Origin: a virus
IMG/VR virus record: IMGVR_UViG_3300021425_000041
Span: 1 to 58,804 of that record
DNA: 58,804 nucleotides
Strand: one strand, 5' to 3'
The notes below the pieces were generated by a model that saw nothing but the letters and a program-made list of their open reading frames with translations, was not told the origin of the DNA and ran no database searches. Below are positions 1 through 58,804 of this stretch, piece after piece. A program made the translations under genes and the position numbers. The stretch's first letter is position 1. The number at the start of each line of letters is the position of its first letter.

Positions 1-696
1 CCAACTGCTTTGTTATCAGGTACAATTGAATTTGATATAAATGAAGATGGAAATTTTGATATAAATGATCTGTCGTTAATTTATCGATATATAATGGACT
101 TTGATCTTTACGAGACACGTGATGAACGAATTGAGCAGGAACTAAATTATGGACTTACTTTGAATAAAAACGATAATACGGAATTGTCAAAATTGCTTAT
201 GACCGAAAATGAGGATCTTTTGCTAATCGATACGATTTCAAATCAGGTAGAGAAAACGGATGATTATAACCAAGACTATATCTTGGATAAATTAGATAGA
301 TTGTACACCGATGGAAGTTTCGACATAGATGATGACGGGATTGTTTCAGCAAACGATGCAAGACTTTTGGTTAGATACTTTATGGGAAGAACGGGTTCTT
401 CTCTTACAAACGGATTAGTTGACGGATTTGGTTCTGCTACTAGATTTAAACCTTCTGATATTGAAAATTATTTACATGAGAAAACCGGTAAAAATATAGG
501 AAGAAAAATATTAAAGGATTTTATAGACTATAAAGAGAACGATCAACAAGACACACAGGGAAGTTATTTAGCACCTTATGCTACTACAATTGGTTTATAT
601 AGTGGTCTTGATTTGGTAATGGTGGCAAAATTGGGCAAACCTGTGAAGATTTTACCAAATTACCCAATAAACTTTTTAATAAAATATGATAGTTAA
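1..696 (+). CDS. Virion protein with dockerin-like calcium-binding repeats (5' end cut off)
   Basis: The reading frame is open from the first base of the window, so the N-terminus lies outside it. Two calcium-loop motifs of the dockerin/EF-hand type (pattern DxNxDGxxxxxD followed by a leucine-rich helix) are encoded at about 34-99 and 322-390: DINEDGNFDIND and DIDDDGIVSAND. In bacteria such modules bind Ca2+ and mediate protein-protein contacts; in T4-like marine phages similar repeats occur in long tail or baseplate proteins. The two copies are about 95 residues apart, not paired as in cellulosomal dockerins. The C-terminus is hydrophobic and ends in IKYDS. The next gene is a small baseplate-related protein, so a virion (tail or fibre) role is likely but inferred. 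Confidence 0.6.
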   Translation, partial: PTALLSGTIEFDINEDGNFDINDLSLIYRYIMDFDLYETRDERIEQELNYGLTLNKNDNTELSKLLMTENEDLLLIDTISNQVEKTDDYNQDYILDKLDRLYTDGSFDIDDDGIVSANDARLLVRYFMGRTGSSLTNGLVDGFGSATRFKPSDIENYLHEKTGKNIGRKILKDFIDYKENDQQDTQGSYLAPYATTIGLYSGLDLVMVAKLGKPVKILPNYPINFLIKYDS

Positions 697-708
697 ACAA
701 AACAGGGT

Positions 709-717
709 TATATTTAT
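709..717 (+). promoter_or_regulatory. Putative late promoter element TATATTTAT
   Basis: This is an exact copy of the recurrent 9-nt motif found before many virion genes of the window. It ends 31 nt before the ATG at 749. The leader contains a good ribosome site, AGGAG at 736-740. Confidence 0.55.
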
Positions 718-748
718 GTAGAGAAAAACCTATCTAGGAGACAAAATT

Positions 749-1300
749 ATGGCAGACAAAAACACTTATACACAATTCAATGGTCAAGGTGACCGACGTT
801 CAATGAAAGCAGGTGCTGATCTTGAAAATATTTATGATGGTGGAAAGGGTAGTATTTTTACAAATGGAGCACCTCCGTCACCAAGTGGTAAGGCAAGAGG
901 TCTTAATGAGCAAATTTCTAAAGGTGTTGACTTCTTTGGGGTTGGTAGAAATCATGTAGGTTCACTCGGTTCTGAACAAGAAGCGGCAACCGTTAATGTA
1001 GCAGGAACTGGAGATAAATCAACTGGAAAAAGAGGTGATTATTCACAAATCTCAGGATTCACTCCCAAGAAAAAACCAATGGGTGAATCAGACTTTGGTA
1101 AAAACCAAGGTGGGTTGAGATCAACTTGTAATTCTAGTTGGTACACCGCTGGACTAGATGCTGATGCAAAAGCATTGAAATATGGTACAAGTGGATCAAT
1201 AAGCAGATTTGCTTCAAGAGCATCTTCAACCCGACAAGGTGGTGCAAGTGCTTCATCCGATGGTTCGAGTCGTGGTGGTGCAAACCGTGGTGGTGCATAA
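749..1300 (+). CDS. Small virion protein sharing a motif with the large baseplate protein at 42995
   Basis: This 183-residue protein is rich in Gly and Ser and ends in RGGA repeats. Its middle contains GVDFFGVG, then SGF, then KKPMGESDFG. The same ordered motifs (GVNFFGYG, SGF, KKPMSESDYG) occur in the N-terminal third of the 796-residue baseplate protein at 42995-45385. The two therefore look paralogous over about 90 residues, although this copy lacks the large C-terminal part. The start is supported by AGGAG 8 nt upstream of the ATG. A baseplate or tail-associated role is inferred from that similarity and from the late-type promoter. No enzymatic motif is visible. Confidence 0.6.
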   Translation: MADKNTYTQFNGQGDRRSMKAGADLENIYDGGKGSIFTNGAPPSPSGKARGLNEQISKGVDFFGVGRNHVGSLGSEQEAATVNVAGTGDKSTGKRGDYSQISGFTPKKKPMGESDFGKNQGGLRSTCNSSWYTAGLDADAKALKYGTSGSISRFASRASSTRQGGASASSDGSSRGGANRGGA

Positions 1301-1333
1301 ACCTATTATTTTTCTTGCTTTTTTTCACCAGAA

Positions 1334-1355
1334 TGCATAACATATGAGTTATGCA
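1334..1355 (+). promoter_or_regulatory. Hairpin sequestering the start codon of the RuvC-like gene
   Basis: TGCATAAC (1334-1341) and GTTATGCA (1348-1355) form a perfect 8-bp stem with a 6-nt loop. The ATG of the next gene (1351-1353) lies inside the right arm, and no Shine-Dalgarno sequence is visible. It is not followed by a T-run, so it is not a terminator. It could control translation or be an operator for a dimeric protein. Confidence 0.45.
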
Positions 1356-1881
1356 AAAAAAATCCTATTGTTTGGGATTGGATATTAGTTCTACGGTTGT
1401 TGGTTATTGTGTATCTACTTCTAAAGAAAAAGTTACCAATGCCGGTTATATAGATGTTCGCAAAGAAACGAGCATCAAAGAAAAAGCACACAAAGTTGCT
1501 AATGAACTTGATAAATTGAATCTTGAACCATCTAAGATTATCGTAGAAGATACTTTAAGTGGATTTGGTGGAGGCAGAACAAGTCAACAAACTATTGTAA
1601 AACTTTCAAAGTGCAATGCAGTAATCAGTTATGTAACTGAAGCATTGTATGAAATGGATGTAGATCATGTTAATGTGTCGTCTCTACGTAAAGCAGTATT
1701 CGGTAAAAGTCGTGAACAAGGCAAAGATAGCAAGACTTTTGTACGTGAACAACTTGAGAAAAAGATTGATTTAAATCAATTTATTGTCTATAATAGTAGA
1801 AAAAATTATGATAAAAGGAACTATGATATGTTAGACGCAACCGTGGCATCCTTGTATCATTGGTATACTATTGACAATTGA
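1351..1881 (+). CDS. RuvC-like Holliday-junction resolvase / RNase H-fold nuclease
   Basis: The 176-residue protein has the acidic motifs of the RuvC family in order: GLDISST near the N-terminus (first Asp), IVEDT (Glu) followed by a Gly-rich loop GFGGGRTS, and DMLDA near the C-terminus (last Asp pair). RuvC-type enzymes cleave four-way junctions using two metal ions. In T4 the equivalent job of resolving packaging intermediates is done by endonuclease VII (gp49), an unrelated fold, so this enzyme may replace it. The gene lies just before primase and gp47/46, fitting recombination-dependent replication. Length matches bacterial RuvC. The start ATG is the first in frame, and its last codons overlap the primase start as TGATG. 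Confidence 0.7.
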   Translation: MQKKSYCLGLDISSTVVGYCVSTSKEKVTNAGYIDVRKETSIKEKAHKVANELDKLNLEPSKIIVEDTLSGFGGGRTSQQTIVKLSKCNAVISYVTEALYEMDVDHVNVSSLRKAVFGKSREQGKDSKTFVREQLEKKIDLNQFIVYNSRKNYDKRNYDMLDATVASLYHWYTIDN

Positions 1882-2807
1882 TGGGGATTTCCGAGCAAAA
1901 ACTACTTGCCTTGTTGCAGAAGGTATTGGGTGAAGGTAAAATCGTCTCTAAAGACGAAGCTATGTTTGTGTGTCCGTTTTCTCATCACAGAAAACCAAAG
2001 TTGGCAGTAAATTTATCTACACAAAGATGGCAAAGTTGGATTGATACAAATGCCAAAGGTCGTAGTATCTTTGCGTTATTCAAGAGGTTACAAGTTCCAA
2101 GCAACTATTTTGCTGAGTTATCCCGTATTGTTAAACTTCCAAAAAACTCAACCCTGGCAGACACCGAAGAACAATATGTTTCGTTGCCTTATGAGTTTAA
2201 AAGATTGACCGAAACGCATACGGATTTTTCATATGCAAAAGCAATGAAGTATTTAAAAAATCGTGGAATTGAATCTTATGATATAGAACGATATGATATT
2301 GGATATTGTGATAAAGGAGATTACGCAGGAAGAATCATTGTTCCATCGTATGATGTAGATAATAAATTAAATTATTTTCTAGCAAGAGATTTTACGGGTA
2401 ATGCTTATTTAAAATACAAAAATCCTCCTGTTAGTAAAGATGTGGTTGTATTTGAAAATCAAATTGATTTCTCTGAACCACTTATTTTGTGCGAAGGTGT
2501 ATTTGATGCTATGGCAATTCGTAGAAATGCTATTGCTTTACTTGGAAAGAATATTCCAAACAAATTAAAAATGCGACTTGTTCAACATGGTGTAAAAGAA
2601 GTCAGCATTGTATTAGATAATGATGCGTTTAAAAATGCGTTGTATTTATCAGAATCACTTATGAATGATAACATCAAAGTGAGATTAGTCAGAATGGGAT
2701 CAGAAGATGCCGCCGACTTGGGTTTTAAAAAGGTTATAGAAAGAATCAACTCAACCGACATTTTAGATTTTGGTCAGTTGATGCAACAGAAGTTATGCTT
2801 GAATTAA
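1881..2807 (+). CDS. gp61: DNA primase, gp61-like, with degenerate zinc ribbon
   Basis: This 308-residue primase has an N-terminal zinc-ribbon-like segment (residues 31-63) and a Toprim domain. The Toprim motifs are LILCEGVFDAMA (catalytic Glu) and SIVLDNDAF (DxD-like metal site). Primases of T4-like phages make the RNA primers for lagging-strand synthesis with a gp41-type helicase. The ribbon keeps the family pattern CPF..H.KPKL...W..W but only Cys31 remains. The other ligand positions appear as Ser34, Ser52 and Asp55, so zinc binding is doubtful. An upstream TTG is in frame, but the ATG overlapping the preceding stop by one base (TGATG) is preferred and implies translational coupling. The 3' end overlaps gp47 by 13 nt. 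Confidence 0.75.
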   Translation: MGISEQKLLALLQKVLGEGKIVSKDEAMFVCPFSHHRKPKLAVNLSTQRWQSWIDTNAKGRSIFALFKRLQVPSNYFAELSRIVKLPKNSTLADTEEQYVSLPYEFKRLTETHTDFSYAKAMKYLKNRGIESYDIERYDIGYCDKGDYAGRIIVPSYDVDNKLNYFLARDFTGNAYLKYKNPPVSKDVVVFENQIDFSEPLILCEGVFDAMAIRRNAIALLGKNIPNKLKMRLVQHGVKEVSIVLDNDAFKNALYLSESLMNDNIKVRLVRMGSEDAADLGFKKVIERINSTDILDFGQLMQQKLCLN

Positions 2808-3499
2808 AAAATAAGTTAAAGAATGTAGAAAAAGTATATCACCTAGCAGACATTCACATTCGCAATGTAAAACGTCACACCGAGTATTCAACCGTGTTTG
2901 ACAATTTCTATGAACAAGTAAAATCTGACAACTACGAAAATGCTATTATTTTTATTGGTGGAGATATTGCTCATGCCAAAACAGAAATGTCCCCCGAACT
3001 TATTCAACAAATTTCAAACTTTCTTCGTAAATGTTCTCAATTACATCCTACTATTGTAATTGCGGGTAATCACGATTGTAATTTAAATAATCCTGATCGT
3101 CTTGATGTACTATCTCCAATTATGAGCATGATGGACGATGACAATTTATATTATTTAAAAGATACTGGTGTGTACAAAATAGGTGATGTAGCAATAAGTG
3201 TATTTGGTATTTTTGAAGAACCAACTGAATATATACACGGAGACGAAATAGATGATCCTTCAATTAACACAAAAATTGCAGTATATCACGGAGCAATAAG
3301 ACGAAGCACAACTGATGTTGGATATATTGTAGTTGGTGGTGATTTGACTCTTCCTCAATTTGATGGATATGATATTGTTATGCTTGGTGATATTCACAAG
3401 TATCAGGTATTACAAGAATATAAAACTGAGCATAGATTTATTCCAGAAAGTAAACTTGATTCGTATAAATTAGATGGGTGGGACATTTGCAATGAATAG
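2795..3499 (+). CDS. gp47: gp47-like SbcD/Mre11 nuclease, N-terminal catalytic part of a split gene
   Basis: The 234-residue product carries the metallophosphoesterase motifs of SbcD/Mre11: ADIH (residues 18-21), GGDIAHAK, GNHDCN, YHGA and GDIHK. T4 gp47 is about 339 residues and acts with gp46 in double-strand-break resection and recombination-dependent replication. Here the homology stops abruptly after LGDIHKYQVLQEY. The last roughly 25 residues look unrelated, then a TAG stop follows. The rest of gp47 (beginning around NKPVVVYSGS.IQQNHGE) is encoded almost 1 kb downstream at the start of the 4357 gene. All catalytic motifs are on this fragment, so a split, reassembling nuclease is possible. 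The end overlaps the inserted glycosyltransferase-like gene by 8 nt. Confidence 0.75.
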   Translation: MLELKNKLKNVEKVYHLADIHIRNVKRHTEYSTVFDNFYEQVKSDNYENAIIFIGGDIAHAKTEMSPELIQQISNFLRKCSQLHPTIVIAGNHDCNLNNPDRLDVLSPIMSMMDDDNLYYLKDTGVYKIGDVAISVFGIFEEPTEYIHGDEIDDPSINTKIAVYHGAIRRSTTDVGYIVVGGDLTLPQFDGYDIVMLGDIHKYQVLQEYKTEHRFIPESKLDSYKLDGWDICNE

Positions 3500-4367
3500 A
3501 TTTTTAATAAAGTGCGAAAATCTTGACATCGGTGATGTATTATTTGCAAGTAGCATTGCAAAAAAAATTAAGCAAGAAAATCCTCCGTGTGAAGTTGACT
3601 TTAATGTAAATTATTTACAAACACTTGAGTTGATGAGTAACAATCCATATATAGATAATGTATATTACAAAAATAATGGTAGTGACTATACAACAACGCA
3701 TCTGTTAAACAAAAGTAGTCACGACTTGGATGTATCCACTTCCGTTGTATCACAATATCAACAAATGTGTGGAATAAAAAGTTTCGACGATACCTTTGAA
3801 ATTTTTACAAATCAAACCAGTGACTACGCAATTGAGTCTAGCATGAAAGAGTTAATTGAAATTGAATATTGGAATTCAGATATAATAAAAATATGCTATG
3901 TAATGGATTGGGATAGAAAAAGTTATTTACTGGATGATTATGATGATATACCAAATACAAGAAACACCCACTCAATAATAGAATGTTTAAAAAATGATGA
4001 TAAAATAATTTTATTTGCGATTGGAATTGAATCAAGGGATTCCAAGAATTTTCCGAGTATAAACTCATCGAGTAAGTTTTGTTTTACGGCAAGTTTAATA
4101 AAAAACTCTGATTATGTAATTGGTCCCGAGGGTTGTTTAACTAATATGTCAGCTGCACTTGATGTAAATACTATTATTACAACCGATTACATTCAGTATA
4201 CTTATGGACCAAATGGAACTAAAACCGATAAAACAAAAAATTATACAGAACCATTTTTAGGTCCTTTAAAATACTTTCCAAATGGAAATCATATTCACCT
4301 TGATCCATATTTGAGTGATCGTGAAGTAGGAGAAGAAGTTTTAAAAATTGTGACAGATGGAAGATAA
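3492..4367 (+). CDS. Glycosyltransferase family 9-like protein inserted in gp47
   Basis: The 291-residue protein resembles ADP-heptose:LPS heptosyltransferases (GT9). The N-terminus has a beta strand followed by IGDVLFASSIAKKIK (residues 13-27), as in the family's first Rossmann loop. Near residues 203-226 is IKNSDYVIGPEGCLTNMSAA, like the GT9 donor-binding segment IGPxSG..H.AaA, with the usual His replaced. GT-B enzymes transfer sugars to glycans. Here the role could be modification of host surface glycan or of phage components, or the enzyme may be degenerate. It sits exactly between the two halves of gp47, an unusual place for a cargo gene. I chose the ATG at 3492 because the family starts there. 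A copy of the repeated hairpin lies at codons 96-105. Function is moderately uncertain. Confidence 0.5.
   Translation: MNRFLIKCENLDIGDVLFASSIAKKIKQENPPCEVDFNVNYLQTLELMSNNPYIDNVYYKNNGSDYTTTHLLNKSSHDLDVSTSVVSQYQQMCGIKSFDDTFEIFTNQTSDYAIESSMKELIEIEYWNSDIIKICYVMDWDRKSYLLDDYDDIPNTRNTHSIIECLKNDDKIILFAIGIESRDSKNFPSINSSSKFCFTASLIKNSDYVIGPEGCLTNMSAALDVNTIITTDYIQYTYGPNGTKTDKTKNYTEPFLGPLKYFPNGNHIHLDPYLSDREVGEEVLKIVTDGR
3777..3806 (+). repeat. Repeated hairpin element, copy 1 (inside glycosyltransferase-like gene)
   Basis: AAAAGTTTC and GAAATTTTT arms flank a 12-nt loop GACGATACCTTT. The arms pair throughout if a G-U wobble is allowed. It matches copies at 13370-13398 and 49524-49552, with one extra T in the loop. 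Read in the gene frame it encodes KSFDDTFEIF. Confidence 0.7.
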
Positions 4368-6957
4368 AGAAAATTATATAAAAATAACAAGACACAATAA
4401 GAATAAACCTGTTGTGGTTTATTCTGGTAGCATGATTCAACAGAATCATGGAGAAAAACCTTATGGCCATGGTTATGTATTATGGGACGTACCAAAAAGA
4501 AAACACACACACCACGAAGTTCAAAATGATTATGGATATTATACAATCGAGGTTCGCGATGGTAAATGTGTAAGTGATCTTAGTAAACTTCCAAAAAAAG
4601 CAAGATTGCGTGTAAAGGTATTTAATACAACGGCAACTGAGACTAAAGAAATTATTGCAGAGATTCGTAAGCAAACTAACATAACAGATTTAAATGTAAC
4701 AAGATGCGATGCTATATCTGAGGCAAAAAAGTTTGATCGTGATAATAAATTTGACTTTGGTGACATTTCACTCGTTCAAGTTCAAAATGATTTAATAGAA
4801 GATTATCTTCGTAGAAATTTTGTCGTTGATGACGACCAGATCAAAACTGCTTTAGATATTAACAAAGAAGTTAATGATAAACTCGTAGTAAAAGAAGTTC
4901 TACGTAATTGTATTTGGAAACCAAAGAAGTTTGAGTTTGGGAATATGTTTAGTTACGGTGATGGAAATGTAATTGACTTTTCAAATATGAAAAGTGTTAT
5001 GGGATTATTTGCATCAAATGCAAGTGGAAAAAGTAGTGTAATGAGTGCATTGAGTTTTTGCTTATTTGATAAATGTGATCGTGCGTTCAAGGCATCTCAT
5101 GTTCTTAACACTCAAACCGAATCATTTTATTGTAAACTAAACTTTGAAATAGGTGGAGTAGATTATTTTATTGATCGTCAAGCAACAACAAAGAAAAATG
5201 GTGATGTAACTGTTGTGGTAGACTTTTGGAAGCATGATGCTGACGGTAATACGATATCATTGAATGGAGAGCAACGAGCAGGAACAAATGCCATAATCCG
5301 TGATCATGTAGGTTCGTATGATGACTTTGTTTTGACTACATTAAGTTTGCAAAATAATAATGCAATTTTTATAGACAAAAGTCAAAGTGAAAGAAAAGAT
5401 TTACTTGCTCAATTTATGGGTATAGATACTTTTGATCAATTACACTCAACTGCATCTGAAGATATCAAAGAAATTAATGCTTTGTTAAAAAGATTTAATC
5501 GTGAAGACTTCGATGAAACTCTTGCCGAAGTTAAAGAAAAACTTGACAATGTAAATCAACAATATAATGAACAGGATAGCAAGACTAACATTGCACTTCT
5601 TGAGCAAAAAAGATTAAACAAAGAACTTGCTGACAAAAATGCTTTATTTAAAACCTGTTCATTTGATAAAAATGCAGTTGATATAGACAAACTAGAATTT
5701 AATAAAAATAATTTAAAAGATAGACTTTATGTCGCAAACGAAAATAGGGAAGATGAATCCACAAGAAAAAAGAATTTAAATAAGCAGAAAAAGGAATATA
5801 CAAATAAAATTAATGAATTAAATGGTGTAAATGAAAAATATATCGAAGTATTAAAAGTTCGTGAAGAAATAACTAAAGTTGATAAAGATTTGGCAGTATT
5901 AAGAACTTCAGTTAATGCTAAACTTGATAAATTGAAGCATTATGATAGTCATGAATATGATCCAAAGTGTAAATTTTGTGTTACAAATTCTAAAAACTTA
6001 ATTGAAAGTGCTGAACAAACGAAAATTGAACTTGATACGGATAAAGCAGCTGCTGATGAACTTGTTACTCAGAAAAATGATTTAACAAAAATATTAGATG
6101 ACAACAAAGACACAGAATCGAATTACGAATTATTGAATGATTTAAAAAATAAATCTTCACAAATAATATTTGAAATCAATGAAGCAGATTCAAAAGTTCT
6201 TGCACTATCTAGTATGATTCAATCTCTTGAAAAGGATATAGTTTTAAATGATAAAAATATTACAGAATATTATGAATGCAAAGATATAATTGAATTTAAT
6301 AAAAATCTTCAAGTTGAAGTAGATGAATTGCAAAATAAACTATCAGATGTAAATGCGATTGTAAACGCAGAAACAGAAAAACTTCAAACTTTATTTGGTG
6401 AAGTTAAAATTGTTGAAAAAGAACATGAAGATATTCTTGCTTCTATCGAAGAAGCAAAAGGATATGAACGAAAAAAACGAGGATACGAACTTTATCTTGA
6501 TGCAGTTAAACGAGACGGTATATCATACGAACTTATTTCTAAAACCATCCCGAGCATTGAAAGTGAAGTTAATAACATTCTTTCTCAAATCGTTGATTTC
6601 GGTATGAATCTTGAAATGGATGGAAAGCACATTTATTCTAAGATTACATATGAAGACCGTCACTGGCCACTTGAGATGTGTAGTGGTATGGAACGATTCA
6701 TAAGCAGTATTGCAATGCGTGTAGCACTTATCAATGTAAGCAGTCTTCCTCGTTCTAATTTCCTTGTTATTGACGAAGGGTGGGGTACATTAGACGGAGA
6801 CAATATCAGTAGTGTATTTAATTTATTTACTTATCTAAAAGGTCAGTTTGAGTTCATCATGGTCATTAGTCATTTGGATGTTATGCGAGATATGGTAGAC
6901 GAAATTGTAGAAATTCAAAAAGAAGGTTCATTTAGTAAGATAAAATACGGAGCATAA
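4357..6957 (+). CDS. gp46: Fusion of gp47 C-terminal part with gp46 (SbcC/Rad50-like ATPase)
   Basis: The 866-residue protein starts with about 20 unplaced residues. Residues 13-180 then match the capping region of gp47/SbcD (NKPVVVYSGS, QQNHGE, LWDV, NDYGYYTI). After that comes a complete gp46/Rad50-type ATPase. A P-loop ASNASGKSS is at 219-227, with Ala in place of the usual first Gly. Long coiled coils flank a zinc hook CKFC at 538-541. An ABC signature CSGME is at 775-779 and Walker B FLVIDEG at 802-808. SMC-like gp46 drives DNA end processing with gp47. In T4 the two genes are separate. The ATG overlaps the preceding gene by 11 nt, and no strong ribosome site is visible, so the exact start is uncertain. 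Confidence 0.8.
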   Translation: MEDKENYIKITRHNKNKPVVVYSGSMIQQNHGEKPYGHGYVLWDVPKRKHTHHEVQNDYGYYTIEVRDGKCVSDLSKLPKKARLRVKVFNTTATETKEIIAEIRKQTNITDLNVTRCDAISEAKKFDRDNKFDFGDISLVQVQNDLIEDYLRRNFVVDDDQIKTALDINKEVNDKLVVKEVLRNCIWKPKKFEFGNMFSYGDGNVIDFSNMKSVMGLFASNASGKSSVMSALSFCLFDKCDRAFKASHVLNTQTESFYCKLNFEIGGVDYFIDRQATTKKNGDVTVVVDFWKHDADGNTISLNGEQRAGTNAIIRDHVGSYDDFVLTTLSLQNNNAIFIDKSQSERKDLLAQFMGIDTFDQLHSTASEDIKEINALLKRFNREDFDETLAEVKEKLDNVNQQYNEQDSKTNIALLEQKRLNKELADKNALFKTCSFDKNAVDIDKLEFNKNNLKDRLYVANENREDESTRKKNLNKQKKEYTNKINELNGVNEKYIEVLKVREEITKVDKDLAVLRTSVNAKLDKLKHYDSHEYDPKCKFCVTNSKNLIESAEQTKIELDTDKAAADELVTQKNDLTKILDDNKDTESNYELLNDLKNKSSQIIFEINEADSKVLALSSMIQSLEKDIVLNDKNITEYYECKDIIEFNKNLQVEVDELQNKLSDVNAIVNAETEKLQTLFGEVKIVEKEHEDILASIEEAKGYERKKRGYELYLDAVKRDGISYELISKTIPSIESEVNNILSQIVDFGMNLEMDGKHIYSKITYEDRHWPLEMCSGMERFISSIAMRVALINVSSLPRSNFLVIDEGWGTLDGDNISSVFNLFTYLKGQFEFIMVISHLDVMRDMVDEIVEIQKEGSFSKIKYGA

Positions 6958-6971
6958 AACATATTTAGATA

Positions 6972-6980
6972 TATATTTAT
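6972..6980 (+). promoter_or_regulatory. Putative late promoter element TATATTTAT
   Basis: An exact copy of the recurrent motif lies in the 43-nt gap after gp46, ending 20 nt before the ATG at 7001. No Shine-Dalgarno sequence is seen in the short leader. Confidence 0.55.
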
Positions 6981-7000
6981 TATGTACCTGAATTGTATTT

Positions 7001-8044
7001 ATGGAAAATTCCGAAGAAAATCAAAAAGTCCAAGAAACCCTGATTAAAGCAGGATTGCGTAAAGGATACTTTACACTTGTAGAGGGTGTATATGACCCTG
7101 GCATTTTAAAAGCAGTATTTCTAGCAGGTGGTCCTGGTTCTGGTAAATCTGCTACCGTTGATACACTATTCAATTTTCCACCGGATGCAAGAAATTTATC
7201 ACCAAGTGGATTAAAGATTGTTAATAGTGATCCTGCATTTGAGATATTACTAAAAAAAGCAGGATACGATTTAAATCTTGCTAAGATGGATGACAAATCA
7301 TTTGCTAAAGTAACAAGTGATGATCCAAATAGCATTCGTTCCCGTGCGAAGAAAATTATGCTTAAACAATTTGAATTATTTAAAGATGGTCGTTTGGGTG
7401 TTATCGTTGATGGAACGGGTGACAATTATAGCAAAATATCAAAGCAAAAACAAGAACTTGAAAAACTTGGATACGATTGCTATATGGTGTTTGTAAATAC
7501 AACATTAGATGTGGCACAAGAAAGAAACGCAATGCGTAAAAGAAAACTTCCAAGAAAAATAGTAAAAGATATTTGGACAGATGTTCAAAAAAATCTTGGT
7601 AAGTTTCAAGGTTTATTCAAAGCAAACTTTGTTATAGTAGACAATTCAGAAGATACTCGTAGTAAAACTAAACCTGGTAGATTAGATTTAGTTCCACGAT
7701 TAATGAAAGAAGTTGCAAGATTTATATCCAAACCAATTAAAAATCCAATTGGAAAGAAATGGATTAAAATGATGATGGCACATGATAAAATGAGTAAAAG
7801 TGGTGATAAAAGAAATCGTGTTACAGAAGAACTTGATTTAGTAAAGATGGAAGATGTTGTTCTTCCTATGGATTTGGAAAGACATTTGAGTCGTTCTATT
7901 CATGTAATTAAAAAATTTAATTTAAACGAAAGAAAGAATTTAGCAGTATTAACACGATTAGTGGAAAGTTTACAACTTAGCAGAAATCAGTTAGTAAAGT
8001 ATTTTCATAAAATCCGTACCATGAAATTTAAAGGAGAAGATTGA
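7001..8044 (+). CDS. P-loop kinase, zeta-toxin/polynucleotide-kinase-like
   Basis: In this 347-residue protein a Walker A motif GGPGSGKS lies near residue 45, followed by a buried strand VIVDGTGD and a lid-like basic segment RNAMRKRKLPRK. This is the layout of small-molecule or nucleic-acid kinases related to zeta toxin and T4 Pnk. The C-terminal third is helical and basic. Substrate cannot be read from the sequence. It leads a run of closely spaced genes that includes an adenylyltransferase/ligase-like protein at 8926, so a role in RNA or nucleotide repair is an inference worth testing. The start is the first ATG after a late-type promoter. Confidence 0.6.
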   Translation: MENSEENQKVQETLIKAGLRKGYFTLVEGVYDPGILKAVFLAGGPGSGKSATVDTLFNFPPDARNLSPSGLKIVNSDPAFEILLKKAGYDLNLAKMDDKSFAKVTSDDPNSIRSRAKKIMLKQFELFKDGRLGVIVDGTGDNYSKISKQKQELEKLGYDCYMVFVNTTLDVAQERNAMRKRKLPRKIVKDIWTDVQKNLGKFQGLFKANFVIVDNSEDTRSKTKPGRLDLVPRLMKEVARFISKPIKNPIGKKWIKMMMAHDKMSKSGDKRNRVTEELDLVKMEDVVLPMDLERHLSRSIHVIKKFNLNERKNLAVLTRLVESLQLSRNQLVKYFHKIRTMKFKGED

Positions 8045-8045
8045 T

Positions 8046-8396
8046 ATGTTTGATGTTATTTTTGACGAACTAATCAAAGAAGATAAACTAGGAGAAACTT
8101 GGAGAATAGAACTTGCTCCAAATCATTCTCGTTATAGTTTTTCGTCAAAAAAGTCTGGAAATGAAAATTGGGCAAAAGCACTTGCTATGAAGTTGTTAAA
8201 GCAAGATAAAGATAACTACAAATTTATTGGAATATTTAGTGAGGGAGAAACTGACGATGGACCAATTGTTGATGGTTATATTTTTCATTGTACAGAAGAG
8301 TACTTTAAAAATGTCCCTCACTTGCATCGTGATAAAAGAAAAGCAATTAAACAACATCTAAAAACAAATAAAATAATTGAATATTTTGAGGATTGA
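8046..8396 (+). CDS. Conserved-looking protein of unknown function
   Basis: I do not recognise this 116-residue protein. It is charged, soluble and without signal peptide or membrane segment, and has the clusters SGNENWAKALAMKLL and TEEYFKNVPHLHRDKRK. It begins one base after the kinase stop and has an AAAGGAG ribosome site just inside the kinase 3' end. It is therefore probably co-translated with the kinase and the following two genes. Confidence 0.6.
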   Translation: MFDVIFDELIKEDKLGETWRIELAPNHSRYSFSSKKSGNENWAKALAMKLLKQDKDNYKFIGIFSEGETDDGPIVDGYIFHCTEEYFKNVPHLHRDKRKAIKQHLKTNKIIEYFED

Positions 8397-8398
8397 TT

Positions 8399-8926
8399 AT
8401 GAATATAAAAGAATACAAACGATACAAAGATGATCCTTTTTGGATGAAGTCAAAATACGATGGAGTCTCTGGTGAACAAAGATTGCCAGTACAACGCAGA
8501 TTACGTAAAGGTGGTATTAAGTTTAAAAAAGGAGATGAAATACTTTATTATCCAAAAGGAAAAGTAATAATGGTGGGAAAAGAAGCAGAGCAAGCATGGA
8601 GAGATTTTCAATCAGCGGCTTCTGATGAAGATTTTTATATGTCGCAATACGAGGAGTCAATTAATATGGAAAAAACAAATGAAATTAAATTAACAAGTCC
8701 AGAGTACAAAAAAGCAATTAACTTTATGTCTGATATGCATTCTAGTATTCTTAAAGCAAAAGATAAAGTTATCAGTTTTTTGAGAAGAAAGGGATACGAT
8801 GATATGGCAGATGAACTTGATGGAATGTCTAAGATTGAGTTCAACAAGTTTGTTCAACGTAAAGTATATGAAGAAAAGTTAAGAAAAGAAATAAGAAATA
8901 TTCTTACTGAGATTTTAAACAAATAG
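8399..8926 (+). CDS. Unknown protein with C-terminal amphipathic helix
   Basis: This 175-residue product is of unknown function. The ATG at 8399 is preferred over an in-frame TTG at 8393 because GAGG lies 7 nt before it. The N-terminal half is basic (RRLRKGGIKFKKGDEILYYPKGKV). The C-terminus, KLRKEIRNILTEILNK, resembles the short amphipathic helix that begins several head-region proteins of this phage (18492, 20929, 21377, 22124). The stop codon TAG shares its G with the GTG start of the next gene. Confidence 0.6.
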   Translation: MNIKEYKRYKDDPFWMKSKYDGVSGEQRLPVQRRLRKGGIKFKKGDEILYYPKGKVIMVGKEAEQAWRDFQSAASDEDFYMSQYEESINMEKTNEIKLTSPEYKKAINFMSDMHSSILKAKDKVISFLRRKGYDDMADELDGMSKIEFNKFVQRKVYEEKLRKEIRNILTEILNK

Positions 8927-11445
8927 TGATCACAAAAAGTACAGATATTTTAACCAAAAAACTTACTGATTATTTGGTTGAGGAAACTTTAGAGGAAGAC
9001 TCTAAAGTAAAAACTATTCTTGGAATTTATCCAGGAAGATTTCAACCTGCTGGTATACATCACTATAAAACATACAAGCACTTAAAAAAGAAGTTTAGCA
9101 AATCCTTTGTCGCAACCAGTAATAAAACTAATACAACAGATAGTCCATTAAATTTCAAAGAGAAAAAAATGGTATGGTTAAAGCATGGAGTTAAAGATGT
9201 TGTTGCTGTTAAGAATCCATATGTATGCGATGAAATTACTAAACGTTACGACGAAGATACTACCGCAGTGGTTTTCATGTTTGGTGAAAAAGATGCAGGA
9301 CGATTAAAAACAACAAAGGCAGATGGTTCACCTGCTTATTACCAACCATACGAAGAAAATAAAAGAAACTTAAAAGGTTTTAAGCAACATGGTTATTTCA
9401 TAGTTGCTCCTCATGTGAGTATTAAGGTGCTTGGCAAAGAAGTAAGTGGTACACGAATACGAGATTTACTTGGTTCTCCTGAACACGATGAGATGACAAA
9501 AATTCAAGCATTTGAAGAATTGTTTGGTTGGTATGATGAAAAGATATTCAAATATCTGACAAAAAAATTTGGAACATTGTTTGAGAATAAAGAAATTTAT
9601 GAAAGTTTTATACATGAGTATCCAAACTTAGAAGGTTATATAAATAATTTACCAAATGTATGTAATGAAATAAGTTCTGTGTTTGCACATGGAAAATCAT
9701 TAGTAGATGACGGACCTAGTATGTTTTATCCTGGTAAGTCGTATGAAGGTTACACTAATAAAAGAGCAGAACAACTTGGATACGATTTATTAGATTATGT
9801 GGTTGGTAAGAATGGTCTTGGTAGAAATGCAGATTATCGTGAATGGGGCAAGTATGCTGGACCTGTACCGGCCGTAAGTTTTTATCCTGCCGGTGATATA
9901 GATGCAAAAACACCAATGAATCAAATTGACACAGACGCATCTAAAACTGCACATGAACAATGGGTTGGGTTTATCAATGGAGTCGCAGAAACTGCTGGAT
10001 ATAAACTTGTAGACTTTATTGGTTCTGAAAAATCTATTCGTAAAAAGGATGAACAGGGTGACGAAGATTTGAAATCAGGTAATACTATTGACACCGATAA
10101 AGCAGAGGAAGGTGACAAAATAAACCAAGGTGTAAAAGGTCAGTCAATAAATGAAAACTTGCTTACAGAGGGAGGTGCGGCCGGACATATGAGTCATCCT
10201 TTTGATGATCGTGAGTTAACATTCGGTGATTTAAAAGAAATGATTCGTAGGTCACTTGCAGGTGAATTAAATGTTGAAAAAGAAGTTACCGAAAAACTCG
10301 ATGGACAAAATTTAATGTTTTCTTGGAAAGATGGTGAATTAGTGGCTGCAAGAAACCAAGGGCATTTAAAAAACGCAGGAGCAGCCGCACCTAATGTAAA
10401 AGAATTTTCAAGTATATTTGCTGATCGTCCTGATAATATTCGTGACGCATTTGTAAGTGCAGTTGAAGATTTGGAAACGGCTATATCAGGCCTTACCGAT
10501 GCACAAAAGAATAAAGTATTTCGTGAAGGTGAACGTTTTATGAATATAGAGGTAATGACACCCGCAACACAAAATGTTATTCCTCAAAATGTCGATATGT
10601 TGGTATTTCACGGAACACAAGCATATGATTCCGCAGGAAAAGCAGTAAGTGTAGATTCCGAAGGAAATGATATAACAAGTGAACTTAAAGACTCTGCAAG
10701 AATGCTTAAAGGTATGCTTAAACAAATAAACGCAGATGTTCAAAAACGATATTCATTGAACGCACCAATTGTGGTGGAACTTCCTAAAAGTAAAACATTT
10801 GGAGATTCATATGCAAAGTATTCTGCTAAAATAGATAAACTTAAAAACAAATTTAGATTAAAAGATAACGATAAAGTAATGAAGTATCACGATTCTTGGT
10901 GGAGAGATTTGCTGAACAAACAACAAACAAAAACTAAAGAGATATTTCCATCAAAAGTTTACGAAGCACTTATTGGTCGTTGGGCATATAATGATAAGTC
11001 TAACAAAATCACTACAATTAAAAAAGAATTATCTGATCATCCAAAACTACTTGCTTGGGTTACCAAGTTTGAAAAAGAAGATATTACAAAACAGTTTGAA
11101 GAAAATATGTGGCCATTTCAATTCATCTTTTTGAAATTGGGTGCGGAAGTATTAAAAAATGTAAAAGGATTCGTTGCGGCTGGTGGAAGTGATGATATTG
11201 CAAAAGCACTTGATTCTCATGTTAAAACACTTGAAGGCAAGAAGATAAGTTCGGTGGAATCACCTGATAAGTTTAAAAAAGACATGGAGAAACTAAATAA
11301 GAATCTTGCCCGTCTTAATTCTATTGGTGGAAGCAACGCAATTGCACCAACAGAAGGTGTTGTATTTCAATATAAAGGTGGAACATATAAACTTACAGGC
11401 ACATTTGCTCCTATAAATCAAATTATGGGTATAATGAGATTTTAA
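8926..11445 (+). CDS. Adenylyltransferase fused to a ligase-like covalent nucleotidyltransferase domain
   Basis: The protein has 839 residues and two recognisable domains. Residues 30-200 form a cytidylyltransferase/NMN-adenylyltransferase-like Rossmann fold: GRFQPAGIHH at 37-46 corresponds to GRFQPxHxGH with the first His lost, and SGTRIR lies at 174-179. Residues 425-839 carry the ATP-grasp-independent ligase signature of DNA/RNA ligases. Motif I KLDG is at 457-460, a later NIEVM strand follows, EGVVF is at 810-814 and YKLTG at 821-825. Such ligase domains form a lysine-AMP intermediate. The linker contains NGLGRNADYREWG and GHMSHPFDD. The combination suggests nucleic-acid or NAD-related chemistry, but the substrate is unknown. 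The start is GTG, overlapping the previous stop, and no other start codon fits before the first domain. Confidence 0.65.
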   Translation: MITKSTDILTKKLTDYLVEETLEEDSKVKTILGIYPGRFQPAGIHHYKTYKHLKKKFSKSFVATSNKTNTTDSPLNFKEKKMVWLKHGVKDVVAVKNPYVCDEITKRYDEDTTAVVFMFGEKDAGRLKTTKADGSPAYYQPYEENKRNLKGFKQHGYFIVAPHVSIKVLGKEVSGTRIRDLLGSPEHDEMTKIQAFEELFGWYDEKIFKYLTKKFGTLFENKEIYESFIHEYPNLEGYINNLPNVCNEISSVFAHGKSLVDDGPSMFYPGKSYEGYTNKRAEQLGYDLLDYVVGKNGLGRNADYREWGKYAGPVPAVSFYPAGDIDAKTPMNQIDTDASKTAHEQWVGFINGVAETAGYKLVDFIGSEKSIRKKDEQGDEDLKSGNTIDTDKAEEGDKINQGVKGQSINENLLTEGGAAGHMSHPFDDRELTFGDLKEMIRRSLAGELNVEKEVTEKLDGQNLMFSWKDGELVAARNQGHLKNAGAAAPNVKEFSSIFADRPDNIRDAFVSAVEDLETAISGLTDAQKNKVFREGERFMNIEVMTPATQNVIPQNVDMLVFHGTQAYDSAGKAVSVDSEGNDITSELKDSARMLKGMLKQINADVQKRYSLNAPIVVELPKSKTFGDSYAKYSAKIDKLKNKFRLKDNDKVMKYHDSWWRDLLNKQQTKTKEIFPSKVYEALIGRWAYNDKSNKITTIKKELSDHPKLLAWVTKFEKEDITKQFEENMWPFQFIFLKLGAEVLKNVKGFVAAGGSDDIAKALDSHVKTLEGKKISSVESPDKFKKDMEKLNKNLARLNSIGGSNAIAPTEGVVFQYKGGTYKLTGTFAPINQIMGIMRF

Positions 11446-11447
11446 TC

Positions 11448-12311
11448 ATGGAAGAGAAAAAGTTATCTAGAATCGCACGTAGAAAACTTTCACAGGCCGC
11501 AAGACGAACTGCAAAGAAACGTGCAACTAAAAAGAAACTGTTTGCAAAAAGAATGAAGTCTCCTGCCAAATTAAAAGCAACTGCTGAGAAGGCAGCCAAA
11601 AATCTAATTGTAAAGAAAATGACAGGTGGTAAATCATATAGCAATCTTTCAGTTGGTCAAAAAGAACTTATAGATAAAAAGTTATCCAATAAAAAAGGTA
11701 TTGTTGCAAAGGTCGCAAGAAAGATGCTTCCGATTGTAAAGAAAAAAGAAAAAGAACGAGTTAAAAAAGTTCGGGCAAAAAAGATTGAATCTGAAAGTCT
11801 TTCAAACCAAGAAACTATATCTCACGGAGTGCTGACTTTGAATATAAATGGATCACACCTCGAAGTATCCGCAAGAAAAAAAGATGGAAAACTAATTCCC
11901 TATACTTTTAAAGAATTAAATGATGCAAAAAAACATTGCAAAAAAGTTGGTGGAAAAACCTTTCAATCACCAAAAACAAATTTATATTATGTTGAGTTTA
12001 CAAAACTGGATGGACCTATGAGTGAAGACAAAGAAAAAGAAGAAAATTTAAAAGATTTAAAAGCAATACTTGATGTTGCAAAAATGCTGAGTGACAAAAA
12101 TCCTTATTTTAAAGGTCGTGGTAGTAAAAAAGAATATATTAAAATGCTAGTGCATAAAATAAAAAAATTGTCAGAAGCAAAACAGAAAAAAATAATTTCA
12201 ACACTTGATGCGTATAATAAAGTCAGAAAACCAACTATGCCTAAAAGTCGTCCAATGAAAAATAAAAAGGCATATAACAGAAAAGACTTTAAAAAAGGAA
12301 GGTATGATTAA
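11448..12311 (+). CDS. Lysine-rich basic protein of unknown function
   Basis: The first 110 or so residues of this 287-residue protein are extremely basic (RRKLSQAARRTAKKRATKKK and similar), suggesting nucleic-acid binding or packaging with DNA. A small alpha/beta segment follows (GVLTLNINGSHLEVSARKKDGK), then an acidic and helical region and a basic tail. I recall proteins with this type of N-terminus (KLSRIARRKLS) in T4-like marine phages next to the nucleotidyltransferase gene, without assigned function. It starts 2 nt after the preceding stop and overlaps the next gene by 8 nt, so it is part of the same transcription unit. Confidence 0.6.
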   Translation: MEEKKLSRIARRKLSQAARRTAKKRATKKKLFAKRMKSPAKLKATAEKAAKNLIVKKMTGGKSYSNLSVGQKELIDKKLSNKKGIVAKVARKMLPIVKKKEKERVKKVRAKKIESESLSNQETISHGVLTLNINGSHLEVSARKKDGKLIPYTFKELNDAKKHCKKVGGKTFQSPKTNLYYVEFTKLDGPMSEDKEKEENLKDLKAILDVAKMLSDKNPYFKGRGSKKEYIKMLVHKIKKLSEAKQKKIISTLDAYNKVRKPTMPKSRPMKNKKAYNRKDFKKGRYD

Positions 12312-12705
12312 GTTAAATGGAAATGTCTATTTAAAAACAAACGAAGTTGAAATTCAAATTGAAAAAGTAAGTAAACGATTTCGTACATCACACCGTGCCA
12401 TTTTACCTCAACAAATTACATATCTTGATCGTGAGTTTGTAGATTGTATTAGAGACGAAGCAAAAAATTTATCTTTATCTCTTTTTTATTTGTATGGACA
12501 CAACGAAGATCACGCACCTGCCAAAAAAATAATACAAGGTGTGCATGATAGAATGAGGAGTGAAGAAAGTTGTGACAGTCGTCTAAGATTCATGCAGTAT
12601 GATTTATCTGAGTCGCAACGAAAAAAGCACAGATTGAGATATGAAAACTTTTTAGTAAATGTTTTTTTAGATGAGTGCATAAAACTATTTGAAAATTTAC
12701 ATTAA
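12304..12705 (+). CDS. Unknown small protein
   Basis: This 133-residue soluble protein is not recognised. It contains SKRFRTSHRAILPQQ and a Cys pair region EESCDSRLRFMQYD. The ATG lies behind GGAAGG inside the end of the preceding gene. It closes the 7001-12705 gene cluster; a sigma70-like promoter begins 4 nt after its stop. Confidence 0.55.
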   Translation: MIKLNGNVYLKTNEVEIQIEKVSKRFRTSHRAILPQQITYLDREFVDCIRDEAKNLSLSLFYLYGHNEDHAPAKKIIQGVHDRMRSEESCDSRLRFMQYDLSESQRKKHRLRYENFLVNVFLDECIKLFENLH

Positions 12706-12709
12706 TAGT

Positions 12710-12738
12710 TTGACAAACTTTATTTTAGGTGAGATAAT
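12710..12738 (+). promoter_or_regulatory. Sigma70-like extended -10 promoter
   Basis: TTGACA (12710-12715), a 17-nt spacer and GATAAT (12733-12738) preceded by TG one base upstream make a near-consensus extended promoter. The expected start site, about 7 nt beyond the -10 box, coincides with the ATG at 12745, so the mRNA would be leaderless. Confidence 0.7.
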
Positions 12739-12744
12739 GTCAAC

Positions 12745-13371
12745 ATGGCTAAAATGGATAAAGATGACTTAAAGTACGTTATTAAACGATCAAAAAAACT
12801 ATTCGAAGGTGAAGAGATACCAAAAGTACATGGGTACGAAGGTGAAAAAGAAGAAGTCAAGATTCGTGCAGTTGGTGAAATATGGACCGACAAAGACGGA
12901 AAAGAGTGGAAACAAATTGGTGCTAATACTAAAGTCAGAACCGAAACTGTTTTTGATAAATTAAGAAAACTAGCAAGAAGTGCTCCAAATTGTCCTAAAG
13001 AAGTTTGTACGTGTGATACTACTAAATTCTTAGATAAACGAATGGTTGCTATGAAAGGATTGTGTTTTGATTGTGTCCAAGAATACGAGCAGAAGTTAAA
13101 AGATGAAGGAAAGTACGAAGACTACGAAAGAAAGACAATGCTTGAGAATGAAAAAAGTTTTTTACTAGATGCTAAAATCAAAATGGGTGAATCTAAACAT
13201 TACATTGAAAATGATCCTCAATTTCTAAATGAAGATGGTTCTCTTGAAAAATGGAATATACCCGAGAAGTCTAAACTGCTAGATGAACTTAATGCTGACA
13301 TCGTAGAAGTTGATGACCGAATTAAGAGTATTGAAAAAGAACTTGAAGAATTTTCACAATGTGATTTTTAA
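12745..13371 (+). CDS. Cysteine-cluster protein before terminase, unknown
   Basis: The middle of this 208-residue protein has CPKEVCTC and, about 24 residues later, CFDC, a possible zinc-binding site. The flanks are charged and helical, and the C-terminal 60 residues form a likely coiled coil (LLDELNADIVEVDDRIKSIEKELEE). It lies directly upstream of the large terminase, where T4 places gp16. It does not resemble T4 gp16 by eye, so a small-terminase or packaging role is a positional guess only. It has its own sigma70-like promoter and probably a leaderless mRNA. The stop codon overlaps the repeated hairpin element. Confidence 0.6.
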   Translation: MAKMDKDDLKYVIKRSKKLFEGEEIPKVHGYEGEKEEVKIRAVGEIWTDKDGKEWKQIGANTKVRTETVFDKLRKLARSAPNCPKEVCTCDTTKFLDKRMVAMKGLCFDCVQEYEQKLKDEGKYEDYERKTMLENEKSFLLDAKIKMGESKHYIENDPQFLNEDGSLEKWNIPEKSKLLDELNADIVEVDDRIKSIEKELEEFSQCDF

Positions 13372-13398
13372 AAGTTTCGACGATACCTTGAAACTTTT
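13370..13398 (+). repeat. Repeated hairpin element, copy 2 (intergenic)
   Basis: AAAAGTTTC and GAAACTTTT arms with an 11-nt loop GACGATACCTT, followed by TATATT. The stem is perfect and could act as a terminator after the 12745 gene. The loop is shared with copies at 3777 and 49524, which argues for more than termination. Confidence 0.75.
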
Positions 13399-13423
13399 TA
13401 TATTATAGAAAATTAAATACATA

Positions 13424-13432
13424 TATATTTAT
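13424..13432 (+). promoter_or_regulatory. Putative late promoter element of the terminase gene
   Basis: Exact TATATTTAT, ending 5 nt before the ATG at 13438. There is no ribosome site, so transcription from this element would give a leaderless or nearly leaderless mRNA. Confidence 0.6.
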
Positions 13433-13437
13433 TCTTA

Positions 13438-15039
13438 ATGGCAGGTAATCAAAAAGTACCATTAAGAGAAATAATAAAGCAAGAGTATACAGAGTGTTTG
13501 AAGTCACCTATATACTTTATGAAAAAGTATTGTAAAATCCAACATCCGACCTTGGGTACGATACCATTCCACTTATATGAGTTTCAAGAAAAAACACTTG
13601 AAAGTTTTAAAGACGAGCAATTTAATATTGTATTAAAAGCAAGACAAATGGGAATATCCACTCTTGTATCGGGATATGCATTGTGGTTGATGACCTTTTT
13701 TACGGATAAAAGTATTCTTTGTATTGCTATCAACCAAGAAACTGCGAAAAACATTGTTACAAAAGTAACTCATATGTCTGAACATTTACCAAGTTGGTTA
13801 CGTAGTGAATGTACAGAAAAAAATAAACTCAGTATGCGTTTTAAAAACGGAAGTAATATTCGTGCGGCCTCAAGTAGTGTAGATGCTTCTCGTTCATCAT
13901 CATTGAGTTTACTTATCGTGGACGAGTGTGCGTTTATATCAAACATGGAAGATATATGGACTGCATCACAATCTACAATTACAACGGGTGGTCGTTCTAT
14001 TCTATTATCAACTCCAAATGGTATCGGTAACTTTTTCCACAAAACTTGGGTTGGGTCTATGGATGGATCAAATGACTTTAATCCAATTAATTTGCATTGG
14101 TCATTGCATCCTGAACGTGATCAAAAGTGGAGAGACCTACAAACAAAAGTTCTTGGAGAAAAGGATGCAGCCCAAGAGTGTGATTGTGACTTTATCAGTA
14201 GTGGTCGTTCGGTGGTGGATGCAAGTTTAATTGAATGGTACAAAGAAAGCACGATGCGCGAACCAGTAGAAAAAAGAGGAGCAAACAAAGAATATTGGAT
14301 ATGGGAATATCCAAATCATAACAAAGATTATGTAGTTGCGGCCGATGTTGCGAGAGGAGATGGACGAGATAAAAGTGCTTTTCATGTATTTGATGTAGAA
14401 GGTGTAAGGCAAGTTGCTGAGTTTAAGGGTGAGGTAGAAACAAAAGATTTTGGTAATTTATTGGTTGCGGTTGCAAGTGAGTTCAACGGAGCATTGTTGG
14501 TAGTGGAAAATGCAAATATAGGTTGGGCAGTTTTGCAACAAATTATAGATAAAGGATACAACAATTTATATTACACTCAAAGAGACTATCAATACATAGA
14601 TGAGTTTTCACAACATACAAATAAATTAAATAGAATGGAGAAGAAACAGGTACCTGGATTTACAACATCTATTAAAACTCGTCCACTAATTATCAGTAAA
14701 ATGGAACAATATGTTCGTGAAAAAGAAGTTGAAATTGTATCAGAAAGAACATTAGAAGAACTTTTTACATTTGTATGGAACGGACAAAAAGCAGAAGCAA
14801 TGCAAGGATATAATGATGATTTGGTTATGAGTTTATGTATTGCACTTTGGGTTCGTGATACTGCATTACGATTTCGTTCGGAAAATATTGAAACACAAAA
14901 AAGTTTATTTGATTATATGGGAAGTACAACTAACATGGATGCTGGTAAAAATTATCGTCAAAATGGACTTGAATCAAATCCATATGAAATGAAGAACCCA
15001 CGTGGAGGAACTGAAAGTTTAGATTGGTTGCTTCAATAA
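13438..15039 (+). CDS. gp17: Terminase large subunit (DNA-packaging ATPase/nuclease)
   Basis: The 533-residue product has the two-domain layout of T4 gp17 (610 residues). The ATPase domain has a variant P-loop, LKARQMGIST (66-75). The Walker lysine of T4's RQLGKTT is replaced by Ile73, and a lysine sits at 67 instead, as in terminases of the KxRQxGxS type. Walker B and the catalytic Glu are LLIVDECAF, and a coupling motif STPNG follows. The RNase H-like nuclease domain has Asp in VAADVARGDG, Glu in LVVENAN and Asp in YNDDLVMS. The enzyme pumps DNA through the portal and cuts concatemers. A lipoprotein gene separates it from the portal gene. Confidence 0.93.
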   Translation: MAGNQKVPLREIIKQEYTECLKSPIYFMKKYCKIQHPTLGTIPFHLYEFQEKTLESFKDEQFNIVLKARQMGISTLVSGYALWLMTFFTDKSILCIAINQETAKNIVTKVTHMSEHLPSWLRSECTEKNKLSMRFKNGSNIRAASSSVDASRSSSLSLLIVDECAFISNMEDIWTASQSTITTGGRSILLSTPNGIGNFFHKTWVGSMDGSNDFNPINLHWSLHPERDQKWRDLQTKVLGEKDAAQECDCDFISSGRSVVDASLIEWYKESTMREPVEKRGANKEYWIWEYPNHNKDYVVAADVARGDGRDKSAFHVFDVEGVRQVAEFKGEVETKDFGNLLVAVASEFNGALLVVENANIGWAVLQQIIDKGYNNLYYTQRDYQYIDEFSQHTNKLNRMEKKQVPGFTTSIKTRPLIISKMEQYVREKEVEIVSERTLEELFTFVWNGQKAEAMQGYNDDLVMSLCIALWVRDTALRFRSENIETQKSLFDYMGSTTNMDAGKNYRQNGLESNPYEMKNPRGGTESLDWLLQ

Positions 15040-15061
15040 TAAAACAAAAAGGAGAAAACAA

Positions 15062-15670
15062 ATGAAGATAACGCAAAATATACTCATAACAATGGGATTA
15101 TTATTTTTTACTGGAGGTTGTGCAACGCAATCATTATTACCAACACAAGGAGTATATACCGAATCATCATTTGAAACATATACGCAAGTTGAGGGTGTCG
15201 TTGAAAATATAAAGATTGGAAAAACAAAGTATTCTGATTTAGTCAAACTGGGATTAGACTTAGAAAATATCCCAAATGTAAAACGACTTACTTATCTTGA
15301 TGTTATGAGTAAATTTAAATTAGATAGTCCGTCAAGATATACATTATTTAATAAGATTGAGTTACCTGCGGGTGTTTTAAAGATGTTAGCAGCCAGAGAA
15401 GATGGACTTGCATATGAAATAAATTTAGAAAGAATCAAAAACCAAAGAGAAGGAAGTGTCATTTTAGATATACTAAACTTTAGAAAAAATGTACACACAA
15501 CTGGGTGGAAAATAAGTGTATTAATATTAATTGTAGATGATACCGTAGAGTATGTATTATACTCTGGTGAAAAAAATATTGATACTTTAAAACGAGAAAG
15601 AAATCCTCTTGGTCCATTTCAAGGATTTGATGGTGGTGACATCATCGGTGCGGCTAGTGATTTAAAGTAA
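15062..15670 (+). CDS. Putative lipoprotein with BamE/SmpA-like segment
   Basis: This 202-residue protein has an N-terminal signal peptide of the lipoprotein type: MKITQN, a hydrophobic core (ILITMGLLFF), then TGGC at 17-20 with Cys as the likely lipidated residue. The -3 position is Thr, less usual than Leu. After it, VENIKIGKTKYSDLVKLG resembles the repeated I.xGkTxxdvxxxLG segment of BamE/OmlA lipoproteins. It would be exported to the periplasm or the inner face of the outer membrane. A strong site, AAGGAG, precedes the ATG. Placed between terminase and portal, it is likely an accessory (moron) gene. Superinfection exclusion is one plausible role, but nothing in the sequence proves it. Confidence 0.6.
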   Translation: MKITQNILITMGLLFFTGGCATQSLLPTQGVYTESSFETYTQVEGVVENIKIGKTKYSDLVKLGLDLENIPNVKRLTYLDVMSKFKLDSPSRYTLFNKIELPAGVLKMLAAREDGLAYEINLERIKNQREGSVILDILNFRKNVHTTGWKISVLILIVDDTVEYVLYSGEKNIDTLKRERNPLGPFQGFDGGDIIGAASDLK

Positions 15671-15678
15671 TATATCTA

Positions 15679-15707
15679 TTGACATATATGTATATATTTT
15701 GTAGAAT
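15679..15707 (+). promoter_or_regulatory. Sigma70-like promoter before the portal gene
   Basis: TTGACA (15679-15684), a 17-nt spacer and TAGAAT (15702-15707). The predicted start lies about 15 nt before the ATG at 15729. No Shine-Dalgarno sequence is seen in the leader. Confidence 0.55.
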
Positions 15708-15728
15708 CAACTACTTATAAGAATTGTT

Positions 15729-17579
15729 ATGGCAGAAGAATCAAGAACAAAAAAACTTTTCGGTGGTCTTAGAAGATTATTTTCAACTGGTGTAGTTGTA
15801 CGAAATGTAGGTGGAAAAAAACTAAAAGTTGCAGATACAGATAACTTACAATATTCCAAAAGACTGCGTGACAAGTATGATCGTATGCACACTTTGTATA
15901 GTGATTATGCAAATGGTTTTAATAATCTTGGATTCCAAAGTGCTAGATTAGAGTTATTTAGTGATTATGAAGTAATGGATACCGATCCTATTATTTCAAG
16001 TGCATTAGATATTTACTCAGATGAATCAACTACGAGAAGTGAATTTGGTGAAATTCTAAAAATTACAAGTTCAGATTCTAATGTTAAAGGTATCCTTGAA
16101 AATTTATTTTATGATATATTAAATGTTGAATTTAATTTGTGGGGGTGGATTCGTAATATGTGCAAGTATGGAGATTTTTATTTACATTTAGAAATAGAAC
16201 CCGAATATGGAGTTATGAATGTAAAACCTATTTCTACATATGAAATGACTCGCATAGAAGATTCTGATCCTGAAAATCCACAACTTGTTATTTTCAAACA
16301 AGAAGGTTCTGCTAGAGCAGATTATGAAAACTATGAAATTGCACACTTTAGATTATTAGGTGATACGAATTATTTACCTTATGGTAAAAGTATGGTAGAG
16401 TCTGCGAGACGATCATGGAAGCAACTTCAACTTATGGAAGATGCTATGCTCATTCATAGAATAATGAGAGCACCTGAAAAAAGAATGTTTTACATCGATA
16501 TTGGTAATATCCCACCAAACGAAGTTGATAATTTTATGCAAAAGGTTATCAATAAGATGAAAAAAGTTCCGTTTGTTGACGAAAAAACAGGTGATTACAA
16601 TCTTAAGTTCAATATGCAAAATATGACCGAAGACTTTTTTATGCCAGTTCGTGGTGGTGATAGTGGAACTAGAATTGAAAATCTTGGTGCTATGACTTAT
16701 GACGGAACTGATGACATCGAGTATATTAAAAACAAAATGATGGCTGCACTTAAAGTTCCAAAAGCATTTTTAGGTTATGATGAAAGTATAACAGGTAAAG
16801 CAACATTAGCAGCCGAAGATATAAGATTTGCGAGAACAATTGAGAGACTGCAAAGAATTACAATAAGTGAGTTAACAAAGATTGCGATTGTTCATTTATA
16901 TTCACAAGGTTATACCGATGCTAAGTTGGTAGATTTTAGTTTGAAATTGACTAATCCTTCTACTATTTTTGAAGAAGAACGTGTAAGAATTCTTTCCGAA
17001 AAATTAAATACTGCACGTGATATGATTGATGCTAAGATGTTTTCAAAGAATTGGGTTTATGATAAAATATTTGGATTACCTGAAAATGAAATCAATGAAA
17101 TTAGAAGTGATTTCGTGGACGATGCAAAAGAATTTTTCCGTCTTGAGAGTATTCAAAATGAAGGAAATGATCCTGCAGATCCGAATCAAGCAGTAGATGC
17201 CGATGAAGAAGATAGTTGGGGTTTTGGTAAAATGGATACGCAAACCGAAAAAGACGAAGATGCAATCCACCAAAGAAATAAAGAAGAAAAGAAAAGAAAA
17301 AATGCTAATAAAAAATACGATCATCCTGATGAAAAACCTATGGGAAGAGACCCACTTGGTGCAGATGAAAGACGTGTTAGTGGAAGGGATTGGGGTGACT
17401 CTCCACTTAAACTTGAATCAGACTTAAATAAGTTAGATTCATTCTTAAATAAAAATAAAAAAATAAAAAAAGAATCGGGAATGTCTAAATTAATCTGCGA
17501 AAAAACTAAAGACGAAACGCAAACTACTGAAAAAAAAGAAGTGGATTATCTAGATGATAAAAATATAATTGAAAAATAA
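15729..17579 (+). CDS. gp20: Portal vertex protein
   Basis: The 616-residue protein matches the T4 gp20 type (524 residues) over most of its length. It has the conserved segments YADYANGF-like YSDYANGF, MDTDPIISSALDIYSDE, LPYGKSMVESARR and FLGYDESITGKATLAAEDIRFART. The dodecameric portal occupies one capsid vertex, nucleates prohead assembly, and is the channel for terminase-driven DNA entry and for ejection. The C-terminal tail of about 130 residues is highly charged and lysine-rich, longer than in T4. Start: first ATG after the promoter. Confidence 0.92.
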   Translation: MAEESRTKKLFGGLRRLFSTGVVVRNVGGKKLKVADTDNLQYSKRLRDKYDRMHTLYSDYANGFNNLGFQSARLELFSDYEVMDTDPIISSALDIYSDESTTRSEFGEILKITSSDSNVKGILENLFYDILNVEFNLWGWIRNMCKYGDFYLHLEIEPEYGVMNVKPISTYEMTRIEDSDPENPQLVIFKQEGSARADYENYEIAHFRLLGDTNYLPYGKSMVESARRSWKQLQLMEDAMLIHRIMRAPEKRMFYIDIGNIPPNEVDNFMQKVINKMKKVPFVDEKTGDYNLKFNMQNMTEDFFMPVRGGDSGTRIENLGAMTYDGTDDIEYIKNKMMAALKVPKAFLGYDESITGKATLAAEDIRFARTIERLQRITISELTKIAIVHLYSQGYTDAKLVDFSLKLTNPSTIFEEERVRILSEKLNTARDMIDAKMFSKNWVYDKIFGLPENEINEIRSDFVDDAKEFFRLESIQNEGNDPADPNQAVDADEEDSWGFGKMDTQTEKDEDAIHQRNKEEKKRKNANKKYDHPDEKPMGRDPLGADERRVSGRDWGDSPLKLESDLNKLDSFLNKNKKIKKESGMSKLICEKTKDETQTTEKKEVDYLDDKNIIEK

Positions 17580-17596
17580 TTAGTTAAAATCTAATT

Positions 17597-17611
17597 TATA
17601 TTTATATTTAT
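17597..17611 (+). promoter_or_regulatory. Tandem putative late promoter elements
   Basis: Two overlapping exact TATATTTAT copies (17597-17605 and 17603-17611) lie in the 62-nt gap after the portal gene. They precede the GTG-started gene at 17642. Confidence 0.5.
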
Positions 17612-17641
17612 ATTCAAATATATATTTTAAAGAACATTAAT

Positions 17642-18511
17642 GTGAAGAAACTCAAACATAGTAAATACAAAAATACTGGTATTTTATTTGAACTTTTGGT
17701 AAGGCAAATTACTGCTGATATACTAGATGGTAATGAAAAGTCGTCTGCAAATTCCTTATTAAAAAAGCACTTCTGTGAAAATACTTGTTTGGGAAAAGAA
17801 CAAAGACTTTATCAACTTTTAATAGAGGAATCAACAAATGATAAAGGAAAAGCAGAGTCATTGTTGCATGAAGTAAAAGAAAGTCATCAAAAACTATCTA
17901 ATAAAGATTTAGCAACTGCAAGATATAATCTTGTAAAAGAAATAAAAGAAACATATCCTATTAACGATTTATTTCGTGCCAAAATTAAAAATTACAAGAC
18001 CTATGCTAGTATCTACAAATTATTTGAGAGTCACAATCCAAATACTTATTGTGACCCGAAAGAAATTTTTGAATCAAAAAATACTATAATTGGAAACTTG
18101 GTTTCTGCTCACGATAAATCAAACGGAAATGCTGATGTAAGTGATTACGAAAAGCAAAATGAAGATTTACGGTTAATTACCTATAAACTTTTGGTTGACA
18201 ATTTTAATAAGAAATACAGTAAACTTGACGAATCACAACAAACTTTATTGAAAAATTATATTCACAATATTTCAAATACCAATAGTTTGAGAGAATACAT
18301 AAACGAACAAGTACCTCAAATAAAGAAAAGTATTTCAAAGTATTCCAAGAATATAGATGACGAAGTTGTCAAAATAAAACTAAAAGAAGTGGTATCTCAG
18401 TTAGAAAAAACAACTGAAGGTCGTGTGGTTAGAGATTCTCAAGTGTCTACATTACTTATGAGTTATGAGTTAATAAAGGAACTTAAGAAAAATGCCAACG
18501 ACAAGAAATGA
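17642..18511 (+). CDS. Head-region protein of unknown function
   Basis: This 289-residue, mostly helical and basic protein begins KKLKHSKYKNTGILFELLVRQITADILDG. I associate that N-terminus with proteins next to the portal gene in marine T4-like phages, with no assigned role. GTG is taken as start because the conserved segment begins there and no in-frame ATG fits. Its position between portal and protease suggests a prohead core or head-assembly function, as for T4 gp67/gp68, but no similarity to those is visible. It overlaps the next gene by 20 nt. Confidence 0.6.
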   Translation: MKKLKHSKYKNTGILFELLVRQITADILDGNEKSSANSLLKKHFCENTCLGKEQRLYQLLIEESTNDKGKAESLLHEVKESHQKLSNKDLATARYNLVKEIKETYPINDLFRAKIKNYKTYASIYKLFESHNPNTYCDPKEIFESKNTIIGNLVSAHDKSNGNADVSDYEKQNEDLRLITYKLLVDNFNKKYSKLDESQQTLLKNYIHNISNTNSLREYINEQVPQIKKSISKYSKNIDDEVVKIKLKEVVSQLEKTTEGRVVRDSQVSTLLMSYELIKELKKNANDKK

Positions 18512-18977
18512 ACTAAAGAATTTAATTCGTAATTTAGTATCAGAAATTTTAGAAGATGATACTGAGATAAATGAAATGAATACCACTGCGAACGCAGAAG
18601 GTTATCAAACTCCCCATGCGTTTGCAGGTACTGATGAAAAAACACACAAGAAAAAAATTAAATCACGTGCAGAGGTATTTGATTACAAAACAACCGAAGA
18701 TGAAAAAAATAATACAGTAAAACTAAACGAGGGTAAGAGTTTATACCATATAATGAGAGATCATCCAGATTATAGTCCCACTCAAAAAGTTGGGGTTATG
18801 GTTAGAGAAATTAACAAAAATATAAATGAAATTGATAAATTGATAAATCTAGTTTCAAAATACAAAGCCGAGAATAGTGTAAATTCACAAAAATACTGGA
18901 GAACAACTCGTAGGTTTCTTGAAAAAATAGACGAAAAGATTAAGACAATTTCACACAAAATGAAAGACCTAAAATAA
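18492..18977 (+). CDS. Small head-region protein with N-terminal amphipathic helix
   Basis: The first 20 or so residues of this 161-residue protein (TRNELKNLIRNLVSEILEDD) form an amphipathic helix that recurs at the start of three other proteins between here and gp22. The C-terminal half is a likely coiled coil (EINKNINEIDKLINLVSKYK). It may be a minor prohead core or internal protein, based on location and the shared helix. The ATG follows AAAGG inside the preceding gene. The stop TAA shares its last A with the next ATG. Confidence 0.6.
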   Translation: MPTTRNELKNLIRNLVSEILEDDTEINEMNTTANAEGYQTPHAFAGTDEKTHKKKIKSRAEVFDYKTTEDEKNNTVKLNEGKSLYHIMRDHPDYSPTQKVGVMVREINKNINEIDKLINLVSKYKAENSVNSQKYWRTTRRFLEKIDEKIKTISHKMKDLK

Positions 18978-19363
18978 TGAAAAATTGTACAAGATTAGAT
19001 GTAGTATCATCAAGCACAATAAGCACAGAGCAAAAATTAAGAGAATTGGTAACCAAGCAAAAGAATCCTAAAAAAGTGGTTGCTTCTTCGGAGGGAAAGG
19101 CACTTGCTTCAAAATTGGGAAAGAATTGGAAAGCAGTTGGAAATTCTGCTGAAATAACAAACACACTTGATGAAATTACAGGAACAGTAAAAGTCACACG
19201 TGACCAAAAAACAAATCATTATTCTTTTAATATTAGATTTGATATGAGTGACTTAAATAAAAAACGTGCAATAAACACAGATACAATCAAGCAAGAAATA
19301 AGTAATGGATTACTTGCGTTGGTAAAGTCTTCTGCTGATTTGGGAAATCAATTGGGAGATTAA
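18977..19363 (+). CDS. Unknown small protein in the head-gene cluster
   Basis: This 128-residue protein has an N-terminal Thr/Ser/Lys-rich part and a C-terminal beta-rich part (EITGTVKVTRDQKTNHYSF). I do not recognise it. It is coupled to the preceding gene by a TAATG overlap and is followed after 4 nt by the next, so it belongs to the portal-protease operon. No signal peptide or membrane segment. Confidence 0.55.
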   Translation: MKNCTRLDVVSSSTISTEQKLRELVTKQKNPKKVVASSEGKALASKLGKNWKAVGNSAEITNTLDEITGTVKVTRDQKTNHYSFNIRFDMSDLNKKRAINTDTIKQEISNGLLALVKSSADLGNQLGD

Positions 19364-19367
19364 ACAA

Positions 19368-20240
19368 ATGTGCGAGTGTAGTTGCAATTCTCAATTAAAA
19401 GAAGAAACTGATCCTGCACTTGAACAGTACAAAAAAGTTCTTAAAGACTTAGGTGATTCGATAAAGTCTGCTCACAAAACAACTGAAGGTAAAAAACTTT
19501 CAATTGAATACTGGAAAGACGTAGTTAAACTTTTAAAAAAAGCAAAACTAGGAATTTCTATGATGGAATTAGGAATTGATGATGAAGAAGAACTAGAAAC
19601 AGACCACGATGCGACCACCAAAAAAATAAAATCTAAATCTGATGGTGAAGCAGGTGCAGAAGCAGGTGCAGAAGCAGGTGGTGAAGCAGAACCTGAAGAG
19701 TCAGAGTCTAGTTCTGATGAAAACGAAGACGATGATACTTCTAAAAAATTATCTGCATTGGGATTAAAAAACGAAGAAGCAAAATCAAAATCACAACAAA
19801 GATTATTTGGTATGGTTCATGCACTTAATAACGGTGAATTAAAAAAGTCAGATGTAAGTGATGATTTATATCAAAAAATCAAAAAGATTTCTGATGGAAT
19901 GACAAAAAAGGATGCAAAGAAGATGGCAAAAACAAACCACGATGATCTTCCTGAAAAAGTTCCATCAAATGAATACTATGATATACTTAATCATTTATCT
20001 ATTTTGTTAACCGAAAGTGGATGTCGTGTAGAAGAATCTGATGGTGCTGAATTTAAAATAGATAATAATAGTCGTATTCATACTATTAAATTTGACGATA
20101 AATTTTACTTAGTTTCTGAGAGTTATAATTTTGAACTTGGTACACCAAACGATATTCAGAATGTAGTAGATACATTTGTGAAACTTACTTCAAATTCAGA
20201 AGACTCTCTTAAACACGAATATAATACATCTTTAAATTAA
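19368..20240 (+). CDS. Head-region protein with acidic linker and DUF3008-like motif
   Basis: This 290-residue protein begins MCECSCNS, with three cysteines in six residues. A helical part follows, then an acidic/Ala-Gly linker (GAEAGAEAGGEAEPEESES). Residues around 140-190 contain SQQRLFGMVHALNNG and DGMTKKDAKKMAKTNHDDLPEKV. This pattern is typical of the small phage family DUF3008, usually seen as a stand-alone protein. The C-terminal 80 residues look like an independent alpha/beta domain. It lies immediately before the protease gene, with GGGAG ahead of the ATG. Role unknown; prohead core component is a reasonable guess. Confidence 0.6.
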   Translation: MCECSCNSQLKEETDPALEQYKKVLKDLGDSIKSAHKTTEGKKLSIEYWKDVVKLLKKAKLGISMMELGIDDEEELETDHDATTKKIKSKSDGEAGAEAGAEAGGEAEPEESESSSDENEDDDTSKKLSALGLKNEEAKSKSQQRLFGMVHALNNGELKKSDVSDDLYQKIKKISDGMTKKDAKKMAKTNHDDLPEKVPSNEYYDILNHLSILLTESGCRVEESDGAEFKIDNNSRIHTIKFDDKFYLVSESYNFELGTPNDIQNVVDTFVKLTSNSEDSLKHEYNTSLN

Positions 20241-20280
20241 ATTGTTTTTGTAAAAATAGACAATTAAATCGTAATACGTA

Positions 20281-20289
20281 TATACTTAT
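20281..20289 (+). promoter_or_regulatory. Variant late promoter element before the prohead protease
   Basis: TATACTTAT differs from the recurrent motif at one position and ends 8 nt before the ATG at 20298. No ribosome site is present. Confidence 0.45.
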
Positions 20290-20297
20290 TTATTGAT

Positions 20298-20927
20298 ATG
20301 GCAAAAAAAATATTAGTATCCACAATGCCCTTTGAATTCTCACCTGAACAAATAAGTGAAAGTATAGATAAGAATTCGGGAAGATTGATTGTTAGAGGTA
20401 TTTTACAAAAAGCATCCGAGCAAAATCAAAATGGTAGAGTTTACTCACGACCTTTGTTAGAACGGGAAGCAGGAAAATATCAACAATTAATTGATGATAG
20501 ACGAGCACTTGGTGAATTAGATCATCCTGAAAGTAGTGTAGTGAATTTACAAAATGTAAGTCACAATGTTACTAAGATGTGGTGGGAAAATAATAACCTT
20601 GTTGGAAATGTTGAAGTTCTTGGAACACCAAGTGGTAATATTTTGAAAGAGTTGTTTAAAAGTGGAATTACTTTAGGAATTAGTTCACGTGGAATGGGTA
20701 CTACACGTGAACATGAAGGTAAAACAATGGTAAACGATGATTTTGAATTAGTGGCATTTGATTTTGTAAGCAATCCTTCAACCCGTGGTGCATTTTTAGA
20801 ACCCGTGAATTTAAATGAATCAGTCAACCTTGAGAATAAAGTTTTTACTGAAGGTCGTGTTTGCACAAAATATTGTAAGGTAGAAGGAATTATACACGAA
20901 ATTTTAGGTGAACTTGGAGAAATGTAA
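20298..20927 (+). CDS. gp21: Prohead core protease
   Basis: The 209-residue product is close to T4 gp21 (212 residues) in size and pattern. The catalytic His is in GELDHP (His76) and the Ser in GISSRG (residues 127-132). The flanking block MVNDDFELVAFDFVSNPS is typical of the herpes/T4 prohead-protease fold. The enzyme sits in the prohead core and cleaves scaffold, capsid and internal proteins after a Glu in sites like (L/I/F)xE|(A/G). Many such sites are visible in the downstream genes. It starts at the first ATG after the variant late element. Confidence 0.9.
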   Translation: MAKKILVSTMPFEFSPEQISESIDKNSGRLIVRGILQKASEQNQNGRVYSRPLLEREAGKYQQLIDDRRALGELDHPESSVVNLQNVSHNVTKMWWENNNLVGNVEVLGTPSGNILKELFKSGITLGISSRGMGTTREHEGKTMVNDDFELVAFDFVSNPSTRGAFLEPVNLNESVNLENKVFTEGRVCTKYCKVEGIIHEILGELGEM

Positions 20928-20928
20928 A

Positions 20929-21390
20929 ATGAGTACTGAGATTAAAAATGTAATTAAGTCAGCAATCCTTGAAGTATTAAAGGAAGAAAAAGAAAAGCAA
21001 CTGAATGAGTTTAATCCAGACACAGGTAGATTTGAAGATGAGGGGTTATCATCTGAACAAAAAAAACTTACATCAGAGAAGATTTCAAAGTTTGGTAATT
21101 ATCAAAAGTATATAGCACTTGAAGCAAAAGATATGGATGTGGCAAAAGACATTTGTAATATCGTTGAAAATGCTTCTAAATATATTTTAAATGAAACTGA
21201 TGATTGGTTTGATGCTATTAGTGTTAAAAGAAATCTTAAAGAAATTAAAACTATGGCAAAAGAATTCTACAAGACTGCACAGGAACGACAAGTTTACACT
21301 CAACGGATGCAGAGTTTGTACGAAGATATGGGTAATATACTAAACAGATATTTTGAAATTAACGGAGAAATAACCGATGAACAAAAGTGA
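20929..21390 (+). CDS. Small head-region protein with targeting-like N-terminal helix
   Basis: The product has 153 residues. The ATG at 20929 is chosen over an upstream in-frame TTG because GGAG lies 9 nt before it and the N-terminus STEIKNVIKSAILEVLKEE then matches the recurring helix. The body is helical and charged. It follows the protease by one base and overlaps the next gene by 14 nt. Likely a prohead core protein, by neighbourhood only. Confidence 0.6.
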   Translation: MSTEIKNVIKSAILEVLKEEKEKQLNEFNPDTGRFEDEGLSSEQKKLTSEKISKFGNYQKYIALEAKDMDVAKDICNIVENASKYILNETDDWFDAISVKRNLKEIKTMAKEFYKTAQERQVYTQRMQSLYEDMGNILNRYFEINGEITDEQK

Positions 21391-22111
21391 ACTTAAAAAA
21401 TTTGTAAGAAAAGTTTTACTTGAAAAACTTGATTGTAAACCAAATGTACATGGTAAACTAATTAAAAAGACTATTAGTTTTCGTGGAATAAATAGAGAGT
21501 GTGTTGCCGAGGGAACAATTGAGGATGCCAACTTATACGCACACGAAAATAATCTAGAATATGTAAACTCTGACGATTCATACTTTGGTGGTCACTTTAT
21601 AAGTGAAATGACTTCGTATGAATTTCAACCTGATCCTGAATTTTATGGTGAGATTATGGAAACAAATATGACTGCACGTGAACAACTTGCAAGAATTTGT
21701 GGATCAAATGACCAAGTTCTTACAGAAGTAGATGCTTCAAACGCAGAAAACTTGGTAGAGTTTATATGCTCATCTGAAGAATTTAAAAGTAATTATACAG
21801 ATATAGTATTTGAAAACATAAAAGAAAGTATCAATAACAAACTTCACGACAAATCACAATTTAAAAAATTATTTTCTTATCTCATTGAACAATCAATTAA
21901 ATCATCAACCGAAGATGAATTGAATATGTCAGAGACAGAAGTTAACTACGCAACTGAAGTTTTGTCAAAACGATTTTTTAAAGAACACACTTCTTCCACA
22001 GAAAAAGCATCAGAATCAACTGAAACAAAATGTGGAAAAAAATCTTTTAAAGAAGGAAACGCATTTGAAAATATGCAAAGAATAGTATCAAACCATAGAA
22101 TATTTCTATAA
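21377..22111 (+). CDS. Head-region protein with targeting-like N-terminal helix
   Basis: This 244-residue protein begins MNKSELKKFVRKVLLEKL, the recurring amphipathic helix. The middle has CGSNDQVLTEVDASNAENLVEF. Near the C-terminus SFKEGNAFENMQR contains an E|GNAF junction identical in form to the repeat boundaries of the next protein. This is a possible protease site that would release a short tail. The ATG is preceded by GGAG. Function unknown; candidate core or internal head protein. Confidence 0.6.
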   Translation: MNKSELKKFVRKVLLEKLDCKPNVHGKLIKKTISFRGINRECVAEGTIEDANLYAHENNLEYVNSDDSYFGGHFISEMTSYEFQPDPEFYGEIMETNMTAREQLARICGSNDQVLTEVDASNAENLVEFICSSEEFKSNYTDIVFENIKESINNKLHDKSQFKKLFSYLIEQSIKSSTEDELNMSETEVNYATEVLSKRFFKEHTSSTEKASESTETKCGKKSFKEGNAFENMQRIVSNHRIFL

Positions 22112-22123
22112 GGAAACAAAATA

Positions 22124-22891
22124 ATGAAAATAACAAAATCAGAATTAAGAGAAATTATCCAAGAAGTAGCAGACGAACTTGGTCTATTTGAAGGTCTCAC
22201 GGCTGCTCAGGAAAAACTACCAGAACCATTAAAGAAAGCAATTCTTAAAAAGCAAGGAAAGTCCGGTGACTCCGAAGATGAAAAGAAGGATGTAGAAGAA
22301 GGTCTTACTAAAGCACAAGAAAAGTTACCAGAACCTCTCAAAAAAGCAATTCTTAAAAAGCAAGGAAAGCAAGAAGAGTCTGACGATGATTCTGAAGAAG
22401 AGAAAATTGAAGAAGGAAATGCGTTTGGTGCGGCTGTTAAGAAGGCAAGAGAAAACGGAGAAAAAGAATTTGAAGTGGGTGGAAAGAAATATAAACTCAA
22501 AGAAAAGAAAGAAATTACTGAACAAGAAGATACTGAAGAATTCGTAGGTGATTCGTCTGATGAAGATGTAGAAGAAGGAAATGCATTCGGAGCAGCCGTC
22601 AAAAAAGCAAGAGAAGACGGAGAGGACGAATTTGAAGTAGATGGAAAGACATACAAAGTAACAGAGCAGTCCGATTCATCAGACATAGGAAAAAAAGATA
22701 ATCACGTTGATGTAGCAGATTGTAAGGATTGCGATGATCCGGGAGAAGGTAAACTTACGAATGAAGATGTTGAGGAAAGTATTGCTGAGTTTGAAGTTGA
22801 CGGAAAAACCTATAAAGTAGGACAAGATTGGTCAAAAATCACACTTGCTGAAAAACTAGATAGAATACTAGGAAATCGTAAAATTTTGTAA
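22124..22891 (+). CDS. Modular internal-repeat head protein, probable protease substrate
   Basis: This 255-residue acidic protein has an N-terminal helix KSELREIIQEVADEL and two kinds of repeats. Module A, LTxAQEKLPEPLKKAILKKQ, is at 25-44 and 61-80. Module B, NAFGAAVKKARE followed by EFEVxGKxYK, is at 99-124 and 153-178, with a third partial copy at 222-232. Each full module is preceded by EG (Glu23, 59, 97, 151), matching the cleavage preference of T4-type prohead protease. This suggests a polyprotein-like core component cut into small peptides during maturation, as scaffold and internal proteins are in T4. It ends the protease operon; a strong terminator follows. Confidence 0.6.
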   Translation: MKITKSELREIIQEVADELGLFEGLTAAQEKLPEPLKKAILKKQGKSGDSEDEKKDVEEGLTKAQEKLPEPLKKAILKKQGKQEESDDDSEEEKIEEGNAFGAAVKKARENGEKEFEVGGKKYKLKEKKEITEQEDTEEFVGDSSDEDVEEGNAFGAAVKKAREDGEDEFEVDGKTYKVTEQSDSSDIGKKDNHVDVADCKDCDDPGEGKLTNEDVEESIAEFEVDGKTYKVGQDWSKITLAEKLDRILGNRKIL

Positions 22892-22920
22892 AATATTATA
22901 TCAAAACCCAAAAAAAACTA

Positions 22921-22949
22921 AAAAAAGGGAAGATTTCTTCCCTTTTTTT
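22921..22949 (+). terminator. Rho-independent terminator after the protease operon
   Basis: AAAAAAGGGAAG pairs with CTTCCCTTTTTT around a 4-nt ATTT loop, giving a 12-bp stem that ends in a T-run. It separates the gp21 operon from gp22-gp23. Confidence 0.85.
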
Positions 22950-22990
22950 ATAAATTTATGTATATTTTTAAATATTTGTTTATGTAAGTA

Positions 22991-22999
22991 TATATTTAT
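22991..22999 (+). promoter_or_regulatory. Putative late promoter element for scaffold and capsid
   Basis: Exact TATATTTAT in the 215-nt gap between terminator and gp22. It would give a leader of about 100 nt, the longest in the window, carrying a 5' hairpin and the ribosome site AAGGA. Confidence 0.55.
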
Positions 23000-23010
23000 T
23001 TTTTCAAAAT

Positions 23011-23030
23011 GTTCTTACTTTATTAAGAAC
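23011..23030 (+). promoter_or_regulatory. 5' leader hairpin of the scaffold-capsid mRNA
   Basis: GTTCTTA (23011-23017) and TAAGAAC (23024-23030) form a perfect 7-bp stem with a 6-nt loop. It lies only a few bases beyond the predicted late transcript start. 5' stem-loops of this kind often stabilise abundant mRNAs. Confidence 0.45.
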
Positions 23031-23106
23031 AACTAAAAAAGGTTTTAATTATTTGAAGTCCTATTAAAATGACTTTATCAAACTAATCTATAAAGGATAA
23101 TTAACC

Positions 23107-24414
23107 ATGAGTAAATTACTTAAAGAAGCTATTGCTGATGCGAAAGCAGTTCGTGAGACAGCCCTTGCCAATGCAAGACTTGCCCTCGAAGAGGCATTCG
23201 CACCACGTTTGCAAAGTATGCTTACCAAGAAACTCAGAGAAGAAGAATTAGAATTAGACGACGAAGAATCAGAAGACGAAGTTTCTGATGAAGTTGACGA
23301 AGGTTCTTACTATGAGGATGACGAGGAAGTTGATGTTGCAGACGAAGCACCAGAAGAAGAACCCGCTGCGGAAGAAGCACCTGCTGAAGAAGCACCTGCT
23401 GAAGACGAGGTAGGGGGAGACGAAGAAATCGCTGACGAAATCGAAGATCTTGAAGGAGACGAAGAAGAAGCAGTTGAAGAAGATTCATTTGACCTTGATA
23501 CTATTATTAGGGAACTTGAGCAAGAAATTGAAGAAGGTTCATACTCTGAGGAAGACGAAGAGGCAGAACTTGAAGAAGCATCATGTTCAGAAGACGATGA
23601 AGAAGAAGCAATTGAAGAATCTGAAGATTCTGAAGAGGACGAAGAAGCAGTTGAAGAGCAATCTAAATCATCTGAACTTGGAAAAGGTGGAGACGAACAC
23701 GTAGTTGTTGCTGATAGTGACGACGAAGAACTTCCTGCTGGAACCGAGACTGTTGCTGGTGATCCAGGAACAGAAGGTGAAGAAGAAAAAGTTGCCGAAA
23801 TCGACGAAGAAATTGATATTGAGATTGTTGAAGAATCAGAAGATTCTGAAGAAGACGATGAAGAAGAATCAATTGAAGAGTCCGAAGACGAAGAAGATGA
23901 AGAAATCAATCTTGAAGAAATCCTTAGAGAACTTGAGGAAGAAACCAACATTGAGGACGAAGAAGAATCATCTGAGGTCTCTGAACTTAAAGGTGCTAAC
24001 GAAAAACTTCAAAAAGAAAATGATGAATACCGCAAAGTTTATAAATTTTTGCGAGGTAAGTTAAATGAAGTAAATCTCCTTAATGCAAAGTTACTTTACA
24101 CAAATAAGTTGTTTAAGAAACACGCACTAAGTGAAGATCAAAAGTTGAAAGTAGTAGAAAGTTTTGACCTTACGAAGAATGTTCGTGAAGCAAAATTGGT
24201 ATACGCAACACTTGGAGAGAGTTTTAGAACTCAAGCAACTGAAGTAGTGGAAGAAGCAAAGTCTGCTCCTAAAAAGAAAAAGACAGAAAAGAATCCATTG
24301 ACAGAAGGTATTGCATCCAAGGCAATCAAATCAACAAAACCCTCCAAGAAGATTTTATCCGAAGGCAACGAACTTGCTGATAGATTCAAGAAACTTGCAG
24401 GCATTAAATCATAA
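23107..24414 (+). CDS. gp22: Prohead core scaffolding protein
   Basis: The 435-residue product has a very acidic central region (residues about 45-300, runs of E, D and S) and a conserved helical C-terminal part. The latter (LNEVNLLNAKLLYTNKLF, then KVVESFDLTKNVREAKLVYATL) is characteristic of gp22 in T4-like marine phages. It forms the prohead core and is degraded by the protease before packaging. Glu-Gly junctions such as LTEG and LSEG near the C-terminus are candidate cuts. The N-terminus SKLLKEAI resembles that of the capsid protein (SKLLKESS). The extremely acidic part is larger than in T4 gp22 (269 residues). Confidence 0.85.
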   Translation: MSKLLKEAIADAKAVRETALANARLALEEAFAPRLQSMLTKKLREEELELDDEESEDEVSDEVDEGSYYEDDEEVDVADEAPEEEPAAEEAPAEEAPAEDEVGGDEEIADEIEDLEGDEEEAVEEDSFDLDTIIRELEQEIEEGSYSEEDEEAELEEASCSEDDEEEAIEESEDSEEDEEAVEEQSKSSELGKGGDEHVVVADSDDEELPAGTETVAGDPGTEGEEEKVAEIDEEIDIEIVEESEDSEEDDEEESIEESEDEEDEEINLEEILRELEEETNIEDEEESSEVSELKGANEKLQKENDEYRKVYKFLRGKLNEVNLLNAKLLYTNKLFKKHALSEDQKLKVVESFDLTKNVREAKLVYATLGESFRTQATEVVEEAKSAPKKKKTEKNPLTEGIASKAIKSTKPSKKILSEGNELADRFKKLAGIKS

Positions 24415-24448
24415 CAAAAAATTCAAATTATATTGAGGATAAATTAAA

Positions 24449-25903
24449 ATGAGTGAAATCAGTAAATTATTAAAGGAAAGTAGCAACCCTCAAGAACGTC
24501 TTATGGCAGAAACCCGTGGTTTGGTAAACAAATGGGAAAAAACAGGACTTCTTGAAGGAATTTCTACTGACACAGAAAAGAGTGGTATGTCCATTCTTTT
24601 AGAAAACCAAGCAAAGCAGTTGATCGATGAAGCAACACGCACAGGTACTTCTTCTGGATCAGAAGAGTGGAGTGGAGTAGCACTTCCACTTGTACGTCGT
24701 GTATTCGCAGAAATCGCATCAAAGGAATTCGTTTCCGTTCAACCAATGAATCTTCCATCCGGGTTGATTTTCTACTTAGACTTTAAGTATGGAACAAACC
24801 AATCCCGTCAGGGTAGTGGAAGTCTTTTCGGTGGTACAGGTTCTAAACTTGGATCAACTGACGAAGCAACAGGTGGTCTCTACGGAGAAGGACGTCATGG
24901 TTACTCAATCAATGACGTAAGTGTATCATTGGCTGCAAGTGGTGAGAAAATCACACTTCCAGGTGATGCTGATCTTGACGGTGTTCGTGCATTCCAATTC
25001 ACGGACTCTGCTGATAAAGTAGTAACAGTTGATGCTGAAGGTAATGTTGCAGGAGCAGCCGACGGAAATGGTACTCTTCAGTACCACAAGAAAACAACCG
25101 ACATCACCCGTGGTGATTTCGAAGACAATGATGTAAACGGAGGAGATTCCTCTACTGACACAGGTCTTAGACAAGACATCGGTATTCCAGAAATCAACTT
25201 GGAACTCAAAAGTGAACCAATCGTTGCTAAAACACGTAAGTTGAAAGCAGTTTGGACACCTGAGTTGGCACAAGACTTGAATGCTTATCATAGTATTGAC
25301 GCAGAAGCAGAATTGACTTCTCTTCTTTCCGAGTATGTTTCAATGGAAATTGATTTGGAAATTCTTGATATGCTTCTTGTTAACGCACATAGTAAATCAT
25401 CATTCAACGCCGCAACAAATGACTTGAAGGGTGGTGACACACAAGGAACATACTTCCAACGTCTTGGCACACAAATCCAAGGAATGAGCAACAAAATTCA
25501 TCAGTTGACTCTCCGTGGTGGTGCTAACTTCTTGGTATGTTCTCCACAAGTTGCAACAATCATTGAAAGTATTCCAGGATACGCAGCTGACACAGACGGA
25601 AATCAGTCTCAGTTTGCTATGGGAGTTACTAAGGTTGGTGCATTGAACAATCGTTTCCAAGTTTACAAGAACCCATACATGACAAGTGGTGACGTTCTCG
25701 TAGGTTTCCGTGGAACAAACTTCCTAGAAACAGGTGCGGTTTATGCTCCATACATTCCATTGATTCAAACACCATTAGTATACGATCCGGTAAACTTCAC
25801 ACCACGTCGTGGAGTTATGACTCGTTATGCTAAGAAAATGGTTCGTCCTGAATTCTACGGAAAGATTTCTGTCACAGGCTACGAAGGTTACAATCCTTCC
25901 TAA
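24449..25903 (+). CDS. gp23: Major capsid protein
   Basis: The 484-residue product shows the T4 gp23 pattern: VRRVFAEIASKEFVSVQPMNLPSGLIFYLDFKYG, YAKKMVRPEFYG at the C-terminus and the insertion region in between. T4 gp23 loses 65 N-terminal residues when gp21 cuts after FLTE. The matching site here is QLIDE|ATRTG (Glu61-Ala62), so a similar propeptide is predicted. GAGG precedes the ATG. It is co-transcribed with the scaffold from the late-type promoter, and a strong terminator follows immediately, as expected for a highly expressed gene. Confidence 0.93.
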   Translation: MSEISKLLKESSNPQERLMAETRGLVNKWEKTGLLEGISTDTEKSGMSILLENQAKQLIDEATRTGTSSGSEEWSGVALPLVRRVFAEIASKEFVSVQPMNLPSGLIFYLDFKYGTNQSRQGSGSLFGGTGSKLGSTDEATGGLYGEGRHGYSINDVSVSLAASGEKITLPGDADLDGVRAFQFTDSADKVVTVDAEGNVAGAADGNGTLQYHKKTTDITRGDFEDNDVNGGDSSTDTGLRQDIGIPEINLELKSEPIVAKTRKLKAVWTPELAQDLNAYHSIDAEAELTSLLSEYVSMEIDLEILDMLLVNAHSKSSFNAATNDLKGGDTQGTYFQRLGTQIQGMSNKIHQLTLRGGANFLVCSPQVATIIESIPGYAADTDGNQSQFAMGVTKVGALNNRFQVYKNPYMTSGDVLVGFRGTNFLETGAVYAPYIPLIQTPLVYDPVNFTPRRGVMTRYAKKMVRPEFYGKISVTGYEGYNPS

Positions 25904-25946
25904 GTTGTACAGAACTCGTCTTAGTACGAAGTATAACAAAAAATTT

Positions 25947-25974
25947 AAGAGGGGTTCTTTTGAACCCCTCTTTT
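25947..25974 (+). terminator. Rho-independent terminator after the capsid gene
   Basis: AAGAGGGGTTC and GAACCCCTCTT form an 11-bp stem with a TTTT loop, followed by further T residues. Confidence 0.9.
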
Positions 25975-26000
25975 ATTTTATAAGATTAACTCTGTTGCTT

Positions 26001-26009
26001 TATATTTAT
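26001..26009 (+). promoter_or_regulatory. Putative late promoter element before the neck operon
   Basis: Exact TATATTTAT ends only 4 nt before the ATG at 26014. No ribosome site; a leaderless mRNA is predicted. Confidence 0.6.
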
Positions 26010-26013
26010 ATTC

Positions 26014-27390
26014 ATGGAAGACGAGCAAACAAATAACGAAAAAGAAAACGACTTGGAAAATGAAAATTATGAACTAGAACGAGTTCGTTGGGAAGGGGAA
26101 GTTTCATCACCTGTGGGTAAGACTCCATTTGGTTTTTTTGATAAAGATGCTGAGTTTGTTTCATTTGCTCCACGTGCAGCTGATTGGGCAGCCAGAAGAT
26201 TAGGATACCCTATTGTAGATGTTGAGATGATTGATATGCAATTTTATGCTTGCTTTGAAGAAGCAGTAACTGAGTATAGTGCTCAAATTAATCAGTTTTC
26301 CATAAAACAAAATCTATATTCAATAAAAGGAACTTCAACTAGCATCAATTTAACAACAAGTGTACTGCAAACACAACCATTACCTTTTTATTTAAAATTA
26401 TCTGAAGCATATGGGGCTGAAGTGGGAGTTGGTGGTAATGTAGATTGGAGAAAAGCAAGTCTTGAAGTAAAAGAAGGTGTACAAACATACGATTTACAAG
26501 GTTTGTTTAACAATTACTATATTGATCCAAAAACTGGTGAAAAGAAAATAGAAAAAATAGAAGTTAAAAGAATCTTTCACCACCCACCACCTGCATTAAA
26601 TAAAATTTACGATCCAATGTCGAATTCAGGGATGTCACATTCTAATATGTTAAACGAGTTTAATTGGTCAGGAATGTCACCAGTTGGTACGCAGTTTTTA
26701 TTGCGACCTGTCAACGAAGATTTAATGAGATTGCAAGCAATTGAATTTAACGAGCAAGTACGAAGAAGTGCATACGGATTTGAGATTGTAAATAATAAAC
26801 TTACAATTTTTCCTGTTCCCACTAAAGATTTCACATTGTGGTTTGATTATGTATTTAAACGTGAAAGAGACATCGCAGCCGTACAAGGATATGTTGACGC
26901 AGACGAATTTAATGTAATTCCAAAAACACAAACAGAAGTGGTGGAAGAAACTAATCAACAAGTAGTAGTTGATAAAACTGTAAATGGATTAAATCCCGGT
27001 GACCCAATTCCACAACCTGACAATTATCTAAATGAAACGGTTGATTCTGTAACTGATTTAAGTAATGCTCCTTATCAATTTCATAGTTTTGGAACAATTA
27101 ATGATGTAGGAAAACGATGGATAATGAAATATTATCTAGCAACTTGTAAAGAATTACTTGGTGCAGTAAGAGCAAAATATCAAAGTATTCCAATTCCTGG
27201 TGGTGAAACTTCTTTAGACGGAGATGCTTTGAGATCAGAAGCACAAGCAGAAAAAGAACAACTTATTACAGAACTAAGAGAGGATTTAGAAGTGACAAGT
27301 CGTAGCACAACAAGTGAGCAATTAAATCAAGTATCTGATAATCTTCAAGAAAATCTAAGAAAGGTCCCTAACTTTCTGTATATAGGATAA
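26014..27390 (+). CDS. gp13: Neck protein, gp13-like by position
   Basis: This 458-residue virion protein has an acidic N-terminal 30 residues. A conserved block follows (FAPRAADWAARRLGYPIVDVEMIDMQFYACFEEAVTEYS), a pattern seen in head-completion or connector proteins of marine T4-like phages. The assignment to gp13 rests mainly on gene order: two more proteins follow, the second with clear gp15 features, as in the T4 13-14-15 block. T4 gp13 is shorter (309). The neck joins the filled head to the tail. No ribosome site lies before the ATG. Confidence 0.6.
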   Translation: MEDEQTNNEKENDLENENYELERVRWEGEVSSPVGKTPFGFFDKDAEFVSFAPRAADWAARRLGYPIVDVEMIDMQFYACFEEAVTEYSAQINQFSIKQNLYSIKGTSTSINLTTSVLQTQPLPFYLKLSEAYGAEVGVGGNVDWRKASLEVKEGVQTYDLQGLFNNYYIDPKTGEKKIEKIEVKRIFHHPPPALNKIYDPMSNSGMSHSNMLNEFNWSGMSPVGTQFLLRPVNEDLMRLQAIEFNEQVRRSAYGFEIVNNKLTIFPVPTKDFTLWFDYVFKRERDIAAVQGYVDADEFNVIPKTQTEVVEETNQQVVVDKTVNGLNPGDPIPQPDNYLNETVDSVTDLSNAPYQFHSFGTINDVGKRWIMKYYLATCKELLGAVRAKYQSIPIPGGETSLDGDALRSEAQAEKEQLITELREDLEVTSRSTTSEQLNQVSDNLQENLRKVPNFLYIG

Positions 27391-27394
27391 TAAA

Positions 27395-27856
27395 ATGTCA
27401 AGAGGGAGGTATTTTAGTAGAAGAGATGTTCGTATGATGAACAGTCTAAATGGTGAATTACTTTCAAGTATCATTGAACAAACTGTTGTTATATACAGAA
27501 TAGATGCAGAATCTACTCAAGAAAATATGTATGGTGAAAGTCTTAATAAATTTTATTTTGACGGAATTGAAATTCAATGCTTAGTTGAAAACGATCCTGA
27601 AAGTACTGTATATGAAGGTTTTGGTCCAGATGTAAAGAAAGGTACGGTATTTAAATTTCACCAAAAATTGTGTGAGATAAAAGATATATATCCTCAAATT
27701 GGTGATATAGTATCATGGGAAAATGCTTATTTTGAAATTGAGAATGTAGTAGAAAATCAATTTCTAGGTGGTCAACCAGAAAAGAATTATAGTTTATTGT
27801 GTAATGCACACTTGAGTAGAAATAGTAAAATAAATCTAAGGGAACGGAACATATAA
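27395..27856 (+). CDS. gp14: Neck/connector protein, gp14-like by position
   Basis: The 153-residue product has an N-terminal basic segment (SRGRYFSRRDVRMM) and a beta-rich core. It ends QIGDIVSWENAYFEIENVVENQFLGGQ, the type of segment found in tail-terminator and head-completion proteins. It is shorter than T4 gp14 (256). It starts 4 nt after the preceding gene and shares one base with the next. Assignment is by synteny. Confidence 0.55.
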   Translation: MSRGRYFSRRDVRMMNSLNGELLSSIIEQTVVIYRIDAESTQENMYGESLNKFYFDGIEIQCLVENDPESTVYEGFGPDVKKGTVFKFHQKLCEIKDIYPQIGDIVSWENAYFEIENVVENQFLGGQPEKNYSLLCNAHLSRNSKINLRERNI

Positions 27857-29103
27857 TGGTTGATTACAATAAAGTTAATAATCCATTTATTACTTTAAAA
27901 AAGTTATCTGGAACTGATGAAAAGAGTTTTACTGCTAAGTTAAATTCATCACCACCTTCTGTTGATAATGATGCTTATCGTTCTAATATGAAAAAATCAA
28001 AAGATTCTTTTTATTCTGACAATCGTGCGGAAAAAATGAGAGATGATTCAAATGATGTTGATTACGATAAATATACTGTTACTTTAATGGATATTGATAA
28101 TATATTGTATGAATATTTTATTAATGTTATTAATCCACAGGTAGAAGATGCTAATAATTCAATAATAAGTGTACCTGTTCGTCATGCTTCACCTGAAAGA
28201 TGGAGTGCAATTCAACGGGATGGAGTTTATCGTGATACAAAAGGAATGGTACAAAAACCCATGATTATATTCTCAAGAACATCCGTATCTAATGATGATT
28301 CTTTTGCTCATTTTAATAGGCATTTAAATGTACCATTTGTAAAGAAGTTTACAAAGAAGAATATGTACGATAAATTCTCTGCGTTAACAGGTGCAAAACC
28401 AATTCAAGAAATACATAACATTGCATTTCCCGATCATGTGATTTTAAATTATGATTTTACAATGACAACTGAATATGTTCAGCAAATGAATACACTCGTT
28501 GAAATTGTTAATTGGGCAAGCAATGATTATTGGGGTGATCCTGGTAGATTAAAATTTAGAGCATCTATTGATTCATTTACAAATAATGTTGAAACTCCAA
28601 CTGACGATGATCGTGTTGTTACAACGACATTTAGTTTAACCGTAAATGCTTATTTGCTACCTGAAGTATTTAACAACACAAAAACAAAACAAAAAAGTCT
28701 TACAAATAGACGTGCTATATTCGGAACTGAACTTATCTCGGATACAACAAATATTCACGGAAAACCTCAATCAGTTTTAAATAGTGGATTTTCCAAGAAT
28801 ATAATTCTGAACAGAAAAAATAGAGAAGTATTTTTGGATGGGGATGTTGGTGATGAATACGAAGTACGAGTGTGGAACGATGAAGAATTTTATACTTTAT
28901 ATATTGATGATGTGGCATATAAAATTTCATTTACAATTATAGATGAACAAGATATACTGATTTTTAATTATGAAACTGACGAAGAAGTTTTTTTAAATAA
29001 AAACGAGTCAATTGAAATAAACTCTGAACGAACAAATAAAAATATATTATTAAAAACACACGAAATGTCAGTTGACATTTTAACAATACAATATATTTCT
29101 TGA
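27856..29103 (+). CDS. gp15: Tail completion / sheath stabiliser, gp15-like
   Basis: In this 415-residue protein residues 70-270 follow the T4 gp15 plan: a VPVRHASPERW strand corresponding to VPITYASKEHF, NYDFTMTTEYVQQMNTLVEIVNWASND corresponding to YELSIFTRYEDDMFQIVEQILPYF, and FSLTVNAYLLPE corresponding to LTFEVNGWMYPP. In T4, gp15 forms the hexameric cap that ends the tail tube and sheath. The C-terminal 130 residues form an extra beta-rich domain absent from T4 gp15 (272 residues). Start overlaps the previous stop by one base; GGGAACGGAA lies upstream. Confidence 0.7.
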   Translation: MVDYNKVNNPFITLKKLSGTDEKSFTAKLNSSPPSVDNDAYRSNMKKSKDSFYSDNRAEKMRDDSNDVDYDKYTVTLMDIDNILYEYFINVINPQVEDANNSIISVPVRHASPERWSAIQRDGVYRDTKGMVQKPMIIFSRTSVSNDDSFAHFNRHLNVPFVKKFTKKNMYDKFSALTGAKPIQEIHNIAFPDHVILNYDFTMTTEYVQQMNTLVEIVNWASNDYWGDPGRLKFRASIDSFTNNVETPTDDDRVVTTTFSLTVNAYLLPEVFNNTKTKQKSLTNRRAIFGTELISDTTNIHGKPQSVLNSGFSKNIILNRKNREVFLDGDVGDEYEVRVWNDEEFYTLYIDDVAYKISFTIIDEQDILIFNYETDEEVFLNKNESIEINSERTNKNILLKTHEMSVDILTIQYIS

Positions 29104-29135
29104 TTTATGTGCGTAAATAACTTATTATTAAACGC

Positions 29136-29420
29136 ATGGAAAAAAATAAAAATATTAAACTAACCTCAGACGAACTATCTGAACTCGTTATGTTAAATAA
29201 TGAGTATCAAGATGTTCTAATAAAATTAGGTCAGTTGTCTTTGAGAAAGAAGCAACTTAATATTGAACAGGATTCGATTCAAAAAAATGAAGAAGAATGT
29301 TTGACACTATATAATGAGTTGGAAAAAACAGAATCAAACTTTAAAGAAAGAATTGTACGCAAATATGGTGAAGGAAGTCTTGATATAAATGCAGGTACTT
29401 ATATTTTGTCGAAAAAATAA
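29136..29420 (+). CDS. Short coiled-coil protein of unknown function
   Basis: Most of this 94-residue product forms a predicted coiled coil (ELVMLNNEYQDVLIKLGQLSLRKKQLN and onwards). The C-terminus is VRKYGEGSLDINAGTYILSKK. This type of small protein is common between tail genes of T4-like phages. No ribosome site is apparent. It may be a chaperone or assembly factor, but this is a guess. Confidence 0.55.
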   Translation: MEKNKNIKLTSDELSELVMLNNEYQDVLIKLGQLSLRKKQLNIEQDSIQKNEEECLTLYNELEKTESNFKERIVRKYGEGSLDINAGTYILSKK

Positions 29421-29452
29421 TAGATAAATATATGATTTTGAAATTTTCAAAA

Positions 29453-29461
29453 CATATTTAT
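29453..29461 (+). promoter_or_regulatory. Putative late promoter element of the sheath gene
   Basis: CATATTTAT matches the recurrent motif except for the first base. It is followed by a 56-nt leader with a strong AAAGGAG ribosome site. Confidence 0.45.
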
Positions 29462-29517
29462 GAATAAATATTAAATTTCCATATTCAACCCAAAAACCAT
29501 AAAGGAGACAAATCAAG

Positions 29518-32175
29518 ATGGCAGAAAGAACAGTAAGTCCAGCAGTATTCACCAAAGAAATCGATCAAACTTTTTTGACTCAAGGTATCTCACAAATTGG
29601 TGGTGCGGTTGTAGGACCCTTCTCAAGAGGACCTGCATACTCACCCACAATTGTTAGAACCATAGCAGAATTGGAAGATTTGTTTGGGATTCCCGAAGGA
29701 AAATATTATCAACCATTCACCGCACGTGAATATTTAAAGCATCAAGGTGTTGTAACAATCGTTCGTGTTGGTGATCTAGGTGGTTATCGTCAAGAAAATG
29801 CTTTGATTATTAAAGCAGTTGTAACTGACACCACAGATTATAGTGGAACACTTAGTGGTTCACTTACAGGATCACTTGATACACCAGAAGAAGGTGACGA
29901 AATTGTTATCGGTGTATTGGCAAACACATTGTGGGCAGACAATGGTCAACCAGCAGTAGACGCAATTCGTGATGGATTTGAAAATACAACGATTGACAAA
30001 GAAACTTCCTTAATGTTTTATGAAGGTGAAATTATTGATGACGAAGGAAACGAAGTCGTTGTTGGTAATTTTGAATCAACACTTTATCTTAGAAGAACCG
30101 TTCGTACCGTTGATGAAGATACAGGTGAGGTCATTGAAAGTATTCAAAGTTTAAAATCAAATTATGATTCTGACTATGTTTTCAGTATTGATCCAAAAGC
30201 ACCTGATAGTCTTCAAAACATCTTCGGTAGAGCACCAAAGAAAAATATTGAACCAGCATACTTCTATTCATACTTTGAAAATGCACAAGAAAGAATTTTC
30301 AATAACATCATGAATGGTGTTAAGTATAAAATTGAAGTTGAAACATCAAACGAAGCAATCGTATTTGAATACGAAGATTCAAAGACTGAAGAAATCTTAG
30401 ATGATCCTTGGCAACCAGGAGCAGTTTCATTTAGTTGCCGTCCTGCGGAAACTCCGTGGATTCAGTCACAAAAAATCAGTGGAAGACGTTTCAACTTGTT
30501 CAAAGTTTGGACACGTAACATGGGTTCATCTGCTAATCGTGAAATCAAAATTGGTATTTACAATGTAAGAACACCTGGATCAATCCAAGACTCAGACTAC
30601 GGAACATTTAGTTTGATCGTTCGTGCGTTCAACGATTCTGATCGTGGCCAAAACGTTGTTGAGAATTATGATGCAGTTACTTTAGACCCACTTAGTCCTA
30701 GATACTTACCACGTGTTATTGGTGATCGTTTCACAACTATCAATAACAAAGGTAAATTAATTGACTATGGTGATTACATCAATCTTAGTAATTGGATTCG
30801 TATCGAAATGCCAGCTGATAGTACTCCTCCACCAAATGCAATGCCATATGGTCACGGATCATACTTCACACCAATTGCTGGATACGAAACTCCACCAATC
30901 CAATACTCCCATGCTTCTCAGTATGAAAGACAACCTGGAAGATACTTCAATGGAGCAGTGTTTAACCAAAGCAGTCCTGACGGAATTTTAGAACTTCCAC
31001 GTACTGCACGTGACACTTCTGAATTGTTTGCACCACTTCCTTATTTGTCTGACGATGCCGGAATGGGTTATTACATGGATGAACCTGGTCAAGTAGAAGA
31101 AGAAGTTGACGGAGAAACAACTTCATATGCAGTTGATTCAATTCCTGTTAATCCTCCCGCAGTTGACGAATTAGCAACTGCTAAGTTAAGAAGGTTCTTG
31201 GTAGGTTTCCAAGGTGGATTTGACGGAAAAGCACCAAATCATCCAATTTACTTAGGTAAACACATAACAGAAAATAACGTACAAGGTTTAGATTGTAGTA
31301 AACGATTCTCAAGTGGAACAAAGGGATATGTTCGTGCATTCGCTGCATTGAGCAACCAAGACGAGTTTGATATTAACTTGCTTGTAACACCTGGATTGAG
31401 TCTTGATCTCCATAGAACTGTAATCAATCGTGGTGTTGATTTATGTGAAAGTCGTGAAGATTGTTTTTATATCCTTGACTGCGTAAGTGCTCACAACCAA
31501 CCAGGTCGTGTTGACGATGCAGTTCAACAAGTATCAACAATCGATAGTAACTATTGTGCAACATATTACCCTTGGGTTAAAATCATTGATCCAGCAACTA
31601 ACGTATTGCAACCATATCCACCATCAGCACTTATGATGTCTGTTTATGCTTCAAACGATAAGTCGGCTGCTGAGTGGTTTGCACCTGCCGGTTTAAATCG
31701 TGGTGGTATTGAAGCTGCGGTTACTGTTATGGATCGTCTTAACTTTGCTGAAAGAGATCAACTTTACGAAGGTAAGGTTAATCCAATCGCTGCGTTTCCT
31801 GGTCAAGGAATTGTTGCTTTCGGTCAAAAGACTCTACAACGTCGTGCAAGTGCATTGGACAGAGTTAACGTTCGTCGTTTGCTTATCAATCTTAAGAAAT
31901 TCATTGCAAGTTCTTCAAGATTCCTACTTTTCGAGCAAAATGTAGCATCTACACGCAACCGTTTCTTGAATATTGTTAATCCGTTCTTGGAAAATGTTCA
32001 ACAACGTCATGGTTTGTATGCTTTCCGTGTTATCATGGATGAGTCAAACAACACACCTGACCTTATTGACAGAAATATCCTCTACGGACAGATATTCTTG
32101 CAACCTGCACGTGCAGTTGAGTTTGTTATCCTTGACTTCAATCTTACACCAACTGGTGCAAGTTTTGAGGCATAA
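29518..32175 (+). CDS. gp18: Tail sheath protein
   Basis: The 885-residue product starts with the sheath signature VSPAVFTKEIDQTFLTQGISQIGGAVVGPFSRGPA and has the conserved C-terminal core: LLINLKKFIASSSRFLLFEQNVASTRNRF, then GLYAFRVIMDESNN and LQPARAVEFVILDF. The sheath contracts around the tube to drive ejection. It is larger than T4 gp18 (659), with insertions in the middle that form the outer domains. AGGAG lies 10 nt before the ATG and a very strong terminator follows, fitting high late expression. Confidence 0.95.
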   Translation: MAERTVSPAVFTKEIDQTFLTQGISQIGGAVVGPFSRGPAYSPTIVRTIAELEDLFGIPEGKYYQPFTAREYLKHQGVVTIVRVGDLGGYRQENALIIKAVVTDTTDYSGTLSGSLTGSLDTPEEGDEIVIGVLANTLWADNGQPAVDAIRDGFENTTIDKETSLMFYEGEIIDDEGNEVVVGNFESTLYLRRTVRTVDEDTGEVIESIQSLKSNYDSDYVFSIDPKAPDSLQNIFGRAPKKNIEPAYFYSYFENAQERIFNNIMNGVKYKIEVETSNEAIVFEYEDSKTEEILDDPWQPGAVSFSCRPAETPWIQSQKISGRRFNLFKVWTRNMGSSANREIKIGIYNVRTPGSIQDSDYGTFSLIVRAFNDSDRGQNVVENYDAVTLDPLSPRYLPRVIGDRFTTINNKGKLIDYGDYINLSNWIRIEMPADSTPPPNAMPYGHGSYFTPIAGYETPPIQYSHASQYERQPGRYFNGAVFNQSSPDGILELPRTARDTSELFAPLPYLSDDAGMGYYMDEPGQVEEEVDGETTSYAVDSIPVNPPAVDELATAKLRRFLVGFQGGFDGKAPNHPIYLGKHITENNVQGLDCSKRFSSGTKGYVRAFAALSNQDEFDINLLVTPGLSLDLHRTVINRGVDLCESREDCFYILDCVSAHNQPGRVDDAVQQVSTIDSNYCATYYPWVKIIDPATNVLQPYPPSALMMSVYASNDKSAAEWFAPAGLNRGGIEAAVTVMDRLNFAERDQLYEGKVNPIAAFPGQGIVAFGQKTLQRRASALDRVNVRRLLINLKKFIASSSRFLLFEQNVASTRNRFLNIVNPFLENVQQRHGLYAFRVIMDESNNTPDLIDRNILYGQIFLQPARAVEFVILDFNLTPTGASFEA

Positions 32176-32200
32176 GAATAATAAAATTCTAAAATTTAAA

Positions 32201-32230
32201 AACCCCTCTGTTCGCAGAGGGGTTTTTTTA
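32201..32230 (+). terminator. Rho-independent terminator with UUCG tetraloop after the sheath gene
   Basis: AACCCCTCTG and CAGAGGGGTT form a 10-bp stem closed by the extra-stable TTCG loop, followed by six more T residues. Confidence 0.93.
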
Positions 32231-32238
32231 TGTAGATA

Positions 32239-32247
32239 TATATTTAT
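32239..32247 (+). promoter_or_regulatory. Putative late promoter element
   Basis: Exact TATATTTAT lies between the sheath terminator and the ATG at 32253, ending 5 nt before it. No ribosome site. Confidence 0.6.
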
Positions 32248-32252
32248 TAGAA

Positions 32253-32957
32253 ATGGATATGTCGTTAACAGAAATTCTTCATGAACTTCAATACAAAGAG
32301 TTTTGTAAATTTGTAAAAGAAAATAAACTCGATGCAGATGAAAACCAACTGAATGAATTTGTTATTCCTGGAAAACTTAAAAAGATTTGGTCTTTTTTGA
32401 CGGAACTAAAAGATATAATAAAAGTCAAATTAAAAGACTTAGTAAAATTGTTTTTAAACAAAGTTGTATTTAAGTTCTTCGCAAAAATTAAATTCAGTTT
32501 AAGTTATTTATTTAATCTTGTTAAAAAAGGATTTAAGGCATACAAACAAGTAATAAAAGCAATAGGTGAGTATATGGCAAGTACCAAGGTTGGACGATGG
32601 ACTGAGGATAAACTAAAAGACTTAGATGCGTTCTTGGCAAAGCATCCTAAAACAAAAAGAATAGCAGGATTAGCAGTTGCGGGTATTTTGATTTACATTT
32701 GGTTAAATATGACATTTACTGGCAATGCAGATTACGACTTTGACATGGGGGATATGATTATGGCACTTGGTGGTGGTTTTACATTATCAACATTATTTGC
32801 AGGACCAGAGGGTATGGCATTGTTAACATTATTCGCAACTGGTGTTATCGGATTATCATTTCCATGGCCTGGACCACAACACATACAATTCATTGGTGCA
32901 GTTGTATATGGTTCTGCAAAATTGGTGGGACAAAAACTAACAAAGGACAAAACATAA
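32253..32957 (+). CDS. Membrane-associated protein between sheath and tube genes
   Basis: The N-terminal half of this 234-residue product is lysine-rich and helical. A hydrophobic segment RIAGLAVAGILIYIWLNMTF (about 145-164) and a second hydrophobic stretch near 175-215 (ALGGGFTLSTLFAGPEGMALLTLFATGVIGLSF) look like membrane helices. It could be a holin-like or ejection-related protein, or an inner virion protein. T4 has no counterpart between 18 and 19. Two ATGs are possible, 32253 and 32259. Expression is probably late and from a leaderless mRNA. Confidence 0.55.
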   Translation: MDMSLTEILHELQYKEFCKFVKENKLDADENQLNEFVIPGKLKKIWSFLTELKDIIKVKLKDLVKLFLNKVVFKFFAKIKFSLSYLFNLVKKGFKAYKQVIKAIGEYMASTKVGRWTEDKLKDLDAFLAKHPKTKRIAGLAVAGILIYIWLNMTFTGNADYDFDMGDMIMALGGGFTLSTLFAGPEGMALLTLFATGVIGLSFPWPGPQHIQFIGAVVYGSAKLVGQKLTKDKT

Positions 32958-33029
32958 ATAAATATATTTTTTAATTTACACACTATTTATATTAGTTGAT
33001 TGAAAAAATGAATTTTCAGATTTTTAATC

Positions 33030-33038
33030 AATATTTAT
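33030..33038 (+). promoter_or_regulatory. Putative late promoter element of the tube gene
   Basis: AATATTTAT matches the recurrent motif at 8 of 9 positions. The following leader of 36 nt carries TGGAG at 33060-33064. An AT-rich inverted repeat (TTGATT/AATCAA, 32996-33031) lies just upstream. Confidence 0.45.
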
Positions 33039-33074
33039 ACTAAAAGTTAATCATTAAACTGGAGAACAAAAAAA

Positions 33075-33566
33075 ATGGCACAAGTTATTTCAACCGAAGA
33101 AATGTTTTTTACGGCATTTGAACCGAAAACAGCAAATCGTTTTATCATGTATATGGACGGAGTTCCTGCTTATCTTATTAAGAGTGTTACTCGTCCCAAC
33201 CTTACTATTGATGTACAAACAATGGACCACATCAATATCAAAAGAAAGTTAAGAGCTGGTAAGGCAGAATGGCAAGACATCACAATGACACTTTATGATC
33301 CAGTAGTTCCTAGTGCGGCTCAGACTGCAATGGAATGGATTCGTCTTTCTCACGAATCTGTAACCGGAAGAAATGGTTATGCCGACTTCTATAAAAAAGA
33401 CCTTGTTATTAACACTTTGGGTCCTGTAGGTGACCTTGTTGAAGAATGGACAATCAAAGGTGCATTCTGTAACTCAACAAACTTTGGTACACTTGACTGG
33501 GAAACCGGTGACAAATTGACCGTTGAATTGACAATATCTTACGATTACGCAATTCTTCAATTCTAA
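33075..33566 (+). CDS. gp19: Tail tube protein
   Basis: The 163-residue product is the same length as T4 gp19. It has the typical pattern EPKTANRFIMYMDGVPAYLIKSVTRPNL, a middle DITMTLYDPVVPSAAQ and a C-terminal segment (LDWETGDKLTVELTISYDYA). It polymerises on the baseplate to form the DNA channel inside the sheath. A good ribosome site precedes it and a terminator follows directly, so it is a monocistronic late unit. Confidence 0.93.
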   Translation: MAQVISTEEMFFTAFEPKTANRFIMYMDGVPAYLIKSVTRPNLTIDVQTMDHINIKRKLRAGKAEWQDITMTLYDPVVPSAAQTAMEWIRLSHESVTGRNGYADFYKKDLVINTLGPVGDLVEEWTIKGAFCNSTNFGTLDWETGDKLTVELTISYDYAILQF

Positions 33567-33602
33567 TTGTATAACCAAAACATTCAGTTTAATGTTAAAA
33601 AA

Positions 33603-33628
33603 AACTTCCGTAAGGAAGTTTTTTTTTT
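33603..33628 (+). terminator. Rho-independent terminator after the tube gene
   Basis: AACTTCC and GGAAGTT with a GTAA loop. The stem is extended by flanking A and T runs, with a run of more than eight T after it. Confidence 0.9.
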
Positions 33629-33635
33629 GCTTATA

Positions 33636-33644
33636 TATATTTAT
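33636..33644 (+). promoter_or_regulatory. Putative late promoter element
   Basis: Exact TATATTTAT, ending 6 nt before the ATG at 33651 and directly after the tube terminator. No ribosome site. Confidence 0.6.
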
Positions 33645-33650
33645 CCTTAC

Positions 33651-33992
33651 ATGAAGTCTGATAAATTAAAAACACAAATTCTTTCCATCTTTGAGGAAAT
33701 AAAACAAGAAACACGATCTGAACTACAATTAGAAGGATTGTCCGATGCTTATGCAAAACTTGCAAAATATTTAATGCAACAAGTAAAAGCAGGTAAGTTC
33801 CTTAGAAATTATGATATTGATACAAATGCAGGAAGAATGGTGTTTCAGACGGGTAGTGGTAAAAAAATAGTATTCAATGATATGAAATTGGGTGTTACTG
33901 CTAATAAAACATGGAAAGGAAGAAAAGATGCTGGATTCTTTGACTATAAAGATCACAAGGGAATTTTAAAATTTTCCCTTGCGGATATTTAA
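33651..33992 (+). CDS. Unknown small tail-region protein
   Basis: The product has 113 residues. The frame is open upstream through the terminator, but the ATG at 33651 is the sensible start because it follows the late element. The N-terminal half is helical and the C-terminal half beta-rich and basic (GRMVFQTGSGKKIVFNDMKLGV). Not recognised. Position between tube and baseplate genes suggests a tail assembly role. Confidence 0.55.
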   Translation: MKSDKLKTQILSIFEEIKQETRSELQLEGLSDAYAKLAKYLMQQVKAGKFLRNYDIDTNAGRMVFQTGSGKKIVFNDMKLGVTANKTWKGRKDAGFFDYKDHKGILKFSLADI

Positions 33993-34030
33993 TAAAAAAA
34001 GTCAAAAAATTTAATTCTTGTATATGTATA

Positions 34031-34052
34031 TATATCAGTTTATGCTGATATA
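34031..34052 (+). promoter_or_regulatory. Leader hairpin before the baseplate/chaperone gene
   Basis: TATATCAG and CTGATATA form an 8-bp stem with a 6-nt loop, 19 nt before the ATG at 34072. It is not followed by a T-run, so a translational or stability role is more likely than termination. Confidence 0.35.
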
Positions 34053-34071
34053 ATTAAATAAAGGTTATATT

Positions 34072-34989
34072 ATGGAAGAAGACAACAAAGCAATAGAAAT
34101 GCCTGAAGAGGTAAAACAAGCACTCAAACGAGATGCTGAAAAAACTACTACTGCGAGTAGTAGTTCAACAACAACGAGTCAAGCAAATCCTGTATTTACA
34201 CAACAATCGGATCAAGCACGTAAGTTTGAATATCCAAGTGAAGTAGTGGATTTACCAAGTCAAGGGTGGTTTTACGATCCATCGTCTCCACTTGCATCTG
34301 GTAAAATTGAAATTAAATACATGACTGCAAAAGAAGAAGATATTCTTACAAGTCAAAATTTGATCAAGAAGGGTGTCGTTTTAGATAAGTTGCTCGAAGC
34401 ACTTATTGTAACACCTGGAGTAAAACTTGATGAAATTCTCGTTGGAGATAAAAATGCAATTTTTGTGGCCGCAAGGATTCTTGCGTATGGAAAGGACTAC
34501 AAAATTAAGTTTAAAGATCCTTCAAATAATGAGGATGTTGAAGATACAATCGACTTATCACTAATTGAACCAAAAGAATTTGATTTTGACAAGTTTGAAA
34601 GAGGAAGAAACTTATTTAGTTTTGAATTTCCGTTTAGTAAGAAAACTGTTCATTGGAGTTTGCTTACACACAACGATGAGCAAAATATTGAAAATGAATT
34701 AAAGGCACTTAAGAAATTTACAAAGAACAAAAACGAAACTGCTGAAGTTACAACACGATTAAAATATGTCATCAAGTCTATTGATGGTGAAGAAGACAAA
34801 GCAAAAATTAAAAGTTTTGTTGATCGTGAACTTCTTGCACGTGATAGTTTGGCATTTCGTGAATTCATTAAAGAAAATACTCCTGACTTGGATATGACAT
34901 TTAATTTTGAATCCGAAGACACCGGATACGAAGAAAGGATGACGATCCCTCTTGGGGTCGACTTTTTTTACCCTTCCAGCCGAGTATAA
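34072..34989 (+). CDS. Baseplate hub / tail assembly protein of the T4 gp26-like family
   Basis: The N-terminal 40 residues of this 305-residue protein are a Ser/Thr-rich linker. Residues 55-160 follow the pattern of the T4 baseplate (gp26-type) family: VDLPSQGWFY, then GKIEIKYMTAKEEDILTSQNLIKKG, and later VGDKNAIFVAARILAYGKDY. In T4, gp26 is a hub-assembly protein. In many other phages proteins at this position, just before the tape measure, are tail assembly chaperones made in a short and a frameshifted long form. The end overlaps the 34952 frame by 38 nt over a run of seven T. A ribosome site AAGG lies 7 nt before the ATG. Confidence 0.65.
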   Translation: MEEDNKAIEMPEEVKQALKRDAEKTTTASSSSTTTSQANPVFTQQSDQARKFEYPSEVVDLPSQGWFYDPSSPLASGKIEIKYMTAKEEDILTSQNLIKKGVVLDKLLEALIVTPGVKLDEILVGDKNAIFVAARILAYGKDYKIKFKDPSNNEDVEDTIDLSLIEPKEFDFDKFERGRNLFSFEFPFSKKTVHWSLLTHNDEQNIENELKALKKFTKNKNETAEVTTRLKYVIKSIDGEEDKAKIKSFVDRELLARDSLAFREFIKENTPDLDMTFNFESEDTGYEERMTIPLGVDFFYPSSRV

Positions 34990-35212
34990 GATTCAGGTTC
35001 ACGAAGAGATTTTCAATCTCTCTTATTACAGTCAAGGTGGGTTTACACAAGATATTGTGTATAATTTACCTGTTTATCTTCGTAGATTTTATCTTAGAAA
35101 ACTTGTTGATGTTCGTAAGAAAGAAAACGAGGAAGTTGAAAAGGCAAAGTCTAAGGCATCTTCTTCCAGTAAACCTATAAGCAGACCTCCACCTAAAAGA
35201 CCGTATAGATAA
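34952..35212 (+). CDS. Downstream partner of the gp26-like protein, probably made by +1 frameshift
   Basis: The open segment of 86 codons has no ATG or GTG before its conserved part; the only start-like codon is a TTG at 34952. It encodes a segment typical of chaperone C-terminal parts (HEEIFNLSYYSQGGF, then NLPVYLRRFYLRKL), ending in a Ser/Pro/Lys tail. It is in the +1 frame relative to 34072-34989. The overlap contains TTTTTTT (34963-34969), where Phe-tRNA could slip. Expression as a C-terminal extension of the preceding protein is therefore more likely than independent start. Confidence 0.6.
   Translation: MGSTFFTLPAEYKIQVHEEIFNLSYYSQGGFTQDIVYNLPVYLRRFYLRKLVDVRKKENEEVEKAKSKASSSSKPISRPPPKRPYR
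34963..34969 (+). promoter_or_regulatory. Candidate programmed frameshift site (T7 run)
   Basis: Frame one reads GAC TTT TTT TAC and the downstream frame ACT TTT TTT ACC. A +1 slip (or -2) of Phe-tRNA re-pairs perfectly on TTT. The site lies between the downstream frame's last stop (34940-34942) and the upstream gene's stop (34987-34989). Confidence 0.5.
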
Positions 35213-35234
35213 AAACAAAGTTAAATAAACTTAT

Positions 35235-35274
35235 ATTGTCGTATATTTATCAATATATACGACAATTTTTTTTA
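35235..35274 (+). terminator. Terminator with embedded late promoter motif
   Basis: ATTGTCGTATA (35235-35245) and TATACGACAAT (35256-35266) form an 11-bp stem with a 10-nt loop and a run of T after it. An exact TATATTTAT motif (35242-35250) overlaps the left arm and loop. The same DNA could thus end one transcript and begin the next. Confidence 0.75.
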
Positions 35275-35287
35275 TAACACAAATATA

Positions 35288-35602
35288 ATGAAGAACAATA
35301 AACAAAAAGATAAAGAACTTCTAAAAGAAGTAGTTGGGTGGATTGTAAAAGGATTATTCAATAGAAGTGTAAAAGCAGCCGAAACATTTATGAGAAATGA
35401 CCCACGTGTTAAAAAAGCAGTTTTAGATGCGGCTAAAGCAATGAAAAAAGCAGAAGATGATTTACATGATGCATTAGAAGATAGATTCGGTGGTACACCC
35501 GAAGAAATTGCTGATAAAGCAAGAAGTGCGGGTATGTCGGTTGAGAAATATGCTAAGTATTTTTTGCGTAAAAATCCTGATGGAAGTAGACGACGTGCTT
35601 AA
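35288..35602 (+). CDS. Unknown small helical protein
   Basis: This 104-residue protein is Lys/Ala-rich and mostly helical (NDPRVKKAVLDAAKAMKKAEDD), with a basic end (RKNPDGSRRRA). It lies between the chaperone pair and the tape measure, 13 nt before the latter. Not recognised; tail assembly role by neighbourhood. Confidence 0.55.
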   Translation: MKNNKQKDKELLKEVVGWIVKGLFNRSVKAAETFMRNDPRVKKAVLDAAKAMKKAEDDLHDALEDRFGGTPEEIADKARSAGMSVEKYAKYFLRKNPDGSRRRA

Positions 35603-35615
35603 TTTGAAATAGTGT

Positions 35616-38600
35616 ATGGCAACAATCGATGAGTCTGATTTTACCAAGAAGCAAGTAGATGTAAAAGATCACTTCGCTGCCTTGCAGCGGACTATGATCG
35701 ATGTGCAAAGAATTGACACAGAGACAATTTCATCTCAGTTAAGTTCACTTTCTGAGGTTATGGGAAGTTCATTAACTGCACTTGCCGAGGGTAAAATAAA
35801 AGATAAAGATCATCTCGATTTACAAAAGTATTTAGATAAATTGGGATTGATGGCAGAAGAAAGTGCAAATGTAATTAAAGCATTTAATGCTTATACAAAA
35901 GAAGTTGCTAATTCAAAAGATGAAGAAGAAGCACTTGGCAAAATGATAGATGCAAACCAAGCATCAATGAAAAAAATTAATGCTCTTGAAAAAGAACGTG
36001 AAGAATTAATAAATAAAGTTAATAATCATAATAACATTACAGAAGAATTATCCAACAAAATTAATAATGTATTAGAACGCAGAGAAAGATATCAAGAAAC
36101 ATCCAATAACCTTGTTCAAAAGTACAATGACAAAATAGAGCAAGTAGAACAAAAGTTAAAAGCAGAAAATTTAAGTCAACAGGATATAGCAAAACTACAA
36201 CAAGAAAAAATAAATCTTGAAACTAAAATAGGTGATGTTAAAGATAGAACAAATAGATTTTTACAAAACTCAATATCATTGCATGAAGATTTAAAAACAA
36301 AACTTCAACAACAACAACAATTGTACGAAGACGCACCGAACAGGATTGAGAGTATAAATTCTAAATTAAGAGAAGAAATAGCATTCAATGATATTATCAA
36401 AAAAGATTTAGAACAATTTTCCAAGGGAATGGAAAACTTTGGGTTGATGACGGACAAATCAAGAAAAACGGTACAAAGTATATTAAAACTTGATAAGGAT
36501 ATAAATAAGGAATTAAAAACATCTAACGATGAAAGTAAAAAAATTACTAATAATTTAGGTGATAGTAATGACCGTATGCAGTCTCTATCAAGTGAGACAT
36601 CAGATTTTGCAAATGAAATGAACAGAGCTGCAACTGAAGCTGAACGTGCATTAATGGCAATGTCAGCATTAAAAGGACGGGGTATTCCAAGACGCAAGGG
36701 TAACGGAGAGGACATTATGGGTGGAGGCCTCAATGCTGTTAGGGTTAACAACCAAGGACAAGCAGAATTTGCTACACCTGCTGGAAATATAACAACAGTC
36801 TCCGCAGGATTTGCCAATCGTGCAACCGCAGGTATGACTCCGCAACTTAGAGGAATGAATTCGGGAGGTTATATATCTGGACCAAACGGAAAAGATGTAA
36901 TTCCTGCTATGTTAACTAACGGAGAATATGTTATAAATGCATCTGCAACAAAAAAGTTTTTACCTTTACTTGAAAAAATAAATTCGGGACAAATTCAGTC
37001 ATTTGCAAGTGGGGGTATGGTTGGTAATAATCCGTGGTCATCAGCAAAAAATTCAAAACCAGAACAACACTTAGCGAATATCGAAACTCATTTGAAGGAT
37101 GTAGTTGAGGGTTCAGACATTCAGATAAAAAATCAAATGCATCATGACAAAATACTGCGTGAAATAGCAAATGACAAAACTTCTGATTATGGAATTAGGA
37201 AAGAGACCACTACTGGTCAAATGCCAGCTGGTCACTTTGCTGTTCCTAATGAAAAAGGTTATTATGAAATGTATGGTCATTTGGATAAATCAAAGAATAT
37301 ACAAAAACGAGTCGGGAATTCCCACGGTGGTGGGCAATTTTCAACTACTCATCTACATCCTAAACACGCACTTGCGGGTGACGGAAAAAAACATGAAGAA
37401 ATTGCAAATAACACAAAGAAAGCTTTTTTGAATCAAAAACTAAAAGAAAATGTTGATTTTTCAAAGGTAGACAAAGATACATTTAAAAAAGAAATTGTTG
37501 AACAAATAAGAAAAAATGCGGAAACATTTGATAAATTAAATAAAGCAATACAGACAGAAAATAAAATTCGCAACCAAATACAGGGGTATGAATTAAAACA
37601 AGGTGAAGTTGCGGGTGTAAACGATGAAAGAAGTTCTGCACTAGAAAAGGCATTATTAGATCAATACGAAGCAACGAATTCGTTAAAAAATGCAGGAGTG
37701 GTCGATGGTGACTTTGATAAGTATGTAAGTGACACAAAACTGAATCAACTTGTAGGTGATATGTTTAAAATTTTTAATGCCAATCAGATTGGAGGGGGAA
37801 CTGCGAATATAGAAAAGGAAATTAAAGGAGCAATTGAATCTGGATTGTATAAATCTGCTGATGAATTTAGAAAAATAATGGGGGCATTCAAATCACCCGA
37901 GGAACTTACCGAATTAGCACAGATTAATGATACTTCGTTAAAAACTTTGCTCAATATACAAGATGCACCTCCTCGATTTATACAAGCACTTGAAAATAGT
38001 ACTAATAGTGCAAGTAAAAATATGAGAGACATACACAAACAACAACAAGAGAACAAAGGTGATGGAACAGCAAGAGGATTTAAAGAACATTTACAAAGTT
38101 TTCATAAGGACAAAGGATTACAAGAAATACCAGTCTATACCAAGGAAGGTGATGTACAGTATACTAAATTTACAACACAAGGTGGTGGTGATAAAAATGA
38201 CTTGTCAAAAAATATGTCTAATTCTGGACTACCTGAGTGGGTGGAAAGTTACAATCGTGCAAATAATATTGTATTGGAAGCACGACAAAAAGCAAATGAC
38301 AAACTATTTGACATAGAAGCAAAAGCAGCCAAATTTGGTGTTAGTAGATATGCCGAATTAAATTCTCAACAACAAGAATTTTGGGACTCTTCTGCGAATA
38401 CATTAAATCAAGCACATCAAGAAATTAAAAAAGCAATATTGGAAGTTGCGGAAGCAGGTGAAGAAGGAAAACGAAAGTTAGAGCAACTTGCAATGCAAAC
38501 AACTCAAACCTTTTCTTTAGTTGGAAATGATTTACCAACCAATTTATTAAATGTAAGAGATGCTACAATTGATACACTCACTTCATTGAAAGATGCTACT

Positions 38601-41600
38601 AAAGGTGGTTTACTTGGTGTAGATTTAGATAGTGAAATTGCTAAATTAGAAGAACTTGAAAGAGATCAAGTTCAAAATATGGATTCAATCTTTTCCGCAT
38701 TGACGGGTTTAACAAGTCTGTCTGATAGTGGAACATTTGATATGATGGCAACTGGAAATAAAGTAGAAAGATCACTTTCAATTTCTAAACTGCATGATAT
38801 GTTAGCAAATCAGATGACAGGGGGTCAAGATGAAACCCAACGATTGGTAAAAGCTATTGGTGCAAATAAAGCAAGATCTGATGTAGAAAAATTGTCAACA
38901 GGTGGATTTGTAAGTGGACCTATGGGAAGAGATGTAATTCCTGCAATGCTAACAGACGGAGAGTTTGTAATAAGAGCAGATGTTGCAAAAAAATGGCGAG
39001 GTTTTCTTGAACATTTAAATAACAAAGGTCATTTGGGAATGTATCAAGGTGGACCTGTAATGCTTGCTGATGGTGGTGCTCCTGGTGGAGGGGGTGGTGG
39101 TCCCGGTGGTGGAGGTGGTGGTCCTGATCTAGCTGCAATGCAAACCTTGTTAAGTAAAAACAATGCAGAGGTACAGGGTATGTCAATTATTTTTAGTGAA
39201 ATTGTTGAGTCCGTCAAAAAATATAACGAAGAAGGAAAAACCGCAGAACAAATTCAAGACTTAATAAACACAAAAGTATCTGATATGCAAGAAATGTTAA
39301 ATTCGGAACTCGATTTGCAAGATCAACTTGCATTGAAGACAAGTAAACGTTTGCAACAACTTAAAGCAATAAAAGAGTTAAAACTTGCAGGAGTACATGA
39401 TGCTATATTAGGAGCATTTACTGCGGTAGAAGATAAAATTGATGGAATTGTAGGAAGCATACCTGTTGTAGGCTCTGCACTTGCGATGAGCATAAAAGCA
39501 TCTACTGGTCCTGCGTTTGAGGAACTACGACAAGGAGCATCTGATGCATTTTTAGATATGGCAGAATATGCTAAAAATAACGATATGGATTTGGATGGTG
39601 CATTTAACAAAGGAATGGAGACTTTCAAGAAAAGTGCATCTAAAGCAGGTGAACATATGAAAATGATAGGTTCATTTGCCAAAAAAATAGGTCCTGGTAT
39701 GATAGCAGCCGGAGCTGCGGCGTTTGGTTTTGTTGCGTTATTGGGATTAGGATTACAAAGATTTTTTGAACTAGAAGAGCAACAAGAAGAATTTAGAAAA
39801 GGTTTGGGTTTGATGGCATCTACTGCCAAACCAATTGAAAATATGGCACGAAATGCTCAAAAAGAATTTGCAAGAGCAGGAGTTACATTAGAACAAGCAT
39901 TCAACGCCGCAACTTCATTAACTTCTGAATTAGGAACAACGCACTTGGTTTCACAAGAAGCAGTAAAAACAATTTCACTTATGGAAGCAGGACTCGGATT
40001 GTCTTCGGACACGGCTGCTGGAGCATATGATATGTTTAAATTAATGGGTTCATCAAGTGGAGAATCTGCTGAGAATTTAATGAAAGCAACTGCGTCACTT
40101 GCTGATGCGGCTGGTGTCCCACTTGACGCAGTAATGAATGATATAGCAAATGCATCTGAAGATACGCAGAAATTCATGAAGGGAAATGCAAAGCAAATGA
40201 TGATAGCCGCAGTGCAAGCACGTCGTTTGGGAGTATCTATGGATAGTATAACAGGTGCTATGAGTCAAGCACTTGATATTGAATCTAGTATTAGTGAAGA
40301 AATGCGATTAGCAAGTATGCTTGGAAAACATATTAACTTAAATGCAATGAGACGTGCATCATTTGAGGGAGATGCTGAAAAAGTTATGCAAGAGCAACTT
40401 AAAGCATTGAAAAATATGGGTGGAACTGATGCAATGAATCCATATCAACTTGAACAGGCCGCAAAAGCATTGGGACTTAGTGTAGAAGAAATGATAAAAA
40501 TGGAGAAGCATGAAAAAGGTCTTCAGGCACTCAAAAACGGAACGGCAGAGCAACAAAAAATGTATAATGATTATACTGCAATGCAAAATCAAATGAAAAA
40601 AGATGGAGTTAAATCTGCGGCCGAAGAAGCAGAAGAACGCATCAAAGCACAACAAGCAGAGTTAGTAAAAGCAAATATAATGGCACAGATCAATTCATTA
40701 ATGACAAAATTGGCCGAAACCTTGTTACCACTAATTGAAACAGGATTTAAAATACTAATGCCTATTCTAAATTCTATTTTCGCAGTATTGGGTTTTATTG
40801 TAGATGTGGTTGGATTTATATTGTCTCCAGTCACATTACTTGCTGATGGAATTTCATATGTAGCAGATGAGTTTGGAAGTGTTGGTAAAGTAATATTAAC
40901 CGTAGCCGGACTATTAGTAGGGTTGCCTTTATTAATTGGTGCTTTTGGAGGATCTGTAACAGGAGTATTGGGAATTCTTAAAACTGGAATTTTATCTGTG
41001 GGAGGTTATATCAAAAAAGCATTTTCTGCCGAAGGTTTATCTACATTTAAAGATTCAATGTCTTCTATGTTTAGTGCAGGACTAGAAGGAGCAAAAGGAT
41101 TGGGTGGTGCTTTATTAGATGCTGTTAAAAATCCAGTGGGTACAATAAAATCAATAGGTGATAGTCTTGCTGGTTTAGGGAAAAAGGGTAAGGATATGTT
41201 GTCAGGTATGTTGGGTGGTGGTGGAGGTGGAGCACCTGGTACGGGAGCATTTGGTCAAGGAGGAGCAAGTGATCAATCCAAAAAAGGTGGTATGATGGAT
41301 AAGGTTAAAGGAATGTTTGGTGGAGGAGATAAATCAAAGGGAGGAGATATGGTTCCTGATGTCGATCCAAAGAAGGGTGATAAATTTAAAAAGTTTTTAG
41401 ATGCGTTTAATAAAATTGATATGGGCAAAATAATAAAAGCATCTGCGGCCTTGCTCATTTTATCTGGTGCATTGTTTGTATCTGCAAAGGCATTCCAAGC
41501 ATTTTCAAAAGTTAGTTGGGATGGTGTGGCAAAAGGAATTATAGGATTAACTGCACTTGTAGTTGCTTCTAAATTTCTTGAGAAGGGATCAACATCCATG

Positions 41601-42956
41601 ATCAAAGGTGCGGCCGCAATTGCAGTATTGGGCATTGCATTACTACCGGCTGCATTTGCATTTCAAATGTTTAGTAGTGTCAACTGGGCAGGAGTTCTTG
41701 CTGGAATGGTTGCACTTGGAGTATTAGCAGTTATGGCAATAGTTCTTGGAAACTTAATAGTTCCAATTGCTATGGGTGCGGCTGCGATTGCACTATTAGG
41801 ATTATCATTAATTCCATTTGGAGTTGCGGCTCTTTTTGCGGGAGTAGGTGCAATGTTAATTGCAACTGCATTTACGGTAATGGTATCTGCATTACAAACA
41901 TTAACATTCGAGGATATAGGGAAGATTATGCTATTAGGAGCAACTTTTGTGGGACTTGGTGCAATGATACCATTTGTTATATTAGGAGCAGCTGCTCTTG
42001 GAATAATGGGAACTGCACTTATTGCGTTTAGTGTTATGGCATTGATTGCAACATATGGAATTGGAGTATTAGCAGTTTCGTTTGCATTGTTATCTGCTTC
42101 TATTGCGACGATAAGTGAAAATGGTATAGCAGTATTATTATCACTGGGAATGATCGGTTTATTAGCACCTATGTTCTTTGTTGCTTCTGCTGGAATTTTA
42201 ATGCTTGCTGGAGCAATTGCAGTAATGAGTGCGGCTTTATTAGGATCGAGTATAATGAGTATATTTTCAAGTGACGATCCATTTGCGGTGTATATTAATT
42301 TAGGAAAAAATGCAGATAAACTAGATACGGCTGCTAAAGGATTAAGAAAGATTGCATCGTCTATGTCTGCATTATCAGATATAGATGCAGAGGACATTCT
42401 TGATGACATTGCAGATGGTATGGAAGATTTGTTTGATGAAATTGAGGATATAGAAATGGCCTCAATAAATAAGTTTGCTTCAATTGGAGTTAGTTTTGGT
42501 TTAATTGGTGATGGTATGAAAGAAATCAAAAAAGGAATAAGTCCATTTAAAGATTTAATAACACTTATGAGTGATCCTGCTAACTACGAGGGTGCAATTG
42601 TGGGAATTAATGCATTAACTCTTGCTTTAACTGATTTGTGTAGTGTAATTCAAAGTTTAGGTGAATCTGAATTAGGAATCTTGGGAGTAGCATCTGCCGA
42701 AGGAGGAGACGATGGAGGTCCGTCCACTCAAGATATGGCAGGAGGGGCTAATGCAATTCCAATGACCGATGTCGTACAACAAGTTGCATCTGTTACAGCC
42801 GCACCCGGTATGCCAACTGGATCCGGAGAAAGTGCAAGTAATGCCGGAGTTGAAGAACGACTTGATGAATTAATTTCTCTTATGAAGTCTGGAAAACTCG
42901 GAGTTAATCTTGATGGTAAAAAAGTTGAAAAGCAACTTGCCAAGGCTGCTCCTTGA
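35616..42956 (+). CDS. Tape measure protein
   Basis: The 2446-residue product is the largest of the window. The N-terminal 350 residues are coiled coil. Two copies of the motif GG(Y/F)(I/V)SGPxGxDVIPAMLTxGE(Y/F)VI occur at about 417-440 and 1096-1119; such motifs are common in phage tape measures. Between them, YGHLD (553-557) and THLHP (578-582) faintly recall M23 peptidases. A Gly-rich linker lies near 1160. The last third has long hydrophobic Ala/Leu/Ile segments (about 1950-2220) that may insert in the host membrane during ejection. The length sets tail length, here expected to be long. In T4 the gp29 tape measure is much smaller (590 residues). Confidence 0.85.
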   Translation: MATIDESDFTKKQVDVKDHFAALQRTMIDVQRIDTETISSQLSSLSEVMGSSLTALAEGKIKDKDHLDLQKYLDKLGLMAEESANVIKAFNAYTKEVANSKDEEEALGKMIDANQASMKKINALEKEREELINKVNNHNNITEELSNKINNVLERRERYQETSNNLVQKYNDKIEQVEQKLKAENLSQQDIAKLQQEKINLETKIGDVKDRTNRFLQNSISLHEDLKTKLQQQQQLYEDAPNRIESINSKLREEIAFNDIIKKDLEQFSKGMENFGLMTDKSRKTVQSILKLDKDINKELKTSNDESKKITNNLGDSNDRMQSLSSETSDFANEMNRAATEAERALMAMSALKGRGIPRRKGNGEDIMGGGLNAVRVNNQGQAEFATPAGNITTVSAGFANRATAGMTPQLRGMNSGGYISGPNGKDVIPAMLTNGEYVINASATKKFLPLLEKINSGQIQSFASGGMVGNNPWSSAKNSKPEQHLANIETHLKDVVEGSDIQIKNQMHHDKILREIANDKTSDYGIRKETTTGQMPAGHFAVPNEKGYYEMYGHLDKSKNIQKRVGNSHGGGQFSTTHLHPKHALAGDGKKHEEIANNTKKAFLNQKLKENVDFSKVDKDTFKKEIVEQIRKNAETFDKLNKAIQTENKIRNQIQGYELKQGEVAGVNDERSSALEKALLDQYEATNSLKNAGVVDGDFDKYVSDTKLNQLVGDMFKIFNANQIGGGTANIEKEIKGAIESGLYKSADEFRKIMGAFKSPEELTELAQINDTSLKTLLNIQDAPPRFIQALENSTNSASKNMRDIHKQQQENKGDGTARGFKEHLQSFHKDKGLQEIPVYTKEGDVQYTKFTTQGGGDKNDLSKNMSNSGLPEWVESYNRANNIVLEARQKANDKLFDIEAKAAKFGVSRYAELNSQQQEFWDSSANTLNQAHQEIKKAILEVAEAGEEGKRKLEQLAMQTTQTFSLVGNDLPTNLLNVRDATIDTLTSLKDATKGGLLGVDLDSEIAKLEELERDQVQNMDSIFSALTGLTSLSDSGTFDMMATGNKVERSLSISKLHDMLANQMTGGQDETQRLVKAIGANKARSDVEKLSTGGFVSGPMGRDVIPAMLTDGEFVIRADVAKKWRGFLEHLNNKGHLGMYQGGPVMLADGGAPGGGGGGPGGGGGGPDLAAMQTLLSKNNAEVQGMSIIFSEIVESVKKYNEEGKTAEQIQDLINTKVSDMQEMLNSELDLQDQLALKTSKRLQQLKAIKELKLAGVHDAILGAFTAVEDKIDGIVGSIPVVGSALAMSIKASTGPAFEELRQGASDAFLDMAEYAKNNDMDLDGAFNKGMETFKKSASKAGEHMKMIGSFAKKIGPGMIAAGAAAFGFVALLGLGLQRFFELEEQQEEFRKGLGLMASTAKPIENMARNAQKEFARAGVTLEQAFNAATSLTSELGTTHLVSQEAVKTISLMEAGLGLSSDTAAGAYDMFKLMGSSSGESAENLMKATASLADAAGVPLDAVMNDIANASEDTQKFMKGNAKQMMIAAVQARRLGVSMDSITGAMSQALDIESSISEEMRLASMLGKHINLNAMRRASFEGDAEKVMQEQLKALKNMGGTDAMNPYQLEQAAKALGLSVEEMIKMEKHEKGLQALKNGTAEQQKMYNDYTAMQNQMKKDGVKSAAEEAEERIKAQQAELVKANIMAQINSLMTKLAETLLPLIETGFKILMPILNSIFAVLGFIVDVVGFILSPVTLLADGISYVADEFGSVGKVILTVAGLLVGLPLLIGAFGGSVTGVLGILKTGILSVGGYIKKAFSAEGLSTFKDSMSSMFSAGLEGAKGLGGALLDAVKNPVGTIKSIGDSLAGLGKKGKDMLSGMLGGGGGGAPGTGAFGQGGASDQSKKGGMMDKVKGMFGGGDKSKGGDMVPDVDPKKGDKFKKFLDAFNKIDMGKIIKASAALLILSGALFVSAKAFQAFSKVSWDGVAKGIIGLTALVVASKFLEKGSTSMIKGAAAIAVLGIALLPAAFAFQMFSSVNWAGVLAGMVALGVLAVMAIVLGNLIVPIAMGAAAIALLGLSLIPFGVAALFAGVGAMLIATAFTVMVSALQTLTFEDIGKIMLLGATFVGLGAMIPFVILGAAALGIMGTALIAFSVMALIATYGIGVLAVSFALLSASIATISENGIAVLLSLGMIGLLAPMFFVASAGILMLAGAIAVMSAALLGSSIMSIFSSDDPFAVYINLGKNADKLDTAAKGLRKIASSMSALSDIDAEDILDDIADGMEDLFDEIEDIEMASINKFASIGVSFGLIGDGMKEIKKGISPFKDLITLMSDPANYEGAIVGINALTLALTDLCSVIQSLGESELGILGVASAEGGDDGGPSTQDMAGGANAIPMTDVVQQVASVTAAPGMPTGSGESASNAGVEERLDELISLMKSGKLGVNLDGKKVEKQLAKAAP

Positions 42957-42978
42957 TGACTTAAAAAAAATATATTTG

Positions 42979-42987
42979 TATATTTAT
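42979..42987 (+). promoter_or_regulatory. Putative late promoter element before baseplate genes
   Basis: Exact TATATTTAT, 7 nt before the ATG at 42995. No ribosome site. Confidence 0.6.
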
Positions 42988-42994
42988 ATTTTGC

Positions 42995-45385
42995 ATGGCA
43001 TCGTGGATAACAGATATGTTCGGTGGGTTATTTGACAAAGGTGACTCAAGTGATTTTGCTGAGTTCAAAACAGGAGCAGATAGGCAAAAAAGAAAACCAC
43101 TCGAAAAAAGATGGTTGTTTGATAATAGTGCTTATCGTACTGCAATGCCTGCACCTATTGCTGGTTCGGCACCTGGTATAGACGAGCAACATAAAAAATC
43201 TCCGACTACATGGTCAAATGCAATGGATGCGGATAGTGGTCAAGGTGTAAATTTCTTTGGGTATGGAAATACAACAAATCAAAATAGGTTTAGTACGGAC
43301 GGTGTCAAAATTGATACAAACAAAAACGCAACTGGTCAAGTTAAAGTAAGTGGTTTTAGAACATTTAAAAAACCAATGTCCGAATCAGATTACGGATTAG
43401 GTGACACATCGGCTGCTTCAGACGGTTCGTTTTACAGAAACAATTTAGAAACAGATCGTTACGGAGCAATGTATGCTACAAATATTATTGGACCAAAAGG
43501 TGGTGGAACTAATGTTGTATCATACACAACACTTGGTGCGGAAATTGCATTTGGTCGGGAGTCAAAAAAAGTTCAAGATAAAATTACACAGATAAATGCA
43601 GGTGACCCTAAACGAACAAATAACGATCCAACTATAACCGGAAACAACAAAGATACATTAACATCAGGATATTCCGACTCAAATCCAGACCCACTTGCAC
43701 AAGTTCCACGTAGATTACCATCTGGTGAAACTGAAAAAGATTTATTTCTTAAAAAGTATTTAACTGATAAACACCAAATTATATATAAACCACGTGGAGA
43801 ATTACCCCAAGGTGGTAGTTTACCGAATAGTGCAAATCCAGTTGATGGAAAATTTCTAAGATTCAGTGAATCGTTTGAAGCATTATCAAATGCGTCCCAA
43901 AACTCAACCGGAGAATCTGATCAAGGACAACGATCATCTTTATTCAGCAGTATTTACCAAGACGGAGATGGAAAAGAACTTAAAGATATTTCAAACGATC
44001 ATTCTCATTTAATTGTCTCGGACAGATCCTACAAAAAAACATTATTCAATAGAAGAAAGTTTGTATACGATCCACCGTCTGTAACATTTGATGTAAATCA
44101 AGCAAAAATAGATGAAACAAGATATAGACGTGCAGAAACATTAAGTGGAGGTCAAGATTTTTCTGTTGATGCACAAAGTGATCAGGCATTTGTAACAGAT
44201 GGAACTAATGCAAATATTGATCGTAGAATAGATTCTAGATACCACAATAAGGGTAAATTACCCGAACCTGACGAAAGATTTAAGGGAACTCAACTTCATC
44301 CAAAAAATACTATAATGGATAGATTGGGTATTAAGAATGTAAAAGAAGATGCAAACGATGATGCAAATATAGAGTTGGCACGACATAGGGATTCAATAAA
44401 CAAGTACGATGAAACATATACAACTTCTTTGAAAAACTTGGGAGCAGATTCTGATAATAAAGCAATTAAGAATATTAAAAACTATAATCTATTATCAAAA
44501 TTGGCAGAAGATGGACTTGTTACTCCGGGAAAAAGATCAATTGGTTCTGACCCAAAGTCAGGTGAATTAACATATGAACAGTTATTTAAAGATAACCCAT
44601 TTAAATTAGGAAGAAAAAGAGTACCGAACTATAATCTACCAGGATCAGTTGAAGTGGGTAATGACAATCCACGTGCTGATGCATTTAACTTAAAAGGAGT
44701 TCTCGATGCAACTGATGCAACAAATGATGGTTCGATGCCCGAGTGGGCAAAAGAAGATTTTGTTCCTTTGTATTTTCATGATCTAGTAAACAAAAAATAT
44801 GTTCCATTTCGTTCGTTTATAAACTCGTTATCAGATCAATCAGATGCAGAGTGGACAAATACTCGTTACTTAGGTCGTGCGGATGAAGTATCAGTATATA
44901 ATGGTTTTACACGAACAATGTCTATTGATTTTAATGTTGTTGCATTTAGTATAGAAGAGTTATTACCAATGTGGCAAAGAATTAACTACATGACAGGATT
45001 AACAAAACCTGCTAAGTATACAGATAATGGATTCATAATACCACCCTTAGTAAAATTTAATTTAGGAGACATTTACAGAAATCAACCTGTAACAATTACG
45101 TCAGTTTCCACTACAATTCCACAAGAAGCAACTTGGGAACTTTTAAATGCAGATAAGGAATATGGGTCATATAAAAAGAACCAGTATATGTTTGCAAACG
45201 GAGTTATTAAAAAAGAAGGAGTAAAAGTTGCACGTTATCCGACTATGTGTACATTGAATGTATCAATGAAGGTATTGGAAAAGCAAACACCAGAAACAAT
45301 TCAAAATCACTTTGGAACACTTGTGAAAAATTCAAATGATGAAACAAAACCTGCGGAATTCAACAAAAATTTAAGTAAAGTATAA
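42995..45385 (+). CDS. Baseplate structural protein (tube-baseplate interface type)
   Basis: In this 796-residue protein the N-terminal third contains GVNFFGYG and KKPMSESDYG, shared with the small protein at 749. The middle is hydrophilic. The C-terminal 200 residues form the conserved part (PLYFHDLVNKKYVPFRSFINSLSD, YNGFTRTMSIDFNVVAFS, PMWQRINYMTGLTKP, TSVSTTIPQEATWEL). This type of domain occurs in baseplate proteins linked to LysM-type gp53 in marine T4-like phages. T4 gp48/gp54 may be functional counterparts, which I cannot confirm. It is followed after 1 nt by the LysM-like gene. Confidence 0.65.
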   Translation: MASWITDMFGGLFDKGDSSDFAEFKTGADRQKRKPLEKRWLFDNSAYRTAMPAPIAGSAPGIDEQHKKSPTTWSNAMDADSGQGVNFFGYGNTTNQNRFSTDGVKIDTNKNATGQVKVSGFRTFKKPMSESDYGLGDTSAASDGSFYRNNLETDRYGAMYATNIIGPKGGGTNVVSYTTLGAEIAFGRESKKVQDKITQINAGDPKRTNNDPTITGNNKDTLTSGYSDSNPDPLAQVPRRLPSGETEKDLFLKKYLTDKHQIIYKPRGELPQGGSLPNSANPVDGKFLRFSESFEALSNASQNSTGESDQGQRSSLFSSIYQDGDGKELKDISNDHSHLIVSDRSYKKTLFNRRKFVYDPPSVTFDVNQAKIDETRYRRAETLSGGQDFSVDAQSDQAFVTDGTNANIDRRIDSRYHNKGKLPEPDERFKGTQLHPKNTIMDRLGIKNVKEDANDDANIELARHRDSINKYDETYTTSLKNLGADSDNKAIKNIKNYNLLSKLAEDGLVTPGKRSIGSDPKSGELTYEQLFKDNPFKLGRKRVPNYNLPGSVEVGNDNPRADAFNLKGVLDATDATNDGSMPEWAKEDFVPLYFHDLVNKKYVPFRSFINSLSDQSDAEWTNTRYLGRADEVSVYNGFTRTMSIDFNVVAFSIEELLPMWQRINYMTGLTKPAKYTDNGFIIPPLVKFNLGDIYRNQPVTITSVSTTIPQEATWELLNADKEYGSYKKNQYMFANGVIKKEGVKVARYPTMCTLNVSMKVLEKQTPETIQNHFGTLVKNSNDETKPAEFNKNLSKV

Positions 45386-45386
45386 A

Positions 45387-45677
45387 ATGAGATATTCATA
45401 CACTAAAAAAACTAAAAACGAAAACGAAAAAAATATTGTAACTACTACATTGTTAAATCGTGTAAAACCAAGACCAAACGATTCATTTATTAGAGTAGTA
45501 GAAAAAACAAGACTAGATCACCTTGCATATAAGTTTTATGACAATCCTTCGTATTGGTGGGTCATTGCATCGGCAAATGGAATCGCAGGAAAAATGTATG
45601 CAGAACCCGGTATTCAATTGAGAATTCCAAAAAATATAAGTGAGGTAATTCAGGATCATATTAAAATTAATACGTAG
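45387..45677 (+). CDS. gp53: Baseplate wedge protein with LysM-like fold (gp53-like)
   Basis: The 96-residue product's core RVVEKTRLDHLAYKFYDNPSYWWVIASANGI plus GIQLRIPKN is the phage LysM-like pattern seen in gp53 of T4-like phages. T4 gp53 is longer (196 residues). In T4, gp53 locks neighbouring wedges together around the hub. It begins immediately after the preceding baseplate gene and ends 11 nt before the next, so the three are co-translated. Confidence 0.75.
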   Translation: MRYSYTKKTKNENEKNIVTTTLLNRVKPRPNDSFIRVVEKTRLDHLAYKFYDNPSYWWVIASANGIAGKMYAEPGIQLRIPKNISEVIQDHIKINT

Positions 45678-45688
45678 AAAGTAATTCA

Positions 45689-48670
45689 ATGGCAATAGGT
45701 GACGATTTAATCAACAAAGCAAAAGGATTATTTCCAGAAAAAAACACAGGTAAAAAAAATATAAATAATTTTCTTGGAGGTAAATCTAACTCCGGTGGTG
45801 GTCTTACTGGAAAATTGGCTGGTATGATGGGTGGATTTGGTAACTCTGCTGGTGGTGGTGGTGGTGGGAACGATTTAGCAGGTGGTCTTGGTGGTTTGCT
45901 TGGTGGTGGATTTCCTCCTGGTGGTGATGGTGGTAGTGGTGGTAATGAAATCGCAGATGCGTTAAAAGAAACAACATCAGCAACAGGAAAAGAAAAACCA
46001 TTGTTTGAGTCAAAAGAGGCCGCAAAAAATGATTTAAAAACCCGTGATGCAAAACCACCACCAAAAGGTTCTTTTATGGATGAAACATCGAGTATCGGTG
46101 AACCAAGTGCATTCGGTACAACTCATGTTCGTCCTTGGGTTAGAAATGAGTTCACACGACGTGAAAAAAACTTTGGAATGTATTATACAACCGGGGGAGA
46201 ATTTGCAAATGATACCTCTATTAAAATGAGTAACGATGCAGGTTTTGACGAAGAATATAGTGAAACAATTTACAGAGGACCTAAAGCACCTTGGATGAGA
46301 GTTATTTCAAATGCAATTGGAAAAGATCCAGAAACAGAATTGCCAATATATGGATTTGAAATGCATGGTTTCAATAGAAAAGACGAAGATGGAAATTACA
46401 AAAATGGATTCCACGAACAATACGGATTTGATCCCACGACTGGTCAAGGAGGAGGAAAAACTTATTTAGGTAGAGGTTGGACAAGTGAAGGAAGTGATAC
46501 ATTCACTCCTCCGTCAATTGATCACACAATAGAAGAAGAAGATTTTAAACATCGTCCTTCACCTGGAATAACATCAATAACATCTGAAGATAAAGAACCA
46601 GGACGAAATTTCAGAGAAACAACTGTTAACTTTGTAGTTCATAGTCGTGACCAACTAGATTATATGGATGACTATTTTTTTAAAGTTGGAATATCGTGTG
46701 TGGTAGAATGGGGATGGAATACGTATCCAAGAGAATGTTTGCTCGATTCTACAAATTTAGGTAGACCCATTAAAACTGCAAAAGGAGATTATTTTAAAGG
46801 AAATCAGAAAAGATTGACTAAAGTAAATAACTTGCGGGTACTTGACGAAGGAAAAGATCCAATATCAGAAAATGACATTGATGAAGAGCAAGAATATAGA
46901 TATGAAAAAGGAGAGGGTATGATTGGAATGTTTACTGATCCAGTTCTTGCTAGTAATCATTTGAAAACAGGAAAAGGAAATTATTCATTTGCAATAGGGA
47001 TGATAAGTAATTATAGTTACAACTTACGAGAAGACGGAGGATACGATTGTGAAATAAAAGTAACAAGTATGTCAAAAATTTCATCATCTTTAGATAATCA
47101 AGCAACAAAAGAAAAAAAAGATGAAGATGATGAAGAAGAGGATCCAGACGAACGTGTAAGAGATTTTAAGTTGTTTGTTGAAACAAAATTAGACGAAATT
47201 TTAGGAGGTGATGAAGACCCACATGAATGGTATGATATGGGAGAAGATTCTATTGCAGAAATAAGTGGTCAAGTTGGTGCTATGAAAGTATCAAAAGGAA
47301 GATTTTTTCAATTTGATCAAAGTGCATCTGGTAAAGAAACTTATCACTCAGATAAAGAAGATGCATATATAACAATTGGTTATTTAGTTACCATAATAAA
47401 CAGATTTTTTTCAAAAAAATCCAAAGAAACAAATATAGGTTTATTTGAATTTAAAGTAGATAATTCAAGATGCGTTGCTCACCCAAACATAAAATCAACA
47501 GACGGAAAGGTTTTATTGATACCCAATGCGATGTCTCCGAGAAGAAATCAAAAAATAAGTGAAAGAAACAGTGGAACTACCGATCAAGTTGTGTCTCAAA
47601 TACGAAAAGATTTACAACTTGGAAATTCTGACAACGCATCTGCCGTATTAGCAGTTATAAATTCTGAACTTGGAAAAAAATTAACAAATGTAAATACTGC
47701 TTTGAAACAATCACCCCGTGATAATTTATATGAAATTTTATCGGGTTATGTTCCTGCGGAATATCCAGATGCTGTTAAACCATTTCCAGACTTTGCGACC
47801 TTAACTGGTGGAGTTAAAACAGAAGGTTATAGTGGAAGAATTCAGGATTTATATGTCAATTACAATGTTATTAAAGATGCAGTTTTGAATGGTTCGAATA
47901 TAACAGAAATGCTAAAAGACATATTAAAAAAAGTTTCAGAAGCAGCCGGTGGTATATGGGATTTTGATTTAGTTGGACCAAATACTTCGGTTTCAAACGA
48001 TAACAAAGTACAAATAGTTGATAGAAGGTATCCTGGTTTAGTGACTGCATATGATATACAAAAAGAAGATCAAGCATATAGATTTAAATCCCACACTAAA
48101 AATAGTATAGTAAAAAGTTTATCACTTGATGTATCGTGTGCGGCCGAAGTACAAGGTATGGTTTTATTTGGTGAAGAAGATGCAAAAGACAATCCACAGG
48201 CTGCGTTTTACGCAAGAGGAAGAGAAGATAGGTTGCTTAAAAATGCTAAACCAAAAGTATTAAGTAAAAAACCTTCAAGTCCAAAAGGTGAGTCAGACGA
48301 TGAAGAAGATGAAATAGAATCTGAAGAAAAATTTTTGGTTGCGGCTGACAATGATTGGAGTGCCTTTGATTATGATATTGAAATGGTCGATCCAAATAAA
48401 AATCGTGTATTGAAAAGCATGAAGGTTGATGATCATAAGTTAAATTGTGTAAAAAACAATATGCCACTTGATGGGTGTGAACTTACTATGGAACTTGATG
48501 GAATTGAGGGTTTACGACTACTAGATGTATTTGCGTGTACAGGTGTACCGACACATTATTTTATAAATGGTCATTGGAGAATAAAATCAGTTGCTCACAA
48601 TATTTCTGATAATAATTGGATTACAACGATTAGTTCTGAATATATACCAAGTGTAAATGGAAGTGGATAA
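45689..48670 (+). CDS. Baseplate hub protein (large, gp27-type by features)
   Basis: The first 100 residues of this 993-residue product are Gly-rich and low-complexity. A conserved block follows (PSPGITSITSEDKEPGRNFRETTVNFVVHSRDQLDYMDDYFFKVGISCVVEWGW), the kind found in hub proteins that form the trimeric core under the tube. An acidic linker lies near 480. The C-terminal domain (GLRLLDVFACTGVPTHYFINGHWRIKSVAHNISDNNWIT) resembles tail-hub C-termini of gp27/gp44-like proteins. No lysozyme domain is visible. Assignment to T4 gp27 is tentative. The stop shares one base with the next gene's ATG. Confidence 0.6.
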   Translation: MAIGDDLINKAKGLFPEKNTGKKNINNFLGGKSNSGGGLTGKLAGMMGGFGNSAGGGGGGNDLAGGLGGLLGGGFPPGGDGGSGGNEIADALKETTSATGKEKPLFESKEAAKNDLKTRDAKPPPKGSFMDETSSIGEPSAFGTTHVRPWVRNEFTRREKNFGMYYTTGGEFANDTSIKMSNDAGFDEEYSETIYRGPKAPWMRVISNAIGKDPETELPIYGFEMHGFNRKDEDGNYKNGFHEQYGFDPTTGQGGGKTYLGRGWTSEGSDTFTPPSIDHTIEEEDFKHRPSPGITSITSEDKEPGRNFRETTVNFVVHSRDQLDYMDDYFFKVGISCVVEWGWNTYPRECLLDSTNLGRPIKTAKGDYFKGNQKRLTKVNNLRVLDEGKDPISENDIDEEQEYRYEKGEGMIGMFTDPVLASNHLKTGKGNYSFAIGMISNYSYNLREDGGYDCEIKVTSMSKISSSLDNQATKEKKDEDDEEEDPDERVRDFKLFVETKLDEILGGDEDPHEWYDMGEDSIAEISGQVGAMKVSKGRFFQFDQSASGKETYHSDKEDAYITIGYLVTIINRFFSKKSKETNIGLFEFKVDNSRCVAHPNIKSTDGKVLLIPNAMSPRRNQKISERNSGTTDQVVSQIRKDLQLGNSDNASAVLAVINSELGKKLTNVNTALKQSPRDNLYEILSGYVPAEYPDAVKPFPDFATLTGGVKTEGYSGRIQDLYVNYNVIKDAVLNGSNITEMLKDILKKVSEAAGGIWDFDLVGPNTSVSNDNKVQIVDRRYPGLVTAYDIQKEDQAYRFKSHTKNSIVKSLSLDVSCAAEVQGMVLFGEEDAKDNPQAAFYARGREDRLLKNAKPKVLSKKPSSPKGESDDEEDEIESEEKFLVAADNDWSAFDYDIEMVDPNKNRVLKSMKVDDHKLNCVKNNMPLDGCELTMELDGIEGLRLLDVFACTGVPTHYFINGHWRIKSVAHNISDNNWITTISSEYIPSVNGSG

Positions 48671-49089
48671 TGGAAGCAGACGAGTATCTTAACAAAAAAA
48701 TATATACTGATCTTTTATCAAGGAAGGGTTCGTTGAAGGCAGCCACTTTTAGTGAGTTTCCTGAGCAGGTTAAAATAGAACCAGAGGATGATGACTACAA
48801 GAATAAATACTTTACTCGTTACTTTGCAATAAAAGCAAGTGATAAAAATGGAGTAATTTTTGAGGTAGATGTGGCAAAGTATAATGAACTTAAAAATAAT
48901 CCATTTTATAGATGTGAACTCATGCGTTGGAAAATTTCAGGTGTTTATAGAAGTGAGTATGACGATGGTATACGGGTAGAGGAGGGAGTAATTGACTTTA
49001 ATGAAAAAGCATTCAATCGTCTTCGTAAAAAAATGCCAGATGTGCAAAATAAAATAAAAAGTCTTACTGAATTTTATAAAGCAAATTGA
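48670..49089 (+). CDS. Conserved-type virion-associated small protein
   Basis: In this 139-residue protein the segment NKYFTRYFAIKASDKNG, followed by EVDVAKYNEL and CELMRWKISGVY, is a pattern I associate with small baseplate-linked proteins of marine T4-like phages, function not assigned. Coupled to the hub gene by a TAATG overlap. Its 3' end overlaps the -35 box of the polymerase promoter. Confidence 0.6.
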   Translation: MEADEYLNKKIYTDLLSRKGSLKAATFSEFPEQVKIEPEDDDYKNKYFTRYFAIKASDKNGVIFEVDVAKYNELKNNPFYRCELMRWKISGVYRSEYDDGIRVEEGVIDFNEKAFNRLRKKMPDVQNKIKSLTEFYKAN

Positions 49090-49114
49090 CAAAATGAAAA
49101 TATTATTATATTAT
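49086..49114 (+). promoter_or_regulatory. Sigma70-like promoter of the polymerase gene
   Basis: TTGACA (49086-49091), 17-nt spacer, TATTAT (49109-49114). The expected start is only about 4 nt before the ATG at 49125, so the mRNA would be almost leaderless. Confidence 0.7.
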
Positions 49115-49124
49115 ATTTTCCAAG

Positions 49125-50426
49125 ATGTTTTTGTGTATTGAAACAAAAGACGATGTAAAGTTATTGAGTGATACTTTAAAAAGTGGAACTGCACTTTTTT
49201 ATTATTTATTTGAACCAAATTATCATCCTGTTTCTAAGAGAGTCTGTGTTGTGTTAATTTATCATTTAGAAACTGATTCACTTTTTTTGATTTCGTTTAG
49301 TCATCCTGATGTAGTTTTAATGGATAAAAATATATTAAACTATATCAACAATAGCAATTGTAAAAGATACATACTAAATAAAAAAGATTCAATGTATGTA
49401 AGTGATGTTAGTTCGTATACTGATATATCATTTGAAATGTATTGTAAGACAGGTAAATTATTTGAATATAAATTGCCACTTAATAATTCTGATATTCGTT
49501 CAATACCAATAATGTTAATTAAAAAAAGTTTCAACGATACCTTGAAACTTTTAAAACCTCATTTAAACACACATGAAAATTGCAACTTTTCGAGTGATTT
49601 ATGTAAAGCATTTTATGAAATTGAAAAGAATGGAGTTTATATAAATCGTGAGGTATATAATTTAGGATCAACTGATTTGATTCACACTAACGGATGTGTG
49701 TATAGTCAATATAACTATTTTACTCCAACTACTCGTCCGAGTAATAGATTTGGAAAAATAAACTTTGCGGCTTTGAATTCAAAGAAAAATGAAAAAGATT
49801 CTATTGAGAGTAGATTTGGTGAAGATGGTATTTTGTTTATGGTTGATTATGAAAGTTATCACTTGAGATTGTTTGCTGATCATATAAACTTTTCATTACC
49901 TGAATCTTCTTTGCATGAATATTTCGGAAAGTTTTATTACGATAAAGAAGAGTTAACTGAAGAAGAATACGAGATGTCTAAAAAAATTACATTTAACTTA
50001 ATTTATGGTGGAATCTCTGATGATGTAAAAGAACACATCCCCTTTATGGCCGAAGTTGTAAAATATGTAGAATCAAGTTGGGCATCATTTAATAAAAACG
50101 GATACATTGAAACTTGGTTATACAATCGTAAATTATACAAAGAAAACTATGATTCAATGAATTCATATAAACTTTTTAATTATTTACTACAAAGTGCCGA
50201 AACTGAAAGAAATACAAAATTAGCATTGTATCTTAATGGTGAATTTTCAAAATTAAAAAGCAAAGTAATTTTATATCATTATGATGCATTTATAGTTGAT
50301 TTACATAAGTCTGAAATTTCACATACAAAAAAAATTATTGAAAATCTTACAGATAATAATAAATTTCCTTTGAGAGTTTATATCGGTAAAAATTATGGAG
50401 ATATGTCTAAGTTAAGTGTTTGCTAA
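49125..50426 (+). CDS. Small divergent family-A DNA polymerase
   Basis: This 433-residue protein has polymerase I-type motifs in the C-terminal 250 residues: a motif A region MVDYESYHLRLFADH (Asp241; Glu of DYSQIELR replaced by His246), motif B KKITFNLIYGG (Lys286, Tyr294) and motif C YHYDAF (Asp387). The upstream YFTPTTRPSNRFGKINFAALN corresponds to the TGRLSSxxPNLQN region. The N-terminal 150 residues could be a reduced exonuclease-like domain, but no DxE motif is apparent. T4 uses a family-B polymerase (gp43). A separate family-A polymerase is known in the distant T4 relative RM378 of Rhodothermus. A copy of the repeated hairpin lies inside the gene at codons 134-143. Confidence 0.7.
   Translation: MFLCIETKDDVKLLSDTLKSGTALFYYLFEPNYHPVSKRVCVVLIYHLETDSLFLISFSHPDVVLMDKNILNYINNSNCKRYILNKKDSMYVSDVSSYTDISFEMYCKTGKLFEYKLPLNNSDIRSIPIMLIKKSFNDTLKLLKPHLNTHENCNFSSDLCKAFYEIEKNGVYINREVYNLGSTDLIHTNGCVYSQYNYFTPTTRPSNRFGKINFAALNSKKNEKDSIESRFGEDGILFMVDYESYHLRLFADHINFSLPESSLHEYFGKFYYDKEELTEEEYEMSKKITFNLIYGGISDDVKEHIPFMAEVVKYVESSWASFNKNGYIETWLYNRKLYKENYDSMNSYKLFNYLLQSAETERNTKLALYLNGEFSKLKSKVILYHYDAFIVDLHKSEISHTKKIIENLTDNNKFPLRVYIGKNYGDMSKLSVC
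49524..49552 (+). repeat. Repeated hairpin element, copy 3 (inside polymerase gene)
   Basis: AAAAGTTTC, loop AACGATACCTT, GAAACTTTT: identical to copy 2 at 28 of 29 positions. In the gene frame it encodes KSFNDTLKLL, the same phase as copy 1 (KSFDDTFEIF). Confidence 0.75.
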
Positions 50427-50434
50427 AATTAATG

Positions 50435-50443
50435 TATATTTAT
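50435..50443 (+). promoter_or_regulatory. Putative late promoter element
   Basis: Exact TATATTTAT directly after the polymerase gene, 21 nt before the ATG at 50465. The leader carries AAAAGG. Confidence 0.5.
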
Positions 50444-50464
50444 CTGTAAAAGGTTATATACAAT

Positions 50465-50863
50465 ATGAATACACAACTGTTATGCACATTTACGGACATT
50501 CTAAATTATGAAAGAGAAGTTAGAAGTGTCTGCAATTTTTACACAGTAGTTTTTGGAAAAATATATTGTTTGCAAAATTTAGATAATTTAGACCAGATAT
50601 ATTTGACATATAATGTAAATTCCAATAATATAAGAAAAGATGGATTTTACAAAAACACAATTAGTGTTCACAGAAAAAAAGATTCTAACTCAATTTATAC
50701 GATAAATTCTATGAATACATTAATTAAACACTTAAACAATGGGGTCCTTGATAAATCATACGAAATCAACTGGAATGATTATTCTAACTCAATTATGTTG
50801 ACTGACGGTAATTCTGATGTTAAGTTAATTCCAACAAAATTATTTAAAATACTTAACATCTAA
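50465..50863 (+). CDS. Unknown small protein downstream of the polymerase
   Basis: This 132-residue protein is Asn/Tyr-rich, with no signal peptide or membrane helix and no motif recognised (YEREVRSVCNFYTVVFGKIYCL near the N-terminus). It lies between polymerase and the prkA operon. It may belong with either; promoter evidence suggests it can be transcribed separately. Confidence 0.55.
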   Translation: MNTQLLCTFTDILNYEREVRSVCNFYTVVFGKIYCLQNLDNLDQIYLTYNVNSNNIRKDGFYKNTISVHRKKDSNSIYTINSMNTLIKHLNNGVLDKSYEINWNDYSNSIMLTDGNSDVKLIPTKLFKILNI

Positions 50864-50907
50864 TTTAATATTTGACTCACTAACAAAAAAAATATAAGGT
50901 AATGGTT

Positions 50908-52998
50908 ATGGAAAATAAAAAACGACAAAAAGAAAAAACAAATTCACTTGAATCTTTAATCAGATCAGAAAATGACGATTCGGTAAAAACATACAAGTCC
51001 CTTAATTGGACAGGATCATTCTGGGATTATTTGCAAATGATTGAAGAAAATCCACGTGTTGCAAGAAATTCATATCAAAGACTTTATGATATGGTAATGT
51101 CACACGGAACAGAAGAATTTAAGTATTGCAAAAGGCAATATGTTAAATATAAGTTTTTTCAAGGTCTTGGTGACATCTCTATTTATGGTCTTGAAGAAAA
51201 CTTGATGGAATTTATGGATATTTTAAAAAGTGCAAGTAGACACTATGGTCCAGAACGAAGAGTGATATTACTACACGGACCAGTTGGTAGTAGTAAATCA
51301 ACAATTGTAACTGCACTCAAAAAAGGACTTGAAGAATATACAACAACAGAAGATGGTGCGTTGTATTCTTTTAGTTGGAAAATCACAGATAAAAATGGTG
51401 AAGAGCAATTAGTTCCATGTCCAATGAACGAAGAACCATTAAAATTGCTTCCTACTAATGTTCGTAACGAAGTGATTGATAATTTAAATAAAAATATTTC
51501 CAGTGATGATTATAAGTTAAAACTTGATGGAGCATTGAATCCTGTAAACGAGTATTACTATAATCAACTAATGGAAATGCACGGGGGTGATTACCGCAAG
51601 GTTCTAGACCATGTCGTTGTTAGAAGAGTCGTTTTATCAGAAAAGAACCGTGTGGGAATCGGAACATTCCAACCCAAGGATGAAAAATCACAAGATGCAA
51701 CCGAGTTAACCGGTGATATTAATTATCGTAAGTTAGCAGAGTATGGTAGTGAAAGTGACCCACGTGCATTTGATTTTGACGGAGAATTTTTAGTCTCCAA
51801 TCGTGGTCTTATTGAGTTCCAAGAAATTCTTAAACTTCAAACAGAATTCTTATATGACCTACTCGGTGCAACTCAAGAGCATCGTGTAAAACCACGTCGT
51901 TTTAACCAAGTACCAATTGATGAAGTTATTCTAGGGCATACTAATAATGCTGAGTTTGAAAAATTAACCAATAATAAATTCATGGAAGCATTGCGTGATA
52001 GAACTATCAAAATTGATATTCCTTATCTTCTTAAAATTTCTGAAGAAAAGAAAATTTATGATCACTTCTATAATACAAGTACCGTAAACAAGCATATTGC
52101 ACCACACACAACATACTTGGCTGCGTTGTTTGCAGTTGTAAGTCGTTTAGAAGAAAGTTCAAAGCAAGATATGAGTATCATTCAAAAAGCAAAACTTTAC
52201 AATGGTCAAAATGTACATGGATTCACAGATGAGCACGTAAAGGAAATGCAAGAAGAATCTCCAAAAGAAGGATTGTATGGTGGAGTATCTGCTCGTTTCA
52301 TTCAGAATCAGTTTTCCAATGCAATCGTTAATCCAAGAATGGGTGCTAAAAGTTTAAATCCATTTATGTTGTTTGCACAAATTCGTGAAGGACTTAAAAG
52401 TTATAGTGGGTTTTTAAACGAAGATGATAAAAAGTCTATGTTTGAACGTCTTGAACTTGTAGAAAAGGAATATGATAGAATTGTGAAACGAGAAGTACAA
52501 CAAGCACTTAGTAGTAGTGAAGAAGCAATAAAAGCACTTTGCACAAACTACATTGATAACATCGTTGCATACATTCAAGATGAAAAAGTTACAAATCTTG
52601 TAACTGGAAAAGAAGAAACTGCAAACGAAACTTTAATGCGTAGCATTGAAGAAAAAATTGGCATTTCTACTGGAATGAAAGATGATTTTCGTAGAGAAAT
52701 TATGAACTATATGGGTGGACTTGCCGCTAAGGGTAAAGAGTTTAAGTATGACTCAAACGAGCAACTTTACAAAGCACTTGAAAAGAAGTTGTTCGAAGAT
52801 ACTAAAGATAGTATCAAGTTGTCTGCTCTTGCACAAGATACTGCAACTGTAGTTGATAAGGAACTTCTTGAAAAGATAGACGCATTGAAGCAACGTCTTA
52901 TTGTTTCGTTTGGATACGATGAAGATAGTGCGTCAGATGTTCTTACTTATGTTGGAAGTATATTCGCACGTGGTGACGCAGACGATGACGAAGAGTAA
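50908..52998 (+). CDS. prkA: PrkA/YeaG-family AAA+ protein kinase
   Basis: The 696-residue product covers the whole family (E. coli YeaG has 644). The N-terminal segment SFWDYLQMIEENPRVARNSYQRLYDMV is diagnostic, followed by a Walker A GPVGSSKS (124-131). A block YRKVLDHVVVRRVVLSEKNRVGIGTFQPKDEKSQDATELTGDINYRK and the DEVILGHTNNAEF segment complete the AAA part. The PrkA C-terminal domain follows. Cellular homologues act in stationary phase, nitrogen starvation or sporulation, in operons with YeaH and SpoVR; here both follow directly. ATG 50908 has AAGG at the right distance and is preferred over ATG 50902. A weak TTGACT/TATAAG promoter lies upstream. Confidence 0.9.
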   Translation: MENKKRQKEKTNSLESLIRSENDDSVKTYKSLNWTGSFWDYLQMIEENPRVARNSYQRLYDMVMSHGTEEFKYCKRQYVKYKFFQGLGDISIYGLEENLMEFMDILKSASRHYGPERRVILLHGPVGSSKSTIVTALKKGLEEYTTTEDGALYSFSWKITDKNGEEQLVPCPMNEEPLKLLPTNVRNEVIDNLNKNISSDDYKLKLDGALNPVNEYYYNQLMEMHGGDYRKVLDHVVVRRVVLSEKNRVGIGTFQPKDEKSQDATELTGDINYRKLAEYGSESDPRAFDFDGEFLVSNRGLIEFQEILKLQTEFLYDLLGATQEHRVKPRRFNQVPIDEVILGHTNNAEFEKLTNNKFMEALRDRTIKIDIPYLLKISEEKKIYDHFYNTSTVNKHIAPHTTYLAALFAVVSRLEESSKQDMSIIQKAKLYNGQNVHGFTDEHVKEMQEESPKEGLYGGVSARFIQNQFSNAIVNPRMGAKSLNPFMLFAQIREGLKSYSGFLNEDDKKSMFERLELVEKEYDRIVKREVQQALSSSEEAIKALCTNYIDNIVAYIQDEKVTNLVTGKEETANETLMRSIEEKIGISTGMKDDFRREIMNYMGGLAAKGKEFKYDSNEQLYKALEKKLFEDTKDSIKLSALAQDTATVVDKELLEKIDALKQRLIVSFGYDEDSASDVLTYVGSIFARGDADDDEE

Positions 52999-53015
52999 TC
53001 TCAACGGACTTAGTT

Positions 53016-54173
53016 ATGCCATCACGCAGAATAAGAGAAGATCACGGTGAGTATAGGGATATCGTCAAAGGAAATGTTGATGATAAACTTAAAAAACACA
53101 TTAAGAGTGGTCAAAGAATATCACGACGTGGAAAAGATTTCGTTGTGGTACGAGTTCCTCATGTAGAACTTCCAAGTTTTCGTTACGGACAACCTGCCGA
53201 TGGAAGTGGAATCGGCAACGGAGAAGCCGGTGTTGGTGACGAAGTCGGTGAAGGACCCCAACAACAAGGTAGTGGTCAAGGTGGTCAACCTGGTGAAGGG
53301 GGTGAGGGTGAAGGAGATGGTCACGAAATTGATGTCGGAATTAGCATGGATGCTTATTTTGATATGATAGGAGAAGAACTTCAATTACCAAATTTAAAAC
53401 CAAAGGATAATGGAGAAATGGTAAAAGAAAAAATCAAATGGAATCGTATTGCAAAAGTTGGAAACAATAGTTTGCTTCACAAACGCAAAACTCTGAAAAA
53501 TGCGTTTAAACGTTTGATTTCTTCCGAAGACTACAATCCTGAAGATTTATCTAATTTTTATCCTATTAAAGACGACAAAGAATTCAGAAGTTGGAGTTCA
53601 GTTGAAGTACCTGATACCAATGCGGCCATATTTTTCGTGTCTGACATTTCCGCAAGTATGGACGATGAAAAACGAGGTTTGGTTCGTGAGTTGTGTTGGT
53701 ATTTAGACAATTGGGTTCGTAGATTTTATCAAGAAACTCAAGTTAAGTATATTGTTCATGATCACCACGCACAAGAAGTAGACCAAGAAAAATTCTACAA
53801 ATATAAAAGTGGTGGTGGTACTCAAATAAGTAGTGCGTTTCATTTAGTCAATGATGTAGTGGAAAAAGCATTCCCATTGAACGAGTGGAATATTTATGTA
53901 TTTTATTTAAGTGATGGAGAAAACTTTGGTTCTGATAACGATTTGTGTGTTGAGTATTTGAAAAAAATGCAAACATATGCAAATTTAATAGGAATTACAG
54001 AAGTAAAAGCAATCAGAAGTTGGGCAACATTTATACCAGCAATTCAAGCACAATTATCAACCGGTGATCTTGATCCAAAAACAATTGTTACTGCATCAAT
54101 GGATTCAGCATCCGATGTATTTAAAACACTTCAAAAATTATTAACACCTGCTGAAGAGGAGGTACCGTTCTAA
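53016..54173 (+). CDS. yeaH: YeaH/YhbH family protein with VWA domain (DUF444)
   Basis: The N-terminal segment of this 385-residue protein (RRIREDHGEYRDIVKGNVDDKLKKHI) and the Gly-rich linker match the YeaH plan. So does DAYFDMIGEELQLPNLKPKDN, like YeaH's [20 protein letters not shown]. The von Willebrand A domain has an intact metal site: DISAS (210-214), Thr269 in GGGTQ and Asp300 in LSDGE. AAA+/VWA pairs typically work together as mechanical or regulatory modules. E. coli YeaH has about 427 residues, so this copy is complete but compact. A strong AGGAGG near the 3' end serves the next gene. Confidence 0.9.
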   Translation: MPSRRIREDHGEYRDIVKGNVDDKLKKHIKSGQRISRRGKDFVVVRVPHVELPSFRYGQPADGSGIGNGEAGVGDEVGEGPQQQGSGQGGQPGEGGEGEGDGHEIDVGISMDAYFDMIGEELQLPNLKPKDNGEMVKEKIKWNRIAKVGNNSLLHKRKTLKNAFKRLISSEDYNPEDLSNFYPIKDDKEFRSWSSVEVPDTNAAIFFVSDISASMDDEKRGLVRELCWYLDNWVRRFYQETQVKYIVHDHHAQEVDQEKFYKYKSGGGTQISSAFHLVNDVVEKAFPLNEWNIYVFYLSDGENFGSDNDLCVEYLKKMQTYANLIGITEVKAIRSWATFIPAIQAQLSTGDLDPKTIVTASMDSASDVFKTLQKLLTPAEEEVPF

Positions 54174-55738
54174 TGGGAATTGCATGGGAAAGTCATAGTT
54201 TAAATGAAGGAGTTTGTCCAGAGTTGGCTGCTCTTATACCTGAGTGTTTACAAGCCTGCTACGACAATGGACTTGATCCGTATCCATTGTGTATTGAAGA
54301 ATTTGATGCAGACGAAATAGTTGAAATTGCGGCCTATGGTGGATTTCCTGTTCGTTATCCTCATTTTAATTTCGGACAACAATTTGAACAACTTCATTAT
54401 CAGTATCATCATGGCATGGGTAAGATTTATGAAATGGTTGTAAATACAGACCCAACATATATGTATCTGCAAAGAAATAATCCTATTGTTGATAATTTAA
54501 CTGTTGTAGCACACGCAACGGCTCATAGTGATTTCTTTAAGAACAATATTATGTTCAAGCACACGAATCGTAATATGATGAATGTTATGGCAAATCATAG
54601 TGATAAAATTCGTATGTATATGGATCGTTTTGGTCGTAAAAAAGTAAAAGACTTTTTGAATGCGGCCTTAGCAATTGATGATTTAATTGATCCTTCACTT
54701 TGCTATCGTGAAAGTAATTTGAAGAAAGCAACTAAGTTTAACTTCGAAGATCGTCAACCACGTGAACACGTAACTCGTCTTGATACAAAAGAATATATGG
54801 ACAAGTATGTAAATCCTTCTCATTATATTGAAAAGCAAAGAAGAGAACGTGAAGAACGACAAAAGTTAGCAGAAAACAAATTTCCATTGCAACCTGAACG
54901 TGATATCATGTTGATGATTATAAATCATTGTCGTTTAGAACCTTGGCAACAAAACATACTTAGCATGATTCGTGATGAAGCAATTTATTATCGTCCACAA
55001 GGAATGACAAAAGTTCTCAACGAGGGTTGGGCAAGTTATTGGGATTCTTATATTATGGCAACTTGTAATTTTGCCGGAGACGATGGAATATTCGATTATG
55101 CAAAACACCATGCAGGAGTTTTAGGTGGAAAGTATAATATGAACAATCCGTATAAACTTGGAAATACATTATTGCGTGACATTGAAGACCGTTGGAACAA
55201 AGGTAAATTCGGTAAAGAATATGAAATGTGTGACAATGGTGATGAAAAAAGATATTGGAATAAGAACCTAAATCTTGGTCGTGAAAAACTTTATGAAGTT
55301 CGTGAGAACTATAATGATGTTACATTTCTCAATGAGTTTTTTACAAAGGATTTTTGCGAAAAACATGAGTACTTTGAATATGCATTAGATAAGTCAAAAA
55401 ACAAGTATGTCGTTGTTAGTAAAGATTACAAAAAGATAAAAGAAAAACTTATCAATCGTCATATTAACATGGGAAGACCTGTAATTTATATGGAAAACAT
55501 GAAATATAAGAACACAGAGATTTTATTAAGACACGACTTTGAAGGCAGACCTTTGGATATTAAATATGCAACTGGTACAATGGCATATCTACATGAAATA
55601 ATGAAGAAACCAATAAATCTATTAACATACGATGTTGAAGAAGAAGGATATGGTTCTTCAAAAGAAATTGTTGAAGTTGAAGTCCGTTATCGATACAATA
55701 ACGGAGAAATGAAAAGATTTGAAGGTAGTAAGATTTAA
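54173..55738 (+). CDS. spoVR: SpoVR/YcgB family protein
   Basis: The 521-residue product spans the full family (E. coli YcgB has 510). Recognisable blocks are YPHFNFGQQFEQLHYQYHHGMGKIYEMVVNTDP, YLQRNNPIVDNLTVVAHATAHSDFF, EPWQQNILSMIRDEAIYYRPQG and LNEGWASYWDSYIM. The His/Glu-rich conserved patches suggest metal binding, but no activity is established. In Bacillus SpoVR affects the spore cortex; in enterobacteria YcgB is co-regulated with YeaGH. The ATG overlaps the previous stop by one base (TAATG) and has AGGAGG 10 nt upstream, so the pair is translationally coupled. Confidence 0.92.
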   Translation: MGIAWESHSLNEGVCPELAALIPECLQACYDNGLDPYPLCIEEFDADEIVEIAAYGGFPVRYPHFNFGQQFEQLHYQYHHGMGKIYEMVVNTDPTYMYLQRNNPIVDNLTVVAHATAHSDFFKNNIMFKHTNRNMMNVMANHSDKIRMYMDRFGRKKVKDFLNAALAIDDLIDPSLCYRESNLKKATKFNFEDRQPREHVTRLDTKEYMDKYVNPSHYIEKQRREREERQKLAENKFPLQPERDIMLMIINHCRLEPWQQNILSMIRDEAIYYRPQGMTKVLNEGWASYWDSYIMATCNFAGDDGIFDYAKHHAGVLGGKYNMNNPYKLGNTLLRDIEDRWNKGKFGKEYEMCDNGDEKRYWNKNLNLGREKLYEVRENYNDVTFLNEFFTKDFCEKHEYFEYALDKSKNKYVVVSKDYKKIKEKLINRHINMGRPVIYMENMKYKNTEILLRHDFEGRPLDIKYATGTMAYLHEIMKKPINLLTYDVEEEGYGSSKEIVEVEVRYRYNNGEMKRFEGSKI

Positions 55739-55742
55739 GTAA

Positions 55743-56501
55743 GTGAAACCTTCGGGTAACGAAATTTATCATTGTGATAATTTATCACTTCTAAGAAAAT
55801 TAGATTCAGATTCAATCAATCTAATATATTGTGATATATTATACGGAACTGGAAAAAAATTTAAAGATTATGATGATCTGCAACCAGTTCGTTCTGAAAT
55901 AGATTCTCATTACATACCTCGTTTGCACGAAATGAAACGAGTACTTTCAAAAACTGGAACAATCTATTTACAAATGGATTTGCGGATTGTACATTGGATA
56001 CGAATATTGATGGACAATATATTTGGTTATGAAAATTTCAGAAATCAAATTGTAGTAAAATTCAATATAGGTGGTCGTGGTAAACGTGAGTTTGCAAAAA
56101 AACACGACTACATTGTTGTATACACAAAATCAGATGATTATGTTTTTAATGATATGGAAATACGGATTCCGTATAAATCGGTGATTAGTAAAAAGCAAGA
56201 TAGACCTAATATTACAGAAGAAAAATTAAAAATTGGGACGATACCTACAAATGTTTGGGATGATATTCCGTCTGGATTAAAAGTAAAAAAAGTTACAAAC
56301 TATTATAGTGAAAAGCATCCTAAAATTTTAGAAAGAATAATCAAAGCAAGTAGTAACGAAGGTGATGTTGTCGCAGACTTTTATTGTGGAAGTGGAACAA
56401 CTTTAGATGTAGCAAACGAATTAAATCGTAAGTATATTGGATGTGACATCAATCCAAATGCAGTCAAAGTTTCTAAGGAAAGAATAGTCAAAAAAAGTTA
56501 A
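55743..56501 (+). CDS. DNA methyltransferase, beta-class N4/N6 type
   Basis: The 252-residue product has motif IV first and motif I last, the beta-class order. Motif IV is CDILYGTGKKF (Asp31-Tyr34), a DPPY variant with Ile-Leu. The AdoMet-binding motif DFYCGSGTT (212-220) is near the C-terminus, followed by NRKYIGCDINP. It would transfer methyl from AdoMet to adenine or cytosine exocyclic amine, probably to protect phage DNA from restriction or to control replication. No restriction enzyme is adjacent. GTG is taken as start, 4 nt after the spoVR stop, so it is probably in the same operon. Confidence 0.8.
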   Translation: MKPSGNEIYHCDNLSLLRKLDSDSINLIYCDILYGTGKKFKDYDDLQPVRSEIDSHYIPRLHEMKRVLSKTGTIYLQMDLRIVHWIRILMDNIFGYENFRNQIVVKFNIGGRGKREFAKKHDYIVVYTKSDDYVFNDMEIRIPYKSVISKKQDRPNITEEKLKIGTIPTNVWDDIPSGLKVKKVTNYYSEKHPKILERIIKASSNEGDVVADFYCGSGTTLDVANELNRKYIGCDINPNAVKVSKERIVKKS

Positions 56502-56539
56502 TTTTTTTACCTTGAAATGTGCTTAAAATTCAAGTAAAA

Positions 56540-56548
56540 TATATTTAT
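56540..56548 (+). promoter_or_regulatory. Putative late promoter element
   Basis: Exact TATATTTAT in the 84-nt gap after the methyltransferase; the next ATG is at 56586. No clear ribosome site in the leader. Confidence 0.5.
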
Positions 56549-56585
56549 ATATAGTAACTAAAATTGACTAAATAATAATTAAAAA

Positions 56586-56816
56586 ATGAGTAATGAAGAC
56601 AAAAAATACGATGCCTACGGCATTCGATTAGAAGTGTTAAAAAACGCAAAAGAGATGGTATGGGAAGCATGGCACATGGAAAAAGAAGAGTTGGACAGTC
56701 GTGCCAGATTTGAAAATATTCCCCTGGAAATACCACCACTTCCAACTACACAAGAAGTATTAGAAATTGCTTCTGACTTTTACAATTTCGTTGAAAATGG
56801 CGGAAAATCTTCTTGA
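56586..56816 (+). CDS. Small conserved-type phage protein
   Basis: This 76-residue protein begins with an acidic part and continues YGIRLEVLKNAKEMVWEAW, a pattern I recall from small T4-like phage proteins without assigned function. The C-terminus is TTQEVLEIASDFYNFVENG. It lies directly upstream of gp32. Confidence 0.6.
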   Translation: MSNEDKKYDAYGIRLEVLKNAKEMVWEAWHMEKEELDSRARFENIPLEIPPLPTTQEVLEIASDFYNFVENGGKSS

Positions 56817-56831
56817 TTTATATAATTCTGA

Positions 56832-56860
56832 TTGACGAAATCGAAAAGGAATTGTATTAT
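56832..56860 (+). promoter_or_regulatory. Sigma70-like promoter of gp32
   Basis: TTGACG (56832-56837), 17-nt spacer, TATTAT (56855-56860). The leader of about 40 nt carries TAAGGA before the ATG at 56906. Confidence 0.65.
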
Positions 56861-56905
56861 ATTAAGAATATTAATAATAACAAATACTAAATTAAGGAAT
56901 AAAAA

Positions 56906-57742
56906 ATGGCAATTGACCTAGATAAAATAAAAGCAAAGTTGAATAATTTGTCACAGACAAATAATCGCAAAAACTATCAATGGAAACCTCAACCAGGTAA
57001 ACAACAAGTTCGTATTGTACCATACAAGCATCAACCCGATAATCCTTTTATTGAGTTGTACTTTCATTATGGCATTAACAATAGAACTTACTTATCACCA
57101 AAATCGTTTGGTCGTCCTGACCCAATCGTTGAGTTTGCTGAAAAGTTAACTCGTAGTGGTGACAAGGATGATTATCGCATGGGACGTTCTCTTATGCCGA
57201 AGATGCGTACATTTGTACCTGTCATCGTTCGTGGTGAAGAAGCAGAAGGAGTTCGGTTTTGGGGTTTTGGTAAAGAAGTTTACCAAGAACTATTGAGTGT
57301 TATTGCTGATCCTGATTACGGAGACATTACAGATGCAACCAACGGAAGAGACATCACAATAGAATTTCTTTCAGCAGAAGAGGCGGGAAGGTCATTTCCA
57401 AAAACAAACATCCGTGTTAAACCCAACACATCTCCAGTATCGGAAAACAAAAATATTGTTGACGGAGTTGCTAATAATCAAGCAGAAATCACAGAGATTT
57501 ATCAGGAACTTAGTTACGATGAATTGAAAGATGCCCTTGAAAAGTGGGTTAGTGGTGAATCAGAAGAAGATGCACCTCCACCTGAATCAGTAGATGAACA
57601 ATCTTCCGATTCTAATAAGCAAGTTGTTGTTGAAGAAACACAAACAGAAGTAAAGGCAAGTCCTACTTCTGAAAAGAGTAAACCAAATGCAACATCTACT
57701 GAAGATGTAGAGGCTGCGTTTGAAGAATTATTCAAGCAGTAA
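56906..57742 (+). CDS. gp32: Single-stranded DNA-binding protein, gp32-like, without zinc ligands
   Basis: The 278-residue product has the gp32 plan: a basic N-terminal arm (KIKAKLNNLSQ), an OB-fold core (VRIVPYKHQPDNPFIELYFHYGI, FVPVIVRGEEAEGVRFWGFGK) and an acidic C-terminal tail. The tail would recruit polymerase, primase-helicase and recombinase. The region that in T4-like gp32 carries the zinc cysteines is present as YLSPKSFGRPDPIVEF (62-77). The expected Cys positions are Ser64, Asp72 and Val75, and the protein contains no cysteine at all. It has its own promoter and a strong terminator, fitting high expression. Confidence 0.88.
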   Translation: MAIDLDKIKAKLNNLSQTNNRKNYQWKPQPGKQQVRIVPYKHQPDNPFIELYFHYGINNRTYLSPKSFGRPDPIVEFAEKLTRSGDKDDYRMGRSLMPKMRTFVPVIVRGEEAEGVRFWGFGKEVYQELLSVIADPDYGDITDATNGRDITIEFLSAEEAGRSFPKTNIRVKPNTSPVSENKNIVDGVANNQAEITEIYQELSYDELKDALEKWVSGESEEDAPPPESVDEQSSDSNKQVVVEETQTEVKASPTSEKSKPNATSTEDVEAAFEELFKQ

Positions 57743-57746
57743 CAAT

Positions 57747-57779
57747 AAAGGGTGAGGGGCAAAAATCCCTCACCCTTTT
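57747..57779 (+). terminator. Rho-independent terminator after gp32
   Basis: AAAGGGTGAGGG and CCCTCACCCTTTT form a 12-bp stem with an 8-nt loop, followed by one further T. Confidence 0.88.
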
Positions 57780-57793
57780 GAACATTTAATTTT

Positions 57794-58804
57794 ATGGCAA
57801 GAAAAAAAGAAGAAAAAACAAAATCAGAAGATTTAGCATCTGTACTTGCAGAAAGTCTAAACTCTGCGTATAAGGATGAAGGTAAAGTAGCATTCTTTTT
57901 AAATGAAGGAGATGATCCTTCTTTAATTTCCGATTGGATTCCAACAGGTAGTAGTTTACTTGATTTGGCAATTTCAAATCGTCCGAATGGTGGAATACCC
58001 GTGGGACGAATTACTGAAGTAACTGGACTAGAACAAAGTGGTAAAAGTTTGTTGTGTGGCCACATTCTTGCGGAAACTCAAAAGAAAGGAGGTGTTGCAG
58101 TGTACATTGACACGGAAACAAGTGTCAGTATTGAGTATCTCACTGCTATTGGTGTTGATACAACTCAGTTATTGTACGTACACGTAGATACAGTAGAAGA
58201 CATTTTTGCAACGATAGATAATATCATTGCAACAATTCGTAAGAGCAACAAAGACAGACTTGTTACTATTGTTACAGATAGTGTTGCAGCTGCATCAACT
58301 AAAGTAGAAATGTCAGCAGATTATAGCAAAGACGGATTTGCAACAACCAAAGCAATTTTAATCAGTAAAGCAATGCGTAAGTTGACTTCAACAATTGGAC
58401 GTCAACGAATTGCTTTAGTATTCACCAATCAACTTCGTCAAAAGATGGGAGTTATGTTTGGTGATCCGTGGACAACAAGTGGTGGTAAAGCATTAGCATT
58501 CCACGCAAGTGTTCGTCTGCGTTTGAAGAATCTTGGACAAATCAAACAAGGTTCTACAACTGATGTAATTGGAAACAAATGCGAAGCAACAATCGTTAAG
58601 AATCGTATGGGTCCTCCTCAAAGAAAAGCAGCCTTTGAAATTTATTTCAACCGTGGTATTGATGATTTGGGAAGTTGGATAACCACACTTAAAACTCATA
58701 AAGTATTTAAGCAAGGTGGTGCATACTATACCTATGTTGATTCCAAAGAAAACGAACACAAGTTTATGGCAAAAGAATTTCCAACTTTGTTAGCAGAAAA
58801 TTCT
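57794..58804 (+). CDS. uvsX: RecA/UvsX recombinase (3' end cut off)
   Basis: The frame is open for 337 codons to the end of the window. The P-loop is GLEQSGKS (78-85). Further RecA motifs are VYIDTE, VTIVTDSVAA (Walker B), TNQLRQKMGVMFGDPWTTSGGKALAFHASVRLRL (the loop 2 region) and KNRMGPP. By eye it is closer to bacterial RecA than to T4 UvsX. It catalyses strand exchange in recombination-dependent replication with gp32 and gp46/47, all encoded in this window. The ATG follows the gp32 terminator by 14 nt; no clear ribosome site is seen. Confidence 0.92.
   Translation, partial: MARKKEEKTKSEDLASVLAESLNSAYKDEGKVAFFLNEGDDPSLISDWIPTGSSLLDLAISNRPNGGIPVGRITEVTGLEQSGKSLLCGHILAETQKKGGVAVYIDTETSVSIEYLTAIGVDTTQLLYVHVDTVEDIFATIDNIIATIRKSNKDRLVTIVTDSVAAASTKVEMSADYSKDGFATTKAILISKAMRKLTSTIGRQRIALVFTNQLRQKMGVMFGDPWTTSGGKALAFHASVRLRLKNLGQIKQGSTTDVIGNKCEATIVKNRMGPPQRKAAFEIYFNRGIDDLGSWITTLKTHKVFKQGGAYYTYVDSKENEHKFMAKEFPTLLAENS

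Follow-up and report, generated by a model that had tools for sequence, protein, structure and literature searches.

Results

Three hairpins in the window

The window, that is, the whole stretch of DNA analysed here (58,804 nucleotides), is a 58.8-kb virus record with 33.6% GC. It contains three copies of a hairpin, all on the + strand, which we call sites A, B, and C. Site A (positions 3777-3806, AAAAGTTTCGACGATACCTTTGAAATTTTT) has an 8-nt loop and lies in frame in an open reading frame (3474-4367, + strand) for a hypothetical protein of 297 aa with no Pfam or PHROG match, where it is read as KSFDDTFEIF. The neighbors of this gene are an SbcD-like gene upstream (2795-3499) and an SbcC-like gene downstream (4357-6957). 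Site B (13370-13398, AAAAGTTTCGACGATACCTTGAAACTTTT) is an 11-bp hairpin with the 7-nt loop CGATACC, which starts within the stop codon of the open reading frame at 12745-13371 (+ strand; 208 aa, likewise without a Pfam or PHROG match), with 39 nt between the end of the hairpin and the start of the gene for the terminase large subunit (13438-15039, + strand). Its stem is A+T-rich, and TTTTT follows it directly. Site C (49524-49552, AAAAGTTTCAACGATACCTTGAAACTTTT), likewise an 11-bp hairpin with the 7-nt loop CGATACC, lies in frame in the gene for a family-A DNA polymerase (49125-50426, + strand, 433 aa), starting 399 nt downstream of the initiation codon, and is read as KSFNDTLKLL. The in-frame location of sites A and C within open reading frames, and the placement of site B between a stop codon and the terminase start, were overlooked in the initial annotation. 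Its sequences and coordinates for the three copies were confirmed when the window was re-read, as were the single-base difference between sites B and C and, at site A, the right-arm substitution of T for C that results in a G-U pair; site A also has one extra T in the loop.

The 20-mer shared by the three sites has three exact occurrences in the window, whereas shuffled sequences gave an expectation of 0.01, even with up to three mismatches. The predicted RNA folds of the + strand at sites A, B, and C have energies of -6.8, -8.1, and -8.9 kcal/mol (z of -2.0, -3.9, and -5.7), respectively, and those of sites B and C are far below the shuffled sequences. Among the perfect hairpins of the window and the fetched loci, CGATACC (with its complement) is the sole 7-nt loop that recurs (10 occurrences versus one for any other loop), although this is a description and not a test, since part of the sample was fetched by the motif. 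We also considered GATAC alone as the loop signal and rejected it, because it was not enriched over permuted five-mers. No Rfam family matched anywhere in the window at the gathering score, and no description of the hairpin element was found in the literature.

Two minor features of the window are noted here. A perfect 8-bp hairpin at 55684-55705, near the 3' end of a gene, has the loop CGATACA and arms of the CCGTTAT/ATAACGG type, and is probably due to chance. The polymerase reading frame (49125-50426) is short, at 433 aa, and its matches to family-A polymerase profiles are confined to their C-terminal part; the remainder of the polymerase may be missing or have its coding sequence at another place.

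Distribution of the hairpin in relatives

The hairpin family occurs in a clade of marine bacteriophages distantly related to Flavobacterium phage immuto; the terminase of the window is 52% identical to that of immuto and 53% identical to that of Microcystis phage Mel-JY01. A search of 2.9 million viral contigs with a strict hairpin pattern gave 38 matches, consisting of 29 at site B (23 sense and six inverted), eight at site C (all sense), and one unrelated match, whereas 11 matches were obtained with the reversed control pattern. The long relatives, of 115-170 kb, have A, B, and C as their strong sites, with spacings of about 10 kb and 35-36 kb, and some of these genomes additionally carry a weaker site E. 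Site C has been lost in some lineages (L295-L299), and site A in others (L327 and L336). A scan of the genome and its relatives with a covariance model had been suggested in the initial annotation. Such a model, built from the A, B, and C sites, recovered these sites throughout the clade, whereas seven outgroup records, immuto among them, yielded nothing below an E-value of 0.3. All three copies are at fixed orthologous positions in the clade.

Further copies in relatives and covariation in the arms had been named as the observations on which the initial proposal depended. The former exist, whereas the latter is weak: in 15 chosen sites, 90% of the pair cells are standard pairs, a fraction that no slid register attains, but a two-sided change is seen in a single pair and shuffled sequences reach the covariation score. 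A fourth site (D, 16087-16106, - strand), which matches both the pattern and the model in many relatives, was rejected as a chance resemblance in the conserved portal gene, since its codons vary freely in relatives (the windows rank 235-322 of 610).

Constraint at the three sites

Orthologues of the genes containing sites A and C were fetched by protein, independently of the motif, except for a few in the site C series, which were fetched by the motif or the model. In the polymerase gene, the codons of the hairpin form the nine-codon window with the highest synonymous conservation (z of 3.1, 420 windows) in a comparison that included proteins with identities down to 47%. Polymerases with 43-100% identity form a graded series, from sequences without the motif (ILLKHFKELCSSV) through those with the core alone to those with the full hairpin (IKKSFNDTLKLL), and there are no indels at site C in this series. 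The core-only versions read ILKKFNDTFES and ILKKFNDTLKN, and the core is retained in polymerases of 43-55% identity. Each motif-bearing orthologue folds at site C better than approximately 97-98% of codon-shuffled versions encoding the same peptide, although these values are not independent because the sequences are related.

At site A, the core codons GAT ACC TTT are preserved in about 30 orthologues. GAT is invariant, and ACC is common to 93% of the pairs versus 37% expected, ACC being 11% of the Thr codons. The hairpin windows rank seventh and eighth in the gene for synonymous conservation; the windows that outrank them lie around codon 20 or at the 3' end, the latter overlapping the next gene. 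The arms are degenerate, and the pairing is no better than in codon-shuffled controls (average z of -0.58). In homologues with 31-39% identity, the motif is absent and the alignment is free of gaps.

Site B is noncoding, and here ACGATAC is identical in all 21 of the non-inverted relatives (21/21), whereas the arm positions are 62-100% conserved. In the most diverged site B sequences, one arm has become TTTTAGA and the stop codon has become TAG, with the core unchanged. The remark in the initial annotation that the loop is conserved, although a simple terminator needs no particular loop, agrees with this result, since the invariant part of site B is the loop. A frame-shifted peptide, KSFDDTLKLF, was considered as an explanation of site B and rejected, because the frame and the stop are lost in relatives such as L024, L029, and L101. 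The stretch from site B to the terminase start (13399-13440, TATATTATAGAAAATTAAATACATATATATTTAT) shows strong conservation of its own in relatives and may contain a promoter.

The primary object of conservation is the core rather than the arm. The highest synonymous conservation at site C and the nearly fixed, rare Thr codon ACC at sites A and C indicate that the nucleotides are under selection, chiefly those of the core TTCRANGATACCTT. The folding comparisons support the hairpin structure at sites B and C and do so weakly at site A. Together, these comparisons indicate that the hairpin is a real cis element of the whole clade, selected at three fixed loci, and most likely a candidate recognition site for a phage protein.

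Discussion

A probable recognition site in RNA or DNA

The initial annotation offered, among other readings, a recognition site with a conserved loop. The constraint inside two genes and the invariant core at site B are in favor of this part of the proposal. Our preferred explanation, to which we assign a probability of roughly 0.4, is that the hairpin is a cis-acting recognition site, probably read in the transcript by a phage-encoded protein. The core TTCRANGATACCTT, which is mostly loop, would carry the specificity, and the inverted arms would present the core. The protein, which might be a repressor that binds RNA or an endoribonuclease specific for hairpins, would recognize the hairpin in the transcript, and the fate of three messages, namely those of the polymerase gene and the sbcDC-region gene and the message that runs into the terminase gene, would be tied together. 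We identified no candidate for the binding protein. Sites A and C are in the sense orientation. Furthermore, among the non-Watson-Crick cells of the sense strand, G-U outnumbers A-C by 42:7 at site A, 5:0 at site C, and 8:2 at site B, although protein constraint confounds the count at site A and the sequences are related. These observations favor the action as RNA that was assumed in the initial annotation. However, six contigs carry site B in the inverted orientation, at least two reversals are needed to account for this on the terminase tree, and the inverted site has been kept. The retention of the inverted site, which has a different loop sequence in the sense RNA, argues against reading as RNA. 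Such an inversion could plausibly arise by template switching, the palindrome being near-perfect. The retained inversion says that the orientation of the loop is not essential at site B, or that site B doubles as a terminator.

The same inversions are in favor of a site that functions as DNA, which we regard as almost equally probable. In this explanation, a phage protein would bind the dyad, which consists of two arms of 11 bp and, between them, a conserved, asymmetric center of 7 bp, either as duplex or as an extruded hairpin, with a role in replication, recombination, packaging, or transcription control; site B has flipped at least twice, independently, and has been retained. The inverted hairpin is identical in relatives L104 and L122, although 26% of their fourfold terminase sites differ, and it has an A-C mismatch in the sense RNA. 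However, the intergenic sequence adjoining the inverted site is also conserved, and thus the constancy of the hairpin is not strong evidence. The weaker model matches E, K, and L in relatives are antisense to their genes, as a DNA-level site would permit, but constraint is not supported at site E, for which there are only three distinct versions with variable third positions. Furthermore, sites A and C are always sense, the wobble asymmetry points to sense RNA, and the GC skew does not change sign at site A, B, or C in relative G020. Core sites of tyrosine recombinases, such as lox and dif, consist of inverted arms of about 11 bp around a shared asymmetric center of 6-8 bp, and the hairpins resemble them in the arms and the shared asymmetric center. 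However, the arms at site A are degenerate, and recombination between direct repeats at these positions would delete essential genes. In addition, no Phage_integrase domain (PF00589) was found in ten records and no Resolvase domain (PF00239) in seven, with positive controls that worked in both searches, although the records may be incomplete and a host enzyme might serve instead.

Terminator or mobile element as improbable alternatives

It is improbable that the hairpin is an intrinsic transcription terminator, in which a hairpin and a run of T would end transcription and the shared sequence would be incidental. In favor of this reading, site B begins in a stop codon and has TTTTT directly behind it, and with runs of A and T in the arms and flanks it would work in both directions, which fits the inversions. 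However, sites A and C are not at the ends of transcription units but within the coding sequence of genes that need read-through, and the invariant part is the loop, with which a terminator can dispense. None of the three sites is listed in the consensus terminator scans or reaches their threshold, and other hairpins with T-runs in the relatives have stems richer in G+C and other loops. A plain terminator does not explain sites A and C.

Three near-identical palindromic copies within one genome might suggest a mobile palindrome, which was among the readings of the initial annotation, or a spread of copies by recombination, in either case without function. This is very improbable, because the copies are orthologous clade-wide (37 of the 38 strict matches are at site B or C), and distant homologues lacking the motif align without gaps at sites A and C, showing no empty-site indel and thus indicating that these two are not insertions. 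Furthermore, conservation among proteins that have diverged by about 50% requires either selection or constant homogenisation. The promoter early stem-loops of T4-type phages, which are mobile intergenic cassettes with promoters, are likewise repeated, whereas the sites described here are fixed and two of them are intragenic.

Comparison with known systems

The element is new, although the principle is known. The gene 43 operator of phages T4 and RB69 is an RNA hairpin with a conserved loop, bound by the phage DNA polymerase (PMC3014915). The present hairpins are similar in that the loop sequence is conserved among relatives while the stem can vary, and in that one of the sites (C) is within a polymerase gene. 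However, the operator sits at the start of gene 43, whereas site C, 399 nt inside its gene, neither overlaps nor adjoins the translation start and the other sites are in unrelated genes; moreover, the T4 polymerase belongs to another family than the family-A polymerase found here. The early promoters of phage N4 are three hairpins in DNA that the virion RNA polymerase recognizes (PMC4496689). Again, there are three sites per genome, each with a conserved heptamer between inverted repeats, but the N4 hairpins are short, have a small loop, and drive early genes, whereas the arms are longer here and two sites are intragenic. A search for the T7-type RNA polymerase domain (PF00940) gave no match, but the control genomes gave none either. 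The gene 43 operators and N4 promoters show that the principle exists, and neither matches in position and architecture.

Nucleotide signals that override codon choice inside essential phage genes are seldom recognized from sequence alone. We consider it unlikely that the sites form a clade-wide hairpin code, silent in the polymerase gene and the sbcDC-region gene and placed before the terminase gene, which would coordinate replication, recombination, and packaging. If true, such a link between the genes for the polymerase, recombination, and the terminase would represent a novel means of coordination in phages that have been little studied. With the positions and the core at hand, as well as relatives in which the site is naturally lost, degenerate, or inverted, the question of RNA or DNA is directly testable.

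Weaker matches and associated genes in relatives

The weaker matches in relatives (sites E to L) are in coding sequence and mostly antisense. Site E is the strongest of them, with about 40 bits, and sites K and L come from a single genome. The DNA methylase genes with site E at L384:7515-8447 and L398:14633-15562 encode 100% identical proteins, whereas the terminases of the two phage records that contain these genes differ clearly, being 94% and 87% identical to that of the window. The identity of the methylases despite the differing terminases suggests a recent transfer. In relative G020, L383:13965-15377 encodes a protein with full Glu/Leu/Phe/Val dehydrogenase domains, which makes it an unusual metabolic gene for a phage.
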